A stretch of DNA of 64,000 nucleotides from Oceanicola sp. D3 (GTDB taxonomy: Bacteria; Pseudomonadota; Alphaproteobacteria; Rhodobacterales; Rhodobacteraceae): assembly GCF_006351965.1 (NCBI RefSeq), contig NZ_CP040932.1, positions 1,922,001-1,986,000 on the forward strand. The letters run 5' to 3'. The position numbers and the translations under genes were made by a program. The notes under the pieces were generated by a model, which saw only the letters and a list, made by a program, of their open reading frames with translations, was not told the DNA's origin and did not search any database. Within the stretch, counting starts at the first letter, position 1, and every line of letters starts with the position of its first letter. Positions 1 to 64,000 of the stretch are shown here, in pieces.

Positions 1-123
1 CCAGAATGTTGTGCGGGCACTTTCCGATTTGCGACATGGCACGCGCTTTTGCCGACTTATAGCGGGGATTTGCACCAGTGTGGCGCGAAAAATATGCATG
101 AAGGTCATGCGGTTCTTTCAAAT

Positions 124-138
124 GTTCGCCGTATGTTC
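124..138 (+). promoter_or_regulatory. LexA (SOS) operator upstream of the radical SAM gene
   Basis: The sequence GTTCGCCGTATGTTC is an exact GTTC-N7-GTTC direct repeat, the LexA operator type known from Rhodobacter and other alphaproteobacteria. It lies directly before a TATATT hexamer (139-144), with a weak TTTCAA hexamer 17 bases further upstream (116-121), so LexA bound here would block a sigma70-type promoter. A further GTTC at 112-115 is off register. The only gene downstream is the SPL-like radical SAM gene starting near 169. Confidence 0.7.
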
Positions 139-168
139 TATATTCACCCCAAGCAGCGAGGTGCGGCT

Positions 169-1278
169 ATGGGATTTGAGGAGTCAGCGGCTGGCGGGTG
201 GACCATGCCAGAGCATCGGCGGCGAGGGCGCGCGGCGCTTTCGAATGTGGCCAATCGGTTTGACGCCTACGCGGTTGAGCGTGTGGACGACGGCTGGGAA
301 AGCGGGGCGGAGGAGGGGCTGCCACCGCTGCGCACCGAGGTGGCGCTGGAGAACCCGCGCAGGATCATCAGCCGCAACAGCTCGCCCGATCTGAGTTTCG
401 ATCGCTCGGTGAACGCCTATCGCGGTTGTGAGCATGGCTGCATCTACTGTTTTGCTCGCCCGACGCATGCCTACCTCGGCTACTCTCCGGGCCTCGACTT
501 TGAAACCAAGCTGGTGGCCAAGCCCAGTGCGCCGGAGCGGCTGGCGGCCGAGTTGCGCAATCCACGCTACGAGGTGGCCCCGATCGCCATGGGCACCAAT
601 ACCGACCCGTATCAGCCAATCGAGCGGACGCATCGGATTACCCGGAGGCTGCTGGAGGTGCTGCGGGCGCATAATCACCCTGTGGGCATCGTCACCAAGG
701 GCAGCCTGATTGAGCGTGATCTGGATATTCTGGGCGATATGGGCTGGGAGGGGCTGGCGCGGGTTGGCATCTCGATCACCACGCTGGATGACGGGCTGGC
801 GCGCAAGATGGAGCCGAGAGTGCCCGGCCCGGCGCGGCGGCTGAAGATGATTGAGCGGCTGGCCGGGGCGGGGGTGCAGGTGCGGGTGATGGCCTCGCCG
901 ATGATCCCCGGGCTGACGGACCACGAGCTGGAAAAGATCATGGAGGCGGCGCGAGATGCGGGTGCGGTGGCGGCGAGCTATATTGTACTGCGGCTGCCGC
1001 GCGAGGTCTCGCCGCTGTTTCGTGACTGGCTGGAAGCCAATGTGCCGGATCGCGCCAGCCGTGTGATGGCGCGGGTGCGTGAGATGCACGGCGGGCGCGA
1101 TTATGACCCGGAGTGGGGCCGCCGGATGAAGGGGCAGGGCACCCATGCGGCGCTGCTCTCGCATCGCTTTGAGGTGGCCAGCAAGCGGCTGGGGCTGAAG
1201 CGCAACCTGCTACCGCTGCGCTGCGATCTGTTCAAGGTGCCGCCAAAGCCGGGGGATCAACTGGACCTGTTTGGCTAG
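169..1278 (+). CDS. PA0069-family (spore photoproduct lyase-like) radical SAM protein
   Basis: Cytoplasmic radical SAM protein of the group related to spore photoproduct lyase SplB and typified by Pseudomonas PA0069; the substrate is not established, though repair of damaged DNA is the usual proposal. The 4Fe-4S ligands are C87, C91 and C94 (CEHGCIYC). An N-terminal RRRGRAALSN stretch, also characteristic of the family, precedes them. I chose the ATG at 169 because GAGG lies 7 bases upstream; the ATG at 205, immediately before the conserved Arg-rich stretch, is an alternative. The gene stands alone, convergent with the membrane-protein gene that follows, and has a LexA box 30 bases upstream, so it is probably DNA-damage induced. 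The exact reaction is unknown. Confidence 0.88.
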   Translation: MGFEESAAGGWTMPEHRRRGRAALSNVANRFDAYAVERVDDGWESGAEEGLPPLRTEVALENPRRIISRNSSPDLSFDRSVNAYRGCEHGCIYCFARPTHAYLGYSPGLDFETKLVAKPSAPERLAAELRNPRYEVAPIAMGTNTDPYQPIERTHRITRRLLEVLRAHNHPVGIVTKGSLIERDLDILGDMGWEGLARVGISITTLDDGLARKMEPRVPGPARRLKMIERLAGAGVQVRVMASPMIPGLTDHELEKIMEAARDAGAVAASYIVLRLPREVSPLFRDWLEANVPDRASRVMARVREMHGGRDYDPEWGRRMKGQGTHAALLSHRFEVASKRLGLKRNLLPLRCDLFKVPPKPGDQLDLFG

Positions 1279-1290
1279 GTTGGATGCGCC

Positions 1291-1608
1291 TCAGGCCTCG
1301 CTCTGGCTGTCTTGCCATTTGGCGTGGCGCTTTTTCGAGACTGATATGACAACAAGGGCGAGGGTGAAGACTGCCCCAGTGATCAGGCCGGGCGCGACGA
1401 CGAGCAGAAGGAAGTCTTCACGGCTCAGATCCATCGACGAGGTCGTGGGGCAATGCGCGGCGTAGTTGGTATGGCCGCAGCTTAGGCCCGTCATCACGTT
1501 GTAGGCGATGATCCAAACGATGATGCAAACGCCGGTAAGAAGAAACAGCGTGATCCCCGCGATTTGCAGCAGCAGGTGGCCGAGCGGGCGGCGCGGCTGA
1601 TTGGGCAT
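1291..1608 (-). CDS. small two-helix membrane protein, function unknown
   Basis: A 105-residue protein starting MPNQPRRPLGHLLLQ. Its ATG lies 1 base beyond the TGA of the betaine-homocysteine methyltransferase gene, which argues for translational coupling and for this start rather than longer in-frame options that run inside the upstream gene. Two hydrophobic helices are visible, at about residues 10-35 and 65-90, separated by a loop containing two cysteines and a histidine (CGHTNYAAHC). The C-terminus is short and basic, then acidic. I recognise no family. The Cys/His loop would face the periplasm if the basic N-terminus is cytoplasmic; a redox or metal role is only a guess. Confidence 0.7.
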   Translation of the reverse strand: MPNQPRRPLGHLLLQIAGITLFLLTGVCIIVWIIAYNVMTGLSCGHTNYAAHCPTTSSMDLSREDFLLLVVAPGLITGAVFTLALVVISVSKKRHAKWQDSQSEA

Positions 1609-1609
1609 C

Positions 1610-2623
1610 TCAGCCCCGGCGGCGGCCACGGCGTTGGCGCTCCGGAGCGGGCTCGTCGCCGGTGCCGTCAGAGGCTGAAGAGAAGCCGCCGAGCTTCTCT
1701 GCGATTGTTTCCAGCGTCGGTGCAGGGGCGGCGGGGCGGGTATCGAGCGCTTCGCGCATGGCGGCGAGGTGCTCGGGCGTGGTGCCACAGCAGCCACCGA
1801 TGATGCGCGCACCCATGTCACGGGCCATGCAGGCGTAATCCGCCATCAGCTCGGGCGTGCCGTTGTAGTGGATGTGGCCATCGACATATTTGGGGATGCC
1901 CGCGTTGCCCTTTGCGATCACGGGGATCTCGGGGCCTTCGGCGAGGAAGCCCTTTACCGTGCGTAGCAGATCAGACGCGCCAACGCCGCAGTTGGCACCG
2001 AAGGCGAGCGGGGGCGTGGGCAGTTTGGTGGCCAGTTTGACCATGTCGGAGGAGGTAACACCCATCATGGTGCGCCCGGCGGTGTCAAAACTCATGGTGC
2101 CGACCCAGGGCATGCCAGCCAGCGCGCAGGCCTCGGCAGCGGCCTTGTATTCCTCGGGGGCGGAGATGGTTTCGACCCAGAGCACATCGGCCCCGCCTTC
2201 CTTGAGGCCCTCGGCCTGCTCGTGGAACATCGCCACCGCGTCTTCGTGAGACAGCGTGCCGATCGTGCCCATGATCTCGCCGGTCGGGCCCATGGAGCCG
2301 GCCACAACAACCGGGCGGCCCGCCTTGTCGGCCACCTCACGCCCGATTTCGGCGGCTTTGCGGTTTAGCTCGCGCACCCGGTTTTGCGCGTCGTGCAGCT
2401 TGAGGCGGGAGGCATTGCCGCCAAAGCTGTTGGTCAAGAACAGATCGGAGCCCGCATCCACGGCACCCTTGTAGAGTGCGGCGATCCGGTCAGGGTGTAC
2501 GTCGTTCCAGAGTTCGGGCGCGTCGCCGGATTGCAGGCCCATGTTGAAGAGCGTTGTGCCAGTGGCACCATCGGTCAGCAGAAACGGGCGATCAGCGAGC
2601 AGGCGGGAAAGGGCGTCGGACAT
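1610..2623 (-). CDS. bmt: betaine-homocysteine S-methyltransferase
   Basis: Transfers a methyl group from glycine betaine (or a related donor) to homocysteine, giving methionine and dimethylglycine. The 337-residue protein is a homocysteine S-methyltransferase TIM barrel: DGATGTTL near the N-terminus, ANCGVG mid-protein, and the paired zinc cysteines of GGCCGTTPEH near the C-terminus. The tail is basic and rich in Arg. The ATG at 2623 follows CGGAG at proper spacing, and family members begin in the same way; a longer in-frame extension has no family similarity. The gene sits between an MprF-like gene (upstream, same strand, 152 bases away) and a small membrane-protein gene with which it is nearly contiguous. 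Its 5' leader can fold (see 2692-2757). Confidence 0.9.
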   Translation of the reverse strand: MSDALSRLLADRPFLLTDGATGTTLFNMGLQSGDAPELWNDVHPDRIAALYKGAVDAGSDLFLTNSFGGNASRLKLHDAQNRVRELNRKAAEIGREVADKAGRPVVVAGSMGPTGEIMGTIGTLSHEDAVAMFHEQAEGLKEGGADVLWVETISAPEEYKAAAEACALAGMPWVGTMSFDTAGRTMMGVTSSDMVKLATKLPTPPLAFGANCGVGASDLLRTVKGFLAEGPEIPVIAKGNAGIPKYVDGHIHYNGTPELMADYACMARDMGARIIGGCCGTTPEHLAAMREALDTRPAAPAPTLETIAEKLGGFSSASDGTGDEPAPERQRRGRRRG

Positions 2624-2691
2624 CTGGGGCTCCGGTGATAGGATGGGCGCTGGGTGCCACAGGCAGGGCCGGGGCGCAATGTTGAATGGCT

Positions 2692-2757
2692 CAAGATGAT
2701 GTTGAGGTTGCGCCTCGGCTTGCGGCTCTGACGGCAACGCCGGTTGGTGTGATCTTG
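2692..2757 (-). promoter_or_regulatory. possible structured 5' leader of bmt
   Basis: The transcript leader of the betaine-homocysteine methyltransferase gene can form a closed three-helix shape: CAAGAT (2757-2752) pairs with ATCTTG (2697-2692), and inside lie two perfect small hairpins, CGGC-GTT-GCCG (2742-2732) and GAGG-CGCAA-CCTC (2716-2704). The helix ends about 70 bases before the start codon. I could not match it to a SAM, SAH or cobalamin riboswitch consensus, so a regulatory role is inference from geometry only; in GC-rich DNA such hairpins also arise by chance. Confidence 0.22.
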
Positions 2758-2775
2758 CCTAAAGAGGCGGTGGGC

Positions 2776-4860
2776 TCAGGAGGCGCGGCGCAATGGCACT
2801 GCATCCCGGGTCTCAGTCTCTGTTGGGATAGCATTGCGCATGGGCGCGCGATGTTCATCGCCGAGCTGCGGCAAGGGGCGGGGCCGGGCAATACGGCGGG
2901 CAATGTCGATTGCGGCGAAGGCGAGGGCAAGGCGGTTTGGCGCTGCGAGATAGAGCCGCTCCCAGCGGGGAGCAAAGCAGGTTTTGAACTGGCGAAGCCC
3001 CGCACCGCCGGTGGCTTGGTCGAGACGCTGGCGAAGCGCGGCAAAGAAGGCGGGGTCGGGCTGTTCTGGCTCGGCCCCCTCGGCGGGGGATGCACTGTGC
3101 AGCGGCACGGCAGCGAGGGAGAAGCGCTGGCAGCCGTGCTTTGCGGCCTCCTCGATGGCGCAACATACCAGCGCGTGCATTGTGCCATCGGGCGCGCCCG
3201 TAACATCCTCTGCGTTGCCGGGGTGGGTGCGCATCAGGTCGAGCACCCATTCGCGGGTGGACACGTGAAAGCTGGCAAATCCGATGATGCGGCCTCCGGC
3301 GCGGGCCACGAAACGGTGTTGGTGGCCGATGTAGACCGGGCAGAAGCGCCCCATGGAAAACCCGCGTGAACCGCCGCGCCCGGCCTCCCATGCTGCGGAG
3401 ATCTCGTGCATTTCGGCTGCGCATGCGGGGGCCAGCGGGCCACGATCAAAGGTGATCTCGATGTCTGCCTTCTCGGCCCGGCGGAGTTTGCGCCTGAGTT
3501 GGCGATGATCCGGGCTGTCCAGAGAGAAGCGCATCGGGTCCAGCACCGCCTCCTCGGCCACGGGCAACAGGGCAAACCCGGCGCGACGGGCGGTGGAGGC
3601 CATGCGCCCTCCGGCCTTGTAGATGACAGGGGTGAGCCCGCGTGATCGGGCCTCGGCGCGCAGGGCGGCCAACCAGTGCCGCCGCTCGCCCCATGGGCCG
3701 AAGGGGGCACCAATTGCAACGAGGGCCGAGCCGGTCGGCCCGGCGGCCCAGCCTCCGCCCGCGCCTGGTGCCTCAAGCCAGCCCAACTCACCCTGGCGGA
3801 TCAGCCCGGCTTCGGCGCGGCGCGCGGTGGCGAGATGCCAGCCCATATCGGGCGAAGGTGGCGCCCCGGCGCGGCGGAAGGTGGGCCGGTAGCTGGCCCG
3901 ATCCTCCCGTTCTGTGCGCAGGGTCGCCAGTGAGCGCCCCGGGCCAACCGCCGCCGCCAAGAGTCCCAGCCCGGCTGGAAGCGCGTAATACACAAGCCGG
4001 AAGCCCAGAATCGCACAGGACAGCGCGGCACCATCGACCCCTACCAGAAGCAGCACAAGAGCCGCCTCGAATGGCCCGGCACCGCCCGGCGTGCCGCCAA
4101 TTATGCCCGCGCCGAGGGCCAGCAGGAAGGCAGGCAGCAGCGCGAAATAAGCCAGTTCTGTGCCCGGTGGCAGCAGCAGCCAAAGTGCCAATGCGGCGGC
4201 GGCGCAATCCACAGCGGCAAAGAGGGCTATGCGTGCCGCGAGCCAGATCGAGGGCAGGCGGGGCAAGCGCGACAGCCCGCCCCAGTAGGGCGGCCAGAGG
4301 CAGAGCGCGACGATGAACACACCAAGGCCCAGCCCGGCAATGCCGAGCGCCTCTGCGTAAGGGAAGGCAGAAGGCAGCACCAGCAGGCAGAGTGAGGTGA
4401 AAAAACCCCAACCGGCAAGGAAGGACAGCGCCACCGCAGCGGTGACGCCAAGGGCACGGGCAAGTCCAAGGCCCGGTAGCATGCGCCAGCGCAAAAGCGC
4501 CCCGATGATAAGACCGAACCCGGTTGACTGGCTGACGGCAATGGCGGTGACACCTGCGCCCTGCACAGCATCCTCGTTTTGCCCGGTGGCGAGCCAACGG
4601 TGAATGGCTTGGTCATACCGGCCGAGCGCCCAAAAGCTGACCGCGGTCATGCACAGGGCGCCTACCCAGCGTGACCCCGGCAGATCAGAGAGGTTGGCCC
4701 AACCGCCGGAGAGATCCAGCCCCTGCAACCATCCAGCCATCAACGGTAACAACGCCAAGACAGCCAATATGGGCAGCCCTTGCCGCAGGACCAGCCGCCC
4801 GAAGCCTGCTTGCTTTAGCGCGCCCGCAGTGCGGTGCAGCCCGTGAGAAACCTTGCCCAT
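2776..4860 (-). CDS. mprF: MprF-like phosphatidylglycerol aminoacyltransferase/flippase
   Basis: Inner-membrane protein of 694 residues. Roughly residues 15-320 form about eight hydrophobic helices of the flippase (UPF0104-like) part, and residues about 340-680 form the DUF2156 acyltransferase part that moves an aminoacyl group from tRNA to phosphatidylglycerol. The catalytic half shows the typical GFSMGRF, IGFASFHV and WVLDLMR stretches. It is shorter than the 840-880 residues of Gram-positive MprF, mainly in the membrane half. The product masks negative charge of the membrane and can confer resistance to cationic peptides or acid. It is followed at 152 bases by bmt. Which amino acid is transferred (Lys, Ala) cannot be read from the sequence. 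Confidence 0.85.
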   Translation of the reverse strand: MGKVSHGLHRTAGALKQAGFGRLVLRQGLPILAVLALLPLMAGWLQGLDLSGGWANLSDLPGSRWVGALCMTAVSFWALGRYDQAIHRWLATGQNEDAVQGAGVTAIAVSQSTGFGLIIGALLRWRMLPGLGLARALGVTAAVALSFLAGWGFFTSLCLLVLPSAFPYAEALGIAGLGLGVFIVALCLWPPYWGGLSRLPRLPSIWLAARIALFAAVDCAAAALALWLLLPPGTELAYFALLPAFLLALGAGIIGGTPGGAGPFEAALVLLLVGVDGAALSCAILGFRLVYYALPAGLGLLAAAVGPGRSLATLRTEREDRASYRPTFRRAGAPPSPDMGWHLATARRAEAGLIRQGELGWLEAPGAGGGWAAGPTGSALVAIGAPFGPWGERRHWLAALRAEARSRGLTPVIYKAGGRMASTARRAGFALLPVAEEAVLDPMRFSLDSPDHRQLRRKLRRAEKADIEITFDRGPLAPACAAEMHEISAAWEAGRGGSRGFSMGRFCPVYIGHQHRFVARAGGRIIGFASFHVSTREWVLDLMRTHPGNAEDVTGAPDGTMHALVCCAIEEAAKHGCQRFSLAAVPLHSASPAEGAEPEQPDPAFFAALRQRLDQATGGAGLRQFKTCFAPRWERLYLAAPNRLALAFAAIDIARRIARPRPLPQLGDEHRAPMRNAIPTETETRDAVPLRRAS

Positions 4861-4930
4861 TCCGCCTCCGCCAGAGGTGCGTTGGGCGCGGTGCTATCAC
4901 CCGCCGGTGACCAAGGGCTTAACCCCGGCC

Positions 4931-4966
4931 CGAAAAAGCAGAACGGCCGGGCAGGGCCGGCCGTTG
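4931..4966 (-). terminator. rho-independent terminator after the zeta-subunit gene
   Basis: On the minus strand a 9-bp perfect stem (AACGGCCGG / CCGGCCGTT, 4965-4957 with 4950-4942) is followed by CTGCTTTTTCG. It lies 30 bases beyond the stop codon of the ATPase zeta-subunit gene and should separate it from mprF. Confidence 0.75.
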
Positions 4967-4995
4967 TTCGCAGTTTAGAGGGGCGGAAGGAAGGC

Positions 4996-5310
4996 TCAGT
5001 TCTCTTCCATCAGCTGGGCTTTGGCCTCGGCCATCATCGCCTTCATCTGTGCGCGAATGGTGGCCTCATCGGCCAGATCGCCCAGGTCACCGGCGACCTT
5101 GCGATACACGTCCTCATCGCCCGCTTCTTCAAAATCGGCCTTCACGACCTCTTTTGCATATTCAACAGCCTCGTCGCCGGCTTTTCCCAGCAGGCCCGCA
5201 GCCCAGAGGCCAAGCAGCTTGTTGCGGCGTGCTTCGGCCTTGAATTGCATCTCGGCATCGTGGGCGAACTTGTTTTCAAAGGCGTTTTCGCGGTCGTCGA
5301 AGGTGGACAT
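4996..5310 (-). CDS. F1Fo-ATPase inhibitor zeta subunit (DUF1476)
   Basis: A 104-residue, almost all-helical, charged protein starting MSTFDDRENAFENKFAHDAE, the hallmark N-terminus of the DUF1476 family. In Paracoccus this zeta subunit binds F1 and blocks ATP hydrolysis by inserting its N-terminal helix at the catalytic interface. The ATG at 5310 follows GGGAGG with good spacing; an in-frame extension to 5373 lacks family similarity. It is terminated by a strong hairpin at 4931-4966. A location near purC-purS is typical of Rhodobacterales and does not imply a shared function. Confidence 0.92.
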   Translation of the reverse strand: MSTFDDRENAFENKFAHDAEMQFKAEARRNKLLGLWAAGLLGKAGDEAVEYAKEVVKADFEEAGDEDVYRKVAGDLGDLADEATIRAQMKAMMAEAKAQLMEEN

Positions 5311-5409
5311 GGGGGCCTCCCGGTTTGAATCCTTGCCCCTATGTAAGTGGCTGACGGCGGGATGGGAAGGCATGAATGGCCGCAGAAATGGCCTGAAGCG
5401 CGGTGCGGC

Positions 5410-6405
5410 TCACTCCTCCAGCCCGAAGAGCTGCGCGAGGCGCTGCGCTGCGGCCCGGCGCAGGGCTTCTGGCCGGTTGCCGCGGGCCAGAAGCTCGCGG
5501 GCGCGCTCCAGCGCGGCCCGGGTGTGGCCAGCCTCAAGATCTGCGGTCAGGGCATCGAGCCAAGGCACCTGTTCGTGCTCGGGCAGGGCATCGCCCACGG
5601 CGTCGACGAGAAGCTGCGTGACCTCATCCTCCCATGATCCCCGGTCTTGGGTGTCGGCTTCAGGAGAGGCCGGGGTTTGCTCGGGCAAATTGGCAGTCGG
5701 GGTTCCGCCGGGGCGGGTCGAAAGCTCCAGCACCTCAGCGTAGGCGTTTCGGTTGACCAAGAGTTCATCTGCGTCGATGCCCAACTGCGCGAGCAGAGCG
5801 GCTTGCCGGCTTGGTGGGATCAGGTCGCCCGGGGCGTCACTTTCGGGCTGGGCTTTGGCCTCCAGCGGATGGGCCGCGCCGCTTTGTGAGGGCTGCCATT
5901 CGGCTTCGCCGCTCGTGCGGTAGACCTGAAGGCGCCGGGTAACACTTCCGCCGCTGTAAACGGTAAAGGCAAACTCGCCGCCCGAGTGGCGGCCTCCGCT
6001 GAGACGAAAGGCCAGCACCTCTGCCTTGCCAAGCGCGCGGCTGAGGGCGAGGAGCCGGGGCGAGGGGGCGCCATCGGTGCGTTCACGCAGTTCGATCAGT
6101 GTCAGACCGTCGGTGCCGACCGGGGCAGAGAGCCGGGCCTCGTGATCGGTGCCACCAAAGCCCATGTCATCCAGCATCTCACGGGCCAGCACGCCTTGGG
6201 GCAGGGTGCCATGGGGCTGAATTAGCAGAGCGGCGGGCTCGGGGGCTGCTTTGTTGCGCCGACCACCAAACAAACGCCCGAGCAGGCCGGTGCTGGCGGC
6301 CTCGGGGGCATCGCCCGCCGGTTCGCACTTTGCCATGGCTCGCGCCACCTCGCGTGGCGGCGCGTCGACCAGTGCAAAATCAAGCACTGCAAAATCTTCT
6401 GCCAT
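5410..6405 (-). CDS. conserved hypothetical protein next to purC
   Basis: A 331-residue soluble protein, without signal peptide or membrane helix. Residues about 1-30 and 50-210 look like a compact alpha/beta region with Gly-rich turns ([10 protein letters not shown] near residue 45), followed by a low-complexity linker rich in Pro, Thr and Glu (about 225-255) and a helical, Ala/Glu/Arg-rich C-terminus (about 260-331). The middle part loosely recalls SseB-like proteins, but I cannot name a family with confidence. It is divergent from purC, sharing a 188-base intergenic region with it. Function unknown. Confidence 0.7.
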
Positions 6406-6593
6406 CTCCCCCTCCGGATGCCAGCATCATAAACCAGCGCGACCCTATCCGCCTTGCGCCGCGCCGCCAAGGCCTCGCCGCGCCCCCGGCGCGCCTCGCT
6501 CTGCTTGCGGCGGGCCAGCCCTTGCACTATAGCCCCGGAGGACAGCCGCGGCCCTTTCCGGTGCCGCCACAGCCCGCATCTGGAATGGACCCC

Positions 6594-7358
6594 ATGGCAC
6601 GACGCAAGCTCGTCTACGAAGGCAAGGCCAAGATTCTCTACGAGGGCCCCGAGCCGGGCACTCTGGTGCAGTATTTCAAGGACGACGCCACCGCGTTCAA
6701 CGCTGAGAAGAAGGCGACGATCGAGGGCAAGGGGGTGCTGAACAATCGCCTGTCCGAGTTTTTCATGACCGGGCTGAACAACATCGGCGTGCCGACGCAT
6801 TTCATCAAGCGGATCAACATGCGCGAGCAGCTGATCCGCTCGGTCGAGATCATTCCGCTGGAAGTGATCGTGCGCAACTTCGCCGCAGGCTCCATGGCCA
6901 AGCGGCTGGGGCTGGAAGAGGGCACGCAGTTGCCGCGCCCGATCATCGAATTTTCTTACAAGGACGATGCACTCGGCGATCCGCTGGTGCCCGAGGAATA
7001 CATCATCGCCTTCGGCTGGGCGACGCAGCAGGATCTGGATGACATCGTGGCGCTGGGACTGCGGGTCAACGACTACCTGAGCGGCGTGATGTATGGCGTC
7101 GGCATCAAGCTGGTGGACTTCAAGATCGAGATTGGCCGGATCTGGGACAATGACTTCATGCGGTTGATCGTGGCCGATGAGATCAGCCCCGACAGCTGCC
7201 GCCTGTGGGACTTGGAGACCGGCCAGAAGCTGGACAAGGACGTGTTCCGCCGCGACCTGGGCAACCTGACGGATGCCTACACCGAAGTTGCCCGCCGCCT
7301 TGGCGTGCTGCCAAACGGCGGCCCCGCGGCCATGGGCAAGCCCACCCTGATCAACTGA
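6594..7358 (+). CDS. purC: phosphoribosylaminoimidazole-succinocarboxamide synthase
   Basis: SAICAR synthetase of de novo purine synthesis: joins CAIR and aspartate with ATP. The 254-residue length is standard and the start [18 protein letters not shown] is the family N-terminus. Further signatures visible are [26 protein letters not shown] and the [12 protein letters not shown] stretch. An in-frame ATG three codons upstream (6585) is possible; 6594 was preferred because homologues begin there and GGA lies 9 bases before it. purS follows after 11 bases, so the two are co-transcribed. Confidence 0.95.
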
Positions 7359-7369
7359 GGAGAACGCGC

Positions 7370-7597
7370 ATGAAGGTTCGCGTTGACGTGATGCTGAAAC
7401 AAGGCGTGCTCGACCCGCAGGGCGAAGCCGTCAAATCGGCGCTTGGAGCGATGGGCTTTGACGGCGTTGAGGGTGTTCGGCAGGGCAAGGTGATTGAGCT
7501 GGAGCTGGCCGAGGGCAGCACGGAGGCCGATGTGAAGGCGATGTGCGAGAAGCTGCTGGCCAACACCGTGATCGAGAGCTACGCGATCCACATGTAG
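7370..7597 (+). CDS. purS: phosphoribosylformylglycinamidine synthase subunit PurS
   Basis: Small structural subunit of the three-part FGAM synthase PurLQS, which converts FGAR to FGAM using glutamine. 75 residues with the usual MKVRVDVMLKQGVLDPQG start and the beta-alpha-beta pattern. GAGGAG overlaps the purC stop codon and serves as ribosome binding site, so purC and purS form an operon. Normally purQ would follow directly; here it begins 3.6 kb later (11246), and purL is outside the window. Confidence 0.94.
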   Translation: MKVRVDVMLKQGVLDPQGEAVKSALGAMGFDGVEGVRQGKVIELELAEGSTEADVKAMCEKLLANTVIESYAIHM

Positions 7598-7654
7598 GGG
7601 CCTTGGCGCCGCGGGGAAGGGCGAGCACGCAGGCCCGCCCAACCTCCTCATGCC

Positions 7655-7786
7655 TTACTTGCCCTTTTTCTCGCCAAGCGAGATGGGCTTGCTTGCGCCG
7701 AAATTTGCAGTCGCCAGTTGCTTTGGCTTTTCCTGCTTGGGTTTCTTCGCTTCCTTGTTTCCGCGCTTGTTGTTGCCTTTTCCCAT
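7655..7786 (-). CDS. 43-residue Lys-rich conserved small protein
   Basis: Starts MGKGNNKRGNKEAKKPKQEK and ends KPISLGEKKGK; about a third of its residues are basic. I recall very similar short proteins in many Rhodobacterales genomes, always annotated as hypothetical. The ATG at 7786 is the start that fits this conservation; longer in-frame starts add unrelated sequence. A nucleic-acid or ribosome-associated role would fit the composition but is inference. It lies antiparallel between purS and the DUF3592 gene. Confidence 0.65.
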   Translation of the reverse strand: MGKGNNKRGNKEAKKPKQEKPKQLATANFGASKPISLGEKKGK

Positions 7787-8036
7787 TACGACCTCACAGG
7801 TTGAAAACCGTGCCGGCGTCATGCCGGACGGACCGATCCTCAGGAAAATCAGGGTTGCCTGACACGCTTCAGGGCGATGACTTCGATGAGTCTTGCGCGG
7901 GGGCCTTTGAGGGCTTGTCGCGATACCCATGCAGATAAGCCTCTTGGGGCCTTCCGACAAGGCTCTTGCAGAGGCGTTTGGCACGCGCTGAACGACCATC
8001 TGGACGCGGCCCGCCGAAGACGCCAAACTTCGGCGA

Positions 8037-8528
8037 ATGTCAGACGCCTTTTTCATGCGCACACGCTATGACGGGGTCCGCGAAATTTCGGGCCGGATGT
8101 GGCTGTTGGTTTGGGTCACGCCAGCGCTGTTTTTGGGCGCAGCGCTCTATTTTGCGGCCCAAACGCTGATTGCCCCGCTGGGCATGGTTGAGGTGGAGGG
8201 CGAGGTGGTGGAGCTTCGCGAATATGAGGGATGGTCGCCGTTGGAGGGGGACGTCACCAATTACGCTCCGGTCTTCAGTTATACACACGCAGACGGGCGA
8301 GAACTGCGCGCCAGCGCCGGCATGTCTCATAGCGCGTGGAACTTCCCCGTCGGCTCGCGCCGCACCATCCTCCACGATCCGGACGTTAACGGGGACGTGC
8401 GCATTCCCGGCCCTTGGAACTGGATCGTGCCCGGCGCGCTTGCCGTTCTCGGGCTGGGCACGGCGCTGCCTGCGGCGCTTGTCAGCCTGTTTCTGCTGCG
8501 CTGGCGGCGGCGAGGGGTGCAGGGCTGA
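8037..8528 (+). CDS. DUF3592 domain membrane protein
   Basis: 163 residues with two membrane helices (about 20-45 and 130-153) flanking an external beta-rich domain containing APVFSYTHADGRELRA and a late YDP-like turn (ILHDPDVNGD), which is the DUF3592 layout. The function of the family is unknown. No good ribosome binding site precedes the ATG at 8037; instead a perfect 8-bp inverted repeat (8012-8019 with 8028-8035) abuts it. An internal ATG at 8055 is an alternative start. It is 77 bases upstream of the TPR-CHAT gene in the same direction and may be co-transcribed with it. Confidence 0.72.
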   Translation: MSDAFFMRTRYDGVREISGRMWLLVWVTPALFLGAALYFAAQTLIAPLGMVEVEGEVVELREYEGWSPLEGDVTNYAPVFSYTHADGRELRASAGMSHSAWNFPVGSRRTILHDPDVNGDVRIPGPWNWIVPGALAVLGLGTALPAALVSLFLLRWRRRGVQG

Positions 8529-8605
8529 GGCGGGACACGGGATTTGTCACTTTGTCCGTTGCCGCCCATCGCTTAGGCTAGCCGCGTCGATCATCATGGC
8601 TGCCT

Positions 8606-11191
8606 ATGAGACTCCTCGTCTTTCTCTTCGCCTTCCTGTGCCTTACCGCGGCCGCGCGGGCTGAGGAGGCGGCCCCCTTCGATTTTCCGCATCTGCCCGG
8701 CGCGGCGCAGGAGTTTTATGAGACGGCAAAGACGGGTGAGCCCACTGCGGCGTTCAACTACGTCCTGCCCCTGATCAACCAGCCCGATCTGACCGATTTC
8801 GAGCGGCGGCGTATCATTGGCTATCTGCGGGTTGCCTATGACGGCTATGACGTCGACGATCCGACCGGGGCCCATTATGCCGCTATGGCCGCGGGTCTTC
8901 TGACGAATGTATATTCGGCCCTGGCCGAACACGGACAGGCCCTGGCCTGGGCGAACGCCTGCATCGGCCTGATCGGGGATCGCTGGGAGGAGCGGGCTGT
9001 CAACCTCACGCTGGGGGCCTGTGTCGAAACCGCTGCCGTGGCCTTCAACGAGCTGTCAAACTACGCTCAGGCGATCGAATACGCCGGCCTTGCGCGGCAG
9101 GTGTACCGGCTGTTCATCGAGCAGGAGCCGGAGCGGGAGTTTTACGTTGCCAACACGCTGATGCTGGAGGCCAATGCGCTCGATGGGCTCAAGCGGCACC
9201 GGGAGGCCATTGGGCTGAACGAGGATGCACTGGAGATTTACGAGCGCGTGGCTGGGCCCGAAAGTGAGGGGGTGGCCAATATTACCGCCAATATCGGCGC
9301 CTCCTACTGGTATCTGAAGGAGCTGGAGCCTGCGCGCGCTTGGTCAATGCGGGCGCTGCCGCTGATCGACAAGCACTGGGGGCCACACAGCTACGGGGCC
9401 TCGGTGGTACGGGTGAACCTCGGGCTTATCGCTTTCGATATGGGACGCGAGGAGGAGGCGATGCGACGGGCCGTGGAGGTGCTGCCCTACATCGCGTCCA
9501 ACCCCAGTTCGTCGTTGAACAACCAGCGTTGGACCTTTGAGCTCATGCGCAACATCTTCGCGGCGCGGGGGCAGCGGGAAAAGGCCATTTTGTTTGGCAA
9601 GATGGCGGTGAACGCCCAGCAGGAGATCCGCGCGCTCAATCAGGGGCTATCCGACGAAGACACCGAAGGGCTGCGCGCCGAGTGGAGCCGGCTTTACCGC
9701 GACCTTGCCGATTTGATGATCGAAGAGGGCCGGTTTTCCGAGGCGCAGGCGGTGCTGAACATGGAAAAGGAGCAGGAGGCCTTTGAGTTCCTGCAACGTG
9801 ATGGCGAGGCGGATCTGCGGGAGACCGTGGCATTGCTGACGGATGCCGAAACCAGCGATGCCGAGAAGCTGGCCGCGCTGGCGTTGAAGCCGGTAGAGGC
9901 CCGCGCGGCCTGGGAAGCCCTGTCGGCCCGGCTCGATGCGGGCGAGGGGACGGCGGAGGAGGAAGACCAGCTCTTTCTGCTCGAAGATGCGATTGCCGAG
10001 GCCGAGGCTGCCTTTGAGGCGGAGGTTGGAGCCTTTCTCGCTGATGTGGAAGAGACCCGCCGGGCAGGCTTTGCCGCAAGGTTTGATGCCACCGGGGCCT
10101 ATCAGGCCATTCTGGAGGCCCGCGAGCGCCCAAGCGCCATCTTGCAACTGGCGATGCTGGAAGACGCCACCCATCTCTTCCTCACGTTGCCCGGCGCAAC
10201 GGTGCACGAGCAGGTGGAGATCCCGCGCGAAGAGATGCACCGCAAGGTCTTCAACGCATTGCAGGCCATCGAGGCGCGCAGCCCGGAAGCCGAGGTGCAT
10301 TTGCGGGGGCTTTATGAGCTGCTCTTCGCCCCCGTGCGAGAGGCACTGGAGGTGGCAGGCACGGAAGTGTTGATGATCAACGCCGATGGTGTGCTGCGCT
10401 ATGTGCCCTTTGCGGCGCTGCATGACGGAGAGCGCTATCTGGTAGAGGACTATGCCTTTGCCCTCTACGTGGCCGCAGTGCAAACCCAGTTCGCGCGCGC
10501 GCCGCGTGCGCCCGACAGCGCGGCAGGCTTTGGGGTGACGCAGGCGCATGAGGGCTTTTCGGCCTTGCCGGGCGTGGCCGCCGAGATCGAGAGCCTTTTC
10601 ACCGCATCGGACGGGGAGGGCGTTCTGGCGGGCCAGACTATGCTCGACGGCGCCTTTGACACCCGTGCCCTGCGCCGCACCCTGCGCAACCCGCCCGAGC
10701 TGCTCCACATTGCCTCGCATTTCGCGCTGAGGCCGGGGCAGGATGATGACAGCTTTTTGCTGCTGGGCGACGGCACGCGGCTGCCGCTTTCGGAGCTGCG
10801 GACCAGCAAGTTCCGCATGACGGGGGTGGACCTGCTCACCCTCTCGGCCTGCCAGACGGCGCGGGGCGGGGATGGCTCGGAGATCGACGGTTTTGGCGCG
10901 GCGGCCCTGATGGGGGGCGCGAGCGCCGTGCTTGCTTCGCTTTGGCCGGTGGCCGACGCGGCAACCCCGGTGCTGATGGGCGACTTCTACGCCGGCCTCT
11001 ACGAGCGCGGCGAGGACAAGGCCGAGGCGCTGCGCCGGGCGCAGATCGCCATGCTGCGGGGCGGCGGCGAGGGGCAGGGGGCCAATCGCGCTGCATCGGC
11101 CCTGAACGCAGGCACCGGCGCGGGGGCGGTGGATGATTTTGCCCATCCCTACTTCTGGTCGGCCTTTGTGTTGATGGGCAACTGGCTTTAG
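8606..11191 (+). CDS. exported TPR-CHAT (caspase-like) protease
   Basis: 861 residues. Residues 1-19 are a Sec signal peptide ending ARA, so the protein is periplasmic or secreted. Residues about 60-420 carry helical TPR-type repeats, then a charged coiled-coil-like segment (about 400-490). The C-terminal third (about 580-861) is a CHAT domain: LRYVPFAAL, then H705 in HIASH and C749 in LSACQT form the caspase-like His/Cys dyad, followed by GASAVLASLWPV. CHAT domains are peptidases or scaffolds, and TPRs usually bind a partner. The gene lies between a DUF3592 gene and purQ, splitting the purine genes. The substrate is unknown. The family assignment is firm, the biological role open. Confidence 0.85.
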   Translation: MRLLVFLFAFLCLTAAARAEEAAPFDFPHLPGAAQEFYETAKTGEPTAAFNYVLPLINQPDLTDFERRRIIGYLRVAYDGYDVDDPTGAHYAAMAAGLLTNVYSALAEHGQALAWANACIGLIGDRWEERAVNLTLGACVETAAVAFNELSNYAQAIEYAGLARQVYRLFIEQEPEREFYVANTLMLEANALDGLKRHREAIGLNEDALEIYERVAGPESEGVANITANIGASYWYLKELEPARAWSMRALPLIDKHWGPHSYGASVVRVNLGLIAFDMGREEEAMRRAVEVLPYIASNPSSSLNNQRWTFELMRNIFAARGQREKAILFGKMAVNAQQEIRALNQGLSDEDTEGLRAEWSRLYRDLADLMIEEGRFSEAQAVLNMEKEQEAFEFLQRDGEADLRETVALLTDAETSDAEKLAALALKPVEARAAWEALSARLDAGEGTAEEEDQLFLLEDAIAEAEAAFEAEVGAFLADVEETRRAGFAARFDATGAYQAILEARERPSAILQLAMLEDATHLFLTLPGATVHEQVEIPREEMHRKVFNALQAIEARSPEAEVHLRGLYELLFAPVREALEVAGTEVLMINADGVLRYVPFAALHDGERYLVEDYAFALYVAAVQTQFARAPRAPDSAAGFGVTQAHEGFSALPGVAAEIESLFTASDGEGVLAGQTMLDGAFDTRALRRTLRNPPELLHIASHFALRPGQDDDSFLLLGDGTRLPLSELRTSKFRMTGVDLLTLSACQTARGGDGSEIDGFGAAALMGGASAVLASLWPVADAATPVLMGDFYAGLYERGEDKAEALRRAQIAMLRGGGEGQGANRAASALNAGTGAGAVDDFAHPYFWSAFVLMGNWL

Positions 11192-11245
11192 CCCGCGATC
11201 CGGGCTAAGGGGAGCAAAAGCGCCATACATGCCAGAGGAATCGCC

Positions 11246-11914
11246 ATGAAAGCTGCCGTCATCACCTTTCCGGGCTCCAACTGCGACCGTGACCTTGCGG
11301 TGGCCTTCGAGCAGGCGGGGTTTGATGTGACCCGGGTCTGGCACAAGGACACCGCACTGCCCTCTGGGGTGGATGTTGTGGGCATTCCGGGGGGCTTTTC
11401 CTTTGGCGACTACCTGCGCTGCGGTGCCATTGCCGCCAATTCGCCGATCTGCCGCTCGGTGGTGGGCCACGCGGAGGCGGGCGGCTTTGTGCTTGGCATC
11501 TGCAACGGCTTTCAGGTGCTATGCGAAACCGGGCTGCTGCCCGGGGTGCTGATGCGTAATGCGGGGCTCAAGTTTGTTTGCCGCAATGTCGGGCTGACGA
11601 TCGCCAGCGACGAAAGCGCCTTTACTTCGGGCTATGGGCTGGGAGACGAACTGGTGATCCCGGTGGCGCATCACGATGGAAACTACAACATCGACGAGGC
11701 CGGGCTGGCGGCGCTGGAGGCCGACCGGCGGGTGGCCTTCCGCTACACCGACAATCCCAATGGCTCGATGGGCGATATTGCCGGCGTGCTGTCGGAAAAC
11801 CGGCGCGTGCTTGGCATGATGCCGCACCCGGAGCGGGCGGTGGATGAGCGCCACGGCGGCACTGGCGGGGCGGCGATGTTCGCCGGTTTGGCCGAGGCTC
11901 TTGTTTCGGCCTGA
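11246..11914 (+). CDS. purQ: phosphoribosylformylglycinamidine synthase, glutaminase subunit PurQ
   Basis: Class I glutamine amidotransferase subunit that delivers ammonia to PurL in FGAM synthase. 222 residues; [16 protein letters not shown] is the characteristic start, the nucleophile is the Cys in [10 protein letters not shown], and the His/Glu pair is in MMPHPERAV near the C-terminus. The gene is 54 bases downstream of the TPR-CHAT gene and may depend on readthrough from it or on its own promoter, because purS lies 3.6 kb upstream. Confidence 0.95.
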
Positions 11915-12052
11915 ACGGGGGCGAACAGGGGCAGGCTCGTCGAGCCTTCGTGCTTTCCTCGCGAGGTAAGCAGCCGACGTTGCGCCTCACCTCTTCGGCA
12001 CCTGAGGCGGGATCGGCTTTCCCAATGCAGCGGCAGCGCTTAGACTTGCGAC

Positions 12053-13804
12053 ATGAGTGAGGAGGCCACACGGCGGCGCGGGCTGCGCCGGTATCTGATG
12101 CGGCTGGGCTGGGTGTTGATCCTGGCCCTGGCCATTGTCACGGTCTGGCTGACGAACCACTACCTCACCCTGCGCTTCACCGAGACCACCCGCAATCAGG
12201 CCGAACTGCGACAAGCGCTCTACGCGGGCAACATCATCTCGGAGTTGCAACGCAGCCAAGTGGTGCCGCTGCTGCTCTCGCGCGACCCCTCGTTGATCGG
12301 GGCGCTCAACACCTCGGATTTTCTGACAACCTCGCAGCGGCTTATCGAGTTTCGCGACGAGATCGGGGCCAAGTCGATCCTGATGCTGGATACGTCGGGC
12401 CGCGCCGTGGCGTCGACCGACCGTAACCTGCTGGGCTCCAACCACCGCACCGCGCCCTATTTCGTAGAAGCGCAGCGCTCCGATGGCACCGTGTTCACCC
12501 TGCATTTGCAGGAAAACAACGCCATGGAGTTCGCCTATTCCCGGCTGATCCGGCATGACAATCAGGGTGTCGGGGTGATCGTGGTGGAGGTCGATCTCGG
12601 TAAGTTCGAGCGGCAGTGGGCCGGAATTTCTGATGCGGTTCTGGTGACGGACAGCACCGGCATGGTCATCCTGTCGACCGAGCCGCGCTGGCGCGGGCAC
12701 CCTATAGACGAGGCACTGGCCGAGCAGGATCCGCCCTCAGCGATCGAGCGCGCCATCGAGGCCACGGCCGACTGGAGCTTCATTCCGCCGGATGCCTACC
12801 TCTTTGGCGAGGCGGTCATGCGCACGGATGCGCGGATCACCTTTCAGGGCTGGCGGATGACCTCTTTCACCGCCTACAGCTCGGTGCGTGAGCGAGTGAA
12901 CGGCGTGCTGGCGCTGGAGATCATGGGCTTCGCATTGCTGCTCGCGGGCTCGTTCTGGGTGCTGTCGCGCAAGGCTCGCTCCGAGCGCCGTGTCGCGCTG
13001 CGGGAGTCGGCAGAACTTCGCCAGTTGAACCTGAGGCTGCAGCGGGAAATCGCTGAGCGGGAAAAGGCCGAGCGTAGCCTCGAAGTGGCCGAACAGACGC
13101 TTGCGCAAAGCTCCAAGCTGGCCGCGCTTGGCGAGATGTCGGCAGCCGTCAGCCACGAGTTGAACCAGCCGCTTGCCGCCATGCGTACCTATCTCGCCGG
13201 GGCCAAGCTGCTGCTGCAACGCAAGCGGCCGGATGAGGCGCTCTCGTCCTTCCAGCGGATCGACGATTTGATTGGTCGGATGGGGGCCATCACCCGCCAG
13301 CTCAAAAGCTACGCGCGCAAGGGCGACGTGGCCTTCGAACCCTTTGATCTAAGGGATGCGGTGAGTTCGGCGCTCTCGATGATGGAGCCGCAACTGCGCT
13401 CGCGGCACGTGGTGATTTCTCGCAGCATTCCGAGTGCTCCGGTGATGATCCGGGCCGATCGGTTGCGGGTGGAGCAGGTGCTTGTCAACCTCTTCCGCAA
13501 CGCGCTGGATGCCACCCGCGAGGTGGCCGAGCCCGCGCTTGAACTGATCCTTGCCACCGGCGATACGGCCACGCTGACGCTGCGCGACAACGGCCACGGG
13601 ATCGAGGATCTGGAGCATCTGTTCGAGCCATTTTATACCACCAAGGCCCCCGGCGATGGCGTCGGTCTGGGGCTTGCCATCTCCTCGGGGATCATCAACG
13701 AGTTGGGCGGACGTCTCACGGCACGGAACGGACGGGCAGGCGGCGCCGTTTTCGAGTTACAATTGCCGATGCTGCAACAAGACAGCGCCACGGCGGCGGA
13801 ATAG
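12053..13804 (+). CDS. dctB: DctB-type sensor histidine kinase
   Basis: 583-residue inner-membrane kinase. Membrane helices at about 17-36 and 283-305 enclose a periplasmic double-PAS (Cache) sensor, as in C4-dicarboxylate sensor DctB. A coiled coil (about 320-365) leads to the H-box AVSHELNQPLAAM, N-box NLFRNALDAT, and the DNGHGI and GVGLGLAIS ATP-lid motifs. It should phosphorylate the response regulator encoded 20 bases downstream. No dicarboxylate transporter genes are in the window, so the signal is inferred from architecture only. Confidence 0.85.
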   Translation: MSEEATRRRGLRRYLMRLGWVLILALAIVTVWLTNHYLTLRFTETTRNQAELRQALYAGNIISELQRSQVVPLLLSRDPSLIGALNTSDFLTTSQRLIEFRDEIGAKSILMLDTSGRAVASTDRNLLGSNHRTAPYFVEAQRSDGTVFTLHLQENNAMEFAYSRLIRHDNQGVGVIVVEVDLGKFERQWAGISDAVLVTDSTGMVILSTEPRWRGHPIDEALAEQDPPSAIERAIEATADWSFIPPDAYLFGEAVMRTDARITFQGWRMTSFTAYSSVRERVNGVLALEIMGFALLLAGSFWVLSRKARSERRVALRESAELRQLNLRLQREIAEREKAERSLEVAEQTLAQSSKLAALGEMSAAVSHELNQPLAAMRTYLAGAKLLLQRKRPDEALSSFQRIDDLIGRMGAITRQLKSYARKGDVAFEPFDLRDAVSSALSMMEPQLRSRHVVISRSIPSAPVMIRADRLRVEQVLVNLFRNALDATREVAEPALELILATGDTATLTLRDNGHGIEDLEHLFEPFYTTKAPGDGVGLGLAISSGIINELGGRLTARNGRAGGAVFELQLPMLQQDSATAAE

Positions 13805-13824
13805 AGCAGGACACCAGCAACAAC

Positions 13825-15159
13825 ATGGCACAGGCTATGAAAATCGCGATCATCGACGACGAACAGGACATGCGCCAATCTATCAGCCAATGGCTGGCGC
13901 TTTCCGGATTCGAAACAGAAACCTACCCCTCCGCCGAAGAGGCGCTGAAGGGGATTGGCCCAGACTTTCCCGGTGCCGTGGTCTCCGACATCCGGATGCC
14001 CGGCATGGATGGCATGGCGCTGCTTAAAAAGCTCATGGCGCAGGATAGCGCCCTGCCTGTCATCATGATCACCGGCCACGGCGATGTGCCGATGGCGGTG
14101 GAGGCGATGCGGGTGGGGGCCTTCGACTTTCTGGAAAAGCCGTTTAACCCCGACCGGATGACAGCGCTTGCCAAGAAGGCCACCCAGCGCCGCCGGATGA
14201 GCCTTGATGCCCGCGCACTGCGCCGGGAGCTGGGCGGCGGCACCACGATCATGAAAAAGCTCATCGGGGCCTCCCCGGTGATGGAGCGACTGCGCGAGGA
14301 CATCCTCGATCTTGGTCAGGCTGACGGCCATGTGCTGATCGACGGCGAAACCGGCACCGGCAAAACACTTGCCGCCCATGCCCTCCACGCGGTGGGCTCT
14401 CGCGCCTCCAAGGAGTTCGTTATCGTGTCCTGCGCCGCCTTTGACGAAGAGGAACTGGCCGCGCAGCTGTTTGAGGGCAATTCCGACAAGGGCCGCCTGC
14501 CGCTGGTCGAAGAGGCGCGTGGCGGCACGCTTTGCCTTGAGGATATCGAAGCCCTCTCGCCTGCGCTGCAGGCCCGCCTCCTGCAGTTCATCAATGAGCA
14601 GGGCACGCCTGCCGAAACCCGCATTGTGGCGGTCAGCAACCTGCAAGAGCAGGGCAAGACCAGCGAAGACATGCTGCGCCCCGATCTCTACTATCGCCTT
14701 GCGGCGATGAAGATCACCCTGCCGCCGCTGCGCCAGCGCGGTGAGGACATCCTGATGCTTTTCACCCGCCTCTCCGAGAGCTTTGCCGAGGAATATGGCT
14801 GCGAGGCCCCGGCGGTGACGGCGCAGGAGGCCGCACAGCTGCTTCAGGCGCCTTGGCAGGGCAACGTGCGCCAGCTCATCAACATCGCCGAGCGCGCCGT
14901 GCTACAGGCCCGCCGTGGATCGGGCACCATCGCTTCGCTGCTGATGAACGACGAGGGCGAGGTGCAGCCGGTGATGACCACCGAGGGCAAGCCGCTCAAA
15001 GAGTATGTCGAGGCGTTTGAACGGATGCTAATCGACAACACCATGCGCCGCCACAAGGGCTCCATCGTGAACGTGATGGAAGAGCTGTGCCTACCGCGCC
15101 GGACGCTCAACGAGAAGATGGCGAAGTACGGGTTGCAACGCTCAGATTATCTCGGCTGA
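13825..15159 (+). CDS. dctD: DctD-type AAA+ response regulator lacking the GAFTGA loop
   Basis: 444 residues: receiver domain (1-120, phosphoacceptor D55 in VVSDIRMPG, conserved Lys in FLEKPF), AAA+ domain (about 145-370, Walker A GETGTGKT at 174-181, arginine finger region DLYYRL near 291) and a C-terminal Fis-type helix-turn-helix (about 405-440, LPRRTLNEKMAKYGL). The stretch that should hold the sigma54-contacting GAFTGA loop is shortened to LFEGNSDKGRLPLVEEA (about 215-231), and Walker B reads LCLEDIE instead of the usual LFLDEIG. It therefore probably does not activate sigma54 promoters in the normal way. It is partner of the kinase 20 bases upstream. Confidence 0.85.
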   Translation: MAQAMKIAIIDDEQDMRQSISQWLALSGFETETYPSAEEALKGIGPDFPGAVVSDIRMPGMDGMALLKKLMAQDSALPVIMITGHGDVPMAVEAMRVGAFDFLEKPFNPDRMTALAKKATQRRRMSLDARALRRELGGGTTIMKKLIGASPVMERLREDILDLGQADGHVLIDGETGTGKTLAAHALHAVGSRASKEFVIVSCAAFDEEELAAQLFEGNSDKGRLPLVEEARGGTLCLEDIEALSPALQARLLQFINEQGTPAETRIVAVSNLQEQGKTSEDMLRPDLYYRLAAMKITLPPLRQRGEDILMLFTRLSESFAEEYGCEAPAVTAQEAAQLLQAPWQGNVRQLINIAERAVLQARRGSGTIASLLMNDEGEVQPVMTTEGKPLKEYVEAFERMLIDNTMRRHKGSIVNVMEELCLPRRTLNEKMAKYGLQRSDYLG

Positions 15160-15239
15160 GCTGCCAAAGCAGGGGGCGGCTTGCGACCGCTCCCTGCTTG
15201 CCGCATCTTGCGGCCAGATGAGGCACGTTTGAGCAGAGC

Positions 15240-16079
15240 ATGAAATCCAGCGGAATATTCTGGCCCGCAGTCGGAGAGCTTTGGCAGCGGCGCGGCACGG
15301 CGTTGCGGGTGATCTGGCTGCCATTCCTCATCTCCGCATTGACCTACGAAATCTACTATCGGCTTCAGCCGGACGGCTACGGGTTTCTGCCGGCCATCCT
15401 CGACTTCTGGGTTTTCTCTTGGGCAGCGGTCGGCTGGCATCGCGCGGCGCTGTTGGAGGAAACCCCGGGGCCCGTCGGCACGCGCCATCGCGGGCCGGTG
15501 ACGCGCTATGCGACCGGCTGGTTCCTGGCCGTGTGCGGGGCGGCGATCGTTGCCCTGGGGGTGGGCGTCTTGCTGCTCTGGATCATCGGCCTGGTGAAAG
15601 GCTTCGTCAGCGCCAGCCCTGACCTGGGCCTGGCTCCCTATGAGCCAGAACTGAGCTTTCCGTTTTCGCTTTTGAGCGGCCCCGAAAGCCTGTTGGCCCT
15701 GCTTCCAGTGGCCTGGGTTCTGATTTTCGTGTTTTTCAACCTCGCCAAATCGCTGCCTGCGGTGGCGATCGAGCAGGAGGATCAGGTGGCGCCGCAGGCA
15801 AGAGCCGCCCGCCGCCGTTGGTTTGCCTCCGCCGCCGCTTGGTCCTTGTTGCTGTGGCTTCCTGTGGTGGCGGTGTTCTTTGTGGCCTTTCTCGCGATCG
15901 ACACGGCGGCTTGGGAACTCGGACAGGAGGCGCCGCCGCGTGGGTGGCTGTCCGTGCTGGATTTCGCGTTGAGCGCCGTCTACGCGCTCAACGTGTTGAT
16001 CGGGGCCAGCGTGTTGACCCTCGCCTACCGCCGCACCGCCCTGCAGCCTTCAAGCGCAGGGGAGGCCGGTGCACCGTGA
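15240..16079 (+). CDS. multi-pass membrane protein, function unknown
   Basis: 279 residues with about six hydrophobic segments (near 25-45, 52-70, 93-122, 145-167, 193-218 and 235-260). An aromatic-rich N-terminal part (FWPAVGELW) precedes the first helix and a basic RAARRRW stretch lies before the fifth. The overall pattern recalls proteins with stretched YIP1- or DUF4013-like membrane domains, but no diagnostic motif is visible. It starts with ATG at 15240, 80 bases after the response regulator gene, and the next gene follows after 56 bases, so these may form one transcript. Confidence 0.72.
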   Translation: MKSSGIFWPAVGELWQRRGTALRVIWLPFLISALTYEIYYRLQPDGYGFLPAILDFWVFSWAAVGWHRAALLEETPGPVGTRHRGPVTRYATGWFLAVCGAAIVALGVGVLLLWIIGLVKGFVSASPDLGLAPYEPELSFPFSLLSGPESLLALLPVAWVLIFVFFNLAKSLPAVAIEQEDQVAPQARAARRRWFASAAAWSLLLWLPVVAVFFVAFLAIDTAAWELGQEAPPRGWLSVLDFALSAVYALNVLIGASVLTLAYRRTALQPSSAGEAGAP

Positions 16080-16135
16080 CGGCGGATGCGGCCCGGCGGC
16101 TTGTGGTGCCTGCGCGCGCGGTTTAAGGCCGGGTT

Positions 16136-16876
16136 ATGGCTGTCTTTTATTTTCTCGCCGTGGCGCTGCCGTATATCTCGGCCTTCCTGCTGACCCTCGC
16201 GGTGGCAGGCGTGCTGGGCCTGCTGATCTGGCTGCTGAATGGCCGTCATTGGTGGGGGTGGCTGGCGGGGCTGGCGCTTGCGTTGGCGGCAAGCTGCGTG
16301 TCACCGGTGCTTCAGCGCATCGAAGATGCGCGCATCACCGCCCGCCTCACCGCCGCAGAGCCTCAGCCTGCGCAGCTGGCGCTGGAGCCGGGGGCGCTGA
16401 TCCACCTGCATGACGGCAACCACTATGGCATCACCTGCCGCCCCTGCGACTTCACGGCGCTGCCCTTCGTGACCGAGGCCGAAACCGTCAGCCTCTATCC
16501 GATGCTGATCGACAACCGGGGCGAGTTGGTGGAGCGCGTCAACCTCAACGCCCCCACGCCCGACCGCGCCACGCGAGGGCGCTTTCGCTACGCTTTTATC
16601 TCGGTGCCTCAGATCTGGTATGAGGGCGCGCCCTTTGATCCGCCAACATGGTATCCCGCACCGGTCCCGGCGGGGCTCAAAGGCGTTCATATGCTGGTGG
16701 AATTGCCGCCAACGGGCATCATTCGCCCGGCGGAGTTGCAGCCGCTCTACCTAAGGGTCAATCGCCAGTATGAGAGCGAGGCGCTGTTTTCCTGGGGCTT
16801 CGTCACCGAAACCGTGGCGCGGCCCGAGCCCGAAGATATTTTTACCGACCTTGCCGCGCGCGTCACCGCCCGCTGA
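16136..16876 (+). CDS. membrane-anchored protein, function unknown
   Basis: 246 residues. Two or three N-terminal hydrophobic segments (about 3-33 and 38-58) are followed by a soluble, probably periplasmic domain of about 185 residues with a CRPCDF stretch near residue 101 and many Pro and aromatic residues. No family recognised. It follows the previous membrane-protein gene in the same direction. It ends 108 bases before guaB. Confidence 0.7.
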   Translation: MAVFYFLAVALPYISAFLLTLAVAGVLGLLIWLLNGRHWWGWLAGLALALAASCVSPVLQRIEDARITARLTAAEPQPAQLALEPGALIHLHDGNHYGITCRPCDFTALPFVTEAETVSLYPMLIDNRGELVERVNLNAPTPDRATRGRFRYAFISVPQIWYEGAPFDPPTWYPAPVPAGLKGVHMLVELPPTGIIRPAELQPLYLRVNRQYESEALFSWGFVTETVARPEPEDIFTDLAARVTAR

Positions 16877-16948
16877 CCACCAGATGCAGCGGCGCTTAGG
16901 CAGGCAGCCACAATAAGCCCTTTTGCTTTTGCAGCATCCATGAAATAG

Positions 16949-18433
<1,485 letters not shown>

Positions 18434-18461
18434 ATGCTTTGCGGATTGCAGTTGACGTAGC

Positions 18462-19625
18462 ATGACCCCCGCTGCCCGCATTGCCGCCGCCGCCGAGGTG
18501 CTGGACGCCATCGCCGGAGGCCTCGCTGCCGAACCGGCCCTCAGCCGCTGGGGCCGGTCCAACCGCTTTGCGGGCTCGGGCGACCGGGCGGCCATCCGCG
18601 ATCACGTGTTTGATGCGCTGCGCTGCCGTCGCAGTTTTGCGGCTTTGGGTGGGGGCACGTCTGGCCGTGCACTGATGCTAGGGATGCTTCGCGCGCAGGG
18701 CCGCGACCCGGCGGAGGTTTTCTCGGGCGAGGGCCACGCTCCTGCACCGCTGACGGCTGATGAAGCGGCTGCTGGCCACCTCCCAACCGGGGCCGAGGCG
18801 CTGGATCTGCCTGATTGGATCGCCGCCGATTTGGAAGCTTCACTTGGGGCAGAATTTTCCCCTGTTTGCAGGGCCATGCAGGCCAGAGCTGATGTGTTTC
18901 TTCGCGTCAATGCGCTGAAGGCAACCCGTGAGGAGGCTCGCGACGCGCTCTCGGCAGAAGGGATCGCCGCTGAGCCTCATGCGCTCGCCCCGATGGCGCT
19001 CCGCGTTACCTCGGGCGCGCGCCGATTGCGCAATTCAGCCGCGTTCAACGAGGGGATGGTAGAGCTTCAGGACGCAGGCTCTCAGGCGCTTTGCGAGGAT
19101 ATTCCCCTGCCAGACGCCGGGGCCGTGCTGGATTACTGCGCGGGCGGAGGGGGCAAAAGCCTTGCGCTCGCTGCACGTGCGCCCTCGCTGCGCTATGTCG
19201 CCCATGACGCGCACGCGCAGCGGATGAATGATTTGCCCCCGCGCGCGGCCCGTGCAGGCGCTCAGATCGAGGTTTCGACCGGCCCGCAGGGGGAGTTCGA
19301 GCTGGTGGTTGCCGATGTGCCCTGTTCCGGCTCCGGCGCGTGGCGGCGGCAGCCCGAAGCCAAGTGGCGCCTTGATCGTGATGGGCTGGTGGCGCTGACA
19401 GAGTTGCAGGCGCAGATTTTGGATGAGTGCAGCGCCTTCGTGCCGAAGGGCGGGGCGCTGGCCTATGTCACCTGCTCTTTGCTGGCCGCCGAAAACACCG
19501 CGCAGGCCGACTCCTTCCTGTCGCGGCATCCCGAATGGGAGCTGGAACATCAGCGCCGGTTGACCCCGCTGGATGGCGCAGATGGCTTTTTTCTTGCGGT
19601 GTTCCGGCGTTCAGGGAGAAGTTGA
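18462..19625 (+). CDS. rsmB: RsmB/NOP-family RNA (cytosine-5) methyltransferase
   Basis: 387-residue SAM-dependent methyltransferase that probably makes m5C in 16S rRNA. Residues about 1-130 form a helical N-terminal region; the catalytic part has the SAM-binding DYCAGGGGKSL, the motif IV cysteine in DVPCSGSGAWRR, and the motif VI catalytic cysteine in YVTCSLLAAEN. Rhodobacterales homologues are annotated as RsmB, but specificity for C967 is not provable by eye. It starts 28 bases after guaB, so the two may share a transcript, and ends about 30 bases before the CtrA box of cckA. Confidence 0.85.
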   Translation: MTPAARIAAAAEVLDAIAGGLAAEPALSRWGRSNRFAGSGDRAAIRDHVFDALRCRRSFAALGGGTSGRALMLGMLRAQGRDPAEVFSGEGHAPAPLTADEAAAGHLPTGAEALDLPDWIAADLEASLGAEFSPVCRAMQARADVFLRVNALKATREEARDALSAEGIAAEPHALAPMALRVTSGARRLRNSAAFNEGMVELQDAGSQALCEDIPLPDAGAVLDYCAGGGGKSLALAARAPSLRYVAHDAHAQRMNDLPPRAARAGAQIEVSTGPQGEFELVVADVPCSGSGAWRRQPEAKWRLDRDGLVALTELQAQILDECSAFVPKGGALAYVTCSLLAAENTAQADSFLSRHPEWELEHQRRLTPLDGADGFFLAVFRRSGRS

Positions 19626-19656
19626 GACTCTTCGAGCAGGCAGAACCGTATCAGTC

Positions 19657-19671
19657 TTAATCGCCGATTAA
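19657..19671 (+). promoter_or_regulatory. CtrA binding site upstream of cckA
   Basis: TTAATCGCCGATTAA, an exact TTAA-N7-TTAA, with the C that often follows the second half-site. It is the full CtrA box known from Caulobacter and Rhodobacterales. It ends 50 bases before the GTG start of cckA, whose kinase product controls CtrA phosphorylation, so a feedback loop is likely. Confidence 0.7.
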
Positions 19672-19721
19672 CGATTTTCGGGCGACTCTGCTGTGCAACG
19701 AATCGAAGGGAGAACATACCT

Positions 19722-22061
19722 GTGTCGCACCCAGCGCTGACGCCCACTCCGCTTGCGCGTATCGCGCGGGCCTTTCAGGGGCGGGTCTGGTATGTCTTCG
19801 GAGCAGCCGTTCTCTGTGTCGGCGCCGGCATCGCGCTGCCGGCCCAGCCGGTGTCGCTGGTCTTTTTGGCTTCCGGTTCGACGTTGCTGGCGCTGGTGGT
19901 GCTGATGCAGTTGCTGGCCGGGCGTCAGGCGACTGCCGAGAGGGCGCTTGCAGAAACGGTCGCCGGGTTCACAGAGCTGGATTCCGCGCCCTGTTTCACC
20001 ACGGATCCCGACGGGGCCGTGACCCATCTGAACGCGAGCGCGCGCAAGCGGTTCTCGGCCGAGCCGGGGGAAACACTGCCGCGCATTCTGCGGGAGCTTC
20101 TTGCCAACCCTGCCGCGCTGCTCAGCCGGCTGGAAACCCGAGCCGAATCCCGTGGCAATTCCTGTGAGGATGTTGTGACCCGCAAAGGCCACATGCGGCT
20201 GGTGGTGCATCGGCTTGGCGATGACGGCTACCTGTGGCGGATGGAAGACCTGATTGAGCGCGAAGGCGGGCGCGGCGCCGAAAGTCTCAGCCTGCCGATG
20301 ATGACGATCAACAAAACCGGTGCTGTCCTCTTCATGAACGAGGCCCTTCGCAGAGTGCTTGGCGGGCGGGCCAAACGCTTGGAAGACGTGCTGGTTGACC
20401 CAGACAACGAGGGGCTGACGGGCCCACAGCGCATTATCGGCCCGGCGGGGGAGTTGAAGTGCTACGCGGTGGAAATCGCTGGCCAAGCGGGGCGCCGCGA
20501 AGTGTATCTGCTCCCTGCCGCGCAGACTGCCGATCGACCCGCGGCCACCGCGCCCGTAGCTGCGGCCTCGCATGCTCCCCCCGATCTTCTCGATCACCTC
20601 CCCGTTGCATTGCTGCGGATCGGCCGGGATGGCACCCTGACAATGGCCAACCGCCTGGCGCGGGAGCTCTTGGGGGATGAGAATGTCATCGGCATGCCGG
20701 TGTCTGATCTGGTCGAAGGGCTTGGGCGCTCCGTGCGGGATTGGATCACCGAGGCCGCCGAGGGGCGCGGCCCGTTGCGCGCAGAGGTTGCGCGAGCAAA
20801 GCTGCCGGTGAAGGATATTTTCCTGCAGATTTCCCTCAGCCGTGTGGTCGAAAATGGTGAACCTTCACTGGTGGCCGTGTTGAACGACGCAACCGAACTC
20901 AAGACGCTCGAAGCGCAGTTCGTGCAAAGCCAGAAAATGCAGGCCATTGGCCAGCTTGCGGGCGGTGTGGCGCATGATTTCAACAATCTGCTCACGGCGA
21001 TTTCCGGCCATTGCGACCTGCTGCTGCTGCGGCACGATCAGGGCGATCCGGATTATGGTGACCTTGTCCAGATCAATCAAAACGCAAACCGCGCCGCCAG
21101 CCTCGTGGGCCAGCTTCTCGCCTTCTCACGCAAGCAAAACCTGCAGCCCGAGGTGCTCGACATGCGTGATACGCTGTCTGACCTTGGTCATTTGCTGAAT
21201 CGGCTGGTGGGGGAGCGCGTGAGCCTGACGCTCAACCACGACCCGGAACTGCCTGCGATAAGGGCCGACAAGCGGCAACTGGAGCAGGTCATCATGAACC
21301 TCGTGGTCAACGCGCGGGATGCGATGAAGGAAGGCGGCACCATCACCGTTGAGACCCAGACCCGCACGCTTGATGAAGAACTGCACCGAGATCGCGCCAC
21401 CGTGCCGCCGGGCTCTTACGTCGTTGTTTCGGTCGCGGATGAGGGCACGGGAATCGCCCCCGACAAGATAGAGAAAATCTTCGAACCCTTCTGGACAACC
21501 AAGCGCCCCGGTGAAGGCACGGGCCTTGGGCTCTCAACCGCCTATGGTATCGTCAAGCAGACCGGCGGATACATTTTTGCCGATTCCGTGCCGGGGCAGG
21601 GCAGTTGCTTCACGCTATTCTTCCCTGCTTACGAGCGCCCCCAGGAAGCACCTCGCCAAGCGCTCGACTCCCTCCCGACCGAAGCCTCCGGTAAAGGGGA
21701 GGGCGTTGTTCTGCTGGTCGAAGATGAAGCCCCCGTCCGCGCCTTTGCATCACGGGCCCTGCGCATGCGCGGCTACACCGTGCTGGAGGCCGAGAATGCC
21801 GAAGAGGCACTTCGTGTATTGGAAGATATCGAGCTGAAGGTCGATGTCTTCGTTACCGACGTCATAATGCCCGGAATGGATGGCCCCAGTTGGGTGAAAA
21901 AGGCACTGGAGATGCGGCCCGATGTGAAGGTCGTCTTTGTATCGGGATATGCGGAAGACAGTTTCGACAATGAACAGGCGCTGATTCCAAACTCCGTCTT
22001 CCTGCCGAAACCCTTTTCGCTGAACGAGTTGACCGCGACTGTTCACGACCAGATCCACTAG
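19722..22061 (+). CDS. cckA: cell-cycle hybrid histidine kinase CckA
   Basis: 779-residue membrane kinase that, through ChpT, controls CtrA phosphorylation. Two N-terminal helices (about 22-40 and 45-65), PAS domains (about 80-180, 185-265 and 285-395), the DHp domain with H418 in [11 protein letters not shown], a catalytic domain ([30 protein letters not shown]) and a C-terminal receiver with D713 in [13 protein letters not shown]. Start is GTG, preceded by GAAGGGAG. The order cckA-recA-alaS is common in Rhodobacterales, although here a sulfotransferase gene intervenes on the other strand. In Rhodobacterales this pathway governs motility, gene-transfer agents and quorum responses rather than viability. 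It is preceded by a perfect CtrA box. Confidence 0.93.
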
Positions 22062-22121
22062 CAGCTGCGACCGATATGTAGCCGCCGCAACGCCCTTGAT
22101 AAGTTCAACCGCAGGACCGGA

Positions 22122-22739
22122 TCAGACGTTCTTCCAGTCGCCCCCGCCGATCAAGGCGTCATAGAGCCGGAAGTCCTTCTCAAGGGCCTTCGCCAGCGGC
22201 GGGGCGAGCTCCGGGTCAACCTCCAGCTCCGCCTTGGGCGAAACGTTCTCCTGGTCCAGAGTGATCTTTCGATCGAGCCGATTTTCGAGAAACTCGACCA
22301 TCTCGCCGAACTGCTCGTAGGCAAATAGATAGTCGACCCCGACCCGATTGTCTTCGCGGCGCAGGAACTTCCACTGTCGTCCCAGCCGGGCGTAGTCCGG
22401 TTGCGGATCCTTTAGGTAGCCGCGCAGAAACTTTGAAAAGTTCATGTCTCGCGTAGAATTGCTCTGCCCGACCAGATCATTGCGCCGCCGATAGCGATAC
22501 CAACTGCCCAACCAATCGAGCGGCTCGCGCATGGCGGCCACGGTGCGAAAGGTCGGCCACTCTTTTTCGCCCACGATCCGCGGCATCAACCGGTTCGCCC
22601 AGGCCACGCCCATGTGCTTGACCAGCGGCGGATGACGGAAGGCGATATCGGCCTCGTTGCCAAGGGCCGTTTCCAACGCGTGCGTGCCCGTTTTGGGCGT
22701 CGCCAGAAGCACCAGTCGTGCGTCCCAGAAAACCAGCAT
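22122..22739 (-). CDS. sulfotransferase family protein
   Basis: 205 residues. The N-terminal LLATPKTGTHALE is the 5'-phosphosulfate loop of PAPS-dependent sulfotransferases, and AAMREPLDWLGSWYRYR contains the Arg/Ser pair that contacts the 3'-phosphate. It would move sulfate from PAPS to a hydroxyl group; the acceptor is unknown. No signal peptide. It is divergent from recA with a 193-base intergenic region between them, and shows no relation to recA in function. Confidence 0.82.
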   Translation of the reverse strand: MLVFWDARLVLLATPKTGTHALETALGNEADIAFRHPPLVKHMGVAWANRLMPRIVGEKEWPTFRTVAAMREPLDWLGSWYRYRRRNDLVGQSNSTRDMNFSKFLRGYLKDPQPDYARLGRQWKFLRREDNRVGVDYLFAYEQFGEMVEFLENRLDRKITLDQENVSPKAELEVDPELAPPLAKALEKDFRLYDALIGGGDWKNV

Positions 22740-22833
22740 TCAAACCCTCATCACCTGCAGTCCGGAGCATTTGGTAAACGTTCACGCTTCATTAACCAAG
22801 GGGAGTCCATGATCAATGTCAGCAAGATTCACC

Positions 22834-22862
22834 TTGCTTTGTTCTCGTTTTGATCGCATAAC
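22834..22862 (+). promoter_or_regulatory. recA promoter with embedded LexA box
   Basis: TTGCTT (22834-22839) and CATAAC (22857-22862) are spaced by 17 bases, a good sigma70-type promoter. The spacer holds GTTCTCGTTTTGATC (22841-22855), a GTTC-N7-GATC variant of the alphaproteobacterial LexA box. Repressor bound there would exclude RNA polymerase until DNA damage triggers LexA cleavage. The layout matches that of the LexA box at 124-138. Confidence 0.65.
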
Positions 22863-22867
22863 CTGCG

Positions 22868-22882
22868 GAACAAGGGGTGAAC
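22868..22882 (+). promoter_or_regulatory. second LexA box in the recA leader
   Basis: GAACAAGGGGTGAAC is an exact GAAC-N7-GAAC, i.e. GTTC-N7-GTTC on the other strand. It lies 5 bases downstream of the recA -10 element, around the expected transcription start, and 50 bases before the recA start codon. Confidence 0.7.
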
Positions 22883-22932
22883 AACAGCAGTCATTGCCGG
22901 TGCAACCGGCATGTGGAATAAGGACGGGAACA

Positions 22933-24021
22933 ATGGCCACAGCGAAACTTCTGGACATGGGCAAAGCAGGCAACAGCGATAAGCAAAAGGCGCTCGACAG
23001 CGCACTTTCTCAGATCGAGCGGCAGTTCGGCAAGGGCTCCATCATGAAGCTCGGCGGCGACAATGTGCTCAAGGACATTGAAGCCACCTCGACCGGCTCG
23101 CTCGGCCTCGACATTGCACTGGGAATCGGCGGCCTCCCAAAGGGCCGCATCATCGAAATCTACGGCCCGGAAAGCTCGGGGAAGACAACGCTCACGCTGC
23201 ACTGCGTGGCTGAAGAGCAGAAAAAGGGCGGCGTCTGCGCCTTCGTCGATGCCGAACACGCGCTCGACCCGCAATATGCCCGCAAACTCGGCGTTGATCT
23301 TGACGAGTTGCTCATCTCGCAGCCCGACACTGGCGAACAGGCGCTTGAGATCACCGATACGCTGGTGCGCTCCGGTGCCGTCAGCCTCGTTGTCGTCGAC
23401 TCGGTGGCGGCGCTTACGCCGAAGTCCGAGCTGGAAGGCGACATGGGCGACAGTTCCGTTGGTGTGCATGCCCGCCTGATGAGCCAGGCCATGCGCAAGC
23501 TCACCGGCTCGATCAGCCGTTCCAACTGCATGGTGATCTTCATCAACCAGATCCGCATGAAGATCGGCGTGATGTTCGGCAGCCCCGAAACCACCACCGG
23601 CGGCAATGCGCTGAAGTTCTACTCCTCTGTCCGTCTCGACATTCGCCGCATTGGCTCGATCAAGGATCGCGACGAGGTGGTCGGTAATGCGACGCGGGTG
23701 AAGGTGGTGAAAAACAAGGTCGCACCGCCGTTCAAGCAGGTTGAGTTCGACATCATGTATGGCGAGGGCATCTCGAAGATGGGTGAGCTGGTCGATATGG
23801 GCGTGAAGGCCGGTATCGTCGAGAAGTCCGGTGCCTGGTACTCCTACGGCGACGAGCGGATCGGCCAGGGTCGCGAAAACGCCAAGCAGTTCCTGCGGGA
23901 CAACCCCGACATGTCGCTTGAGATCGAAGACAAGATTCGCGCCTCCCATGGGCTCGATTTCGACATGCCGGGCGGTGAAAAGGCCGCCGCTGGCGAGGAT
24001 GACGACCTTTTTGAAGGCTGA
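22933..24021 (+). CDS. recA: recombinase RecA
   Basis: 362-residue DNA strand-exchange and LexA-coprotease protein. Visible are the Walker [10 protein letters not shown], the L2 region [20 protein letters not shown], and the acidic C-terminus ending DDDLFEG. The ATG at 22933 fits homologues starting MATAKLLDM; the longer reading frame starting at 22816 covers the promoter and both LexA boxes and is not coding. A clear terminator follows at 24043. Confidence 0.98.
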
Positions 24022-24042
24022 TCTCCAGCAATAGATGTTTTG

Positions 24043-24074
24043 AAAGGGCGGTCCGCTGGGGCCGCCCTTTTCGC
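24043..24074 (+). terminator. rho-independent terminator after recA
   Basis: A 9-bp perfect stem, AAAGGGCGG (24043-24051) with CCGCCCTTT (24062-24070), followed by TTCGC. It starts 22 bases after the recA stop and separates recA from alaS. Confidence 0.75.
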
Positions 24075-24148
24075 ATTCGCCCGTGGACAGTGCCGGGGCA
24101 GGGGGCTAAACCTGCCCGAACCCATTTCCGCCCTTTCGGAACAAGAAC

Positions 24149-26800
24149 ATGCGCACGCTCAACGACATCCGAACCACCTTTCTCGACTACTTCGCCCGTC
24201 AAGGGCACGAGGTTGTCGACAGCTCGCCACTGGTGCCTCGTAACGACCCCACCCTGCTGTTTGCCAATTCCGGCATGGTGCAGTTCAAGAACCTCTTCAC
24301 CGGGGTCGAGCACCGCGACTACACCCGCGCCACCACCGCGCAGAAATGCGTGCGCGCCGGGGGCAAGCACAACGATCTCGACAACGTTGGCTACACGGCG
24401 CGGCACCATACCTTCTTTGAAATGATGGGGAATTTCTCTTTCGGCGACTATTTCAAAGAGCAGGCGATCCCCTTTGCATGGGAGATGGTCACCAAGGAAT
24501 TGGGCATCGACCCCTCCAAATTGCTGGTAACGGTCTATCACACCGACGACGAGGCGGCGGAGCTCTGGAAGAAAGTGGCCGGGCTGCCGGATGAGCGGAT
24601 CATTCGGATCGCCACGAATGATAATTTCTGGATGATGGGCCCCACCGGACCCTGCGGCCCGTGCTCGGAAATCTTCTATGACCACGGCGAGCAGCATTGG
24701 GGCGGCCCTCCGGGAACGCCCGAGGAAGATGGCGACCGGTTTGTCGAAATCTGGAACCTCGTCTTCATGCAATACGAGCAGTTTGAAGATGGCACGCGCC
24801 GCGAGCTGGAGGCCCAGTCGATTGATACCGGCATGGGCATCGAGCGTGTCGCTGCGCTTCTGCAGGGCACGAATGACAACTATGCCACCGACCTGATGCG
24901 CGCCCTGATCGAGGCCAGCGCCAATGCGTCTTCGACCGATCCGGATGGTGAGGGCTCGGTGCATCACCGCGTCATTGCCGACCATCTGCGCAGCACCTCC
25001 TTCCTCATCGCTGATGGGGTGATGCCCTCGTCGGACGGACGCGGATATGTGCTGCGCCGGATAATGCGCCGCGCGATGCGACACGCCCACCTGCTGGGCA
25101 CCAAAGACCCGATGATGCACCGCCTTGTGCCTGAACTGGTCCGGCAGATGGGCGGCGCCTACCCGGAGCTTGGCCGTGCCAAGGCGCTGATCGAAGAAAC
25201 CCTGCTGGCCGAGGAAACGCGGTTCCGCACCACGTTGGACCGGGGCCTGAAACTTCTGGACGATGAGCTTGGCAGCCTGCCTGAAGGTGCGGAACTGCCG
25301 GGCCAGACGGCGTTCAAGCTCTATGATACCTATGGTTTTCCGCTCGACCTCACGCAGGACGCTTTGCGTGAGAAGGGCCGTGCGGTGGATACCGCGGGCT
25401 TTGACACGGCCATGGCGGAGCAAAAGGCCAAGGCCCGCGCGGCTTGGTCCGGCACCGGCGAGGCGGCCGATGACGCGCTTTGGTTTGACCTTGCGGATGA
25501 AAGCGGCGCAACCGAGTTTCTTGGCTATGACACCGAGGTTGCCGAGGGCCAAATCCTCGCGCTGGTGAACGGCGGGGAGCGGGTGAAATCTGCCAAGCCC
25601 GGTGACGAGATTCAGCTGGTGGTGAACCAGACACCGTTTTACGCCGAATCCGGCGGGCAGGTGGGCGATACCGGCACGGTAAAAACCGAGACGGGGCGCG
25701 CGGTGATAACGGATTGCCGCAAGGTAGCCGGCGTTTTCATCCACTTTGCCCGCGTTGAGGAGGGCACGCTGGACGTGGGGCAGGGCGCCGAACTGACGGT
25801 GGATCACAGCCGCCGCAGCCTGATCCGCGCCAACCACTCGGCCACGCACCTGTTGCACGAAGCCCTGCGCGGCGCGCTTGGCGACCACGTGGCACAGCGC
25901 GGCTCGCTCAATGCGCCCGACCGGCTGCGGTTCGATTTTTCGCACGGAAAGGCGCTCAGCCCGGAAGAAATTTCGCGCATCGAGCGCGAGGTGAACGCCT
26001 ATGTGCGCCAGAATACGCCTGTTGAAACCCGGATCATGACGCCGGATGACGCCCGCGCCATCGGGGCTCAGGCGCTTTTCGGCGAGAAGTATGGCGACGA
26101 GGTGCGTGTTGTGTCCATGGGGCGCGCTGATACTGGCAAGGGCAGCGACGGTCAGACATGGTCGATCGAGCTGTGCGGGGGCACCCATGTGGCCCGCACG
26201 GGGGATATCGGCGCTTTTGCCCTCACCTCCGAGGCGGCCAGCTCTGCCGGTGTGCGCCGCATTGAGGCCCTCACCGGCGAGGCGGCGCTGGCCGAACTGC
26301 GGGGCCGTGACGTGGCCCTTAGCGAGATCGAAGGCCTGCTGAAAACCTCCGGCCCCGATGTGATCACCCGGCTCAAGGTTCTGCTGGATGAGCGCAAGAG
26401 CCTGACAAACGAGGTTGCGCAGCTGCGCCAGCAACTGGCCATGGCTGGTGGGGATGCGCAGGTTGAAGTGAAGGATATCAATGGCATAGCCTTCATCGCC
26501 CAAGCGCTTTCTGGCGTAACCGGCAAAGATTTGCCCGGCCTCATTGACGCCCATAAGGAAAAGCTCGGCTCCGGCGCGGTGCTGCTGGTCGCAGATGCGG
26601 GAGGCAAGGCCGCCGTCGCTGCCGGCGTGACTGCCGACCTGACAGAACGCGTCTCTGCCGTCGATCTGGTCAAGGCCGCCGTGGCAGAGCTTGGCGGCAA
26701 GGGCGGGGGCGGACGGCCTGACATGGCGCAGGGTGGGGGCGCAGACCCGTCCAAATCCGCCGAAGCCATTGCCGCTGCCGAAGCCATCATAGGAGGATAA
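24149..26800 (+). CDS. alaS: alanyl-tRNA synthetase
   Basis: Charges tRNA-Ala. 883 residues, the normal length: class II catalytic core at the N-terminus ([18 protein letters not shown]), the editing domain with the zinc motif [11 protein letters not shown] and [10 protein letters not shown], and the C-terminal oligomerisation domain ending in the Gly-rich [16 protein letters not shown] stretch (C-Ala). The ribosome binding site AGGAGG of the following DUF1330 gene lies inside its last codons, so the two genes are translationally coupled. Confidence 0.98.
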
Positions 26801-26801
26801 G

Positions 26802-27089
26802 ATGCCCGCACTCTGGATCGCTCATGTAACTGTCACCGACGCCGAGGCTTACGGCAAATATGCCGAGCTGGCTGGCCCTGCGATTGCCAAGCACGGCGGC
26901 AGCTTTGTCGCGCGCGGCGGGAAGTTTGTGCAGCTTGAAGGCAAGGAACGCCCGCGCAATGTGGTGGCAAAGTTCCCCTCCGTCGACGCTGCGGTGGAGT
27001 GCTACAACTCTCCCGAGTATCAAGAGGCGCTCAGCCACGCGCGCGGCGCCTCCGAGCGCGAACTGGTGGTGGTGGAAACCTCCGAGTAA
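26802..27089 (+). CDS. DUF1330 domain protein
   Basis: 95 residues of ferredoxin-like fold (dimeric alpha/beta barrel superfamily): LWIAHVTVTDAEAYGKYAEL, GGSFVARGGKF, and the C-terminal SPEYQEALSHARGASER are characteristic DUF1330 stretches. Function unknown; such small proteins may bind or modify aromatic or heme-like ligands. The start codon is 1 base past the alaS stop, with its Shine-Dalgarno sequence inside alaS. Confidence 0.85.
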   Translation: MPALWIAHVTVTDAEAYGKYAELAGPAIAKHGGSFVARGGKFVQLEGKERPRNVVAKFPSVDAAVECYNSPEYQEALSHARGASERELVVVETSE

Positions 27090-27094
27090 GGCTT

Positions 27095-27679
27095 TCAGCC
27101 GTAGGGGTTTTTTGCGCTCCTGTCAGTTGAGAGTGAGACCGTACTCCGCGCCACCAGCGCTTCGATGGCATCGGCGAGGTGCACGTCGCCAATCGCCTCA
27201 TCCCCAGCCGCAACCCTCAAGCGGTGTGCCTCGGCCAGCACCTCGGCGTGGGTGCATCCCGCTGGAGGCTCGAATTTGTAGCAGGCCAACTCGATCAGCA
27301 GGCCAAGCGGATCCTTGAAATAGAGCGAGTCCATAAAGCCCCGGTCCTTCGGGCCGGAATGGCCGATGCCGCGTGATTCCAGCCGGGCCTCGGCCTGATT
27401 CCACGTGGCCTTGGAGACGATGAAGGCGATGTGATGCACGCAGCCCGGCTCGGTGGGCGTGCGCCGCCGGTCGGCCCTGCGGCTCTCGTTGGTAAAGATG
27501 GTGATCAGCCGCCCATCGCCGGGGTCGAAGTAAAGATGGCTTTCGTCGGCATTGTCGAGGTTGGGCTGCTCGAAGAGGAAGGGCATGCCCAGCACGCCCT
27601 CCCAGAAATCGATCGAAGTTTGCCTGTCGGCACCGGTGAGCGTGATGTGATGCACGCCCTGGGATTGGATTTTTTGCAT
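27095..27679 (-). CDS. VOC-family (glyoxalase/dioxygenase superfamily) protein
   Basis: 194 residues. Two beta-alpha-beta-beta-beta modules of the vicinal oxygen chelate fold are visible, the first beginning GVHHITLTGAD and the second GCVHHIAFIV, with metal-ligand candidates at the first His of each and the Glu in LLIELACYKF. A C-terminal helical extension (about 140-194) is unusual for simple glyoxalases and resembles ring-cleaving dioxygenase-like members. The substrate is unknown. ATG at 27679 chosen; upstream extension has no VOC similarity and runs through a palindromic repeat. Confidence 0.82.
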   Translation of the reverse strand: MQKIQSQGVHHITLTGADRQTSIDFWEGVLGMPFLFEQPNLDNADESHLYFDPGDGRLITIFTNESRRADRRRTPTEPGCVHHIAFIVSKATWNQAEARLESRGIGHSGPKDRGFMDSLYFKDPLGLLIELACYKFEPPAGCTHAEVLAEAHRLRVAAGDEAIGDVHLADAIEALVARSTVSLSTDRSAKNPYG

Positions 27680-27689
27680 CGCGGCCTCC

Positions 27690-27722
27690 GGATGGTGGGT
27701 TTTACCCACCCTACAACCATCC
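27690..27722. repeat. REP-like palindrome, copy 1
   Basis: GGTGGGT-TTT-ACCCACC (27694-27710) is a perfect 7-bp stem followed by CTACA. Outer arms GGATGGT and ACCATCC (27690-27696, 27716-27722) also match. The minus strand reads GTAGGGTGGGTAAA, matching the copy at 51881. It lies between the VOC gene and typA, where repetitive extragenic palindromes are usual. Confidence 0.55.
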
Positions 27723-27734
27723 GAAGGGCAGGTG

Positions 27735-29555
27735 TTAGCCCTCTGCGCGCGCAGCCTTCTTGCGCTCATGCGGATCAAGGTGGCGCTTGCGCAGCCGCAC
27801 CGCGTTGGGCGTGACCTCGACCAGCTCGTCGTCGTTGATGTAGGCAATGGCCTCTTCGAGCGAATGGGTGATGGGCGTGGTCAGGCGCACCGCTTCGTCC
27901 GAGCCAGAGGCGCGCACGTTGGTCAGCTTCTTGCCCTTCAACGGGTTCACCTCAAGGTCATTCTCGCGGCTGTGCTCACCGATGATCATGCCCTGATACA
28001 CCGGTGCCTGCGCCCCGATGAACATCCGGCCCCGGTCTTCGAGGTTCCACAGCGCATAAGCCACGGCCTCGCCTGCATCCATCGAGATCAGAACGCCCGC
28101 GCGGCGGCCCGGGATAGAGCCCTTGTGCGGCGCCCAGCCGTGGAACACACGGTTAAGCACGCCGGTGCCGCGCGTGTCGGTCAGAAACTCGCCATGGTAG
28201 CCAATCAGCCCGCGCGAGGGCACGTGAGCGATGATCCGGGTCTTGCCCGCGCCCGCCTGCCGCATTTCCACAAGGTCGCCCTTGCGTGCGCCGGTGAGCT
28301 TTTCGATGACCGCGCCGGAATGCTCGTCATCCACGTCGATGGTGACTTCCTCGACCGGCTCCAGCCGCTGCCCGTCTTCTTCGCGCATCAGCACCTGCGG
28401 GCGCGAGATGGATAGCTCGAAGCCCTCGCGGCGCATGTTTTCGATCAGCACGCCCATCTGCAATTCGCCCCGACCGGCGACCTCGAAGGCCTCGCCGCCC
28501 GGTGTGTCGGTGACCTTGATCGCCACGTTCACCTCGGCTTCGCGCATCAGTCGCTCGCGGATGACCCGGCTTTGCACCTTCTTGCCGTCGCGGCCCGCCA
28601 GCGGCGAGTCGTTGATCCCGAAGGTCACGGAAATCGTCGGCGGATCAATCGGTTGCGCATCGAGCGGCTCTTCGACCGCGAGCGCACAGATGGTGTCGGA
28701 GACGGTAGCCTTGGCCATGCCGGCCAGCGTAACGATATCGCCTGCCACGGCCTCGTCGATCTCTTGCAGGCCGAGCCCGCGGAATGCCTGAATCTTGGAA
28801 ACGCGGAATTGCTCGATTTTCTGGCCGTTGCGGGTGAGGGCCTGCACGGTTGCGCCAGCCTTGATGCGGCCCGATTCAACCCGGCCCGTCAGCGTGCGCC
28901 CGATAAAGGCATCGGCGCCCAGCGTGGTGGCCAGCATGCGGAAGTCTTCATCCGCGTGCTTCTGCTGCTTGGGGGCGGGCACGTGGTTGACGATCAGCTT
29001 GAACAGCGCGTCCAGATCCTTGCGCGGGCCGTCTAGCTCGGGGTCGCACCAGCCGGACCGGCCAGAGGCGTAAAGGTGTGGGAAGTCGAGCTGGTCTTCG
29101 TCGGCATCGAGCGCGGCGAAAAGGTCGAACACTTCGTCCAGCGCGCGGTCGGGCTCGGCGTCGGGCTTGTCGACCTTGTTGAGCACGACGATGGGGCGCA
29201 GGCCGAGGGCGAGCGCCTTAGAGGTAACGAACTTGGTCTGCGGCATCGGCCCTTCGGCGGCATCCACCAGCAGCACCACGCCATCGACCATGGAGAGGAT
29301 GCGCTCCACCTCGCCGCCAAAGTCGGCGTGGCCGGGGGTGTCGACGATGTTGATGCGGGTGCCCTTCCACTCGACCGAAGTGCATTTGGCAAGGATGGTG
29401 ATACCGCGCTCGCGCTCAAGGTCATTGGAGTCCATCGCCCGCTCGGCCACCGCCTGGTTCTCGCGGAAGGCGCCCGATTGCTTCAGCAGCTCGTCCACAA
29501 GGGTGGTTTTCCCGTGGTCGACGTGGGCGATGATGGCGATGTTGCGCAGGTCCAT
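27735..29555 (-). CDS. typA: ribosome-associated translational GTPase TypA/BipA
   Basis: 606-residue GTPase of the EF-G superfamily that assists ribosome assembly and stress adaptation. G1 is [16 protein letters not shown]2 [12 protein letters not shown]3 [11 protein letters not shown]4 [10 protein letters not shown]. Domains II, III and V plus the BipA-specific C-terminal domain (RVHFHGW-like [19 protein letters not shown]) follow. GAGGA precedes the ATG by 7 bases. Confidence 0.96.
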
Positions 29556-29614
29556 TTTCTGTCCTCAAAAGCGTTCGCGCCGCGCATATCCTGCGCTGCG
29601 GCGAATGGCCAGCC

Positions 29615-30226
29615 TCAAGTGACGACGTACCAGTCTCGTCGGTGGTTGAACGCCACGACAAAGTTGAGGATGACCGCGCCCAGCAGCGACCAGAGCACCG
29701 CCGTGAGCGGCAGGACGAGGGCCGCGACGGAGAAGAGCAAGATATCGTGGATGAGCTGGGTCCAACCGGCGCGAAAGCCGTATTTGTCTTGCAGGATCAG
29801 CGCGATGATAGACACGCCGCCAAGCGAGGACGAGTGCCGGAACAGGCCGAGCAGGCCAACGCCTGCCGCAACGCCAAAAAGCACGGCCGCCGCCGCCGGG
29901 TGCACATCGGCGATGATCAGGAGCGGTGCGAGTGCTGTGGACATGAGCGAAAGCAGCGTGACGGCGGCGAGCGATTTCAGGCAAAACACCGGGCCACGCG
30001 CGCGCCATGCGAAGGCGTAGAAGGGGATGTTGATGACAAAGAACACCAGCCCGAACGACCACCCCGAGAGGTAGGAGATGATCAGCGCCGTGCCCGCCGT
30101 GCCGCTTGAGATCAGCCCCGCCGCGCTCAGAAGGTGCACTCCAAGCGCGGCCTGTGCGGAGGCGACCAGCAGCCCTTGGGCATCCTCGATGGGCGTGTAA
30201 TGCGGGGTGTCGTCAGGGGTGGTCAT
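29615..30226 (-). CDS. YitT-family membrane protein
   Basis: 203 residues with five to six hydrophobic helices and the typical Gly-rich first motif [18 protein letters not shown] and the later [16 protein letters not shown]. YitT-type proteins are uncharacterised membrane proteins, some suspected to be transporters. This one lacks the C-terminal DUF2179 domain and ends shortly after the last helix (RRDWYVVT). The ATG at 30226 begins [10 protein letters not shown]; longer starts are not supported. Confidence 0.78.
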
Positions 30227-30305
30227 GGGGCGATCTGGCCTTTGCAGCGATGCGCGGTCAAACCCTGCCGGTGGGGCAGGGCGCGATGGCGGGGGTGGCT
30301 GCCTG

Positions 30306-30641
30306 CTAGTGCGGCGTTGCCGATGAGAAAAGATGCAGCACGAGCACGCCGGCAAGGATGAGGGCGAGGCCGACCACTGCCGGAAGGTCCAGCTTTTGCC
30401 CGTAGATCAGCAGGCCCATGACCGCGATCAGCACAATGCCGAGACCCGACCAGATGGCATAGACCACGCCCACAGGCATCACCTTCACTGTCAGGGACAG
30501 AAAGTAGAACGACACCGCATAAGCCGCCACAACCAGCGCTGCCGGAGCCAGTCGGGTGAAGCCGCGCGTGGCGGGCAGGGCGACGGTGCCGATGGTTTCG
30601 GCAAGGATGGCGAGCACGAGGAAGAGGTAGGTCTTGGGCAT
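30306..30641 (-). CDS. small multidrug resistance (SMR) family transporter
   Basis: 111 residues, four membrane helices. The conserved membrane-embedded Glu that binds drug and protons is in LAILAETIGT in helix 1, and helix 3 holds the YAIWSGLGIVLI signature. Resembles EmrE/QacE or the guanidinium-exporter branch; the substrate cannot be told from sequence. A single gene, so a homodimer is likely. 79 bases upstream of, and in the same direction as, the YitT-type gene. Confidence 0.9.
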   Translation of the reverse strand: MPKTYLFLVLAILAETIGTVALPATRGFTRLAPAALVVAAYAVSFYFLSLTVKVMPVGVVYAIWSGLGIVLIAVMGLLIYGQKLDLPAVVGLALILAGVLVLHLFSSATPH

Positions 30642-30761
30642 GAGGGCACCGGTGCTGAATGGGGCTGCGGGCGGGCACCACCGCGCCGCCTGTTGCCTCC
30701 CTAGCTCACAGCGCTGGCAGAGGCGAGTCGCTGACGCCTGCACTGTGCGGCAGGTCGCACG

Positions 30762-30794
30762 GTTTCTCCGAGAAACTGTGTGGAAACCCACACA
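30762..30794. promoter_or_regulatory. two adjacent perfect dyads in the only gap over 300 bases
   Basis: The 323 bases from 30642 to 30964 separate the divergent SMR and SGNH genes and hold no plausible gene. In the middle lie GTTTCTCCGAGAAAC (30762-30776; 6-bp arms, 3-base loop) and, directly after it, TGTGTGGAAACCCACACA (30777-30794; 7-bp arms, 4-base loop). Neither is followed by a T-run, so operators or processed RNA hairpins are more likely than terminators. Confidence 0.5.
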
Positions 30795-30964
30795 TTGGCT
30801 TTGGGCTGTGAGATGAGGATGCCGCTGCAACCCATTGATAGAAGGGCCAATCATCAAAATACCTGCTCTCAGCACGGAATTTGATTGTCACACACCCGAG
30901 AGTTGCGGAAGGTTCTGCCACACCGCCTGCGACCAACGCAGGCCACCCAAAGGGAGGAAACCTA

Positions 30965-31762
30965 ATGATCCGCCGGACCATGCTCCGAGCGGCCCTCGTG
31001 GCCGCATGTCTCACGCCCCTCACGCTTCAGCCAATCGTGGCGCAAGACCTCATCCCCGAGGTCACCCAGCCGCAGGCCGAAAATCCAGCTCGCGTTCTGC
31101 TCGTGGGCAACAGCTACCTGTATTACAACGACAGTCTGCACAATCACCTGCGCCGGATGGTGATGGCGGGCACCGAGGTGGAGCCACAGTACAAGTCTTC
31201 CACGATCGGCGGCGCGCGGATCGACCATCACAACATGGACTGGCTCACAACGCCGGGGGCCATCGGGGTGGAAGAGCCGTTTGAACTGGTTCTGCTTCAG
31301 GGCCATTCCAATGCGGCCCTCTCTGAGAAAAACGCCAAGCGCTACATGGATGGGGTGAAGGCCGCCGCGGCGCTGATCGAAGAGCGCGGTGGCAAGGTGG
31401 CGCTCTACATGCCACATGCCTACGTGGAGCCGCACAAGAGCGCAGATCCGGAAAACATCCGCACCAACGCGCGCTTCTATACCGAGGCAGGCAATGAGAT
31501 TGACGCTATCGTCATCCCGGTAGCATTGGCCTTCGAGGAGGCCTACAAGCGCCGCCCCGAGATCGCGCTGCACAAGGATTACGACGGCTCACACCCCAGC
31601 CTGCTGGGCAGCTTCCTTGCGGCGGCGACGGCCTATGCAACGCTCTACGGCGCGGATCCGGTGGGCAACGAGTATGACTACTTCGGAAAGGTGAGCGCAG
31701 AGGATGCGGCCTTCCTGCAGGAAGTCGCCCGCGACACTGTAAACGCCTACTTCGGGCGATAG
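30965..31762 (+). CDS. exported SGNH/GDSL-type hydrolase-like protein
   Basis: 265 residues with a Sec signal peptide (about 1-25, ending PIVAQ). The mature protein begins its fold with VLLVGNSYLYYND, whose Ser fits SGNH block I, and ends with KDYDGSHPSLLGSF, whose Asp and His fit the block V DxxH pair. An LLQGHSNA stretch corresponds to the Asn block. It may be a periplasmic esterase or a glycan deacetylase. AAAGGGAGG lies before the ATG at 30965. It converges on icd, with a shared hairpin in the 45-base gap. Confidence 0.75.
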   Translation: MIRRTMLRAALVAACLTPLTLQPIVAQDLIPEVTQPQAENPARVLLVGNSYLYYNDSLHNHLRRMVMAGTEVEPQYKSSTIGGARIDHHNMDWLTTPGAIGVEEPFELVLLQGHSNAALSEKNAKRYMDGVKAAAALIEERGGKVALYMPHAYVEPHKSADPENIRTNARFYTEAGNEIDAIVIPVALAFEEAYKRRPEIALHKDYDGSHPSLLGSFLAAATAYATLYGADPVGNEYDYFGKVSAEDAAFLQEVARDTVNAYFGR

Positions 31763-31769
31763 GCAAAGG

Positions 31770-31799
31770 GCGGGCCGGGGCACACTGGCTCCGGCCCGC
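31770..31799. terminator. bidirectional hairpin between SGNH gene and icd
   Basis: GCGGGCCGG (31770-31778) pairs perfectly with CCGGCCCGC (31791-31799), loop of 12. It sits in the 45-base gap between two convergent genes. T-runs are weak on both sides, so termination strength is uncertain. Confidence 0.5.
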
Positions 31800-31807
31800 A
31801 CCGCATC

Positions 31808-33022
31808 TTATCCGCCGAGCGCCTTTTGCAGGTTCTCGTCGATCTTTTCGAGGAAGCCGATCGTCGTGAGCCAGCCCTGATCGGGGCCGACGAGCAGGGC
31901 GAGATCCTTGGTCATATGGCCGCTCTCCACCGTATCGACAATCACCTGTTCCAGCGTTTCGGCAAAGCGGGTGAGTTCGGCGTTGCCGTCCAGCTTGGCG
32001 CGGTGCTTCAGCCCGCCGGTCCACGCATAGATCGAAGCGATGGAGTTGGTGGAGGTGCTCTTGCCCTCCTGATGTTGGCGATAGTGCCGCGTCACCGTGC
32101 CGTGCGCTGCCTCGGCCTCCACAATCTGCCCATCCGGCGTCATCAGTTGCGAGGTCATCATGCCAAGCGAGCCGAAGCCCTGCGCGACAGTGTCAGATTG
32201 CACATCGCCATCGTAGTTCTTGCAGGCCCAGACGAACTTGCCGTTCCACTTGAGCGCGCAAGCCACCATATCGTCAATCAGCCGGTGCTCGTACCAGATG
32301 CCAGCGGCCTTGAATTTCTCTTCAAATTCAGCCTCGTAGATCTCTTGGAACAAGTCCTTAAAGCGCCCGTCATAGGCCTTGAGGATGGTGTTCTTGGTGC
32401 TCAGATACACCGGCCAGCCAACGTTGAGCCCGTAGTTCAGCGAGGCGCGGGCAAAGTCGCGGATGCTCTCATCCTGATTGTACATGCCCATATAAACGCC
32501 GGCATCGGGCGCATCGTAGACCTCGCGCTCGATCACCTCGCCATTCGCGCCTTCCCACTTCATCGTCAGCTTGCCGCCGGAAGGAAAGTGAAAGTCGGTC
32601 GCCTTGTATTGGTCGCCAAAGGCGTGGCGGCCCACCACGATGGGCGAGGTCCAGCCGGGCACGAGGCGCGGCACGTTCTTGCAGATGATCGGCTGGCGGA
32701 AGACCACGCCGCCGAGGATGTTGCGGATGGTGCCATTGGGGCTGCGCCACATCTTCTTGAGGCCGAATTCCTCCACCCGCGCCTCATCGGGCGTGATGGT
32801 GGCGCATTTCACGCCCACGCCCACTTCCTTGATCTTCTCGGCGGCGTCGATGGTGATCTGGTCGTCGGTCTCGTCGCGCACCTGAATCGAGAGGTCGTAG
32901 TAGAGCAGGTCGATGTCGAGATAGGGCTCGATCAGCTTCTTCTTGATGAAGTCCCAGATGATCCGGGTCATCTCGTCGCCGTCGATCTCGACCATCGGGT
33001 TCTCGACTTTGATCTTCGACAT
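31808..33022 (-). CDS. icd: NADP-dependent isocitrate dehydrogenase, dimeric type
   Basis: Oxidises isocitrate to 2-oxoglutarate in the TCA cycle. 404 residues, the eukaryote-like NADP subfamily: start [20 protein letters not shown], substrate-binding [12 protein letters not shown], and metal/coenzyme region [15 protein letters not shown] and [12 protein letters not shown]. An in-frame extension to 33061 is not conserved. It lies 93 bases downstream of a second, unrelated NADP-isocitrate dehydrogenase gene with a terminator hairpin between, so both are probably transcribed separately. Confidence 0.96.
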
Positions 33023-33080
33023 TCGCGCGTCTCCTTGAGGCCTTCGGCATCCTTGGCGCAACCTGGTTAAGCGCCGGTAA

Positions 33081-33107
33081 AACTGCGGCGGCCGAATGGG
33101 CCGCCGC
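33081..33107 (-). terminator. terminator after the monomeric isocitrate dehydrogenase gene
   Basis: On the minus strand a perfect 9-bp stem (GCGGCGGCC / GGCCGCCGC, loop of 5) is followed by AGTTTTA. It lies 8 bases past the stop codon of the upstream gene and separates it from icd. Confidence 0.65.
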
Positions 33108-33114
33108 GTGTGAT

Positions 33115-35319
<2,205 letters not shown>

Positions 35320-35455
35320 GTTGGAGCCCCCTCGCTAGCTGTTGTTAAGGCCCGCCGCGCACCTGCTGCGGCGCGGAATCGGGATGTTGCGGCTGTCCTA
35401 TCCCATATCCTTGGCGCATGGAAGGTATGCCGTTGTATACCGATTGTCGCAGGCC

Positions 35456-36145
35456 TCAGCTTTCCGAGGCGCGCAGGGCTGCCGCAAGGGTCTGCCCAAG
35501 CTCCACAACCGCGTCGATCTGTTCGGGGCGCTTCAGGGCGCCGTGCAGGCGGATTGACAGGCCGTCACGGCCCCGGATGATCGCCGGGCGCGCGCTGCGG
35601 GGCAGGGGGCTGGCCGGGATGGCGGGGTGCAACGCTATGGGGCGCAGCGCATCCTCTGCGCCGGGTGTCGCCATCAGCAGTGCCGGACTGCCCTCCAGCG
35701 GCACTGGCTTCAGGTCGGGCACCTCCTCGGCCATGCTGCCCAGCAGCCGGCCCAACATGGCCTGCGCCAGCCCGCCGCCCAACATGCCCGCAAAACGCTC
35801 CACATCCGCCGCGCGGCTGCCGTCGATGTCGAGCGGCAGGATAGACAGGCCGTGGGGTAGGGCGAGGCTTGGGTCTTGCCACTCGGTGTAGCGGGTGGTG
35901 TTGCTGGAGCTTGAGCCGCCCGAGCGCTGCACCACGATCTGCAACACCCAGCCTTCGCGCGGGCTGCTGATGCGGGTCACGGTCTTGCGCCCCTCCCGCC
36001 CGGTAGAAAAGTGCCACCCCGCCGCAGCGCAATGAGCGCGCAGCAGGGCCTCGCGCTTCTTTGCCCACCAGAGCAGCGCGCCCACCAGAGCGATCTGGCC
36101 CAAGAAGACCACCGTGACCAAAATGATGATGGCCGTGTTCGACAC
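35456..36145 (-). CDS. single-helix membrane protein, function unknown
   Basis: 229 residues from a GTG start (VSNTAIII): one N-terminal membrane helix (about 4-24) with a cytoplasmic soluble remainder. GREGRKTVTRISSPREGW and a later GLSILPLDIDGSR can be seen, but no known domain. Longer in-frame starts up to 36223 would add an Arg-rich, implausible N-terminus. Its 5' end lies 148 bases from the divergent DUF2235 gene start. Function unknown. Confidence 0.65.
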   Translation of the reverse strand: MSNTAIIILVTVVFLGQIALVGALLWWAKKREALLRAHCAAAGWHFSTGREGRKTVTRISSPREGWVLQIVVQRSGGSSSSNTTRYTEWQDPSLALPHGLSILPLDIDGSRAADVERFAGMLGGGLAQAMLGRLLGSMAEEVPDLKPVPLEGSPALLMATPGAEDALRPIALHPAIPASPLPRSARPAIIRGRDGLSIRLHGALKRPEQIDAVVELGQTLAAALRASES

Positions 36146-36292
36146 GCGCGCGCCTCCCGCAAGTTTCGCCGTCACCCTAGCCACGCGCTGCCGCACTGTC
36201 ACCCGACCGGCGACAGCGCGCACATCCTATGGTAGAATGCCCCCATTTCCCGCCGGGCCCGCCCGGATCATTTGACCTCGGAGCATTACCCC

Positions 36293-37489
36293 ATGAAGCG
36301 CATCGCGATTTTCTGCGACGGCACCTGGAACACACCAGATGCGCCCTATCCGACGAATGTCTTCCACCTCCACAGCATGGCCCGGCGCACCGCCGCCGAT
36401 GGCACCTCCCAGATCCTCAAATACATCCCCGGCGTCGGCACCGGCTTTGGCAAAACAGGCTGGCGCAAGAAGCTCGACAAGGTGACAGGCGGGGTGTTTG
36501 GCGTGGGCGTCACCAAGAACATCCTCGCAGGCTACACCTTCCTGATCGAGCAATACGAGCCGGGCGATGAGATTTACGTCTTCGGCTTTTCTCGCGGGGC
36601 CTTCACCGCCCGCTCGCTGGTGGGGCTCATCCGCGCCTCGGGCCTGCCGCGCCACACCGAGGCATGGAAGGCCCCCGAGGCTCTCAAGCGCTATCGCGAC
36701 AACGCCCCTTCCACCAAACCCTCCAGCGAGGAAAGCCACCGCTTTCGGCTCGGCTTCTCGCCCGATGTCGTGACCTCTCAGAAGGAGGCGGACTGGCGCG
36801 CAGCGCAGGGCCATCCGGTGCCACCGATGCTCACGGTCACCTATCTCGGTATCTGGGATACAGTCGGCGCGCTCGGGATTCCGAGCTATTACAAATGGTT
36901 GGCGCAGGTGTTCAACCGAAGCCAAGGCTTTCACGACACGCAGCTCAGCTCTATGGTCATGGCCGCCCGTCATGCGGTGTCGATCGACGAGCGGCGGAAG
37001 GCCTTTCCGCCCACGCTCTGGGGCAACCTTGGCGAGCTCAACCGTGAAAACCCCGACCGCAAGCGCAGCTACCAGCAGCTCTGGTTCGCGGGCGACCATG
37101 GCTCGGTTGGCGGCGGTGGCGACATTGTTGGGCTGTCTCACGTCACCCTGCGCTGGGTTGTGAAGGGGGCGCAGGACCAAGGGCTGGAGTTTGACCCAAC
37201 CCAGCTTGCCGTCTTTGAGGCGCAGGAAAACCCGCTGGAGCCGTCGCTCTTCAACAAATCCGCCACGCCCGGCTTATTCACCCGCATGCTCCGCCGCCGC
37301 GTGCTGGATCGAGTGGGCCGCATGGAGGTGCCAGACCCGGCCACCGGGCGCACCACAGAAGTGGCGATTGGGCCAGACTACGTGTGGGATATCTCCAACC
37401 CCGCCCGACGCCGCTACAATGAACTCCCGTCCTACCGGCCCCCATCGCTCCGCCCCTTCGAAGCGGACCTGCGCGCACCGGACGGCTAA
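36293..37489 (+). CDS. DUF2235 alpha/beta hydrolase-like protein
   Basis: 398 residues. The start RIAIFCDGTWN and the nucleophile motif FGFSRGAFTARSLVG (GxSxG) define the DUF2235 family, as does WDTVGALGIP further on and the His in WFAGDHGSVGGGG. Relatives include the Tle1 phospholipase effectors of type VI secretion, but no VI secretion gene, immunity gene or PAAR protein is near, so a housekeeping or stress lipase role is as likely. ATG at 36293 directly precedes the conserved start; no signal peptide. Confidence 0.85.
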   Translation: MKRIAIFCDGTWNTPDAPYPTNVFHLHSMARRTAADGTSQILKYIPGVGTGFGKTGWRKKLDKVTGGVFGVGVTKNILAGYTFLIEQYEPGDEIYVFGFSRGAFTARSLVGLIRASGLPRHTEAWKAPEALKRYRDNAPSTKPSSEESHRFRLGFSPDVVTSQKEADWRAAQGHPVPPMLTVTYLGIWDTVGALGIPSYYKWLAQVFNRSQGFHDTQLSSMVMAARHAVSIDERRKAFPPTLWGNLGELNRENPDRKRSYQQLWFAGDHGSVGGGGDIVGLSHVTLRWVVKGAQDQGLEFDPTQLAVFEAQENPLEPSLFNKSATPGLFTRMLRRRVLDRVGRMEVPDPATGRTTEVAIGPDYVWDISNPARRRYNELPSYRPPSLRPFEADLRAPDG

Positions 37490-37532
37490 TGCCGCTTCGC
37501 CCTCTCAGAACGGCCAAAGCGTGTCTGCCGGC

Positions 37533-38150
37533 CTATTCGTCTGGTTCGATCAATCCCAAACCGCGTAGATAAATGCCAATCCCGGTTTCCAGCAGCTCCT
37601 CGGGCGGGAAGGGTGCGCGGGTTCCCGGGCTGCCACGGGCAAAAAGCTCCACCACCCCGTGCGACATGGCCCAGATATGGGCGGAAAACATCGCCGCGGG
37701 CGGGCGCTTTTCGGGGGGCAGCCGCTCCGCGAGGCCCGCTGCGGCGCGTTCCAGCACGGCTTGGGCGCGGGCGGCCCCACGGGCAAGATCGGGATCGCGG
37801 GCCAGCGACAGGCCGGCTTCGAACATTGCCTGATAGTGGCCGGGGAACTTGCGGGCAAAGGCAAGGTAGGCGCGGCCCGTGGCCTCGAAACTGCGGATCG
37901 CCGAAGGCTGGCCGGTTTCATAGGCGTGTTCCATCAGATCCCCGAAGATCGCGTAGCCCTGCTTGGCCACCTCGGCCAACAGGTCTTCGCGCCCTTCGAA
38001 GTGGCGGTAGACGGCAGCAGGGGTCACGCCCGCATCCTTTGCGGCCTCCGAGAGGGTAAAACCCTGCGGCCCTTTCTCGTCGATCAGGCGGATTGCTGCT
38101 TCAACCAGCGCCTGTCGGAGATTGCCATGATGGTAGCCGCGCCGGGGCAT
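37533..38150 (-). CDS. TetR/AcrR family transcriptional regulator
   Basis: 205 residues: helix-turn-helix at about 12-58 (GFTLSEAAKDAGVTPAAVYRHF), then an all-helical ligand-binding domain of the WHG type (LAFARKFPGHYQAMFEAGL). Its ATG overlaps the TGA stop of ppk2 by one base (TGATG), so it is translated with the polyphosphate kinase and may control that operon or a neighbouring target. The ligand is unknown. Confidence 0.9.
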   Translation of the reverse strand: MPRRGYHHGNLRQALVEAAIRLIDEKGPQGFTLSEAAKDAGVTPAAVYRHFEGREDLLAEVAKQGYAIFGDLMEHAYETGQPSAIRSFEATGRAYLAFARKFPGHYQAMFEAGLSLARDPDLARGAARAQAVLERAAAGLAERLPPEKRPPAAMFSAHIWAMSHGVVELFARGSPGTRAPFPPEELLETGIGIYLRGLGLIEPDE

Positions 38151-39019
38151 CAGGCCGACCAGATCTCCGGGCCGCCGCAGATTTTCGGGTCTGGCGTTTT
38201 GACAAGCGCTTCGTCCTTGCCCGCGTAGTCCAAGCGGCAGAGCACCGCGCGGATCGCGGCGATACGGGCGCGGCGCTTGTCGTCCGAGCGGATCACTGTC
38301 CACGGGTTGCGGGCGGTGTGGCTCATGGCAAAGGTCTCGCGGATGGCCGCCGAATACTCCTCCCACTTCTTCAGCCCTTCCACGTCGATCCAGGAGAGCT
38401 TCCACTGCTTCAGCGGGTCTTTCTCACGCGCCAGAAAGCGCCCAAGCTGCTCGGCGCGGCCCACGTTCAGCCAGATCTTGAAAAGGTGGATGCCGTCCTC
38501 CGTCAGCATCTGCTCAAAGCCGGGAAGCTGGGTGAAAAAATGCTGCCGCTGCGCGTCGGTGCAGAAGCCAAAGACCTTTTCCACAACGCCACGGTTGTAC
38601 CAGCTGCGGTCGAACATCACAAACTCGCCACCCGCCGGAAGCTGGCGCACGTAGCGCTGGAAATACCATTCGCTGGCCTCCTTGTCGGAGGGCTTGGAGA
38701 GCGCAACAACACGCGCCGAGCGCGGGTTGAGGTTTTCGCGCATCCGTTTGATCGTGCCGCCCTTTCCGGCCGCGTCACGCCCCTCAAATACCACCGCCAC
38801 GCGGGCACCGGTCTCCTTGACCCAAGCGAGCATCTTCACCAGCTCGATCTGAAGCGCCTCCAGCGTGTCTTCATACTCGTCCTTGTCCATCCGCTTTTCG
38901 TAGGGATAGCCCTCGAGGATGGTCTTGCCCTTGGCGTCCTTCACCGCGTCGCGCACGTCCTTTGGCGCGTCTTCCTTGAAGAATTTCGAGATCGCGCCGT
39001 CAAAGGGGAGTTTGGTCAT
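38150..39019 (-). CDS. ppk2: polyphosphate kinase 2
   Basis: 289-residue PPK2 of the single-domain class, which phosphorylates a nucleoside diphosphate using polyphosphate. Walker A is [17 protein letters not shown], Walker B-like [17 protein letters not shown], and the lid region [15 protein letters not shown] with the SPID-like [13 protein letters not shown] follows. Class I enzymes mainly favour ADP or GDP; the exact substrate is not provable here. tetR overlaps the stop codon, which is an unusual pairing for this family. Confidence 0.93.
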
Positions 39020-39072
39020 GGGTCACGTCCAAGCGGTTGAAAAGGCTTGGGCAGTATGGGGGTGGCAGGGCC

Positions 39073-40020
39073 TCAGCGCAATCCGGCGCGCTGCGCTGCG
39101 CGGTCGATGGCTGCGAGTGTTGCGCCCGGGTTGGCGTGCTGAGGCATATGGCCGACGCCGGGCAACTCGGTAACACGCGCCGTCGGGATGAGTTTGGCCA
39201 TGGGGCGGGCGTGGATGTCGATTCCCACGGTGGTATCGGCGGTGCCGTGGACGATTTCGATGGGGATGCGTAGCGACGAATAGGCCGGGCGCAGGCGTTG
39301 GAGAGAGGCCTTCAGCTTCAGCACCTGCTGGCCGTTGTTGCGCAGCGTAGAGGCCCGCACGGTGAGCGGCGCGCCGACATGCTGAAGGTAGCCCGGCGGT
39401 GGGGCTTGAGGTTTGAAGATATCGGCCAAGGCACTTTCAATCCGCGCCTCGGAGGCGAGCGCCGAGATCACTGGCACGGCGAAAGTGCGCCCTGCGGGGG
39501 AGCCGGTGAGCGAGTAGAAACCGTCCAGCGGGCCTTCCCACGGCATTGTCGCCCCAGCGAGCGATACCACGGCGGCCACGCGCTCGGGGTGCTCCACGGC
39601 CCAAGCCATAGCCACCGCGCCGCCGTAGCTGTGCCCCACGATCACCGCGCGCCGCACGCCCAGCTTGGCGGCCAGCGCATTGAGGATGGCCGCCTGCTGC
39701 TGCGGCGTGCCACCGCCCGCGATGGCCTCGGAATGGCCAAGACCGGGGCGATCAACGGCAATAACGCGGTAGCGGTTATCGAGCGCGCCGACCATGCGGT
39801 AAGTGAAATCCCGCAGGTTTCCGCCCGCGCCATGGATCAGGATAACAGTCGGCCCGCGTCCGGCTTCAACGTAGTGCACGCGCTTGCCCGCAACCTCCAC
39901 CACCGGCCCAACGGGCGGATAGGCGGCTTCGGCGCTGCGCTTCTGGCTGGCGCTGCACCCGGCCAGCGCCGCAACAACGGCAGCAAGGCTCAACACGGCC
40001 ACTATCGCTTTCGGCATCAT
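39073..40020 (-). CDS. alpha/beta hydrolase, probable lipoprotein
   Basis: 315 residues with an N-terminal lipoprotein signal ending in the lipobox LAGC (Cys about 19-20), so membrane-anchored in the periplasm. The alpha/beta hydrolase fold shows LIHGAGGNLRDF (oxyanion hole), nucleophile in VGHSYGGAVAM, and catalytic His in LPGVGHMPQHA; the acid is in HGTADTT. Closest look-alikes are epoxide or haloalkane hydrolases and esterases. GAGGACGG precedes the ATG at 40020; a second ATG follows directly. Confidence 0.82.
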   Translation of the reverse strand: MMPKAIVAVLSLAAVVAALAGCSASQKRSAEAAYPPVGPVVEVAGKRVHYVEAGRGPTVILIHGAGGNLRDFTYRMVGALDNRYRVIAVDRPGLGHSEAIAGGGTPQQQAAILNALAAKLGVRRAVIVGHSYGGAVAMAWAVEHPERVAAVVSLAGATMPWEGPLDGFYSLTGSPAGRTFAVPVISALASEARIESALADIFKPQAPPPGYLQHVGAPLTVRASTLRNNGQQVLKLKASLQRLRPAYSSLRIPIEIVHGTADTTVGIDIHARPMAKLIPTARVTELPGVGHMPQHANPGATLAAIDRAAQRAGLR

Positions 40021-40287
40021 TTTCTGTCCGTCCTCACTTGCAATGCTGTCCCTGATGTTACGCTGGACAGGCACGGATAGTTTCATTCTGGCGATTAAAG
40101 CCGGTTCGCCGCCATAGCAAATTGTGCATCAACAGGGGAGGCCGCGCGGGGTTTCGGGCGAAGCAAATAACCTGGGCGGCACGCGCCACCGCCAGTCGCG
40201 CGCCCTTGGAAACTGGCCAAATTTTCCGTTGCCTTCCGCCGCCGCGCGGCCTTTCGTATCCACATGCCCATGGAGGAGACGTCAGCG

Positions 40288-41169
40288 ATGCCCCCCCGAA
40301 AGCTTTACCTCGGCCCGTTAACCGACAACCGGCGCTGGGATATGGTCAAGATCCGCCCCGACGATGTCTTCGTTGTCTCCCCGCCAAAGTGCGGCACCAC
40401 ATGGATGCAAACGATCATCGCCCTGCTGTTCACCGGCGATCCTGAGGTTGAAACCGAACTGTCGGTCAAAATGCCATGGGTCGACTTTCGCCTGCGCGAG
40501 ATGCCGGAGGTGGCCGCGCGGCTGGAGGCAATGGAGCACCGGCGCAGTTTGAAGAGCCACACGCCAATGGACGGGCTGCCGCTGGATGATCATGCGCAGT
40601 ATATCTGCGTCTTCCGGCACCCGCTCGATGCGCATTTCTCCTATCGCAAGCACCTGCGTAACCTGCCCATGCCGTTCTTCGGCCTCTGGTATCCCGAGGA
40701 CGATACCGAGGGCACCACCTTCCGCCGGTTTCTGGATGGCGGGCCGGAAGGGTTTGACGGCGATGCGATGGCGCTCGCGCATATCATCAGGCACTACCAA
40801 GCCGCTGTGGCCCTTGCTGAGCGGCCCAACGTGGCACTGTTCCACTACGCAGACATGACGCGGGATTTGGCGGGCACCTTCGCCACGCTGGCGGAGATGC
40901 TGGGCATAACCCATTCCGCCCCGGTCATGGAGCGGCTGGTACAGACGGCGCGCTTTGACAATATGAAGGCCCATGCGGCGCGTTTTGCCCCATCAGGGGG
41001 CAAGGGCTTCATGAAGTCCGACGCAGAGTTCTTCCACAGCGGAACGAGCGGCAAGTGGAAGGGCAGGTTGAGCGATGCAGAGTTGGCGGCCTATGACGCG
41101 ATGATGGATGCCCATCTGACGCCCGAGCAGCGGACGTGGCTGGAATATGGCTCAAGCGGGCCAGCCTAG
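40288..41169 (+). CDS. aryl/alkyl sulfotransferase (PAPS-dependent)
   Basis: 293 residues of the Sulfotransfer_1 family as in eukaryotic cytosolic sulfotransferases: VSPPKCGTTWMQ binds the 5'-phosphosulfate, VFRHPLDAHFSYRKH the 3'-phosphate, and GKWKGRLS corresponds to the C-terminal RKGxxGDWKN signature. The acceptor is likely a small hydroxyl compound. ATG at 40288 has GGAGGAG 10 bases upstream; the in-frame ATG at 40264 has none. Unrelated in type to the sulfotransferase at 22122-22739. Confidence 0.86.
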   Translation: MPPRKLYLGPLTDNRRWDMVKIRPDDVFVVSPPKCGTTWMQTIIALLFTGDPEVETELSVKMPWVDFRLREMPEVAARLEAMEHRRSLKSHTPMDGLPLDDHAQYICVFRHPLDAHFSYRKHLRNLPMPFFGLWYPEDDTEGTTFRRFLDGGPEGFDGDAMALAHIIRHYQAAVALAERPNVALFHYADMTRDLAGTFATLAEMLGITHSAPVMERLVQTARFDNMKAHAARFAPSGGKGFMKSDAEFFHSGTSGKWKGRLSDAELAAYDAMMDAHLTPEQRTWLEYGSSGPA

Positions 41170-41199
41170 GGCTGACCCAACCGCGCGGTAGAATCCGCC

Positions 41200-42123
41200 T
41201 CAGCCCTGACCGATCTGCGCGATGTCATAGGGCGTCGATTGATAAATCTCGTTGATCCAGTTGCCATAGAGCAGGTGAGCGTGGCTGCGCCATCGGTTGA
41301 GCGGCTGCCGCGAGGGGTTGTCCTCGGGGTAGTAGTTCACCGGCACGTTGATCGGCGTGCCATTGGCGACGTCGCGGTCATACTCTTCTTTCAGGGTGCC
41401 GCTGTCGTATTCAAAGTGGTTGAAAATGTAGAGAGCGCGATGCGCCTTGTCTTCCACCAGGCAGGGGCCAGCCTCGTCGGAGCCGACCAGAATGTCGAGG
41501 CCCGCCGCTTCCACCTCATCGGCTCGCATTTCTGTCCAGCGGCTGACCGGGATCAGAACGTCATCGGAAAAGCCGCGAAGGTAGGGGGAGGCGGGCGCAA
41601 GGTTGGCGTGGCGCAGGCAGCCAAAAAGCTTTTGATCCAGCAGGTGTTTTGGCACGCCGTGGAAATGGTTGATCATCGCCATCCCACCCCAGCAAACGCC
41701 GAAAGTGGAATGCACATTGGTCTGCGTCCAATCCATCACTCGGGTCAGCTCATCCCAATAGGTAACCTCTTCGAATGGCAGATGCTCAATCGGCGCGCCG
41801 GTGATGATGAGCCCGTCAAACTTTTCGCCACTCTCCTCCACCTCGGTGAAGGGGCGATAGAAGGTTTCCATGTGCTCGGCAGCGGTGTTCTTGGTTTCAT
41901 GCTCGCTCATCCGGATGAGCTGAAAGTCGATCTGCAACGGCGTGGCACCGATCAGCCGGGCAAACTGCGTCTCGGTCTGGATCTTCTTGGGCATCAGGTT
42001 GAGCAGCCCGATGCGCAGGCGGCGAATGTCCTGCCGCTCCGCTTGTTCATCTCCCATGACCATAACGCCCTCACGGTCCAGAACGGCGAAGGCGGGCAGG
42101 TCTGATGGCAAGGTTATGGGCAT
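41200..42123 (-). CDS. metA: homoserine O-acyltransferase MetA (predicted O-acetyltransferase)
   Basis: 307 residues, HTS family. It activates homoserine for methionine synthesis. Nucleophile C144 is in [10 protein letters not shown]; the catalytic His and Glu are in the C-terminal half (HFEYD region and after). The acyl-specificity site reads [12 protein letters not shown] with Glu at residue 113, where succinyl-specific enzymes have Gly; from the known Gly/Glu switch this predicts acetyl-CoA as donor. The gene follows an ATPase gene after only 33 bases, leaving no space for the SAM-II riboswitch that precedes metA in some alphaproteobacteria. Confidence 0.93.
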
Positions 42124-42156
42124 GGGTTCGGGCTGCTTATCCGGGGAATGATGAAT

Positions 42157-43029
42157 TTAGGTGCGGGCGCTGCGGGCATCAATGGCACGCGCGATGAGTG
42201 CGTTGAAGTCGTCGGTCGTGGTCACATCCTTTGCCTCTTCGGCAGTGATGCGCACGCCCCAGTTGCGGGCCATCGCCTCATAAAGTGGCTGACGGTGGGC
42301 AAGCGCGCGGGCGTAAGTGAAACGGATGAAGTCATCAGGGTCGACCTCATCTTCTTTCAGGCTGTTCTCGCGCAGATACTCGCCCCAAACGCGGGCGAGG
42401 AAATCGGGGCGGTAGCTCATTGGCTTGGGGGCTTTGTCGAAGCGGCGGATCAATTCGGCGGTATGGGCCTCGCTGCCCTCAATCCAGACCATCAGGCATT
42501 GCTGCGACAGATCGCTGAGCAGCGGGTCGGCCATATCCTCCGGGTCCACCCATTCGCAAATCGAGCCGCCGGTATCGCAGATGAAATGCGGGTAGCCATA
42601 GAGCGCCTCGGCCCGTTCAATAAAGTAGCCGGTGTCGCGCAGGGCGTTCTCCTCAGCCTCGCGAAACTGCACCTGACGGCGGGTGTATTCAGCCATCTCC
42701 ATGCCGCCCTTGGCCACGCTGCCCGGCTTGCCGAGGTAGGTGGAGACGGGGGCGAGGTTGTGGAAGGTGATGTTGGAGCCGATGTAGATGCTGTCGCTCA
42801 TCAGCAGCTCACGCAAAAACGGCACCTTCATCGCCTCGCGCTTGGCGTTGTCGGTGATCCGCTCGCCCATGTAACGGGTGCCAATGCGATAATCTATCGA
42901 GTAGTGAAACCAATCGCCACTGTCGCGCAAAAGCTGGCTGAGGTGGGTCTTGCCGAGCCCCGACATGCCAAAGAGCAGCACCTTCTTGCGCGGCGCATCC
43001 AGCCAGTCTTGCGCGGTGTCGTAGATCAT
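42157..43029 (-). CDS. P-loop ATPase/kinase-like protein of Rhodobacterales
   Basis: 290 residues. Near the N-terminus (about 15-35) LLFGMSGLGKTHLSQ is a Walker A loop, and the following residues resemble nucleoside-kinase style P-loop proteins. Acidic DTGGSICEWVD in the middle and a helical C-terminal half follow. Proteins like this are annotated only as ATPase in Rhodobacterales; the substrate is unknown. It lies upstream of metA in the same direction. Confidence 0.75.
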   Translation of the reverse strand: MIYDTAQDWLDAPRKKVLLFGMSGLGKTHLSQLLRDSGDWFHYSIDYRIGTRYMGERITDNAKREAMKVPFLRELLMSDSIYIGSNITFHNLAPVSTYLGKPGSVAKGGMEMAEYTRRQVQFREAEENALRDTGYFIERAEALYGYPHFICDTGGSICEWVDPEDMADPLLSDLSQQCLMVWIEGSEAHTAELIRRFDKAPKPMSYRPDFLARVWGEYLRENSLKEDEVDPDDFIRFTYARALAHRQPLYEAMARNWGVRITAEEAKDVTTTDDFNALIARAIDARSART

Positions 43030-43088
43030 GCCGTCCCTCGTCTTTTGCCCTGTTGGGTAGCGCGGGGCAGGCGGAGCGTCCAGCGGTT

Positions 43089-44003
43089 TCAGGATGGGGC
43101 AGGGCGCAGGCGGCGCAGGAGCCGCCCATCGAGCACAAGGAGGCCTGCCGCCAGCAGGGCAAAGCCCGCATAGGCGCGCGGGTGCAGCGCCTCATCCAGC
43201 ACCAGCGCCCCGAGGCCGATGGCCACGGGCGGGATCAGCAGGGTCACCAGCAACAGGTTGCCCGCGCCCGCCATGGCCAGCACGCGGTAGTAGAGCAAGT
43301 AAGCACAGCCGGTGGCGATCAGCGCGTAATAGGCGATGGCGGCGGTGCCGCGGGCGGTGGCGGGCAGGTCGATGCCGCCCTCCAGCGCCAGCGTCAGCGG
43401 GATCAGGATGAGGGTGGAGCTGGAGAGCATGCCCGCCGCGGCTACCAGCGGCGAGAGCCCGCGCAGCCGCACCCGCGCCCAGGCCCCGGCAAATGCATAA
43501 CAGAGCGTGCCCGCCAGCACCGCAAGCTGCGCCAGCGAGCGCAGCGAAAACCCCGCCAGCACCGCCGGGCCAACGGTGACGGCGACACCGGCAAACCCGA
43601 GGCAAACGCCGGTGAGGCGGCGGGCCGTGAGGCGCTCGTCGGCAAAGACCAGCGCGGCCACAAGCACCCCGGCCACAGCGGTGAAGGCGTTGAGGATCGA
43701 GGTCAGCCCGCTTTCGATCGAGAGCTGCCCCCATGCCATCAGCGTAAAGGGCAGCACGTTGTTCAGCAGCCCCATCACCGCAAAACTCCCCCAAATCGCC
43801 AACCCGCGCGGCATTGCCTCACCACGTAGCCAGACCACCGCCCAAAGCGCCAGCGCCGCCCAGCCCACCCGGTGACAGACGGATGACAGCACGCTCACCT
43901 CATCAAGCGCGACCCGGATCGACAAAAAGGAGGCCCCCCAAATCAGGCCCAGCAGAAGCATTTCGGCCCACGCGCGGGTGGAGATATCGGTGGATTGGGT
44001 CAT
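43089..44003 (-). CDS. EamA/DMT-family exporter
   Basis: 304 residues, ten hydrophobic helices arranged as two five-helix EamA repeats, the first starting WGASFLSIRVALDE and the second at about residue 165. Typical of RhtA/YdcZ-type inner-membrane exporters of amino acids or metabolites; substrate not predictable. Stands alone between the ATPase gene and the fadL-type gene, from which a terminator separates it. Confidence 0.87.
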   Translation of the reverse strand: MTQSTDISTRAWAEMLLLGLIWGASFLSIRVALDEVSVLSSVCHRVGWAALALWAVVWLRGEAMPRGLAIWGSFAVMGLLNNVLPFTLMAWGQLSIESGLTSILNAFTAVAGVLVAALVFADERLTARRLTGVCLGFAGVAVTVGPAVLAGFSLRSLAQLAVLAGTLCYAFAGAWARVRLRGLSPLVAAAGMLSSSTLILIPLTLALEGGIDLPATARGTAAIAYYALIATGCAYLLYYRVLAMAGAGNLLLVTLLIPPVAIGLGALVLDEALHPRAYAGFALLAAGLLVLDGRLLRRLRPAPS

Positions 44004-44060
44004 GCGGCGGATCTAGCGCGGCGCGCATGGCGGAGCGACCCGGAAATTGCGCCAAACGAA

Positions 44061-44089
44061 AAAGCCCCGGGCGTGCTGCCCGGGGCCTT
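44061..44089 (-). terminator. rho-independent terminator after the FadL-type gene
   Basis: On the minus strand GGCCCCGGG and CCCGGGGC form an 8-bp stem (44086-44079 with 44071-44064, loop GCAGCAC) followed by TTTTTCGTTT. It is 30 bases beyond the stop codon of the outer-membrane protein gene and well positioned to end its transcript. Confidence 0.8.
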
Positions 44090-44118
44090 TCCCTGTTTCT
44101 TTCTGCCGCGACCGGCGG

Positions 44119-45216
44119 TCAGAAGTTGTAGCCAACGCGGAGGCCGACACCTACGGCGGTGTTGCCGGAGAAGTCGCCAAAAGTGGTGCCGGGGGCGGTG
44201 GGGTTCTCGGTTTTGGCGTCGCCGATCCAGCTGTAGTTCACGCCGCCGGTGATGGTGGCGTTGCCAACGGTGTAACGCCCGGCGAGGCCGATGGATGTGC
44301 GGCCATCTGTTGGGCCGAGGTTGCCCGCGAAACCGCCGTTCTGGGCCTCGTAGCTGACGGTGGCGATCCCGGCGAAGTTATCGGTGAAGCGACGGGCCAC
44401 ACCCACGGTGTAGGTGATCACGTCATCTTCGTAGTCCACCAGCGAGCTGCCGGTCTGGAGGTTGTAGCCGTAGGGCGTGATATCGAACTCCGACCAGTCG
44501 ACCCAGCGGACCGAAGCGAGCAGCAGTGTGCCTTCGGCAATGCCGGTCTGGGCTTCAAGGTTCAGAGACTGCGGGAAGGTGGTTTCAAACGGAAGCGAGG
44601 GGCTGCCGTTTTCGATTGCCGTCAGCTCATGGGTGATCGCGGAGTGGTATGTCAGCGCGATCCGCATGGCGATTTCCGGCTTCTCATAGGCCGCACCGAT
44701 GAAATAGCCCAGCTCGGAGCTCGTCGGGGCCTGAAGAGTGTAGCCATTGAAGAGCGCCACGTTGCCCTTGACCTGCTGCATCCGCAGGCCGCCGTGGATC
44801 GAGAAGCCACCATCAAGATTATACTTGGCGATCAGCTTGATCTCGTCGACGTTGAGGTCGGCGTTGGAACCTGCATAGGCATAGCCGGTGTTTGCCGGAT
44901 AGTAGACGTCTGCACCGTAGGGCATCTCATAGATGAAGCCGATGGAAAGGCGGTCGTTCACATCGGTCTTGAAGGCGAAAGAGAGCGAGGTGTAGTCGCC
45001 CGTCATGTCACCCGAGTCAGGGCCGGCCGGAAAGGGGCCAACGCCACTGGTTGCGACACCAGACACATCGGGGCTGACCCGGCTGATGGAAAATTCGCCG
45101 TAGCTGCCCGGCTCATACATGAAGCCGATGGATTGAGTGGTCCGCTCGATCCCGCCGGCAGAGGCGGCGGTGGCAGTGGCCATAAGGGCCGTGGCGGCAC
45201 ATATGGTGCGTTTCAT
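44119..45216 (-). CDS. OmpP1/FadL-family outer-membrane transporter
   Basis: 365 residues with a Sec signal peptide (ends ASAGG region, about residue 20), a beta-barrel pattern of alternating hydrophobic residues and a C-terminal Phe (RVGYNF), the outer-membrane insertion signature. FadL-type channels take up long-chain fatty acids and other hydrophobic compounds. The usual N-terminal NPA motif of FadL is not evident. GGAGGAG precedes the ATG at 45216. Ends in a strong terminator. An acyl-CoA ligase gene lies 1.6 kb away on the other strand. Confidence 0.85.
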   Translation of the reverse strand: MKRTICAATALMATATAASAGGIERTTQSIGFMYEPGSYGEFSISRVSPDVSGVATSGVGPFPAGPDSGDMTGDYTSLSFAFKTDVNDRLSIGFIYEMPYGADVYYPANTGYAYAGSNADLNVDEIKLIAKYNLDGGFSIHGGLRMQQVKGNVALFNGYTLQAPTSSELGYFIGAAYEKPEIAMRIALTYHSAITHELTAIENGSPSLPFETTFPQSLNLEAQTGIAEGTLLLASVRWVDWSEFDITPYGYNLQTGSSLVDYEDDVITYTVGVARRFTDNFAGIATVSYEAQNGGFAGNLGPTDGRTSIGLAGRYTVGNATITGGVNYSWIGDAKTENPTAPGTTFGDFSGNTAVGVGLRVGYNF

Positions 45217-45377
45217 TTCGGTCTCCTCCCCGAAGTATTTCCCAACTAACACCTTTTTGAGCAGCGCGTGATTTGTCGTCAATTTGTTACCCTGCGTCAG
45301 AGCGCAAAACTGCCCCGAGGTCGTGCCAATTCTGCACTATGCGTGCCTTTGGGCACACATGCCGGCCCGCGTGGGCG

Positions 45378-46304
45378 CTATCGTGCGTTCGCGCGTAGGT
45401 TGATGAAGTTGCCGGTCAGGATCAGCGCCGCGCCCAGCACCACCCAGATATCGAGCGACTCGCCATAGAAGGCCATGCCGACAAAGGCCAGCAGGGGCAG
45501 CCGCAGGAAATCCATCGGCATGACGATGGATGCAGGTGCCAGAGAGAGTGCGCGGGTGAGACAAAAGTGAGCCGAGAGCCCGGCAATGCCGATGAGCACC
45601 ACGAAAGGCATTGCAGCGCTGGAGGGCCAAGCCATCTCACCGTCAAGAAAGCCGCAGATCAGGCCAAAAACGGCCTGCATTGTGGTGATGTAAAACAGGA
45701 TGCACAGCACCGAGGCTTGCCGGGTCAGCACCTTGGTAAAGACGGCAGTGAGCGCAAAGCCGATGGCAGCACCGGCCGCCGCCGTCAGCCCCGGGTCGAG
45801 GTTGGCAAAATCCGGGCGGGCGACGACAAGAACGCCCAAAAATCCCATACCGGCGGTTGCCAGCTTCAAGGCGGTAAACCGCTCGCCCAAGAACAGCGCG
45901 GCCAGCAGGATCACCCAGATCGGCGAGGTGAACTCGATAGACACCACCTGCGCCAGCGGAGCCGAGGCGATGGCGAAGAACCACAGGTTCTGCCCGGCGA
46001 AGTGGAAGACATTGCGGGCAAAGTGCAGGTGCAGCTTGTGGGTGCTGATCTGGCGCAACTGCCGGGTCGCCAGCCCGACAATCACCACGATGGCGATGCC
46101 CACAAAGCTTCGGTAGGTCATGATCTCGAACGTGTCGAGCTCTTCGCTCACCGTGCGCCCGGCCACGGCCATGGTGGCAAAAGAGGCAATCGCCCCCACC
46201 ATCCACGCCATCGCGGGAAGCACCGCATGCGCCTCCGGGCTGCGGGGGCGGGTTGCCGTGCCTGCAGGGGCGATCTCGCCGGGCGATGGGGGCGTGGCGC
46301 TCAC
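45378..46304 (-). CDS. EamA/DMT-family transporter
   Basis: 308 residues from a GTG whose last two bases overlap the TGA of the upstream ABM-domain gene (GTGA), which points to coupled translation. Ten helices in two EamA halves, with the RSFVGIAIVVIV and FTSPIWVILLAALFLGER stretches typical of DMT exporters. The substrate is unknown. The first 45 residues, rich in Pro and Ala, are not hydrophobic. Confidence 0.87.
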   Translation of the reverse strand: MSATPPSPGEIAPAGTATRPRSPEAHAVLPAMAWMVGAIASFATMAVAGRTVSEELDTFEIMTYRSFVGIAIVVIVGLATRQLRQISTHKLHLHFARNVFHFAGQNLWFFAIASAPLAQVVSIEFTSPIWVILLAALFLGERFTALKLATAGMGFLGVLVVARPDFANLDPGLTAAAGAAIGFALTAVFTKVLTRQASVLCILFYITTMQAVFGLICGFLDGEMAWPSSAAMPFVVLIGIAGLSAHFCLTRALSLAPASIVMPMDFLRLPLLAFVGMAFYGESLDIWVVLGAALILTGNFINLRANAR

Positions 46305-46585
46305 GCCTCTAACTCGGTGACGGTAAAGTCCCGCGTGATGCTGGCAGAGGCCCGGCCCCACGCGCTGTCTTTTGTGCGTTCCTTATGCGCCTCAAAGGCT
46401 TGCGGGCTCTCAAACAGCTCATCGAGGTGCCAGATCATCGGGTCATCGCCCTGGGTCAGATCAAACCGAATATTGCCCGGCTCGGCTCGTGACAGACGAA
46501 TATGCTCCGGCAAATGGGTGCGGGCAATCTCTGCATCGGCTTCGGACGTGCAGATGAGCCTGCCGGTGACTTGGATCTTTCCCAT
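46301..46585 (-). CDS. antibiotic-biosynthesis monooxygenase (ABM) domain protein
   Basis: 94 residues with the ferredoxin-like ABM fold: GKIQVTGRLICTSEADAE, then HIRLSRAEPGNIRFDL and the conserved LDELFESPQAFEAHKER. Such small dimers act as cofactor-free quinol monooxygenases or heme/aromatic binders (compare YgiN); the substrate is not visible. Its stop codon overlaps the GTG of the downstream EamA transporter. Confidence 0.82.
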   Translation of the reverse strand: MGKIQVTGRLICTSEADAEIARTHLPEHIRLSRAEPGNIRFDLTQGDDPMIWHLDELFESPQAFEAHKERTKDSAWGRASASITRDFTVTELEA

Positions 46586-46796
46586 GATGTCCTCCCTCTG
46601 GTGGCGCGAAGGTGGGGCGGGCTGCGGTGAAGGTCAAGCCGAAGGCGAGGGGCCGGAAGTGCACTGACCCGCTGGTGGTGGCAGCCCGGCGGCGTCTTCG
46701 GCCCGCAGATGCGGGGTGGGCGGCAGCGAGACCCGATGAAATGCAAGTTGTAGAGCAACAGAGTTCGCGGCAGATTTGCCGCGAGGAGGACGGAGG

Positions 46797-48386
46797 ATGC
46801 TGCAAATCGAAGGTCGGCTCATCGGCGAGGTCTTTGCCGAGGCGGTGGCACGGGCCCCCGCGGCAGAGTTTTTGGCCGCGCCCGGCGGCGTTTCACTGAG
46901 TTACCGGGAGGTGGCCGACTCCGTCGATGAAATGCGGGCGGTGCTGGCAACCGCAGGCTACGGTGCGGGTCATCGCGTGGCGGTGCTCGTCGGCACCCAG
47001 CCCGCTCACTACCTGCTGAAACTGGCGATGAACGCCCTCGGCATCTCCTTCGTCCCGATCAACCCCGATTACCGCCCGGGCGAACTGGCCTATGTGCTGG
47101 AGGATTCCTGCGTGGAGCTGATCATCGCCGCGCCACTCCATGAGGCGCTGGTGCGCTCTGCCACGACGGAGATGGAAAAACCGCCCCTTATCAGCACCTT
47201 CACGGGCGGCCTTGATGTTCCAAATGCCCGCACCCCCGCGCCGGGCGGCGCTCTTACCCCCGAGAGCGAGGCCAGCCTTCTTTATACATCTGGCACCACA
47301 GGGCGGCCCAAGGGCTGCATCCTCAGCCATGATTACGAGCTGCTGATGGGCGCCTCTTACCTTCGGCCCAAAGGCGCAATGGCGGTGATGGGAGCCGACC
47401 GGGTGTTCAATCCGCTGCCCGCTTTCCACGTGAACGCGGGGGTGCTGACGTTCTTCGGCGTGATGCTGGCGGGCGGCTGCCTGATCCAGCCGGAACGGTT
47501 CTCGGCCAGACGGTTCTGGGAAGATTGCGCCGAGACGCAGGCGACTGTCTTTCACTATCTCGGCGTGGTGATCTCGGTGCTGATGGCTGACCGCGACGCC
47601 GGTCCGGAAAAGCTGGGCAGGCTGCGAGCCGGGTTGGGCGCGGGAGTGGAGCCAGCGCTGCACCTTGGCTTTGAGGCGCGCTTTGGCATCCCGCTGGTGG
47701 AGCTCTGGGGAATGACCGAGATGTGCCGGGTGCTCTCGATGGAGGAGGAGCCGCGCCACCCCGACACCCGCGCCATGGGCCGGGCCCGCGATGATCTTGA
47801 GGTGCAGGTCTGGGATGACGAAGGCCGCGAGTGCCCGCGCGGCACCCCCGGCGAGATGGTCATCCGCCACTCCGCGCTTACCCCGCGTCGCGGCTTCTTC
47901 TCCGGCTACCTCGGCAAGCCGGAGGCAACCGAAGAGGCCTGGTCAGGTGGCTGGTTTCATACCGGTGATACCGTCATGATGGGTGAAGATGGCGTCATAA
48001 CCTTCGTGGATCGCAAGAAAAATATCATCCGAAGGGCAGGGGAGAACATCGCCGCCGCAGAGGTGGAAAACGTGCTCTTCGAGCATCCGGCGGTCCAGAA
48101 TGTGGCGGTGGTGCCATGCCCCGACGAGACCCGCGAAGAAGAGGTGCTGGCCGCAATCAAGCTGGCTGACGGGCACGCGCCAAACGCCGAAACCGCCCGC
48201 GCCATCTTCAACGCGGCTTTCGCCCGCATGGCCTACTACAAGCCCCCGGGCTGGGTGCTCTTCGTCGAGGATATCCCGGTCACAGGCACCCAGAAAGTGC
48301 AGAAACACGCGCTTTTTGCCCCCGGAGAAGACCCACGCCAACGGCAGGGAATCCATGATCTGCGCAGGTTCAAGACGCGAGGCTAG
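46797..48386 (+). CDS. AMP-dependent acyl-CoA synthetase/ligase
   Basis: 529-residue class I adenylate-forming enzyme. ATP loop LLYTSGTTGRPKGCILS, A5 motif VELWGMTEMCRV, A7 GWFHTGDTVMM, A8 DRKKNIIRRAGENI and the A10 catalytic Lys in GTQKVQKHAL are all intact. Activates an organic acid via its adenylate to the CoA thioester; the region RAGENIAAAEVENVL is like carnitine/crotonobetaine-CoA ligases (CaiC-like), but substrate choice is open. ATG at 46797 has GGAGG directly upstream. Its 3' end overlaps the convergent GT8-type gene by 17 bases. Confidence 0.88.
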   Translation: MLQIEGRLIGEVFAEAVARAPAAEFLAAPGGVSLSYREVADSVDEMRAVLATAGYGAGHRVAVLVGTQPAHYLLKLAMNALGISFVPINPDYRPGELAYVLEDSCVELIIAAPLHEALVRSATTEMEKPPLISTFTGGLDVPNARTPAPGGALTPESEASLLYTSGTTGRPKGCILSHDYELLMGASYLRPKGAMAVMGADRVFNPLPAFHVNAGVLTFFGVMLAGGCLIQPERFSARRFWEDCAETQATVFHYLGVVISVLMADRDAGPEKLGRLRAGLGAGVEPALHLGFEARFGIPLVELWGMTEMCRVLSMEEEPRHPDTRAMGRARDDLEVQVWDDEGRECPRGTPGEMVIRHSALTPRRGFFSGYLGKPEATEEAWSGGWFHTGDTVMMGEDGVITFVDRKKNIIRRAGENIAAAEVENVLFEHPAVQNVAVVPCPDETREEEVLAAIKLADGHAPNAETARAIFNAAFARMAYYKPPGWVLFVEDIPVTGTQKVQKHALFAPGEDPRQRQGIHDLRRFKTRG

Positions 48387-49314
48387 GCGATCGCAGCGCT
48401 TGCTTCACGCCCGGGCCGGTGATCTTGGTCAGCGCGTCGAGCTCTTCGTGAAACCAATGCCACCAACTGGCGTTAGGCTCGCCCGCAGGCGGCGCGGCAT
48501 GAAGGTGGGGCTTTGTGTCTCCAACAAAGTGGAGCAGTTTCGGCGCACGCATCGCCTCTCGCACCTCCGCCCGATCGTGCGCGGGCAGATGCTTGAGCTT
48601 CCGCGGCTCGATCGAAGCAAGAAGGTTCCACGCATAGGGCAAACTGGCCTTGTCGCCCTCCAGCCGATAATTCAGCCAATCCTGATCGTTGTAGATTGAC
48701 TGCGTCTTGAACTTGAACTCGAGCGCGGCAGGCAGATCGTTCATCGCGTGATGTCGTGCCCGGCTTGCCTCGCTTTCGAGGTCGAGGAGCAGAACGCCTG
48801 TATTCACGTAGTGCGCCAGATCGACCCATTCGCGCAACAACGCCGCCTGCTGGTCCGTGCCGGTGCGTTTGTGTCCGAACGGCAGCCAACGGCGTTTCTC
48901 CCGCTCGATGGCGCGCAGCAGAATAACATCTTGCACCCCGCCTAGGGGATGTCCGCCCAGATCGGCGTCAAAAAGCTCACTTACATCCGCCCGCAGCAGC
49001 GTATCGCCGTCCAGATAGAGCGTGCGCCTGTCAAAGAACTCCACGAGCCGTAGCCGGAGGTAGGATGAAATCGGCAGTCGCCCTTGGTAGTTCGGCGGAG
49101 CAGGCTCCAGATCGACCTGACGCGTGCGCACCGTAGCGGCAGGGAAGGCGGCATCGAGGCGTCCGGCCCATTCACAGGCTTCGGGGCAGTCCTCCGAGAG
49201 GAAGATCGTCACCTCTACGGGTCGGCTGCAGCGTTGAAGCAGGGAATAAGCAGACACCATCGTCAGCGCGGCAAATCCGCCGTCGCACATATAGGCAACG
49301 TTCACTGTTCCCAT
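48370..49314 (-). CDS. glycosyltransferase family 8-like protein
   Basis: 314 residues. Begins VNVAYMCDGGFAALTMVSAYSLL, the nucleotide-sugar start of GT8 enzymes, and has the metal-binding DxD in TLYLDGDTLL and the LLHFVGDTKPH stretch near the C-terminus, corresponding to the conserved His motif of LgtC-like galactosyltransferases. Likely adds a sugar to a surface polysaccharide or lipopolysaccharide. ATG at 49314 has GGAGAGG upstream and is preferred to 49338. Confidence 0.83.
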   Translation of the reverse strand: MGTVNVAYMCDGGFAALTMVSAYSLLQRCSRPVEVTIFLSEDCPEACEWAGRLDAAFPAATVRTRQVDLEPAPPNYQGRLPISSYLRLRLVEFFDRRTLYLDGDTLLRADVSELFDADLGGHPLGGVQDVILLRAIEREKRRWLPFGHKRTGTDQQAALLREWVDLAHYVNTGVLLLDLESEASRARHHAMNDLPAALEFKFKTQSIYNDQDWLNYRLEGDKASLPYAWNLLASIEPRKLKHLPAHDRAEVREAMRAPKLLHFVGDTKPHLHAAPPAGEPNASWWHWFHEELDALTKITGPGVKQALRSPSLAS

Positions 49315-49368
49315 GGTCCACCTCTCCCCTCGATCCAAGGCAAACCGAGCAAGGCCGCTTTTTCGGCG

Positions 49369-50157
49369 CTAGGCGCGCAGTGCAAGCATATCATAGTGGT
49401 GCCCTTCACCATGCCGATGCAGCTTGGAAAATCCCCGCTCGGTCAGCAAGGCCCTGATCGGCTCAATATCATACCAGGTTTCGTCCACCTCAAAGAAGAT
49501 CTCGGCTATGCGCCCGGCAAAATGGGTCTGGAGCAATTGCTCCAATACAACGGGCTCATGCCCCTCCACATCAATCTTTACAAAGATCGGCGGGCCGTCT
49601 TGCGGCAGCAAAGCATCTAGCTCCTTCGCTGTGAGGGTCTGAATTTGCAAGCGGCTCTTGGAGGGCGCATTAGCTGCGCCCTGTGCGTGGTTGAGGCTCG
49701 CGGCGCCGCTATGCGCTGGCTGGATAGCAATTTCGGCGGTGCCTGCGTTGCCGGATACTGCCTTGTTGATTAGGGTGCAGCGTTCGGTCAGACCATTGAG
49801 AGCAACATTTGCTTTCAGAAAGCGGAAAGACCGGGGCACGGGCTCGAAGGCGAAGCAGCCAACGCAATTCGGGTTCTGCGCAGCGCCGATTGTATAGAGG
49901 CCTTGGTTGGCACCAATATCAAGGTAAACGAAAGCAGTGCTGAAGGCCGTGACGCGATCCCAGTAAAAACTGCCGTAGCTGCCGCGCAGGTAGAACTTGA
50001 AGGTCTGGTCAACCCGGTTCGAAACAAGCTTGGGGCCGTAGTAGGAGCTGGTTACGAACCACCCAAAGCGTTCAGCCAAATAAGGTTTTACTGCGCCAAG
50101 GCGAATGCGCACCCACGTGACTAACCGTTTCCAAACGGACGTCTTTTTGCCCCCCAT
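49369..50157 (-). CDS. FkbM-family methyltransferase
   Basis: 262 residues. SAM-binding motif I is YLDIGANQGLYTIGA, followed by FAFEPVPRSFRFLKANV, and the C-terminal region FVKIDVEGHEPVVLEQLL is the FkbM signature. Such enzymes O-methylate sugars on surface glycans, which fits the GT8 gene next to it. Base composition looks somewhat less GC-rich than the neighbouring guaA, hinting at recent acquisition. ATG at 50157 chosen for GGAGG four bases upstream. Confidence 0.87.
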   Translation of the reverse strand: MGGKKTSVWKRLVTWVRIRLGAVKPYLAERFGWFVTSSYYGPKLVSNRVDQTFKFYLRGSYGSFYWDRVTAFSTAFVYLDIGANQGLYTIGAAQNPNCVGCFAFEPVPRSFRFLKANVALNGLTERCTLINKAVSGNAGTAEIAIQPAHSGAASLNHAQGAANAPSKSRLQIQTLTAKELDALLPQDGPPIFVKIDVEGHEPVVLEQLLQTHFAGRIAEIFFEVDETWYDIEPIRALLTERGFSKLHRHGEGHHYDMLALRA

Positions 50158-50228
50158 CTCGCCTCCACCCCTCCCCAACACGAGGTTCCCGGCGGCGACG
50201 AACCAGAAACACGGTTACGCTTACTTGG

Positions 50229-51818
50229 TCACTCCCACTCGATCGTGCCCGGCGGCTTCGAGGTGATGTCATAGGTCACCCGGTTGATCCCCGGCACTTC
50301 GTTGATGATCCGGGTGGCCGTTTCACCTAGGAAGTCGTGGCTGAACGGATAGTAATCCGCCGTCATCCCATCCACGCTTGTGACCGCCCGCAGAGCGCAG
50401 GCGTAGTCATAGGTGCGCCCGTCGCCCATTACGCCCACGGTGCGCACCGGCAGAATGGCCACGAAGGCCTGCCAGATCTCGTCATAGAGCCCGTGCTTGC
50501 GGATCTGGTCGATATAAACCGCGTCGGCCTCGCGCAGGATGTCGAGCTTGGCACGGGTGATCTCACCGGGGCAGCGAATGGCGAGCCCGGGCCCGGGGAA
50601 GGGGTGGCGCCCGATGAAGCTGTCGGGCAGGCCCAACTCGCGCCCCAGCGCACGGACCTCATCCTTGAACAGCTCGCGCAGCGGCTCCACCAGCTTGAGG
50701 CCCATCTTCTCGGGCAGCCCGCCCACGTTGTGGTGGCTTTTGATCGTCACAGAAGGCCCGCCGGAGAAGCTGACACTCTCGATCACATCCGGATAGAGCG
50801 TGCCCTGCGCAAGATACTCCACACCTTCGATCTCGTCGGCATGCTTCTGGAACACGTCGATGAAGAGCTTGCCGATGATCTTTCTCTTTGTTTCCGGGTC
50901 ACTTACGCCGTCAAGTTCACCCAAGAAAAGGTCGGCCTCATCGGCATGGATGAGCGGCAGATTGTAATGCTCGCGGAACATGCCAACCACTTCGGCGGCC
51001 TCGTCCTTGCGCATCAGCCCGTGGTCCACAAACACGCAGGTCAACTGATCGCCAATCGCCTCATGCAGCAGCACTGCCGCCACCGAAGAATCGACCCCGC
51101 CCGACAGTGCGCAGATCACCTTGGAATCGCCAACCTGCTCGCGGATCTTGGCCACGGCCTCTTCGCGATAGGCCCCCATCGTCCAGTCGCCGGCAAACCC
51201 GGCCAGCTTCACGAAGTTCTGGTAGAGCGTCTTGCCGTTGGGCGTGTGGTGCACCTCGGGGTGGAACTGCACGGCAAAGAAGTTGCGGCTCACATCGGCG
51301 GTGATCGCATAGGGCGCGTTGGGAGAGGTGCCGTACACGGCAAAACCGGGGGCCAGCTTGGCCACGTGGTCGCCATGACTCATCCACACCTGCTCCGGCC
51401 CGTCGAGGAACCAGCCCTCAAGCAGGGGCAGCCTGTCGTCCGAGGGCGTCACCTTCGCCCGCCCAAATTCCGCCGTGCCGCCGCCGCCGGTGTTCTTGCC
51501 GCCATGCACCGTGCCGCCGAGGTCGTCCATCATGGCCTGCTGGCCGTAACAGATGCCCAAGATCGGCACGCCAAGCTCGTAAACGCTGGCAGGCGGGCGC
51601 GGGGAGCCTTCGCGGGTCACCGAGTCCGGCCCGCCGGAGAAGATCACGGCCTTGGGCGCGAACTCGGCCAGAAAGGCATCGTCCACCGTGTTGAACGGGT
51701 GGATCTCGCAGTAAACATTCAACTCGCGCAGGCGCCGTGCGATCAGCTGCGTCACCTGGCTGCCAAAGTCGATGATGAGAAGGCGCTCGTGGTGGCGCTC
51801 GGGATGGATCGTGCTCAT
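50229..51818 (-). CDS. guaA: GMP synthase (glutamine-hydrolysing)
   Basis: 529-residue enzyme converting XMP to GMP with glutamine and ATP. N-terminal class I amidotransferase: [15 protein letters not shown], nucleophile Cys in [11 protein letters not shown], His/Glu in [15 protein letters not shown] pyrophosphatase: PP-loop [13 protein letters not shown]; dimerisation domain ends [15 protein letters not shown]. Works downstream of guaB. Followed 72 bases later, on the same strand, by the FkbM gene. Confidence 0.97.
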
Positions 51819-51880
51819 GGCTCAGGCAATATTGCGCTGCGGGGCAGGGTGCAAGCCTGCAAAGCACAGGGCGAGGCCCC

Positions 51881-51903
51881 GTAGGGTGGGCAATCTGCCC
51901 ACC
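51881..51903. repeat. REP-like palindrome, copy 2
   Basis: GTAGGGTGGGCAATCTGCCC and following ACC: GGTGGGCA-ATC-TGCCCACC is a perfect 8-bp stem, 51885-51903. It shares the head GTAGGGTGGG with the minus-strand reading of the element at 27690-27722. It lies between guaA and the DUF2270 gene. Confidence 0.55.
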
Positions 51904-51909
51904 ACGCCG

Positions 51910-52626
51910 CTAGCCCATCGAGCTGGAGCTCTCCTTGCCCCGCCGCTCGGCAAGCGCCGCATCGTGGCGATAGCTCCAAAACGCAATCCCCGCCCAGCTC
52001 AGCACGTAAAACAGGCCCACACCAATCACCACCTCACCGGGCAGCGGCCCCACGTCGGCCCGCGCGATCACCTGCTGCCAGCTTTCAACCGAGGTCGGAT
52101 GCACCACCAGCTTGCCACCATAGGCCAGCGACTGAATCAGCAGGATCCACAGGTAGTTGCGCCGAATGCGCCGCCCGAGCGCCACGAACATAGACACATG
52201 GTAGCGCGGGCGCAGGTAATCCTCGCTGAGCACTTTCTGCCACTCGTCCTCCATGTGCAGATCGCCGTCATAGAGCATGGGGGCATAGAAGTGGGTTTCC
52301 ATCCACCGCGCCCGTGCCCGCCAGACGTTGAAGTAGCGGTAGCGCCGGGCCTCCAGCATCAAAAACAAAAGGATAAGCACGCCCACAAGCACCAGCGGCA
52401 GCGGTGAGGCACCGGGCGAGGAAAACGAAATCGACAGCGCCACGCCCAGCGTGACCACCGCCCAGTTGGTGGTGGTATCGAGCCGGGTGCGCCAGATCGT
52501 GCTGCGATAAACCTCGCCGCGATAGAGGTGCGCCAGCGCGGTGATCTCCGAGGAGGTCAGCGTCAGCCGCTCCTCGGTGCCGCGCCGCGCTTCCTGCGAT
52601 GGCGCGGTGGTGGCGGGTGCTGTCAT
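51910..52626 (-). CDS. DUF2270 membrane protein
   Basis: 238 residues. DUF2270 signatures are LTSSEITALAHLYRGEVYRS, ARWMETHFYAPML and the DEWQKVLSEDYLRPRYH stretch. Membrane helices at about 55-95 (two) and about 160-220 (two). Function unknown. The ATG at 52626 has a good GGAGGGAGG. It is divergent from the MttB-family gene, with 178 bases between. Confidence 0.85.
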   Translation of the reverse strand: MTAPATTAPSQEARRGTEERLTLTSSEITALAHLYRGEVYRSTIWRTRLDTTTNWAVVTLGVALSISFSSPGASPLPLVLVGVLILLFLMLEARRYRYFNVWRARARWMETHFYAPMLYDGDLHMEDEWQKVLSEDYLRPRYHVSMFVALGRRIRRNYLWILLIQSLAYGGKLVVHPTSVESWQQVIARADVGPLPGEVVIGVGLFYVLSWAGIAFWSYRHDAALAERRGKESSSSMG

Positions 52627-52804
52627 GGCGGCCTCCCTCCGCGATGGAGGGCCATTGTGCACAGGCGGAGGGCTTCGGTCAAAGAGGGCGGGCCGGGCCC
52701 ACATGTCGCATTTCCCCCTGAGGTGGCGCAATCCGGCCTCGGTGCGGCCCCGCCATCGGCTATCAGGCTCAAAAGGCAACCCTTTTCAGGGAGAGGATTC
52801 GCAT

Positions 52805-54346
52805 ATGGTCGAAGCAGCGGCAGGCAGGCGGCGCGGGCGCTCGGGCGGCGGGGCGGCGCGCCGGGCCGAGCGGACGGGGATGAAGATCGAGGCGGCGAAA
52901 TTCATCACCCGCGCCATTCCCAATCTCGAAATCCTCAACGAGGAAGCGCTGGAGATCATCGAGGCCAACGCCGAAACGGTGCTCGAAGAGATCGGCGTGG
53001 CCTTCGTGGAGAACCCCAAGGCGCTGGAGCGCTGGCGGGAGGCCGGGGCCACGGTGGAAGGCGAGCGCGTCCACATTCCCCGTGGCCTTGCCCGCAAGCT
53101 CTGCGCCACCGCGCCCGGCCAATTCACGCAAATCGCCCGCAACCCCGAGCGCAACGTCGAGATCGGCGGCAAAAACCTCGTGCTCGCCCCGGTCTACGGC
53201 CCCCCCTTCGTGCGCGACAATTCGGGCGGCCGCCGCTACGCGACGATGCATGATTTCAACTGCTTCGTGAAACTCGGCTACATGAGCAAATGGCTGCACC
53301 ACTCCGGTGGTACGGTCTGTGAGCCAACCGATGTGCCCGTCGCCAAGCGCCACCTTGATATGCTGATGAGCCACATCACTCTCAGCGACAAACCCTTCAT
53401 GGGATCCGTCACCGAGCCGTCCCGCGCCGCCGATTCCGTCGCCATGGCCGACATCCTGTTTGGTGGCCTCGATGGGCGCTGCGCGATGACCTCGCTCATC
53501 AATATCAACTCGCCGCTCACCTTCGACTCGGTGATGATGGGCGCGCTGGAGGCCTATGCCGAGGCGGGGCAGGCCTGCATCATCTCGCCCTTCATCGTCG
53601 GCGGGGCGATGGCCCCCGTCTCGGTCGCCGGCACGCTGACGCAGGTGCTGGCCGAGGTGATGGCAGGCGTGGCCTATTCCCAGCTCATCAAACCCGGCGC
53701 GCCGGTGATCTTCGGCGCCTTCGTGACCTCGATCGACATGAACTCCGGCGCACCCACCTTCGGCACCCCCGAGGCCAGCCAGGTGACCTATGGCGCGGGC
53801 CAGCTCGCCCGCCGCATGGGCCTGCCGTTCCGCTCCTCGGGCTCCTTCAACGGCTCCAAGCTACCCGACGCGCAGGCGGCCTACGAAACCGCGAACTCGC
53901 TGAACATGGGCCTGCTCTCTGGCGTCAACTTCATGCTCCACGCCTGCGGCTGGCTGGAGGGCGGGCTTGTCTCCTCCTACGAGAAGTTCGTCATGGACGC
54001 CGACCAGCTCGGCATCCTCCACCGTCTCGCCGCGCCGGTGGCGGTGGATGACAACGGTCAGGCGATGGACGCGCTGCGCGAGGTCGGCCCCGGCGGCCAT
54101 TACCTCGGATGCGCCCATACCCAAGCCAACTACCAAACCGCCTTCTGGAAGTCCGAAGTGCTTGATTACAAACCTTTCGAGACCTGGGAAGAGGAGGGCG
54201 GGCGCGATACCGCAGCCCTCGCCTCGGAGCGCGTCACCAAACTGCTCGCCGCCTACGAGGCCCCGCCGCTCGACGCCGGCATCCGCGAAGAGCTCGAGTC
54301 CTTCGTCGCCAAGCGCAAGGAAGTGCTGCCCGACTCCATGTCGTAA
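52805..54346 (+). CDS. MttB-family (trimethylamine methyltransferase-like) protein without pyrrolysine
   Basis: 513 residues, one uninterrupted frame. Classical archaeal-type MttB reads an in-frame UAG as pyrrolysine; this gene has no amber codon, so it belongs to the non-Pyl branch that includes the glycine-betaine and proline-betaine demethylases (MtgB-type). The TIM-barrel pattern is seen in EALEIIEANAETVLEEIGV, DFNCFVKLGYMSKWLHHSGG, and SPFIVGGAMAPVSVAGTLTQ. It would pass a methyl group to a corrinoid protein, none of which is encoded nearby. AGGGAGAGG precedes the ATG at 52805. Longer in-frame starts run through the divergent promoter region. Confidence 0.86.
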   Translation: MVEAAAGRRRGRSGGGAARRAERTGMKIEAAKFITRAIPNLEILNEEALEIIEANAETVLEEIGVAFVENPKALERWREAGATVEGERVHIPRGLARKLCATAPGQFTQIARNPERNVEIGGKNLVLAPVYGPPFVRDNSGGRRYATMHDFNCFVKLGYMSKWLHHSGGTVCEPTDVPVAKRHLDMLMSHITLSDKPFMGSVTEPSRAADSVAMADILFGGLDGRCAMTSLININSPLTFDSVMMGALEAYAEAGQACIISPFIVGGAMAPVSVAGTLTQVLAEVMAGVAYSQLIKPGAPVIFGAFVTSIDMNSGAPTFGTPEASQVTYGAGQLARRMGLPFRSSGSFNGSKLPDAQAAYETANSLNMGLLSGVNFMLHACGWLEGGLVSSYEKFVMDADQLGILHRLAAPVAVDDNGQAMDALREVGPGGHYLGCAHTQANYQTAFWKSEVLDYKPFETWEEEGGRDTAALASERVTKLLAAYEAPPLDAGIREELESFVAKRKEVLPDSMS

Positions 54347-54489
54347 CCGTTGTTGATGCAGAGCACTGAGGCGGAGAGAACTTGCGCTCTTAAGCCCTTC
54401 ATATCCAAAAGCAATCCACGTCAACTGGATATGAGGTATCCGCCTACGGCACCCGCACCAGCCGCGTAGTGGCGCGGGCATGGGCTGCG

Positions 54490-54560
54490 CCAGACAGCGC
54501 GCAGCCGTGCAATCTGACAGAGCCTAGCACCGCATGTGAGGCGGCTCCGCGGCTGTCTGG
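54490..54560. repeat. 9-bp inverted repeat between mttB-like and DUF6477 genes
   Basis: CCAGACAGC (54490-54498) and GCTGTCTGG (54552-54560) are perfect inverted copies 53 bases apart; a second dyad CATATCC/GGATATG lies at 54400-54406 and 54427-54433. They fill the 217-base gap between two convergent genes. It may form a long RNA hairpin that ends transcripts from both sides; there is no clear T-run. Confidence 0.35.
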
Positions 54561-54563
54561 GCG

Positions 54564-54908
54564 TCAGCTTTCCACCGGACCATGCGGCAGCAGTCGGGCC
54601 TCGGCCATCAGCGCGATCATCACCTCAACGTGGCGGATGACCGAATAGGTCGAAAGGCCCTCCTGGCGACCTTCCTCCATCGCGGCTTCGGTTTCCAGCA
54701 GGTCACGCACCGCGCGGGTCGGGGCGGGCAGGGTGGTGACGCGCATGATCCGCTTCAGGTCGCGGGTGCGGGAGTAGTCTGTCAGCCCGAGCCGCGCCGC
54801 GCGGATCAAAAGGCTTGGGCGGCGCAGGCCGCTGAGCGGGCCGAGGGTTTTGCGCTTCTGGTTTCCGGTTTTCGCGTCGCTGGTGCAGGTGGGGGTGTCG
54901 TTGGCCAT
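54564..54908 (-). CDS. DUF6477 family protein
   Basis: 114 residues: SGLRRPSLLIRAARLGLTDY and RDLKRIMRV near residues 25-55 define this Rhodobacterales-restricted family of unknown function. The acidic C-terminal part (about 65-110) is helical. It is divergent from the DUF6456 gene, with a 219-base AT-rich control region between. The two genes are neighbours in many Rhodobacterales as far as I recall, suggesting a joint regulatory role. Confidence 0.8.
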   Translation of the reverse strand: MANDTPTCTSDAKTGNQKRKTLGPLSGLRRPSLLIRAARLGLTDYSRTRDLKRIMRVTTLPAPTRAVRDLLETEAAMEEGRQEGLSTYSVIRHVEVMIALMAEARLLPHGPVES

Positions 54909-55040
54909 GGTCTATCTCCTGTGCTTGACCATCGCATCCTCACACAACCTAAGCGGGTGTTGCGCGATCTGTGGGAGAGCGCACGGACCTGCAGGGATTT
55001 CTCATGAATTTTAGACAATTCTTAGCCTTACGACGCATTG

Positions 55041-55055
55041 TTAACTTCTGGGTAA
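55041..55055. promoter_or_regulatory. CtrA-like box in the DUF6477/DUF6456 control region
   Basis: TTAACTTCTGGGTAA is TTAA-N7-GTAA, one mismatch from the full CtrA box TTAA-N7-TTAA. Nearby lie two more dyads, GAATT-N6-AATTC (55006-55021) and TATATG-N7-CATATA (55075-55093), all within 90 bases upstream of the DUF6456 start. The region is markedly AT-rich compared with its surroundings. Confidence 0.4.
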
Positions 55056-55127
55056 CCAATTCGCCTCTAGGTTGTATATGCTGGAGACATATATAAAGAG
55101 TTAAGACTGCCGAAGGGGACGGACGGA

Positions 55128-56264
55128 ATGACCGGAATTCACGGAGACGTGGAGGACTCCGAGATGGTGCCAGATTGGGTGCCCAGAAGTGCCTTGAACT
55201 ACTTGAGCCATATCGAGGCAGGCCGGACGATCCGCGGGCTCGCGCGATCGGAAGGGGTACACGCCTCCACCATGCTCAGGCGGATCAGGCGGTTTGAACA
55301 GCGTCGTGATGACCCGCTTGTCGATGAGGCTCTTGCCAGCCTCGGGCAAGCTCACTTCAAGTTCAGCGACGCCACGGGGCAGACCCGGGCCGCCAAGGAG
55401 ACCCTGACCATGAGCCGCCACTTCACCCCCGACCGCAAGATCTGTGACGAAGAAACCGTGGCCCGCGAAGGCCGCCGCATCCTGCGCCGCCTGTCCGAGA
55501 GCGGTGCGGTGCTCGCCATCGCGGCCGATATGGAAAAGGCCGCTGTTGTGCGCAGCCTCGCCGATGGCCGCTCAACCCGCACCGCGGTTGTTGACCGTGA
55601 AGTGGCCCAGGCCTTCGCGCTGAAAGAGTGGATTGCCCTGCGCAAGCCGGGCCGGGTGGCCAGCTATGCCATCACCGCTGCGGGCCGCACCGCACTCAAG
55701 CGGATGCTCGCTGAAACCGACTGCGGGGCAGGGGGCTTTGCCGAAGCGATGACACCCTTCGCCATGCAGCACGCCGATATGGAGGCACGTGACGCGGGCG
55801 AGGACCGGCCCCGCAAGATTCGCTACAACCGCGCCGAAAGCCCTGTCACCGCGCTCTCCCGCCGCCGCGAGAAAGATGGCAAACCCTTCCTCTCCGCCGA
55901 TCTGGTCGCCGCTGCCGAGCGTCTGCGCGAAGACTTCGAGATGGCCCAGATGGGCCCGCGCGTTGCTCAGAACTGGGATAATTTCCTCACCGCAGGCACG
56001 CGCGGCCAGTTTGGCGGCTCCAGCGGCCCGGCCAATGGCCCGGCGGCCAGCCGTGAGCGCGTGGCGCAGGCGCTGCGCGATCTTGGCCCCGGCCTTGGCG
56101 ATATGGTGCTGCGGTGCTGCTGCTTTCTCGAAGGGCTTGAGGCTGCAGAAAAGCGGATGGGCTGGTCTGCCCGGTCCGGTAAGATCGTGCTCCGCATCGC
56201 GCTGCAACGGCTGAAGCGCCACTATGAAGAAACCTACGGCCCCGAGGCTCATATGATCGGCTGA
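55128..56264 (+). CDS. DUF6456 helix-turn-helix protein
   Basis: 378 residues. The N-terminal part (about 18-60) has a helix-turn-helix look: YLSHIEAGRTIRGLARSEG then HASTMLRRIRRFEQ. A second winged-helix-like segment is at about 100-190. The DUF6456 domain (about 225-375) contains NRAESPVTALSRRREK, QMGPRVAQNWDNF and the C-terminal LRIALQRLKRHYEETYG. Known only as a probable DNA-binding protein of Rhodobacterales. The ATG at 55128 is preceded by GGGGAC and GGACGG. Preceded by a CtrA-like box, so it may belong to the cell-cycle regulon. Confidence 0.83.
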   Translation: MTGIHGDVEDSEMVPDWVPRSALNYLSHIEAGRTIRGLARSEGVHASTMLRRIRRFEQRRDDPLVDEALASLGQAHFKFSDATGQTRAAKETLTMSRHFTPDRKICDEETVAREGRRILRRLSESGAVLAIAADMEKAAVVRSLADGRSTRTAVVDREVAQAFALKEWIALRKPGRVASYAITAAGRTALKRMLAETDCGAGGFAEAMTPFAMQHADMEARDAGEDRPRKIRYNRAESPVTALSRRREKDGKPFLSADLVAAAERLREDFEMAQMGPRVAQNWDNFLTAGTRGQFGGSSGPANGPAASRERVAQALRDLGPGLGDMVLRCCCFLEGLEAAEKRMGWSARSGKIVLRIALQRLKRHYEETYGPEAHMIG

Positions 56265-56338
56265 TCGCTTTGTTTAACGAATTGAGGTGAGCAGCCTCTT
56301 CCCCAGAAGCCCGCGCGGGGTGCACCCTGCGCGGGTTT

Positions 56339-57004
56339 TCAGCCAACCAAAGCCCCAACCGCAAAGGCCACAAGGCCGCAGAGGCACCCCACGCCCAGCA
56401 CCTCTGCCAATGCCAGCCACAGCGCCTCGCCGGTGGCCCGGGCCCGCAAGGCACCAAGCGCGATCAGCGCCGCCAAGGACGCGGCAACAGAGGCGCCAAG
56501 GCTGCCCGCCTCCGGCCCGGCCAGCAAAAAGGGCAACAGTGGAACAAAGCCGAAGGCGATGAAGGCCAGAAAGGTCACAAGCCCATCCAGCGCGGGCCGC
56601 GCGCCGCGCATGTCGGGCATGGCCACGCCCGCGCCGGCCAGCAAGTCGGCCACAAGCGAGGGGCTTTCTTTCAGGTGTGCGGCGGCCTGCGCGGCTGTTT
56701 CTTCTGTCAGCCCACGCGCCTGCAACATCCGCTCAAGCGCTGCCGCATCTGCACCTGCCAGCACCTGCGCCCGCTCTGTCCGGTAGAGCGCCCGCGCCGA
56801 GCGGGTTGATAGAAATTCGCCAAGCCCCATCGACACCCCATCGGCAAAGAGATTGGCCAGCCCAAAAACCAGAACCGCCAGCGCGCCAATCCCGGCCGCC
56901 CCGTCGGCCCCCGCGCCGGCAAAGCCCGCCACGATGGCGAAGGTGGTGACGATGCCGTCATTGCCACCATAGGTGATCTGTTTGAGGTGTGGGGTCAGGC
57001 GCAT
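56339..57004 (-). CDS. VIT1/CCC1-type iron or manganese transporter
   Basis: 221 residues, five membrane helices. The family core QITYGGNDGIVTTFAIVAGFAG (helix 1) and ANLFADGVSMGLGEFLSTRS (helix 2) carry the metal-conducting Asp, Met and Glu; the loop after it is the cytosolic, Glu-rich metal-binding domain, here short (about 75-125). It lacks a fused ferritin-like domain, unlike MbfA. Exports Fe(II) or Mn(II) from the cytoplasm. Divergent from oxyR across 175 bases. Confidence 0.85.
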   Translation of the reverse strand: MRLTPHLKQITYGGNDGIVTTFAIVAGFAGAGADGAAGIGALAVLVFGLANLFADGVSMGLGEFLSTRSARALYRTERAQVLAGADAAALERMLQARGLTEETAAQAAAHLKESPSLVADLLAGAGVAMPDMRGARPALDGLVTFLAFIAFGFVPLLPFLLAGPEAGSLGASVAASLAALIALGALRARATGEALWLALAEVLGVGCLCGLVAFAVGALVG

Positions 57005-57131
57005 GACGGGAGGATGCCTCGCTGTATTGGTCAGAGCATCTGCAGCTTTGCTCACTCCCGTGCATAGCACCTTGCGCGAGGTCAAGCGACGGGTGCCCCG
57101 CAAAGTGCTCCGCGCATTATGCCACGCGCCG

Positions 57132-57156
57132 ATCATAATCAAAAATTGCATATGAT
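57132..57156. promoter_or_regulatory. dyad upstream of oxyR, candidate OxyR operator
   Basis: ATCATA (57132-57137) and TATGAT (57151-57156) form a perfect 6-bp inverted repeat with a 13-base AT-rich spacer. It is 24 bases before the oxyR start codon and between oxyR and the divergent metal transporter gene, the usual position of a LysR-type autoregulatory site. Confidence 0.4.
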
Positions 57157-57179
57157 GAGCCAGGCCATTAGACGGCCTT

Positions 57180-58094
57180 ATGAACCTCACGCTTCGCCAA
57201 CTTCGTTATTTCGTGGCCCTTGCCGAAACCGGCAGCTTCGTGCGTGCCGCAGAGATCGTGCATGTCTCCCAGCCCGCCCTGAGCCAGCAAATCAAGGAAA
57301 TGGAGAGCCAAACAGGGCTCCGCCTTGTGGAGCGTCAGCCACGCCGCGCAGTGCTCACCCCGGCTGGCCACGAGCTTCTCACTCATGCCAAGGCGGTGCT
57401 AAACGCGATGGACGCGCTGGAACAGGCCGCCCGCTGGCAGGAGGGGCTGGGCGGTCGGCTGTCTCTGGGGGTGATTCCCACCATCGCGCCCTACCTGCTA
57501 CCGGTTGCTCTGCCCCTGATCCGCTCACGCAATCTGCGGCTGGAGCTTCGCGTGCGCGAGGCCCAGACCGAGCGGGTGCTGGATGCGCTCGAAGCCGGAC
57601 GCCTGGACGCGGCAGTGGTTGCGCTGCCCTCGGGGCGTGCCGGGCTTGTGGAAGAAGAGCTCTTTGAAGATCGCTTCCTGCTCGCAGGCAATTCCGCCAC
57701 GCTGGCAGGGCAGGGCGCGGGCCTGCGCCCCGAGGCGCTTGATCCGGGCCGCCTAATGCTGCTTGAGGAGGGGCACTGCCTCGCCGATCAGGCGCTTGAA
57801 GTCTGCGCCCTGCGCCGCACCGATACCCGCGTCGATCTTGGTGCATCCTCCCTCGCAACCCTCTCCGGCCTCGTGGCCGAGGGGTTTGGCTTTACCTTCC
57901 TGCCAGAGCTCGCCGCCGCAGCCGAATGCGCGGCCTCCCCCAATCTCGCCCTTCGCCGCTTCGGTGCGCCCGAACCTGCCCGCCGCATCGGCCTGCTGCG
58001 CCGACGCACCGCGATGGATGACGGCTGGTTCAGCGGCCTTGCACAGATTCTGCGAGAAGCGGGGCAAACCCGGCTTGCGCAAGCCCCGGTGTGA
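57180..58094 (+). CDS. oxyR: LysR-family peroxide sensor OxyR
   Basis: 304 residues. The helix-turn-helix (about 3-60; FVRAAEIVHVSQPALSQQIK) and the substrate-binding domain are normal LysR. OxyR identity rests on C200 and C209 in EEGHCLADQALEVC, which match the C199/C208 redox pair of E. coli in spacing and context, and on T101 (VIPTIAPYLLP), the equivalent of T100. It should activate antioxidant genes when the disulfide forms. No katG or ahpC is in the window; the divergent neighbour is a metal exporter, relevant to Fenton chemistry. Confidence 0.87.
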   Translation: MNLTLRQLRYFVALAETGSFVRAAEIVHVSQPALSQQIKEMESQTGLRLVERQPRRAVLTPAGHELLTHAKAVLNAMDALEQAARWQEGLGGRLSLGVIPTIAPYLLPVALPLIRSRNLRLELRVREAQTERVLDALEAGRLDAAVVALPSGRAGLVEEELFEDRFLLAGNSATLAGQGAGLRPEALDPGRLMLLEEGHCLADQALEVCALRRTDTRVDLGASSLATLSGLVAEGFGFTFLPELAAAAECAASPNLALRRFGAPEPARRIGLLRRRTAMDDGWFSGLAQILREAGQTRLAQAPV

Positions 58095-58112
58095 GCCGAA
58101 GTGCGCGCCGCG

Positions 58113-59198
58113 TCAGGCCCTGAAATGCTTTGAAAGCTTCAGCCCCTGGCCCTGATAGTTCGAGGCAATACCAGCGCCATAAAGCTGCTCAGGCCGCTCA
58201 GCCATGCGCTCATACACCAGCCTCCCCACAACCTGCCCATGCTCCAGCACGAACGGCGCTTCATGGCAGCGCACCTCCAGCACGCCCCGCGAGCCAGCGC
58301 CGCCCGCCTCCGCGTGGCCGAATCCCGGGTCAAAGAAGCCCGCGTAATGCACCCGAAATTCTCCAACCAACGCAAGGTAGGGTGCCATCTCGGCGGCATA
58401 CATCGGTGGTATCGTCACCGCCTCGCGGCTGACCAGAATATAAAACGCGCCGGGATCAAGGATGATCCGGTGCTCGTCGGTCTCGATCCGCTCCCAGAAC
58501 TCCGCCGCGCGGTATTCGCCGATCCGGTCGAGGTCGATGATGCCGGTATGCGGCTTGGCGCGGTAGCCCACCAGCCCGGCCTCTCCCGGCTGCAGATCGA
58601 CCGAAAAGCCGAGGCCCTCGTCGATCACCGCAGGCCCGTCCACCAGCGGCACCTCTTGGTGCAGGGCGCGCAGCGCGGCGTCATCCAGCACAGCTTGGCC
58701 CCGGCGAAAGCGCAGCTGGTTCAGCCGCATCCCGGGCCGCACCAGCACCGAAAAGCTGCGCGGGCAAATCTCGGCATAAAGTGGGCCTTCGTATCCCGCA
58801 GGCACCCTGTCAAACTCCACGCCTTCGTCGGTCACAAGTCGGGTCAGCAAATCGAGCCGCCCGGTGGAGCTCTTGGCATTGGCCACCGCAGTCAGCCCCG
58901 GCTCCAGCGCGAGGCTCTCCATCAGCGGCACAAGGTAGACGCAGCCCTTTTCCAGCACAGCCCCGTCTTCCAACGAGACCTCATGCATGCCGAACTCATC
59001 CAGACGCTCCGAAACCTTGGCACCCTTGCCCGGCAAAAAGGAGGCGCGCACCCGGTAAGCCACAGTTCCCAAACGCAAATCCAGACTAGCGGGTTGGATC
59101 TGGGCGTCACCCACTGCAGGTTCTCCGCGCAGGCTGCCCCGCGCGATCATCGCGGCAATCGCTTGTCCGGGCAGCACGCCCAAGGGCTCGTCGCTCAC
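58113..59198 (-). CDS. dcd: 2'-deoxycytidine 5'-triphosphate deaminase, two-domain form
   Basis: 361 residues, about twice the length of ordinary dCTP deaminase (190). Two dUTPase-like folds are visible, one at about 20-170 (SLDLRLG start; ANAKSSTGRLDLL with the conserved Arg and Ser) and one at about 185-355. Alphaproteobacterial forms like this are annotated as dCTP deaminase. It provides dUTP for dTMP synthesis. The C-terminus ends GLKLSKHFRA. It converges on oxyR after 18 bases. Confidence 0.87.
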   Translation of the reverse strand: MSDEPLGVLPGQAIAAMIARGSLRGEPAVGDAQIQPASLDLRLGTVAYRVRASFLPGKGAKVSERLDEFGMHEVSLEDGAVLEKGCVYLVPLMESLALEPGLTAVANAKSSTGRLDLLTRLVTDEGVEFDRVPAGYEGPLYAEICPRSFSVLVRPGMRLNQLRFRRGQAVLDDAALRALHQEVPLVDGPAVIDEGLGFSVDLQPGEAGLVGYRAKPHTGIIDLDRIGEYRAAEFWERIETDEHRIILDPGAFYILVSREAVTIPPMYAAEMAPYLALVGEFRVHYAGFFDPGFGHAEAGGAGSRGVLEVRCHEAPFVLEHGQVVGRLVYERMAERPEQLYGAGIASNYQGQGLKLSKHFRA

Positions 59199-59218
59199 CT
59201 ATCGCTCCCCTTCAAAGC

Positions 59219-59251
59219 GAACGCCCGCAACCCTTTCGGGTGCGGGCGTTC
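59219..59251 (-). terminator. hairpin terminator after tRNA-Pro
   Basis: An 11-bp perfect stem, GAACGCCCGCA (59251-59241) with TGCGGGCGTTC (59229-59219 on the minus strand), loop of about 11, followed by GCTTTGAAG. It ends 10 bases beyond the tRNA 3' end and separates it from dcd. Confidence 0.6.
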
Positions 59252-59261
59252 GTGAAACTGT

Positions 59262-59338
59262 TGGTCGGGCTAGCAGGACTTGAACCTGCGACCTTCCGTC
59301 CCCCAGACGGACGCGCTACCAGACTGCGCCATAGCCCG
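59262..59338 (-). tRNA. tRNA-Pro (anticodon GGG)
   Basis: 77 nt, ending in an encoded CCA. Acceptor stem CGGGCTA / TAGCCCG with discriminator A; anticodon stem TCCGT / ACGGA closing loop CTGGGGG, so the anticodon is GGG; T-arm GCAGG-TTCAAGT-CCTGC. D-arm GCGC-AGTCTGGTA-GCGC is intact. The place next to the merR-ihfA-fabH-plsX-rpmF cluster is typical of Rhodobacterales. Confidence 0.96.
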
Positions 59339-59412
59339 ACGTTCGGGCTTTTTAGACGATTCTGCGTCCCATGCAAGGGGAGATCGGCAGCCCTCGTTTC
59401 TCTGCCGTCCGC

Positions 59413-60588
59413 TCATCCCATCCGCGCCCGCAACGCCAGCAAACGCTCGTAGAGCGGGAGGATCTGAGCCCGGTCAATGTCCGGCTCGGGCGTGGCGCTT
59501 GATGGCGGTGGCACAGGCATCTCCGTGTCAGGTGAAGCAGCGGCAGCAAAGTCTACCGGCGCGAGGGCAGGGGCGTCAGCCTCGTGCTCCACACTCTCCT
59601 CAACCGCCTCGGTCTCCTCCGGCGGCTCACGGTCTGGCACAGACCCGGCCCCAACGCCCTCAAACCGCGCATCCTCCTCGGCTGTTCCCTCTGTCTCCGC
59701 CAACGGTGGCGGTCCGGGGGTAACGGGGGGGATGGTGGTTTCGCGCCCCTCCATCGGCTTGCGAATGAAGCTGGGCAGCTCCAGCTCGTCTTCGTCGTCA
59801 CCGTCCACGTCGCCGAAGATGTTGGCCTTCTGCTCTGGCGCAGCCTCCGCCTCGCCCGCATCAAGAACAAGCACTTCAGCAGCAGGCGCTGGCTCTTCGC
59901 CGGTGATATCTACCGCCTCCTCCGGCCCATCGCGCTGAATATGCACCTCCGCAGCCGGGGCGGGCTCCTCGCCCTCCATGCTGACGGCGCTATCGAATAC
60001 ATCGGGTTCCGGCTCCACAGCGGGCGCAGGCTCCTCGCCCGTGACATCCACGGCCTCCTCCGGCCCATCGCGCTGAATATGCACCTCGGCAGCCGGGGCG
60101 GGCTCCTCGCCCTCCCTGCTGACAGCACTGTCAAACACATCGGGCTCCGGCTCGCTGACCGCAGGTGCAGGGTCTTCTCCGGCAACCTCCACGTCAGGCG
60201 CGGGCTCCTCCGGCGCCGGGTGCACATGCACCTCAGCCTCCGTCTCCGGCACCATGGCCGCCGCAGCTTCTACGCCAGAGGCAGGGGGCTCCACCGCAGG
60301 CGCTTCGGCCCCGTCCACGGGTGGCGACAGCTCGGCCACCGCTTTCACACCGTTCTCGCGGATAAACTTCTGGGCCCCTTTGATCGTCAGCCCGTCTTCA
60401 TGCAGCAGCTTGCGGATGCCGCCCAGCAATTCCATGTCGGCAGGGCGATAATAGCGCCGCCCTCCGGCCCGCTTCAGCGGTTTGACCTGCGAAAACTTGC
60501 TTTCCCAGAAGCGCAGAACATGGGTCTGCACGCCCAGCCAGTCGGCCACCTCGGAGATCGTGCGAAAGGCGTCGGGCGCTTTTCCCAT
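59413..60588 (-). CDS. MerR-type regulator with long acidic repeat tail
   Basis: 391 residues. Only the first 85 are DNA-binding: [22 protein letters not shown] is a MerR winged helix, with the [22 protein letters not shown] second half. The remaining 300 are Glu/Pro/Ala-rich and low-complexity, ending [11 protein letters not shown]. Residues 146-191 and 192-237 are a near-identical tandem pair of 46 residues. In Rhodobacterales this gene regularly follows ihfA, but I do not know its targets. Starts 51 bases after ihfA. Confidence 0.83.
59878..60153 (-). repeat. tandem duplication of 138 bp inside the MerR-type gene
   Basis: Two adjacent copies, 60016-60153 and 59878-60015, each 138 bp (46 codons). 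Both contain [27 protein letters not shown] and TGEEPAPA. They differ by only a few residues (Arg/Met, Val/Ile, Val/Ala), suggesting a recent duplication in frame. A third partial match to the acidic unit ([19 protein letters not shown]) precedes copy 1. Confidence 0.85.
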
Positions 60589-60638
60589 GGGCTATCCCTT
60601 GCTCTGTTCCCTCATGCCAGCCTGCGTCTGCGGCAGGA

Positions 60639-60941
60639 TTATTTGCGGTTCCCGTCGGCCACGCGATCTTTCATCAGGTGCGAAGGGCGGAAGGTGAGAA
60701 CACGGCGGGGGCTGATCGGAACTTCCTGCCCGGTCTTGGGGTTGCGGCCCACACGAGCGGCCTTTTCGCGCACCGAGAAGGTGCCGAAGGACGAGATCTT
60801 CACGCTCTCACCGGCCACCAGCGCGTCTGACATATAGGCCAGAACGCTCTCTACCAGCTGCGCGCTTTCGTTTCGGCTGAGGCCCACCTCGCGAAACACC
60901 GCTTCGCTCAAGTCCATCCGCGTCAGTGTCTTGCCGGCCAT
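60639..60941 (-). CDS. ihfA: integration host factor subunit alpha
   Basis: 100 residues. IHF/HU fold with the start [20 protein letters not shown], and the DNA-bending arm [19 protein letters not shown] with its intercalating Pro. Partner subunit IhfB is not in the window. A TTGACT-17-CATCCT promoter lies at 60968-60996. GGGGG precedes the ATG by 7 bases. Confidence 0.95.
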
Positions 60942-60967
60942 GTTCAGTCCCCCGTTGGTTTCGGGAG

Positions 60968-60996
60968 AGGATGGGGCAGAGGAAATTCCGAGTCAA
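60968..60996 (-). promoter_or_regulatory. sigma70-type promoter of ihfA
   Basis: On the minus strand TTGACT (60996-60991) and CATCCT (60973-60968) are separated by exactly 17 bases. The -10 ends about 27 bases before the ihfA start codon, so the leader is short. It suggests ihfA has its own promoter, apart from fabH upstream. Confidence 0.5.
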
Positions 60997-61135
60997 TATC
61001 AGCAGGTTGGAAGGTGCTGTTTATTCACTGGATTTAGCCGGTTCACGCCCCTCGGGGCCGGCGTGTTCACAGATTGTGCCGAAACGGGCTGCGCTGTGAG
61101 CATGGAATCAAGCGAAGGCCCGCCGATGGCGGGGC

Positions 61136-62110
61136 CTACCAGCGCAGCACCACCGCGCCCCACGCCAGACCGCCGCCGATGGCCTCGCAGACCACAACCT
61201 GCCCCGGCTGAATCTTGCCTTCGGCCACGCCCACCGACAGCGCCAGCGGGATCGAGGCGGCAGAGGTATTGCCGTGGTCCTGCACCGTCACCACCACCTT
61301 CTCCATCGGAAGGCCCATCTTCTTGGCGGTGGCGCTGATGATCCGCAGGTTGGCCTGATGCGGCACCAGCCAGTCTACGTCTCCACCAGCCAGCCCGGCC
61401 TTATCCAGCGCGGTATGCGCGGTGGCAGCAAGCTTCTCCACCGCGTGACGGAACACCTCCTTGCCCTGCATCCGCAAAAAGCCGGTGGTGCGGGTGGCCG
61501 AGGGGCCGCCGTCAACATAGAGCAACTCGCGATAGCGCCCGTCGCTGTTGAGGTCGGTCGCCAGCACGCCGCGGTCCTCCGAGGTGCCAGCGCCTTCTTC
61601 GGCCTCCAGCACCAGCGCCCCGGCGCCATCGCCAAAGAGCACCGCTGTGGAGCGATCTTCCATGTCGAGGATGCGGCTGAAGGTTTCGGCGCCGATCACC
61701 AGCACCCGCTTGGCCTGACCACCGAGGATCAGCCCCTGCGCGTTGGACAAGGCAAAGACGAAGCCCGCGCAAACCGCCTGGATGTCAAAGGCAAAGCCGT
61801 TCTCCATGCCCAGCTCGGCCTGCACCATCGTCGCGGCAGAGGGGAAGGTGAAATCGGCCGTTGAGGTGGCGACGACGATCGCGTCGATGTCCGAAGGCTC
61901 AAGCCCGGCCTGCGCCAGTGCGGCGCGCGCGGCCTTGGCCGCCATCTGGCTCGTGGTTTCGCCCGGCGCCGCAAAGTGCCGCCGCTCAATGCCAGAACGC
62001 GAAACGATCCACTCGTTGGATGTATCCAGTCGATCCTCGAACCAAGTGTTCGGAACCACGCGGTCGGGCAGATAATGCCCGACGCCCTTTACAACGGCCC
62101 GAACCACCAT
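61136..62110 (-). CDS. fabH: 3-oxoacyl-ACP synthase III
   Basis: 324 residues. Starts fatty acid synthesis by condensing acetyl-CoA with malonyl-ACP. The thiolase-fold catalytic triad is complete: C114 in DIQAVCAGFVF, His in LVPHQANLRII and Asn in HGNTSAASIPLA. 18 bases separate it from plsX, so rpmF-plsX-fabH are one operon. A bulged hairpin (AGGCCCCGCC with GGCGGGCCT) at its 3' end may end the transcript, but with no T-run. Confidence 0.96.
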   Translation of the reverse strand: MVVRAVVKGVGHYLPDRVVPNTWFEDRLDTSNEWIVSRSGIERRHFAAPGETTSQMAAKAARAALAQAGLEPSDIDAIVVATSTADFTFPSAATMVQAELGMENGFAFDIQAVCAGFVFALSNAQGLILGGQAKRVLVIGAETFSRILDMEDRSTAVLFGDGAGALVLEAEEGAGTSEDRGVLATDLNSDGRYRELLYVDGGPSATRTTGFLRMQGKEVFRHAVEKLAATAHTALDKAGLAGGDVDWLVPHQANLRIISATAKKMGLPMEKVVVTVQDHGNTSAASIPLALSVGVAEGKIQPGQVVVCEAIGGGLAWGAVVLRW

Positions 62111-62128
62111 GCTCTCAGCTGCCTCTTC

Positions 62129-63223
62129 TCATTCGTTATGCGGCGCATCCTGCCCCGCGTGGCCCACCGATGCAAGGCGTGCGGCGAGGCGCTCGGTAAA
62201 GCCCGACTGGGCCAGCTGGAAGGCCAGTTTGATCGCGGAGGAGACCCCGGTCGCATCAGCGCTGCCGTGGCTTTTTACGACCGTGCCGTTCAGCCCGAGG
62301 AAGACGCCCCCGTTCACCCGGCGCGGGTCAATCCGCTTGTTGAGCCGCTTCAGCGAGGTCAGCGCCAGCAGGGCGGCAAGGCGCGAAAGCGGGGTGTGCT
62401 TGAAGGCCTGCCGCAGCAAGTCCCCGATCAGCTTGGCGGTGCCCTCACCGGTTTTCAGCGCGATGTTGCCGGTAAACCCATCGGTGACGATCACATCAAC
62501 CCGGTCACTCGGGATGTCGCCGCCCTCGACAAAGCCGACGAAGTCGAAATCGTTCTTCACCGCCGCTTCGTCGATAAGGTCGTGGGCCACCTTCAGCTCG
62601 GCGCGGCCCTTGGTCTCCTCGGTGCCGACGTTGAGCAACCCCACACGCGGGCGCGACAGCCCCATGCCGTTGCGGGCATAGCTCATGCCCATTAGCGCAT
62701 ATTGCAGCAAGTCCTGCTGGTCAGCGCGAATATCGGCGCCGACATCGAGCATGATGTTGAAGCCGTTGGGGTTGCGTGAGGGCCAGAGGCAGGCAATGGC
62801 GGGGCGGTTCACGCCCTCGATCTTGCGCAGCCGCAGCATGCTCACGGCCATCAGCGCGCCGGTGTTGCCGCAGCTCACAGCCACAGCGGCCTCGCCCTTT
62901 TTGACGGCCTCGATGGTCGACCACATGGAAGTGCCCTTGCCGTGGCGCATCACGTGGCTGGGCTTGTCGTCCATCTGCACAACGCCCGTCGCATCACGAA
63001 TCACAACGCGCGACGCCAGCCGCCGCTTCTCGATCAGCGGGCGCAGCTCGTCAGCTGGGCCATGCAGGATGAAACCGATGTCGGGGTTCTTGTCTGCCGA
63101 TTGCGCAATACCGGCCACAACGGCAGCCGGGCCGAGGTCTCCCCCCATCGCATCAACAGAAATGACAACCCGGCCCGAAAGGGCCGGGAGCATCGGAGCT
63201 TGGGTTTCGGCGGCGTCACTCAT
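62129..63223 (-). CDS. plsX: phosphate acyltransferase PlsX
   Basis: 364 residues. Makes acyl-phosphate from acyl-ACP, the first step in phospholipid synthesis by PlsX/PlsY. Signature stretches: VISVDAMGGDLGPAAVVAG at the N-terminus, VAVSCGNTGALMAVSML in the middle, and VDVIVTDGFTGNIALKTGEG. Placement between rpmF and fabH is the standard bacterial arrangement. Length is typical. Confidence 0.96.
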   Translation of the reverse strand: MSDAAETQAPMLPALSGRVVISVDAMGGDLGPAAVVAGIAQSADKNPDIGFILHGPADELRPLIEKRRLASRVVIRDATGVVQMDDKPSHVMRHGKGTSMWSTIEAVKKGEAAVAVSCGNTGALMAVSMLRLRKIEGVNRPAIACLWPSRNPNGFNIMLDVGADIRADQQDLLQYALMGMSYARNGMGLSRPRVGLLNVGTEETKGRAELKVAHDLIDEAAVKNDFDFVGFVEGGDIPSDRVDVIVTDGFTGNIALKTGEGTAKLIGDLLRQAFKHTPLSRLAALLALTSLKRLNKRIDPRRVNGGVFLGLNGTVVKSHGSADATGVSSAIKLAFQLAQSGFTERLAARLASVGHAGQDAPHNE

Positions 63224-63247
63224 GTCCGCGCGCGCGATCCTTCACAC

Positions 63248-63454
63248 TCAAGCAGCGTCTTCGTCGAAGTCGATCTCATCGGCCGCGGCGACAACTTCCT
63301 TGTCGGCATAGTGGCCGCAGGCACCGCACACGTGGTGCGGACGCTTGAGTTCGCCGCAGTTGGAGCACTCGGCGGGATTGTCGGCCACGAGCGCATCATG
63401 CGAACGGCGCATGTTGCGGCGCGACTTCGTGATCTTATTCTGAGGGACAGCCAT
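63248..63454 (-). CDS. rpmF: 50S ribosomal protein L32
   Basis: 68 residues starting [21 protein letters not shown] zinc ribbon is intact, with Cys pairs in CSNCG and CGACG. The C-terminal tail [10 protein letters not shown] is acidic. The start is 24 bases before plsX ends its leader; first gene of the rpmF-plsX-fabH operon. A 271-base gap without a gene lies between it and yceD. Confidence 0.97.
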
Positions 63455-63725
63455 GTCTCAACCTCGGGTCTGGGCAGGGCACATCATCTGCGGCCCCGGC
63501 GTCTTCGGGAATCTCGTCCGGCGCGTCATACGCCGCCCCGCAGCACCGATCAAGCGCCGATCCGCAGGGAGGCGGCAAAATACGAAAGTTTTCTTGAAAA
63601 GCAAGCCCGGAGTTTTGGTGGGCGAGCGGGCGTGGCACCCCGTTCTCAACGGCGGCACCCGGCCGATTTGGCGGCCTCACCTATCCGCCGCGAGCCAGCC
63701 GCATCAGCAAGGCCCCGCCGCCTGC

Positions 63726-64000
63726 CTATTCTTCCATCCGTTTCTTCAACTCGGCCAGCCCGGCAAAAGGCTTCACCTTCTCCTCGGTCATCGGCTCCGC
63801 GCCCGGCTCCGTAAACACCGCTTCTCCCAATTCCACGCCCTCGGCGCGGGGGAAGGCGGGCAGGGCAAGCGCGAGCGCCTCGCGCATCACCTCGGTCAAA
63901 TCGAGCACGGCCGGCAGCGGCTCTGCCTCGTCATCCTCGCCCATCTCCGCCTCTTCCTCTTCGGGGAAGGAAAACTCGGCGAGGTAGCGGCGCACCACCT
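63726..64000 (-). CDS. YceD/DUF177 protein, C-terminal part only
   Basis: The frame is open to the window edge, so the 5' part lies beyond 64000 and the start is not seen. The visible 90 residues have an acidic stretch EFSFPEEEEAEMGEDDE, then LDLTEVMREALALALPAFPR, and end FAGLAELKKRMEE, the usual YceD C-terminus. The normal Cys residues of the family's C-terminal part are replaced by acidic ones, as in other Rhodobacterales. Located upstream of rpmF, where it aids large-subunit rRNA/protein handling. Confidence 0.8.
   Translation of the reverse strand, partial: VVRRYLAEFSFPEEEEAEMGEDDEAEPLPAVLDLTEVMREALALALPAFPRAEGVELGEAVFTEPGAEPMTEEKVKPFAGLAELKKRMEE

Follow-up and report, generated by a model that had tools for sequence, protein, structure and literature searches.

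The PA0069-family radical SAM gene described here, from Oceanicola sp. D3, is very probably controlled by LexA through an SOS promoter, as judged from its upstream sequence and that of its orthologues. The gene lies in a window of 64,000 nucleotides, the whole stretch of DNA that was analysed (G000:C1:1922001-1986000 of a 4.05-Mb genome), where it runs from 169 to 1278 on the plus strand, stop codon included, and encodes 369 amino acids; an alternative ATG is located at 205. As the preliminary description had stated, an exact copy of the alphaproteobacterial SOS motif GTTC-N7-GTTC, GTTCGCCGTATGTTC, is found at 124-138 on the plus strand, and it sits between a -35-like hexamer, TTTCAA (116-121, plus strand), and a -10-like hexamer, TATATT (139-144, plus strand). 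The hexamers are 17 bp apart and the box occupies this spacer, 30 bp upstream of the ATG at 169. Based on the position of the -10 element, transcription is predicted to start at 151 on the plus strand (box+27), where the sequence reads AAG. A possible Shine-Dalgarno sequence, GAGG, was recognized by eye at 158-161 on the same strand, 7 nt before the ATG at 169. The box, its position, its conservation, and the presence of lexA and recA in the genome are observed, as are the protein family and the predicted fold, and from there LexA binding, induction by damage, the transcription start, and DNA as substrate are inferred.

An exact match to this motif is not above chance when taken alone. The window contains two, and at least two also occurred in 35 of 100 shuffles; genome-wide there are 71, versus 97 for a reversed-pattern control. 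Since the reversed control was higher, the motif count was dropped as evidence for a LexA site, and conservation across orthologues was examined instead. Boxes were also scored with a matrix of the spacer, for which the boxes of 129 other orthologues served as the training set. By this measure the window box ranks 10th among the 71 exact matches of the genome, and those at lexA and recA score lower, at ranks 19 and 22, respectively. Its spacer score falls at the 12th percentile of the orthologue boxes, and the window box is best described as a fair, not strong, candidate LexA site.

The motif scan that had been proposed for Rhodobacterales was run on 198 Rhodobacteraceae genomes, taken from a larger group. 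The protein was matched in 142 of these, and upstream DNA was scanned for 141 orthologues, with a degraded copy containing stop codons (G157) excluded. In 130 of the 141 orthologues, an exact GTTC-N7-GTTC lies between -200 and +20 relative to the match start, compared with a mean of 0.8 and a maximum of 3 after shuffling the same intervals and 2/141 for the reversed pattern; in place of random genes, the comparison used flanking DNA, base shuffles, and the reversed pattern. There are 132 matches in the 141 promoters, with 130 in the direction of the gene and two opposite, at a median of -52 from the match start. A second collection was also searched, and an exact box was present within -300 to +40 in 76 of the 80 named loci among the matches listed, which may overlap with the first Rhodobacteraceae set. 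Across these 80 loci, 78 matches fall in 23.8 kb of sequence from -300 to 0 versus 12 in 650 kb elsewhere, and two of those 12 are just past -300 (L173 and L208). For recA, which served as the positive control, an exact promoter box was found in 29/30 (the best 30 of 61 genomes), making the box at the PA0069-family gene in Rhodobacteraceae nearly as constant as that of recA.

Eleven of the 141 promoters lack the exact box. In eight of these, a site that differs from the motif at one position lies between -27 and -124, and L099 has only 57 bp of upstream sequence before the contig ends. L118 and L032 are without a good site despite enough upstream DNA, which counts against the LexA reading: nothing within one mismatch was found in the 189 bp upstream of L118, though its genome (G054) has lexA, and in L032 (genome G167) the sole candidate, at -141, is poor and carries one mismatch. 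Two further points weigh in the same direction. Orthologous promoters share ancestry, so that 130/141 does not represent 130 independent events, and the spacer of the window box is weaker than in approximately 88% of orthologues. In the gene neighbourhoods of the 80 listed named loci plus the window, no frame cluster occurred in more than 32 loci; these neighbourhood clusters are noisy, and the count excludes two clusters covering the gene itself and antisense frames.

The genome encodes lexA at G000:C1:1719584-1720267 on the minus strand (185.3 bits against a cut-off of 110.95), with an exact box at 1720303, 36 bp beyond the lexA match. The proposed SOS control of the window gene is supported by this and by the box in 130/141 orthologue promoters. 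Within the Rhodobacteraceae, lexA was matched in 185/198 genomes. When the genomes are restricted to a completeness of 90% or more and a contamination of 5% or less, the gene is present in 126/169 with lexA versus 1/5 without (Fisher p 0.02), where the lexA-absent side rests on five genomes. The sole lexA-less carrier in that set, G167, is complete and has no exact box. Seven genomes have a gene match with no lexA match (G008, G147, G157, G158, G159, G167, and G196). Four of them, G147, G158, G159, and G196 (64-95% complete), keep an exact box, which argues against the LexA reading, and missing sequence may or may not explain this; G008 has a one-mismatch site. In G157, which is 80% complete and has no lexA match, only weak fragments of the gene, interrupted by stop codons, are present at G157:C24:8594-8925.

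The recA promoter in the window had been described as having the same arrangement, which holds in part. A box does lie in the promoter spacer of recA (coding sequence 22933-24021, plus strand), but this box, GTTCTCGTTTTGATC at 22841-22855 on the plus strand, has one mismatch, and the exact LexA box, GTTCACCCCTTGTTC, is located downstream on the other strand at 22868-22882. Paired sites are seen at recA in the Rhodobacteraceae, consisting of a spacer site with at most one mismatch and an exact opposite-strand site approximately 20-30 bp further down, with both present in 27/30 loci (counted by hand).

When the Rhodobacteraceae promoters are aligned on the box, a T is found at box-8 in 88% and a TA at box+15 in most. 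At box-8, the position of TTTCAA in the window, TTG is present in 61/129 orthologue promoters, and at box+15, the position of TATATT, the pattern TA...T is present in 72/129. In 90/129 relatives, an in-frame ATG is found precisely at the predicted transcription start (box+27); in 27 of the remaining 39, the distance from the box to an in-frame start codon is 25-29 bases (counted by hand). Since the ATG coincides with the predicted start of the transcript, most Rhodobacteraceae relatives probably make leaderless mRNA from this promoter. The window gene departs from this majority arrangement: its box+27 reads AAG, and the next in-frame ATG is that at 169, after the GAGG.

Members of the family are also found well beyond the Rhodobacteraceae. 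The model for the family, NF033668, scored over its cut-off in 111/299 sampled Pseudomonadota genomes, 12 of them in Rhodobacteraceae, 60 elsewhere in the class, and 39 outside it (counted by hand). Promoters were examined for all 39 outside the class and for 21 of the 60, picked to spread over families. A LexA motif of other proteobacterial classes is CTGTN8ACAG, and CGAACN4GTTCG is the Gram-positive LexA motif. The use of GTTCN7GTTC as the LexA motif of the class is partly supported by PMC8565304. Outside the class, CTGTN8ACAG was found within -200 to +20 in 28/39 promoters (shuffle mean 0.1, maximum 2), which fits the earlier suggestion of SOS control in a second class under a different LexA motif; GTTCN7GTTC and two control patterns were each absent from the same intervals of these 39. 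In other alphaproteobacterial families the pattern is the reverse, with GTTCN7GTTC in 18/21 promoters within -200 to +20 and in 19 within -300, and CTGTN8ACAG in none of the 21. Individual examples include Aeromonas caviae, a gammaproteobacterium, with CTGTATATATAAACAG at -37, i.e. 37 bp before the match, and Sinorhizobium meliloti, Paracoccus versutus, and Azospirillum brasilense, each with GTTCN7GTTC at the PA0069-family gene. Among actinobacterial relatives (three loci, a sample too small to support a conclusion), a one-mismatch CGAACN4GTTCG was found in Streptomyces and Arthrobacter, and in the Tsukamurella relative this motif was not found within two mismatches.

The 11/39 outside-class promoters without CTGTN8ACAG within 200 bp, which include all four from family f36, speak against the LexA reading. 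By family, the hits are 0/4 in f36, 0/2 in f57, 0/2 in f28, and 0/1 in f51; f41 adds one miss among its three promoters and f61 one among its two, the f61 miss having a site at -292. In one f36 promoter there is AATTAGTAATAATACTAATT, a sequence that resembles the Xanthomonas LexA site. Promoters of f36 and f57 (L263, L267, L277, L272, and L276) have none of the tested LexA motifs despite a full-length gene match. For f36 and f57, this may reflect either loss of control or the use of some other motif.

The window protein matches NF033668 (PA0069 family radical SAM; model type "hypoth_equivalog", which carries no assigned reaction) with 495.9 bits over residues 19-368, where the cut-off is 360. 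This agrees with the family assignment made earlier from the sequence; the protein is a member by score, and no difference from the family was seen. A Pfam scan at E 0.001 returned Radical_SAM only, with no photolyase domain of the flavin DNA photolyase type. The cluster motif CX3CX2C is located at residues 87-94, and C87, C91, and C94 are invariant in 47 family sequences. An AlphaFold model generated from these 47 sequences has a pLDDT of 79, with residues 1-52 and 97-109 below 50. The closest known fold to the model is that of spore photoproduct lyase (SPL; PDB 4fhc and others), with Z 19.6-20.1 (at Z 20.1, 3.5 Å over 275 residues), and all other folds score 15.8 or less; these include NifB, SuiB, SkfB, RlmN, and viperin. 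Foldseek also placed SPL first to sixth (E 2.2e-09). The relationship to SPL that had been claimed is consistent with SPL being the best match of the predicted model, at Z 20.1, and the two share the cluster motif. Sequence identity in the model-SPL alignments is 13-15%. SPL was not found by phmmer with either the whole protein or a core fragment, nor with a profile of the 47 family sequences at E values up to 1, and with hhalign, 175 residues of the SPL chain aligned weakly, at a probability of 8.7. The link between this family and SPL rests on the predicted model.

The hydrogen relay of SPL uses C140, the hydrogen-donor cysteine, and Tyr98. Titles of SPL entries in the PDB name mutants of both C140 and Y98. 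In terms of column conservation rather than structural placement, no conserved counterpart of C140 exists among the 47 family sequences, where the most frequent cysteine column outside the cluster is occupied in 14/47. The residue after the third cluster cysteine, which corresponds to Tyr98 in SPL, is Phe in 43/47 and Tyr in 4/47, and is F95 in the window protein. Judging from the model and these columns, the PA0069 family appears to be an SPL-like scaffold without these defining SPL residues. With no conserved counterpart of C140 and a Phe at the Tyr98 position, the label "SOS-induced photolyase" is unproven.

Nine of the 71 exact sites in the genome were inspected for the gene behind them. 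One precedes a second radical SAM gene, a TIGR03916 match (putative DNA modification/repair radical SAM protein; 584.6 bits, cut-off 343.5) at L147:1518-2741, near 3420324 of G000:C1. This gene starts 2 nt after the box at L147:1501-1515, where the motif is on the opposite strand and is the top-scoring of the 71. Other genes of the genome directly behind an exact box are found at L142, L143, L145, and L146: a Y-family polymerase-like gene, identified as ImuB by eye and with weak Pol IV matches below the cut-off; a PcrA/UvrD-type helicase, from a partial reading; an ImuA match below the cut-off; and nrdJ, which encodes the adenosylcobalamin-dependent ribonucleotide reductase NrdJ and has a box starting 137 bp before it. 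At L149:823-1479, a gene whose product begins MCNLYSNK, SRAP-like by eye and with no NCBIfam match, ends 21 bp before an exact box (1501) that ranks second in the genome.

In the mechanism we propose, LexA bound at 124-138 in undamaged cells would fill the space that RNA polymerase needs and block transcription. After DNA damage, RecA filaments would induce LexA self-cleavage, the site would be vacated, and the derepressed gene would be transcribed from about position 151. It is highly improbable that the motif is instead a chance match or a relic and that the gene is not LexA-controlled here. Such a reading would draw on the genome-wide count of 71, which is fewer than in the reversed control, on the weak spacer, and on a promoter-to-start spacing unlike that of most relatives, but it sits poorly with a box at the correct spacer position of an orthologous promoter, a genome that has lexA, and the high conservation. 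The product is a radical SAM enzyme with a predicted SPL-like fold. Its likeliest substrate is a lesion in DNA or an intermediate of repair, and the reaction would proceed by means other than SPL's own cysteine-tyrosine hydrogen relay.

The nature of that reaction could be read in other ways. Were the protein a true SPL or another direct photoproduct-reversal enzyme, the SOS box would serve UV repair; the predicted fold is nearest to SPL (Z 20.1 over 275 residues, Foldseek E 2.2e-09), CX3CX2C is common to SPL and the family, and a homologue is termed a predicted photolyase in PMC3323433. We consider this improbable given that only the three cluster cysteines are conserved in the 47 sequences (next column 14/47), that the Tyr98 position is Phe in 43/47, and that identity to SPL is 13-15%. 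It is possible but doubtful that the enzyme is SOS-induced and has RNA, a protein, or a nucleotide, not DNA itself, as its direct substrate. The substrates of similarly folded radical SAM enzymes are diverse (NifB, SuiB, SkfB, RlmN, viperin), and SOS regulons can hold non-repair genes, with a box here starting 137 bp before nrdJ; against this, SPL stands clearly above the other folds, and LexA motifs occur at family genes in several classes, as they do for repair genes. We lean toward DNA as the direct substrate of the enzyme. A broader proposition could equally hold or fail as a whole: that PA0069-family enzymes of Pseudomonadota are mostly SOS genes kept under LexA while its motif changed; that, with an SPL-like radical SAM fold lacking the cysteine-tyrosine relay, their reaction on DNA damage is peculiar to the family and neither that of photolyase nor that of SPL; and that in Rhodobacteraceae the -35, the LexA box, the -10, and the start codon form a fixed unit predicted to yield leaderless mRNA.

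PA0069 itself is reportedly in the LexA regulon of P. aeruginosa, and Rv2578c is likewise said to belong to a published LexA regulon. No paper linking either gene to LexA was found in the open-licence literature, and PA0069 appears in PMC7485682 as a chromosome tag site. The SOS link of the gene was already proposed in 2012, and the window gene is a sound instance of this known regulatory link. In alpha- and betaproteobacteria, "splB" was predicted to be SOS-controlled by Sanchez-Alberola 2012 (PMC3323433). That study makes the same evolutionary argument from divergent LexA motifs, covers multi-chromosome genomes with an alphaproteobacterial set including Paracoccus denitrificans, Rhodobacter sphaeroides, and S. 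meliloti, and states that the trait was not observed in Gammaproteobacteria. The splB of PMC3323433 is likewise homologous to SPL and has predicted LexA sites in alpha- and betaproteobacteria alike, and we infer that it belongs to the NF033668 family. Our survey differs in that it covers a single family with 141 genomes and, beyond it, other classes and Aeromonas. In the open-licence literature, from which most subscription papers are absent, we found no earlier survey of this scale, and no earlier report of sites in Gammaproteobacteria, of the module with the start codon, or of the SPL residues that the family lacks.

Radical SAM genes under LexA control also occur elsewhere. According to PMC8565304 and PMC7739468, SplB or radical SAM proteins are in the SOS regulons of Bacteroidetes, Balneolaeota, and Gram-positives, and the gene in PMC8565304 is of COG1533; these resemble the window gene in being LexA-controlled radical SAM genes but are from other phyla and have other motifs. 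In Streptomyces venezuelae, a LexA regulon table (PMC9380542) contains vnz_31145, a "Radical SAM protein" with an SOS box at -61, which is likened to the window gene by description only, both being radical SAM genes with an SOS box. SplB-like proteins in SOS gene neighbourhoods are discussed in PMC3765255, and P. fluorescens SplB is raised by tea polyphenol along with DNA-repair genes, a response not tied to LexA in the portion of PMC5435343 available. For Dinoroseobacter shibae, LexA sites were predicted with a matrix (PMC6473078); the main text does not contain "radical SAM", "photoproduct", or "splB", and the supplementary list may name the gene. The available text of PMC13384398, on Caulobacter, held nothing on the gene under the words searched.

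As a regulatory discovery the result is modest; as evidence it is solid. A gene kept under damage control across classes while the LexA motif changes is very likely useful against damage. The literature (PMC3323433) refers to a homologue as a photolyase, yet the family is without conserved SPL relay residues, and many SOS responses may therefore include a so far unassayed repair reaction. The regulation also shows enzymologists which harmless laboratory organisms would suit a knockout and when to look for this reaction: after mitomycin C or UV, and in lexA mutants.
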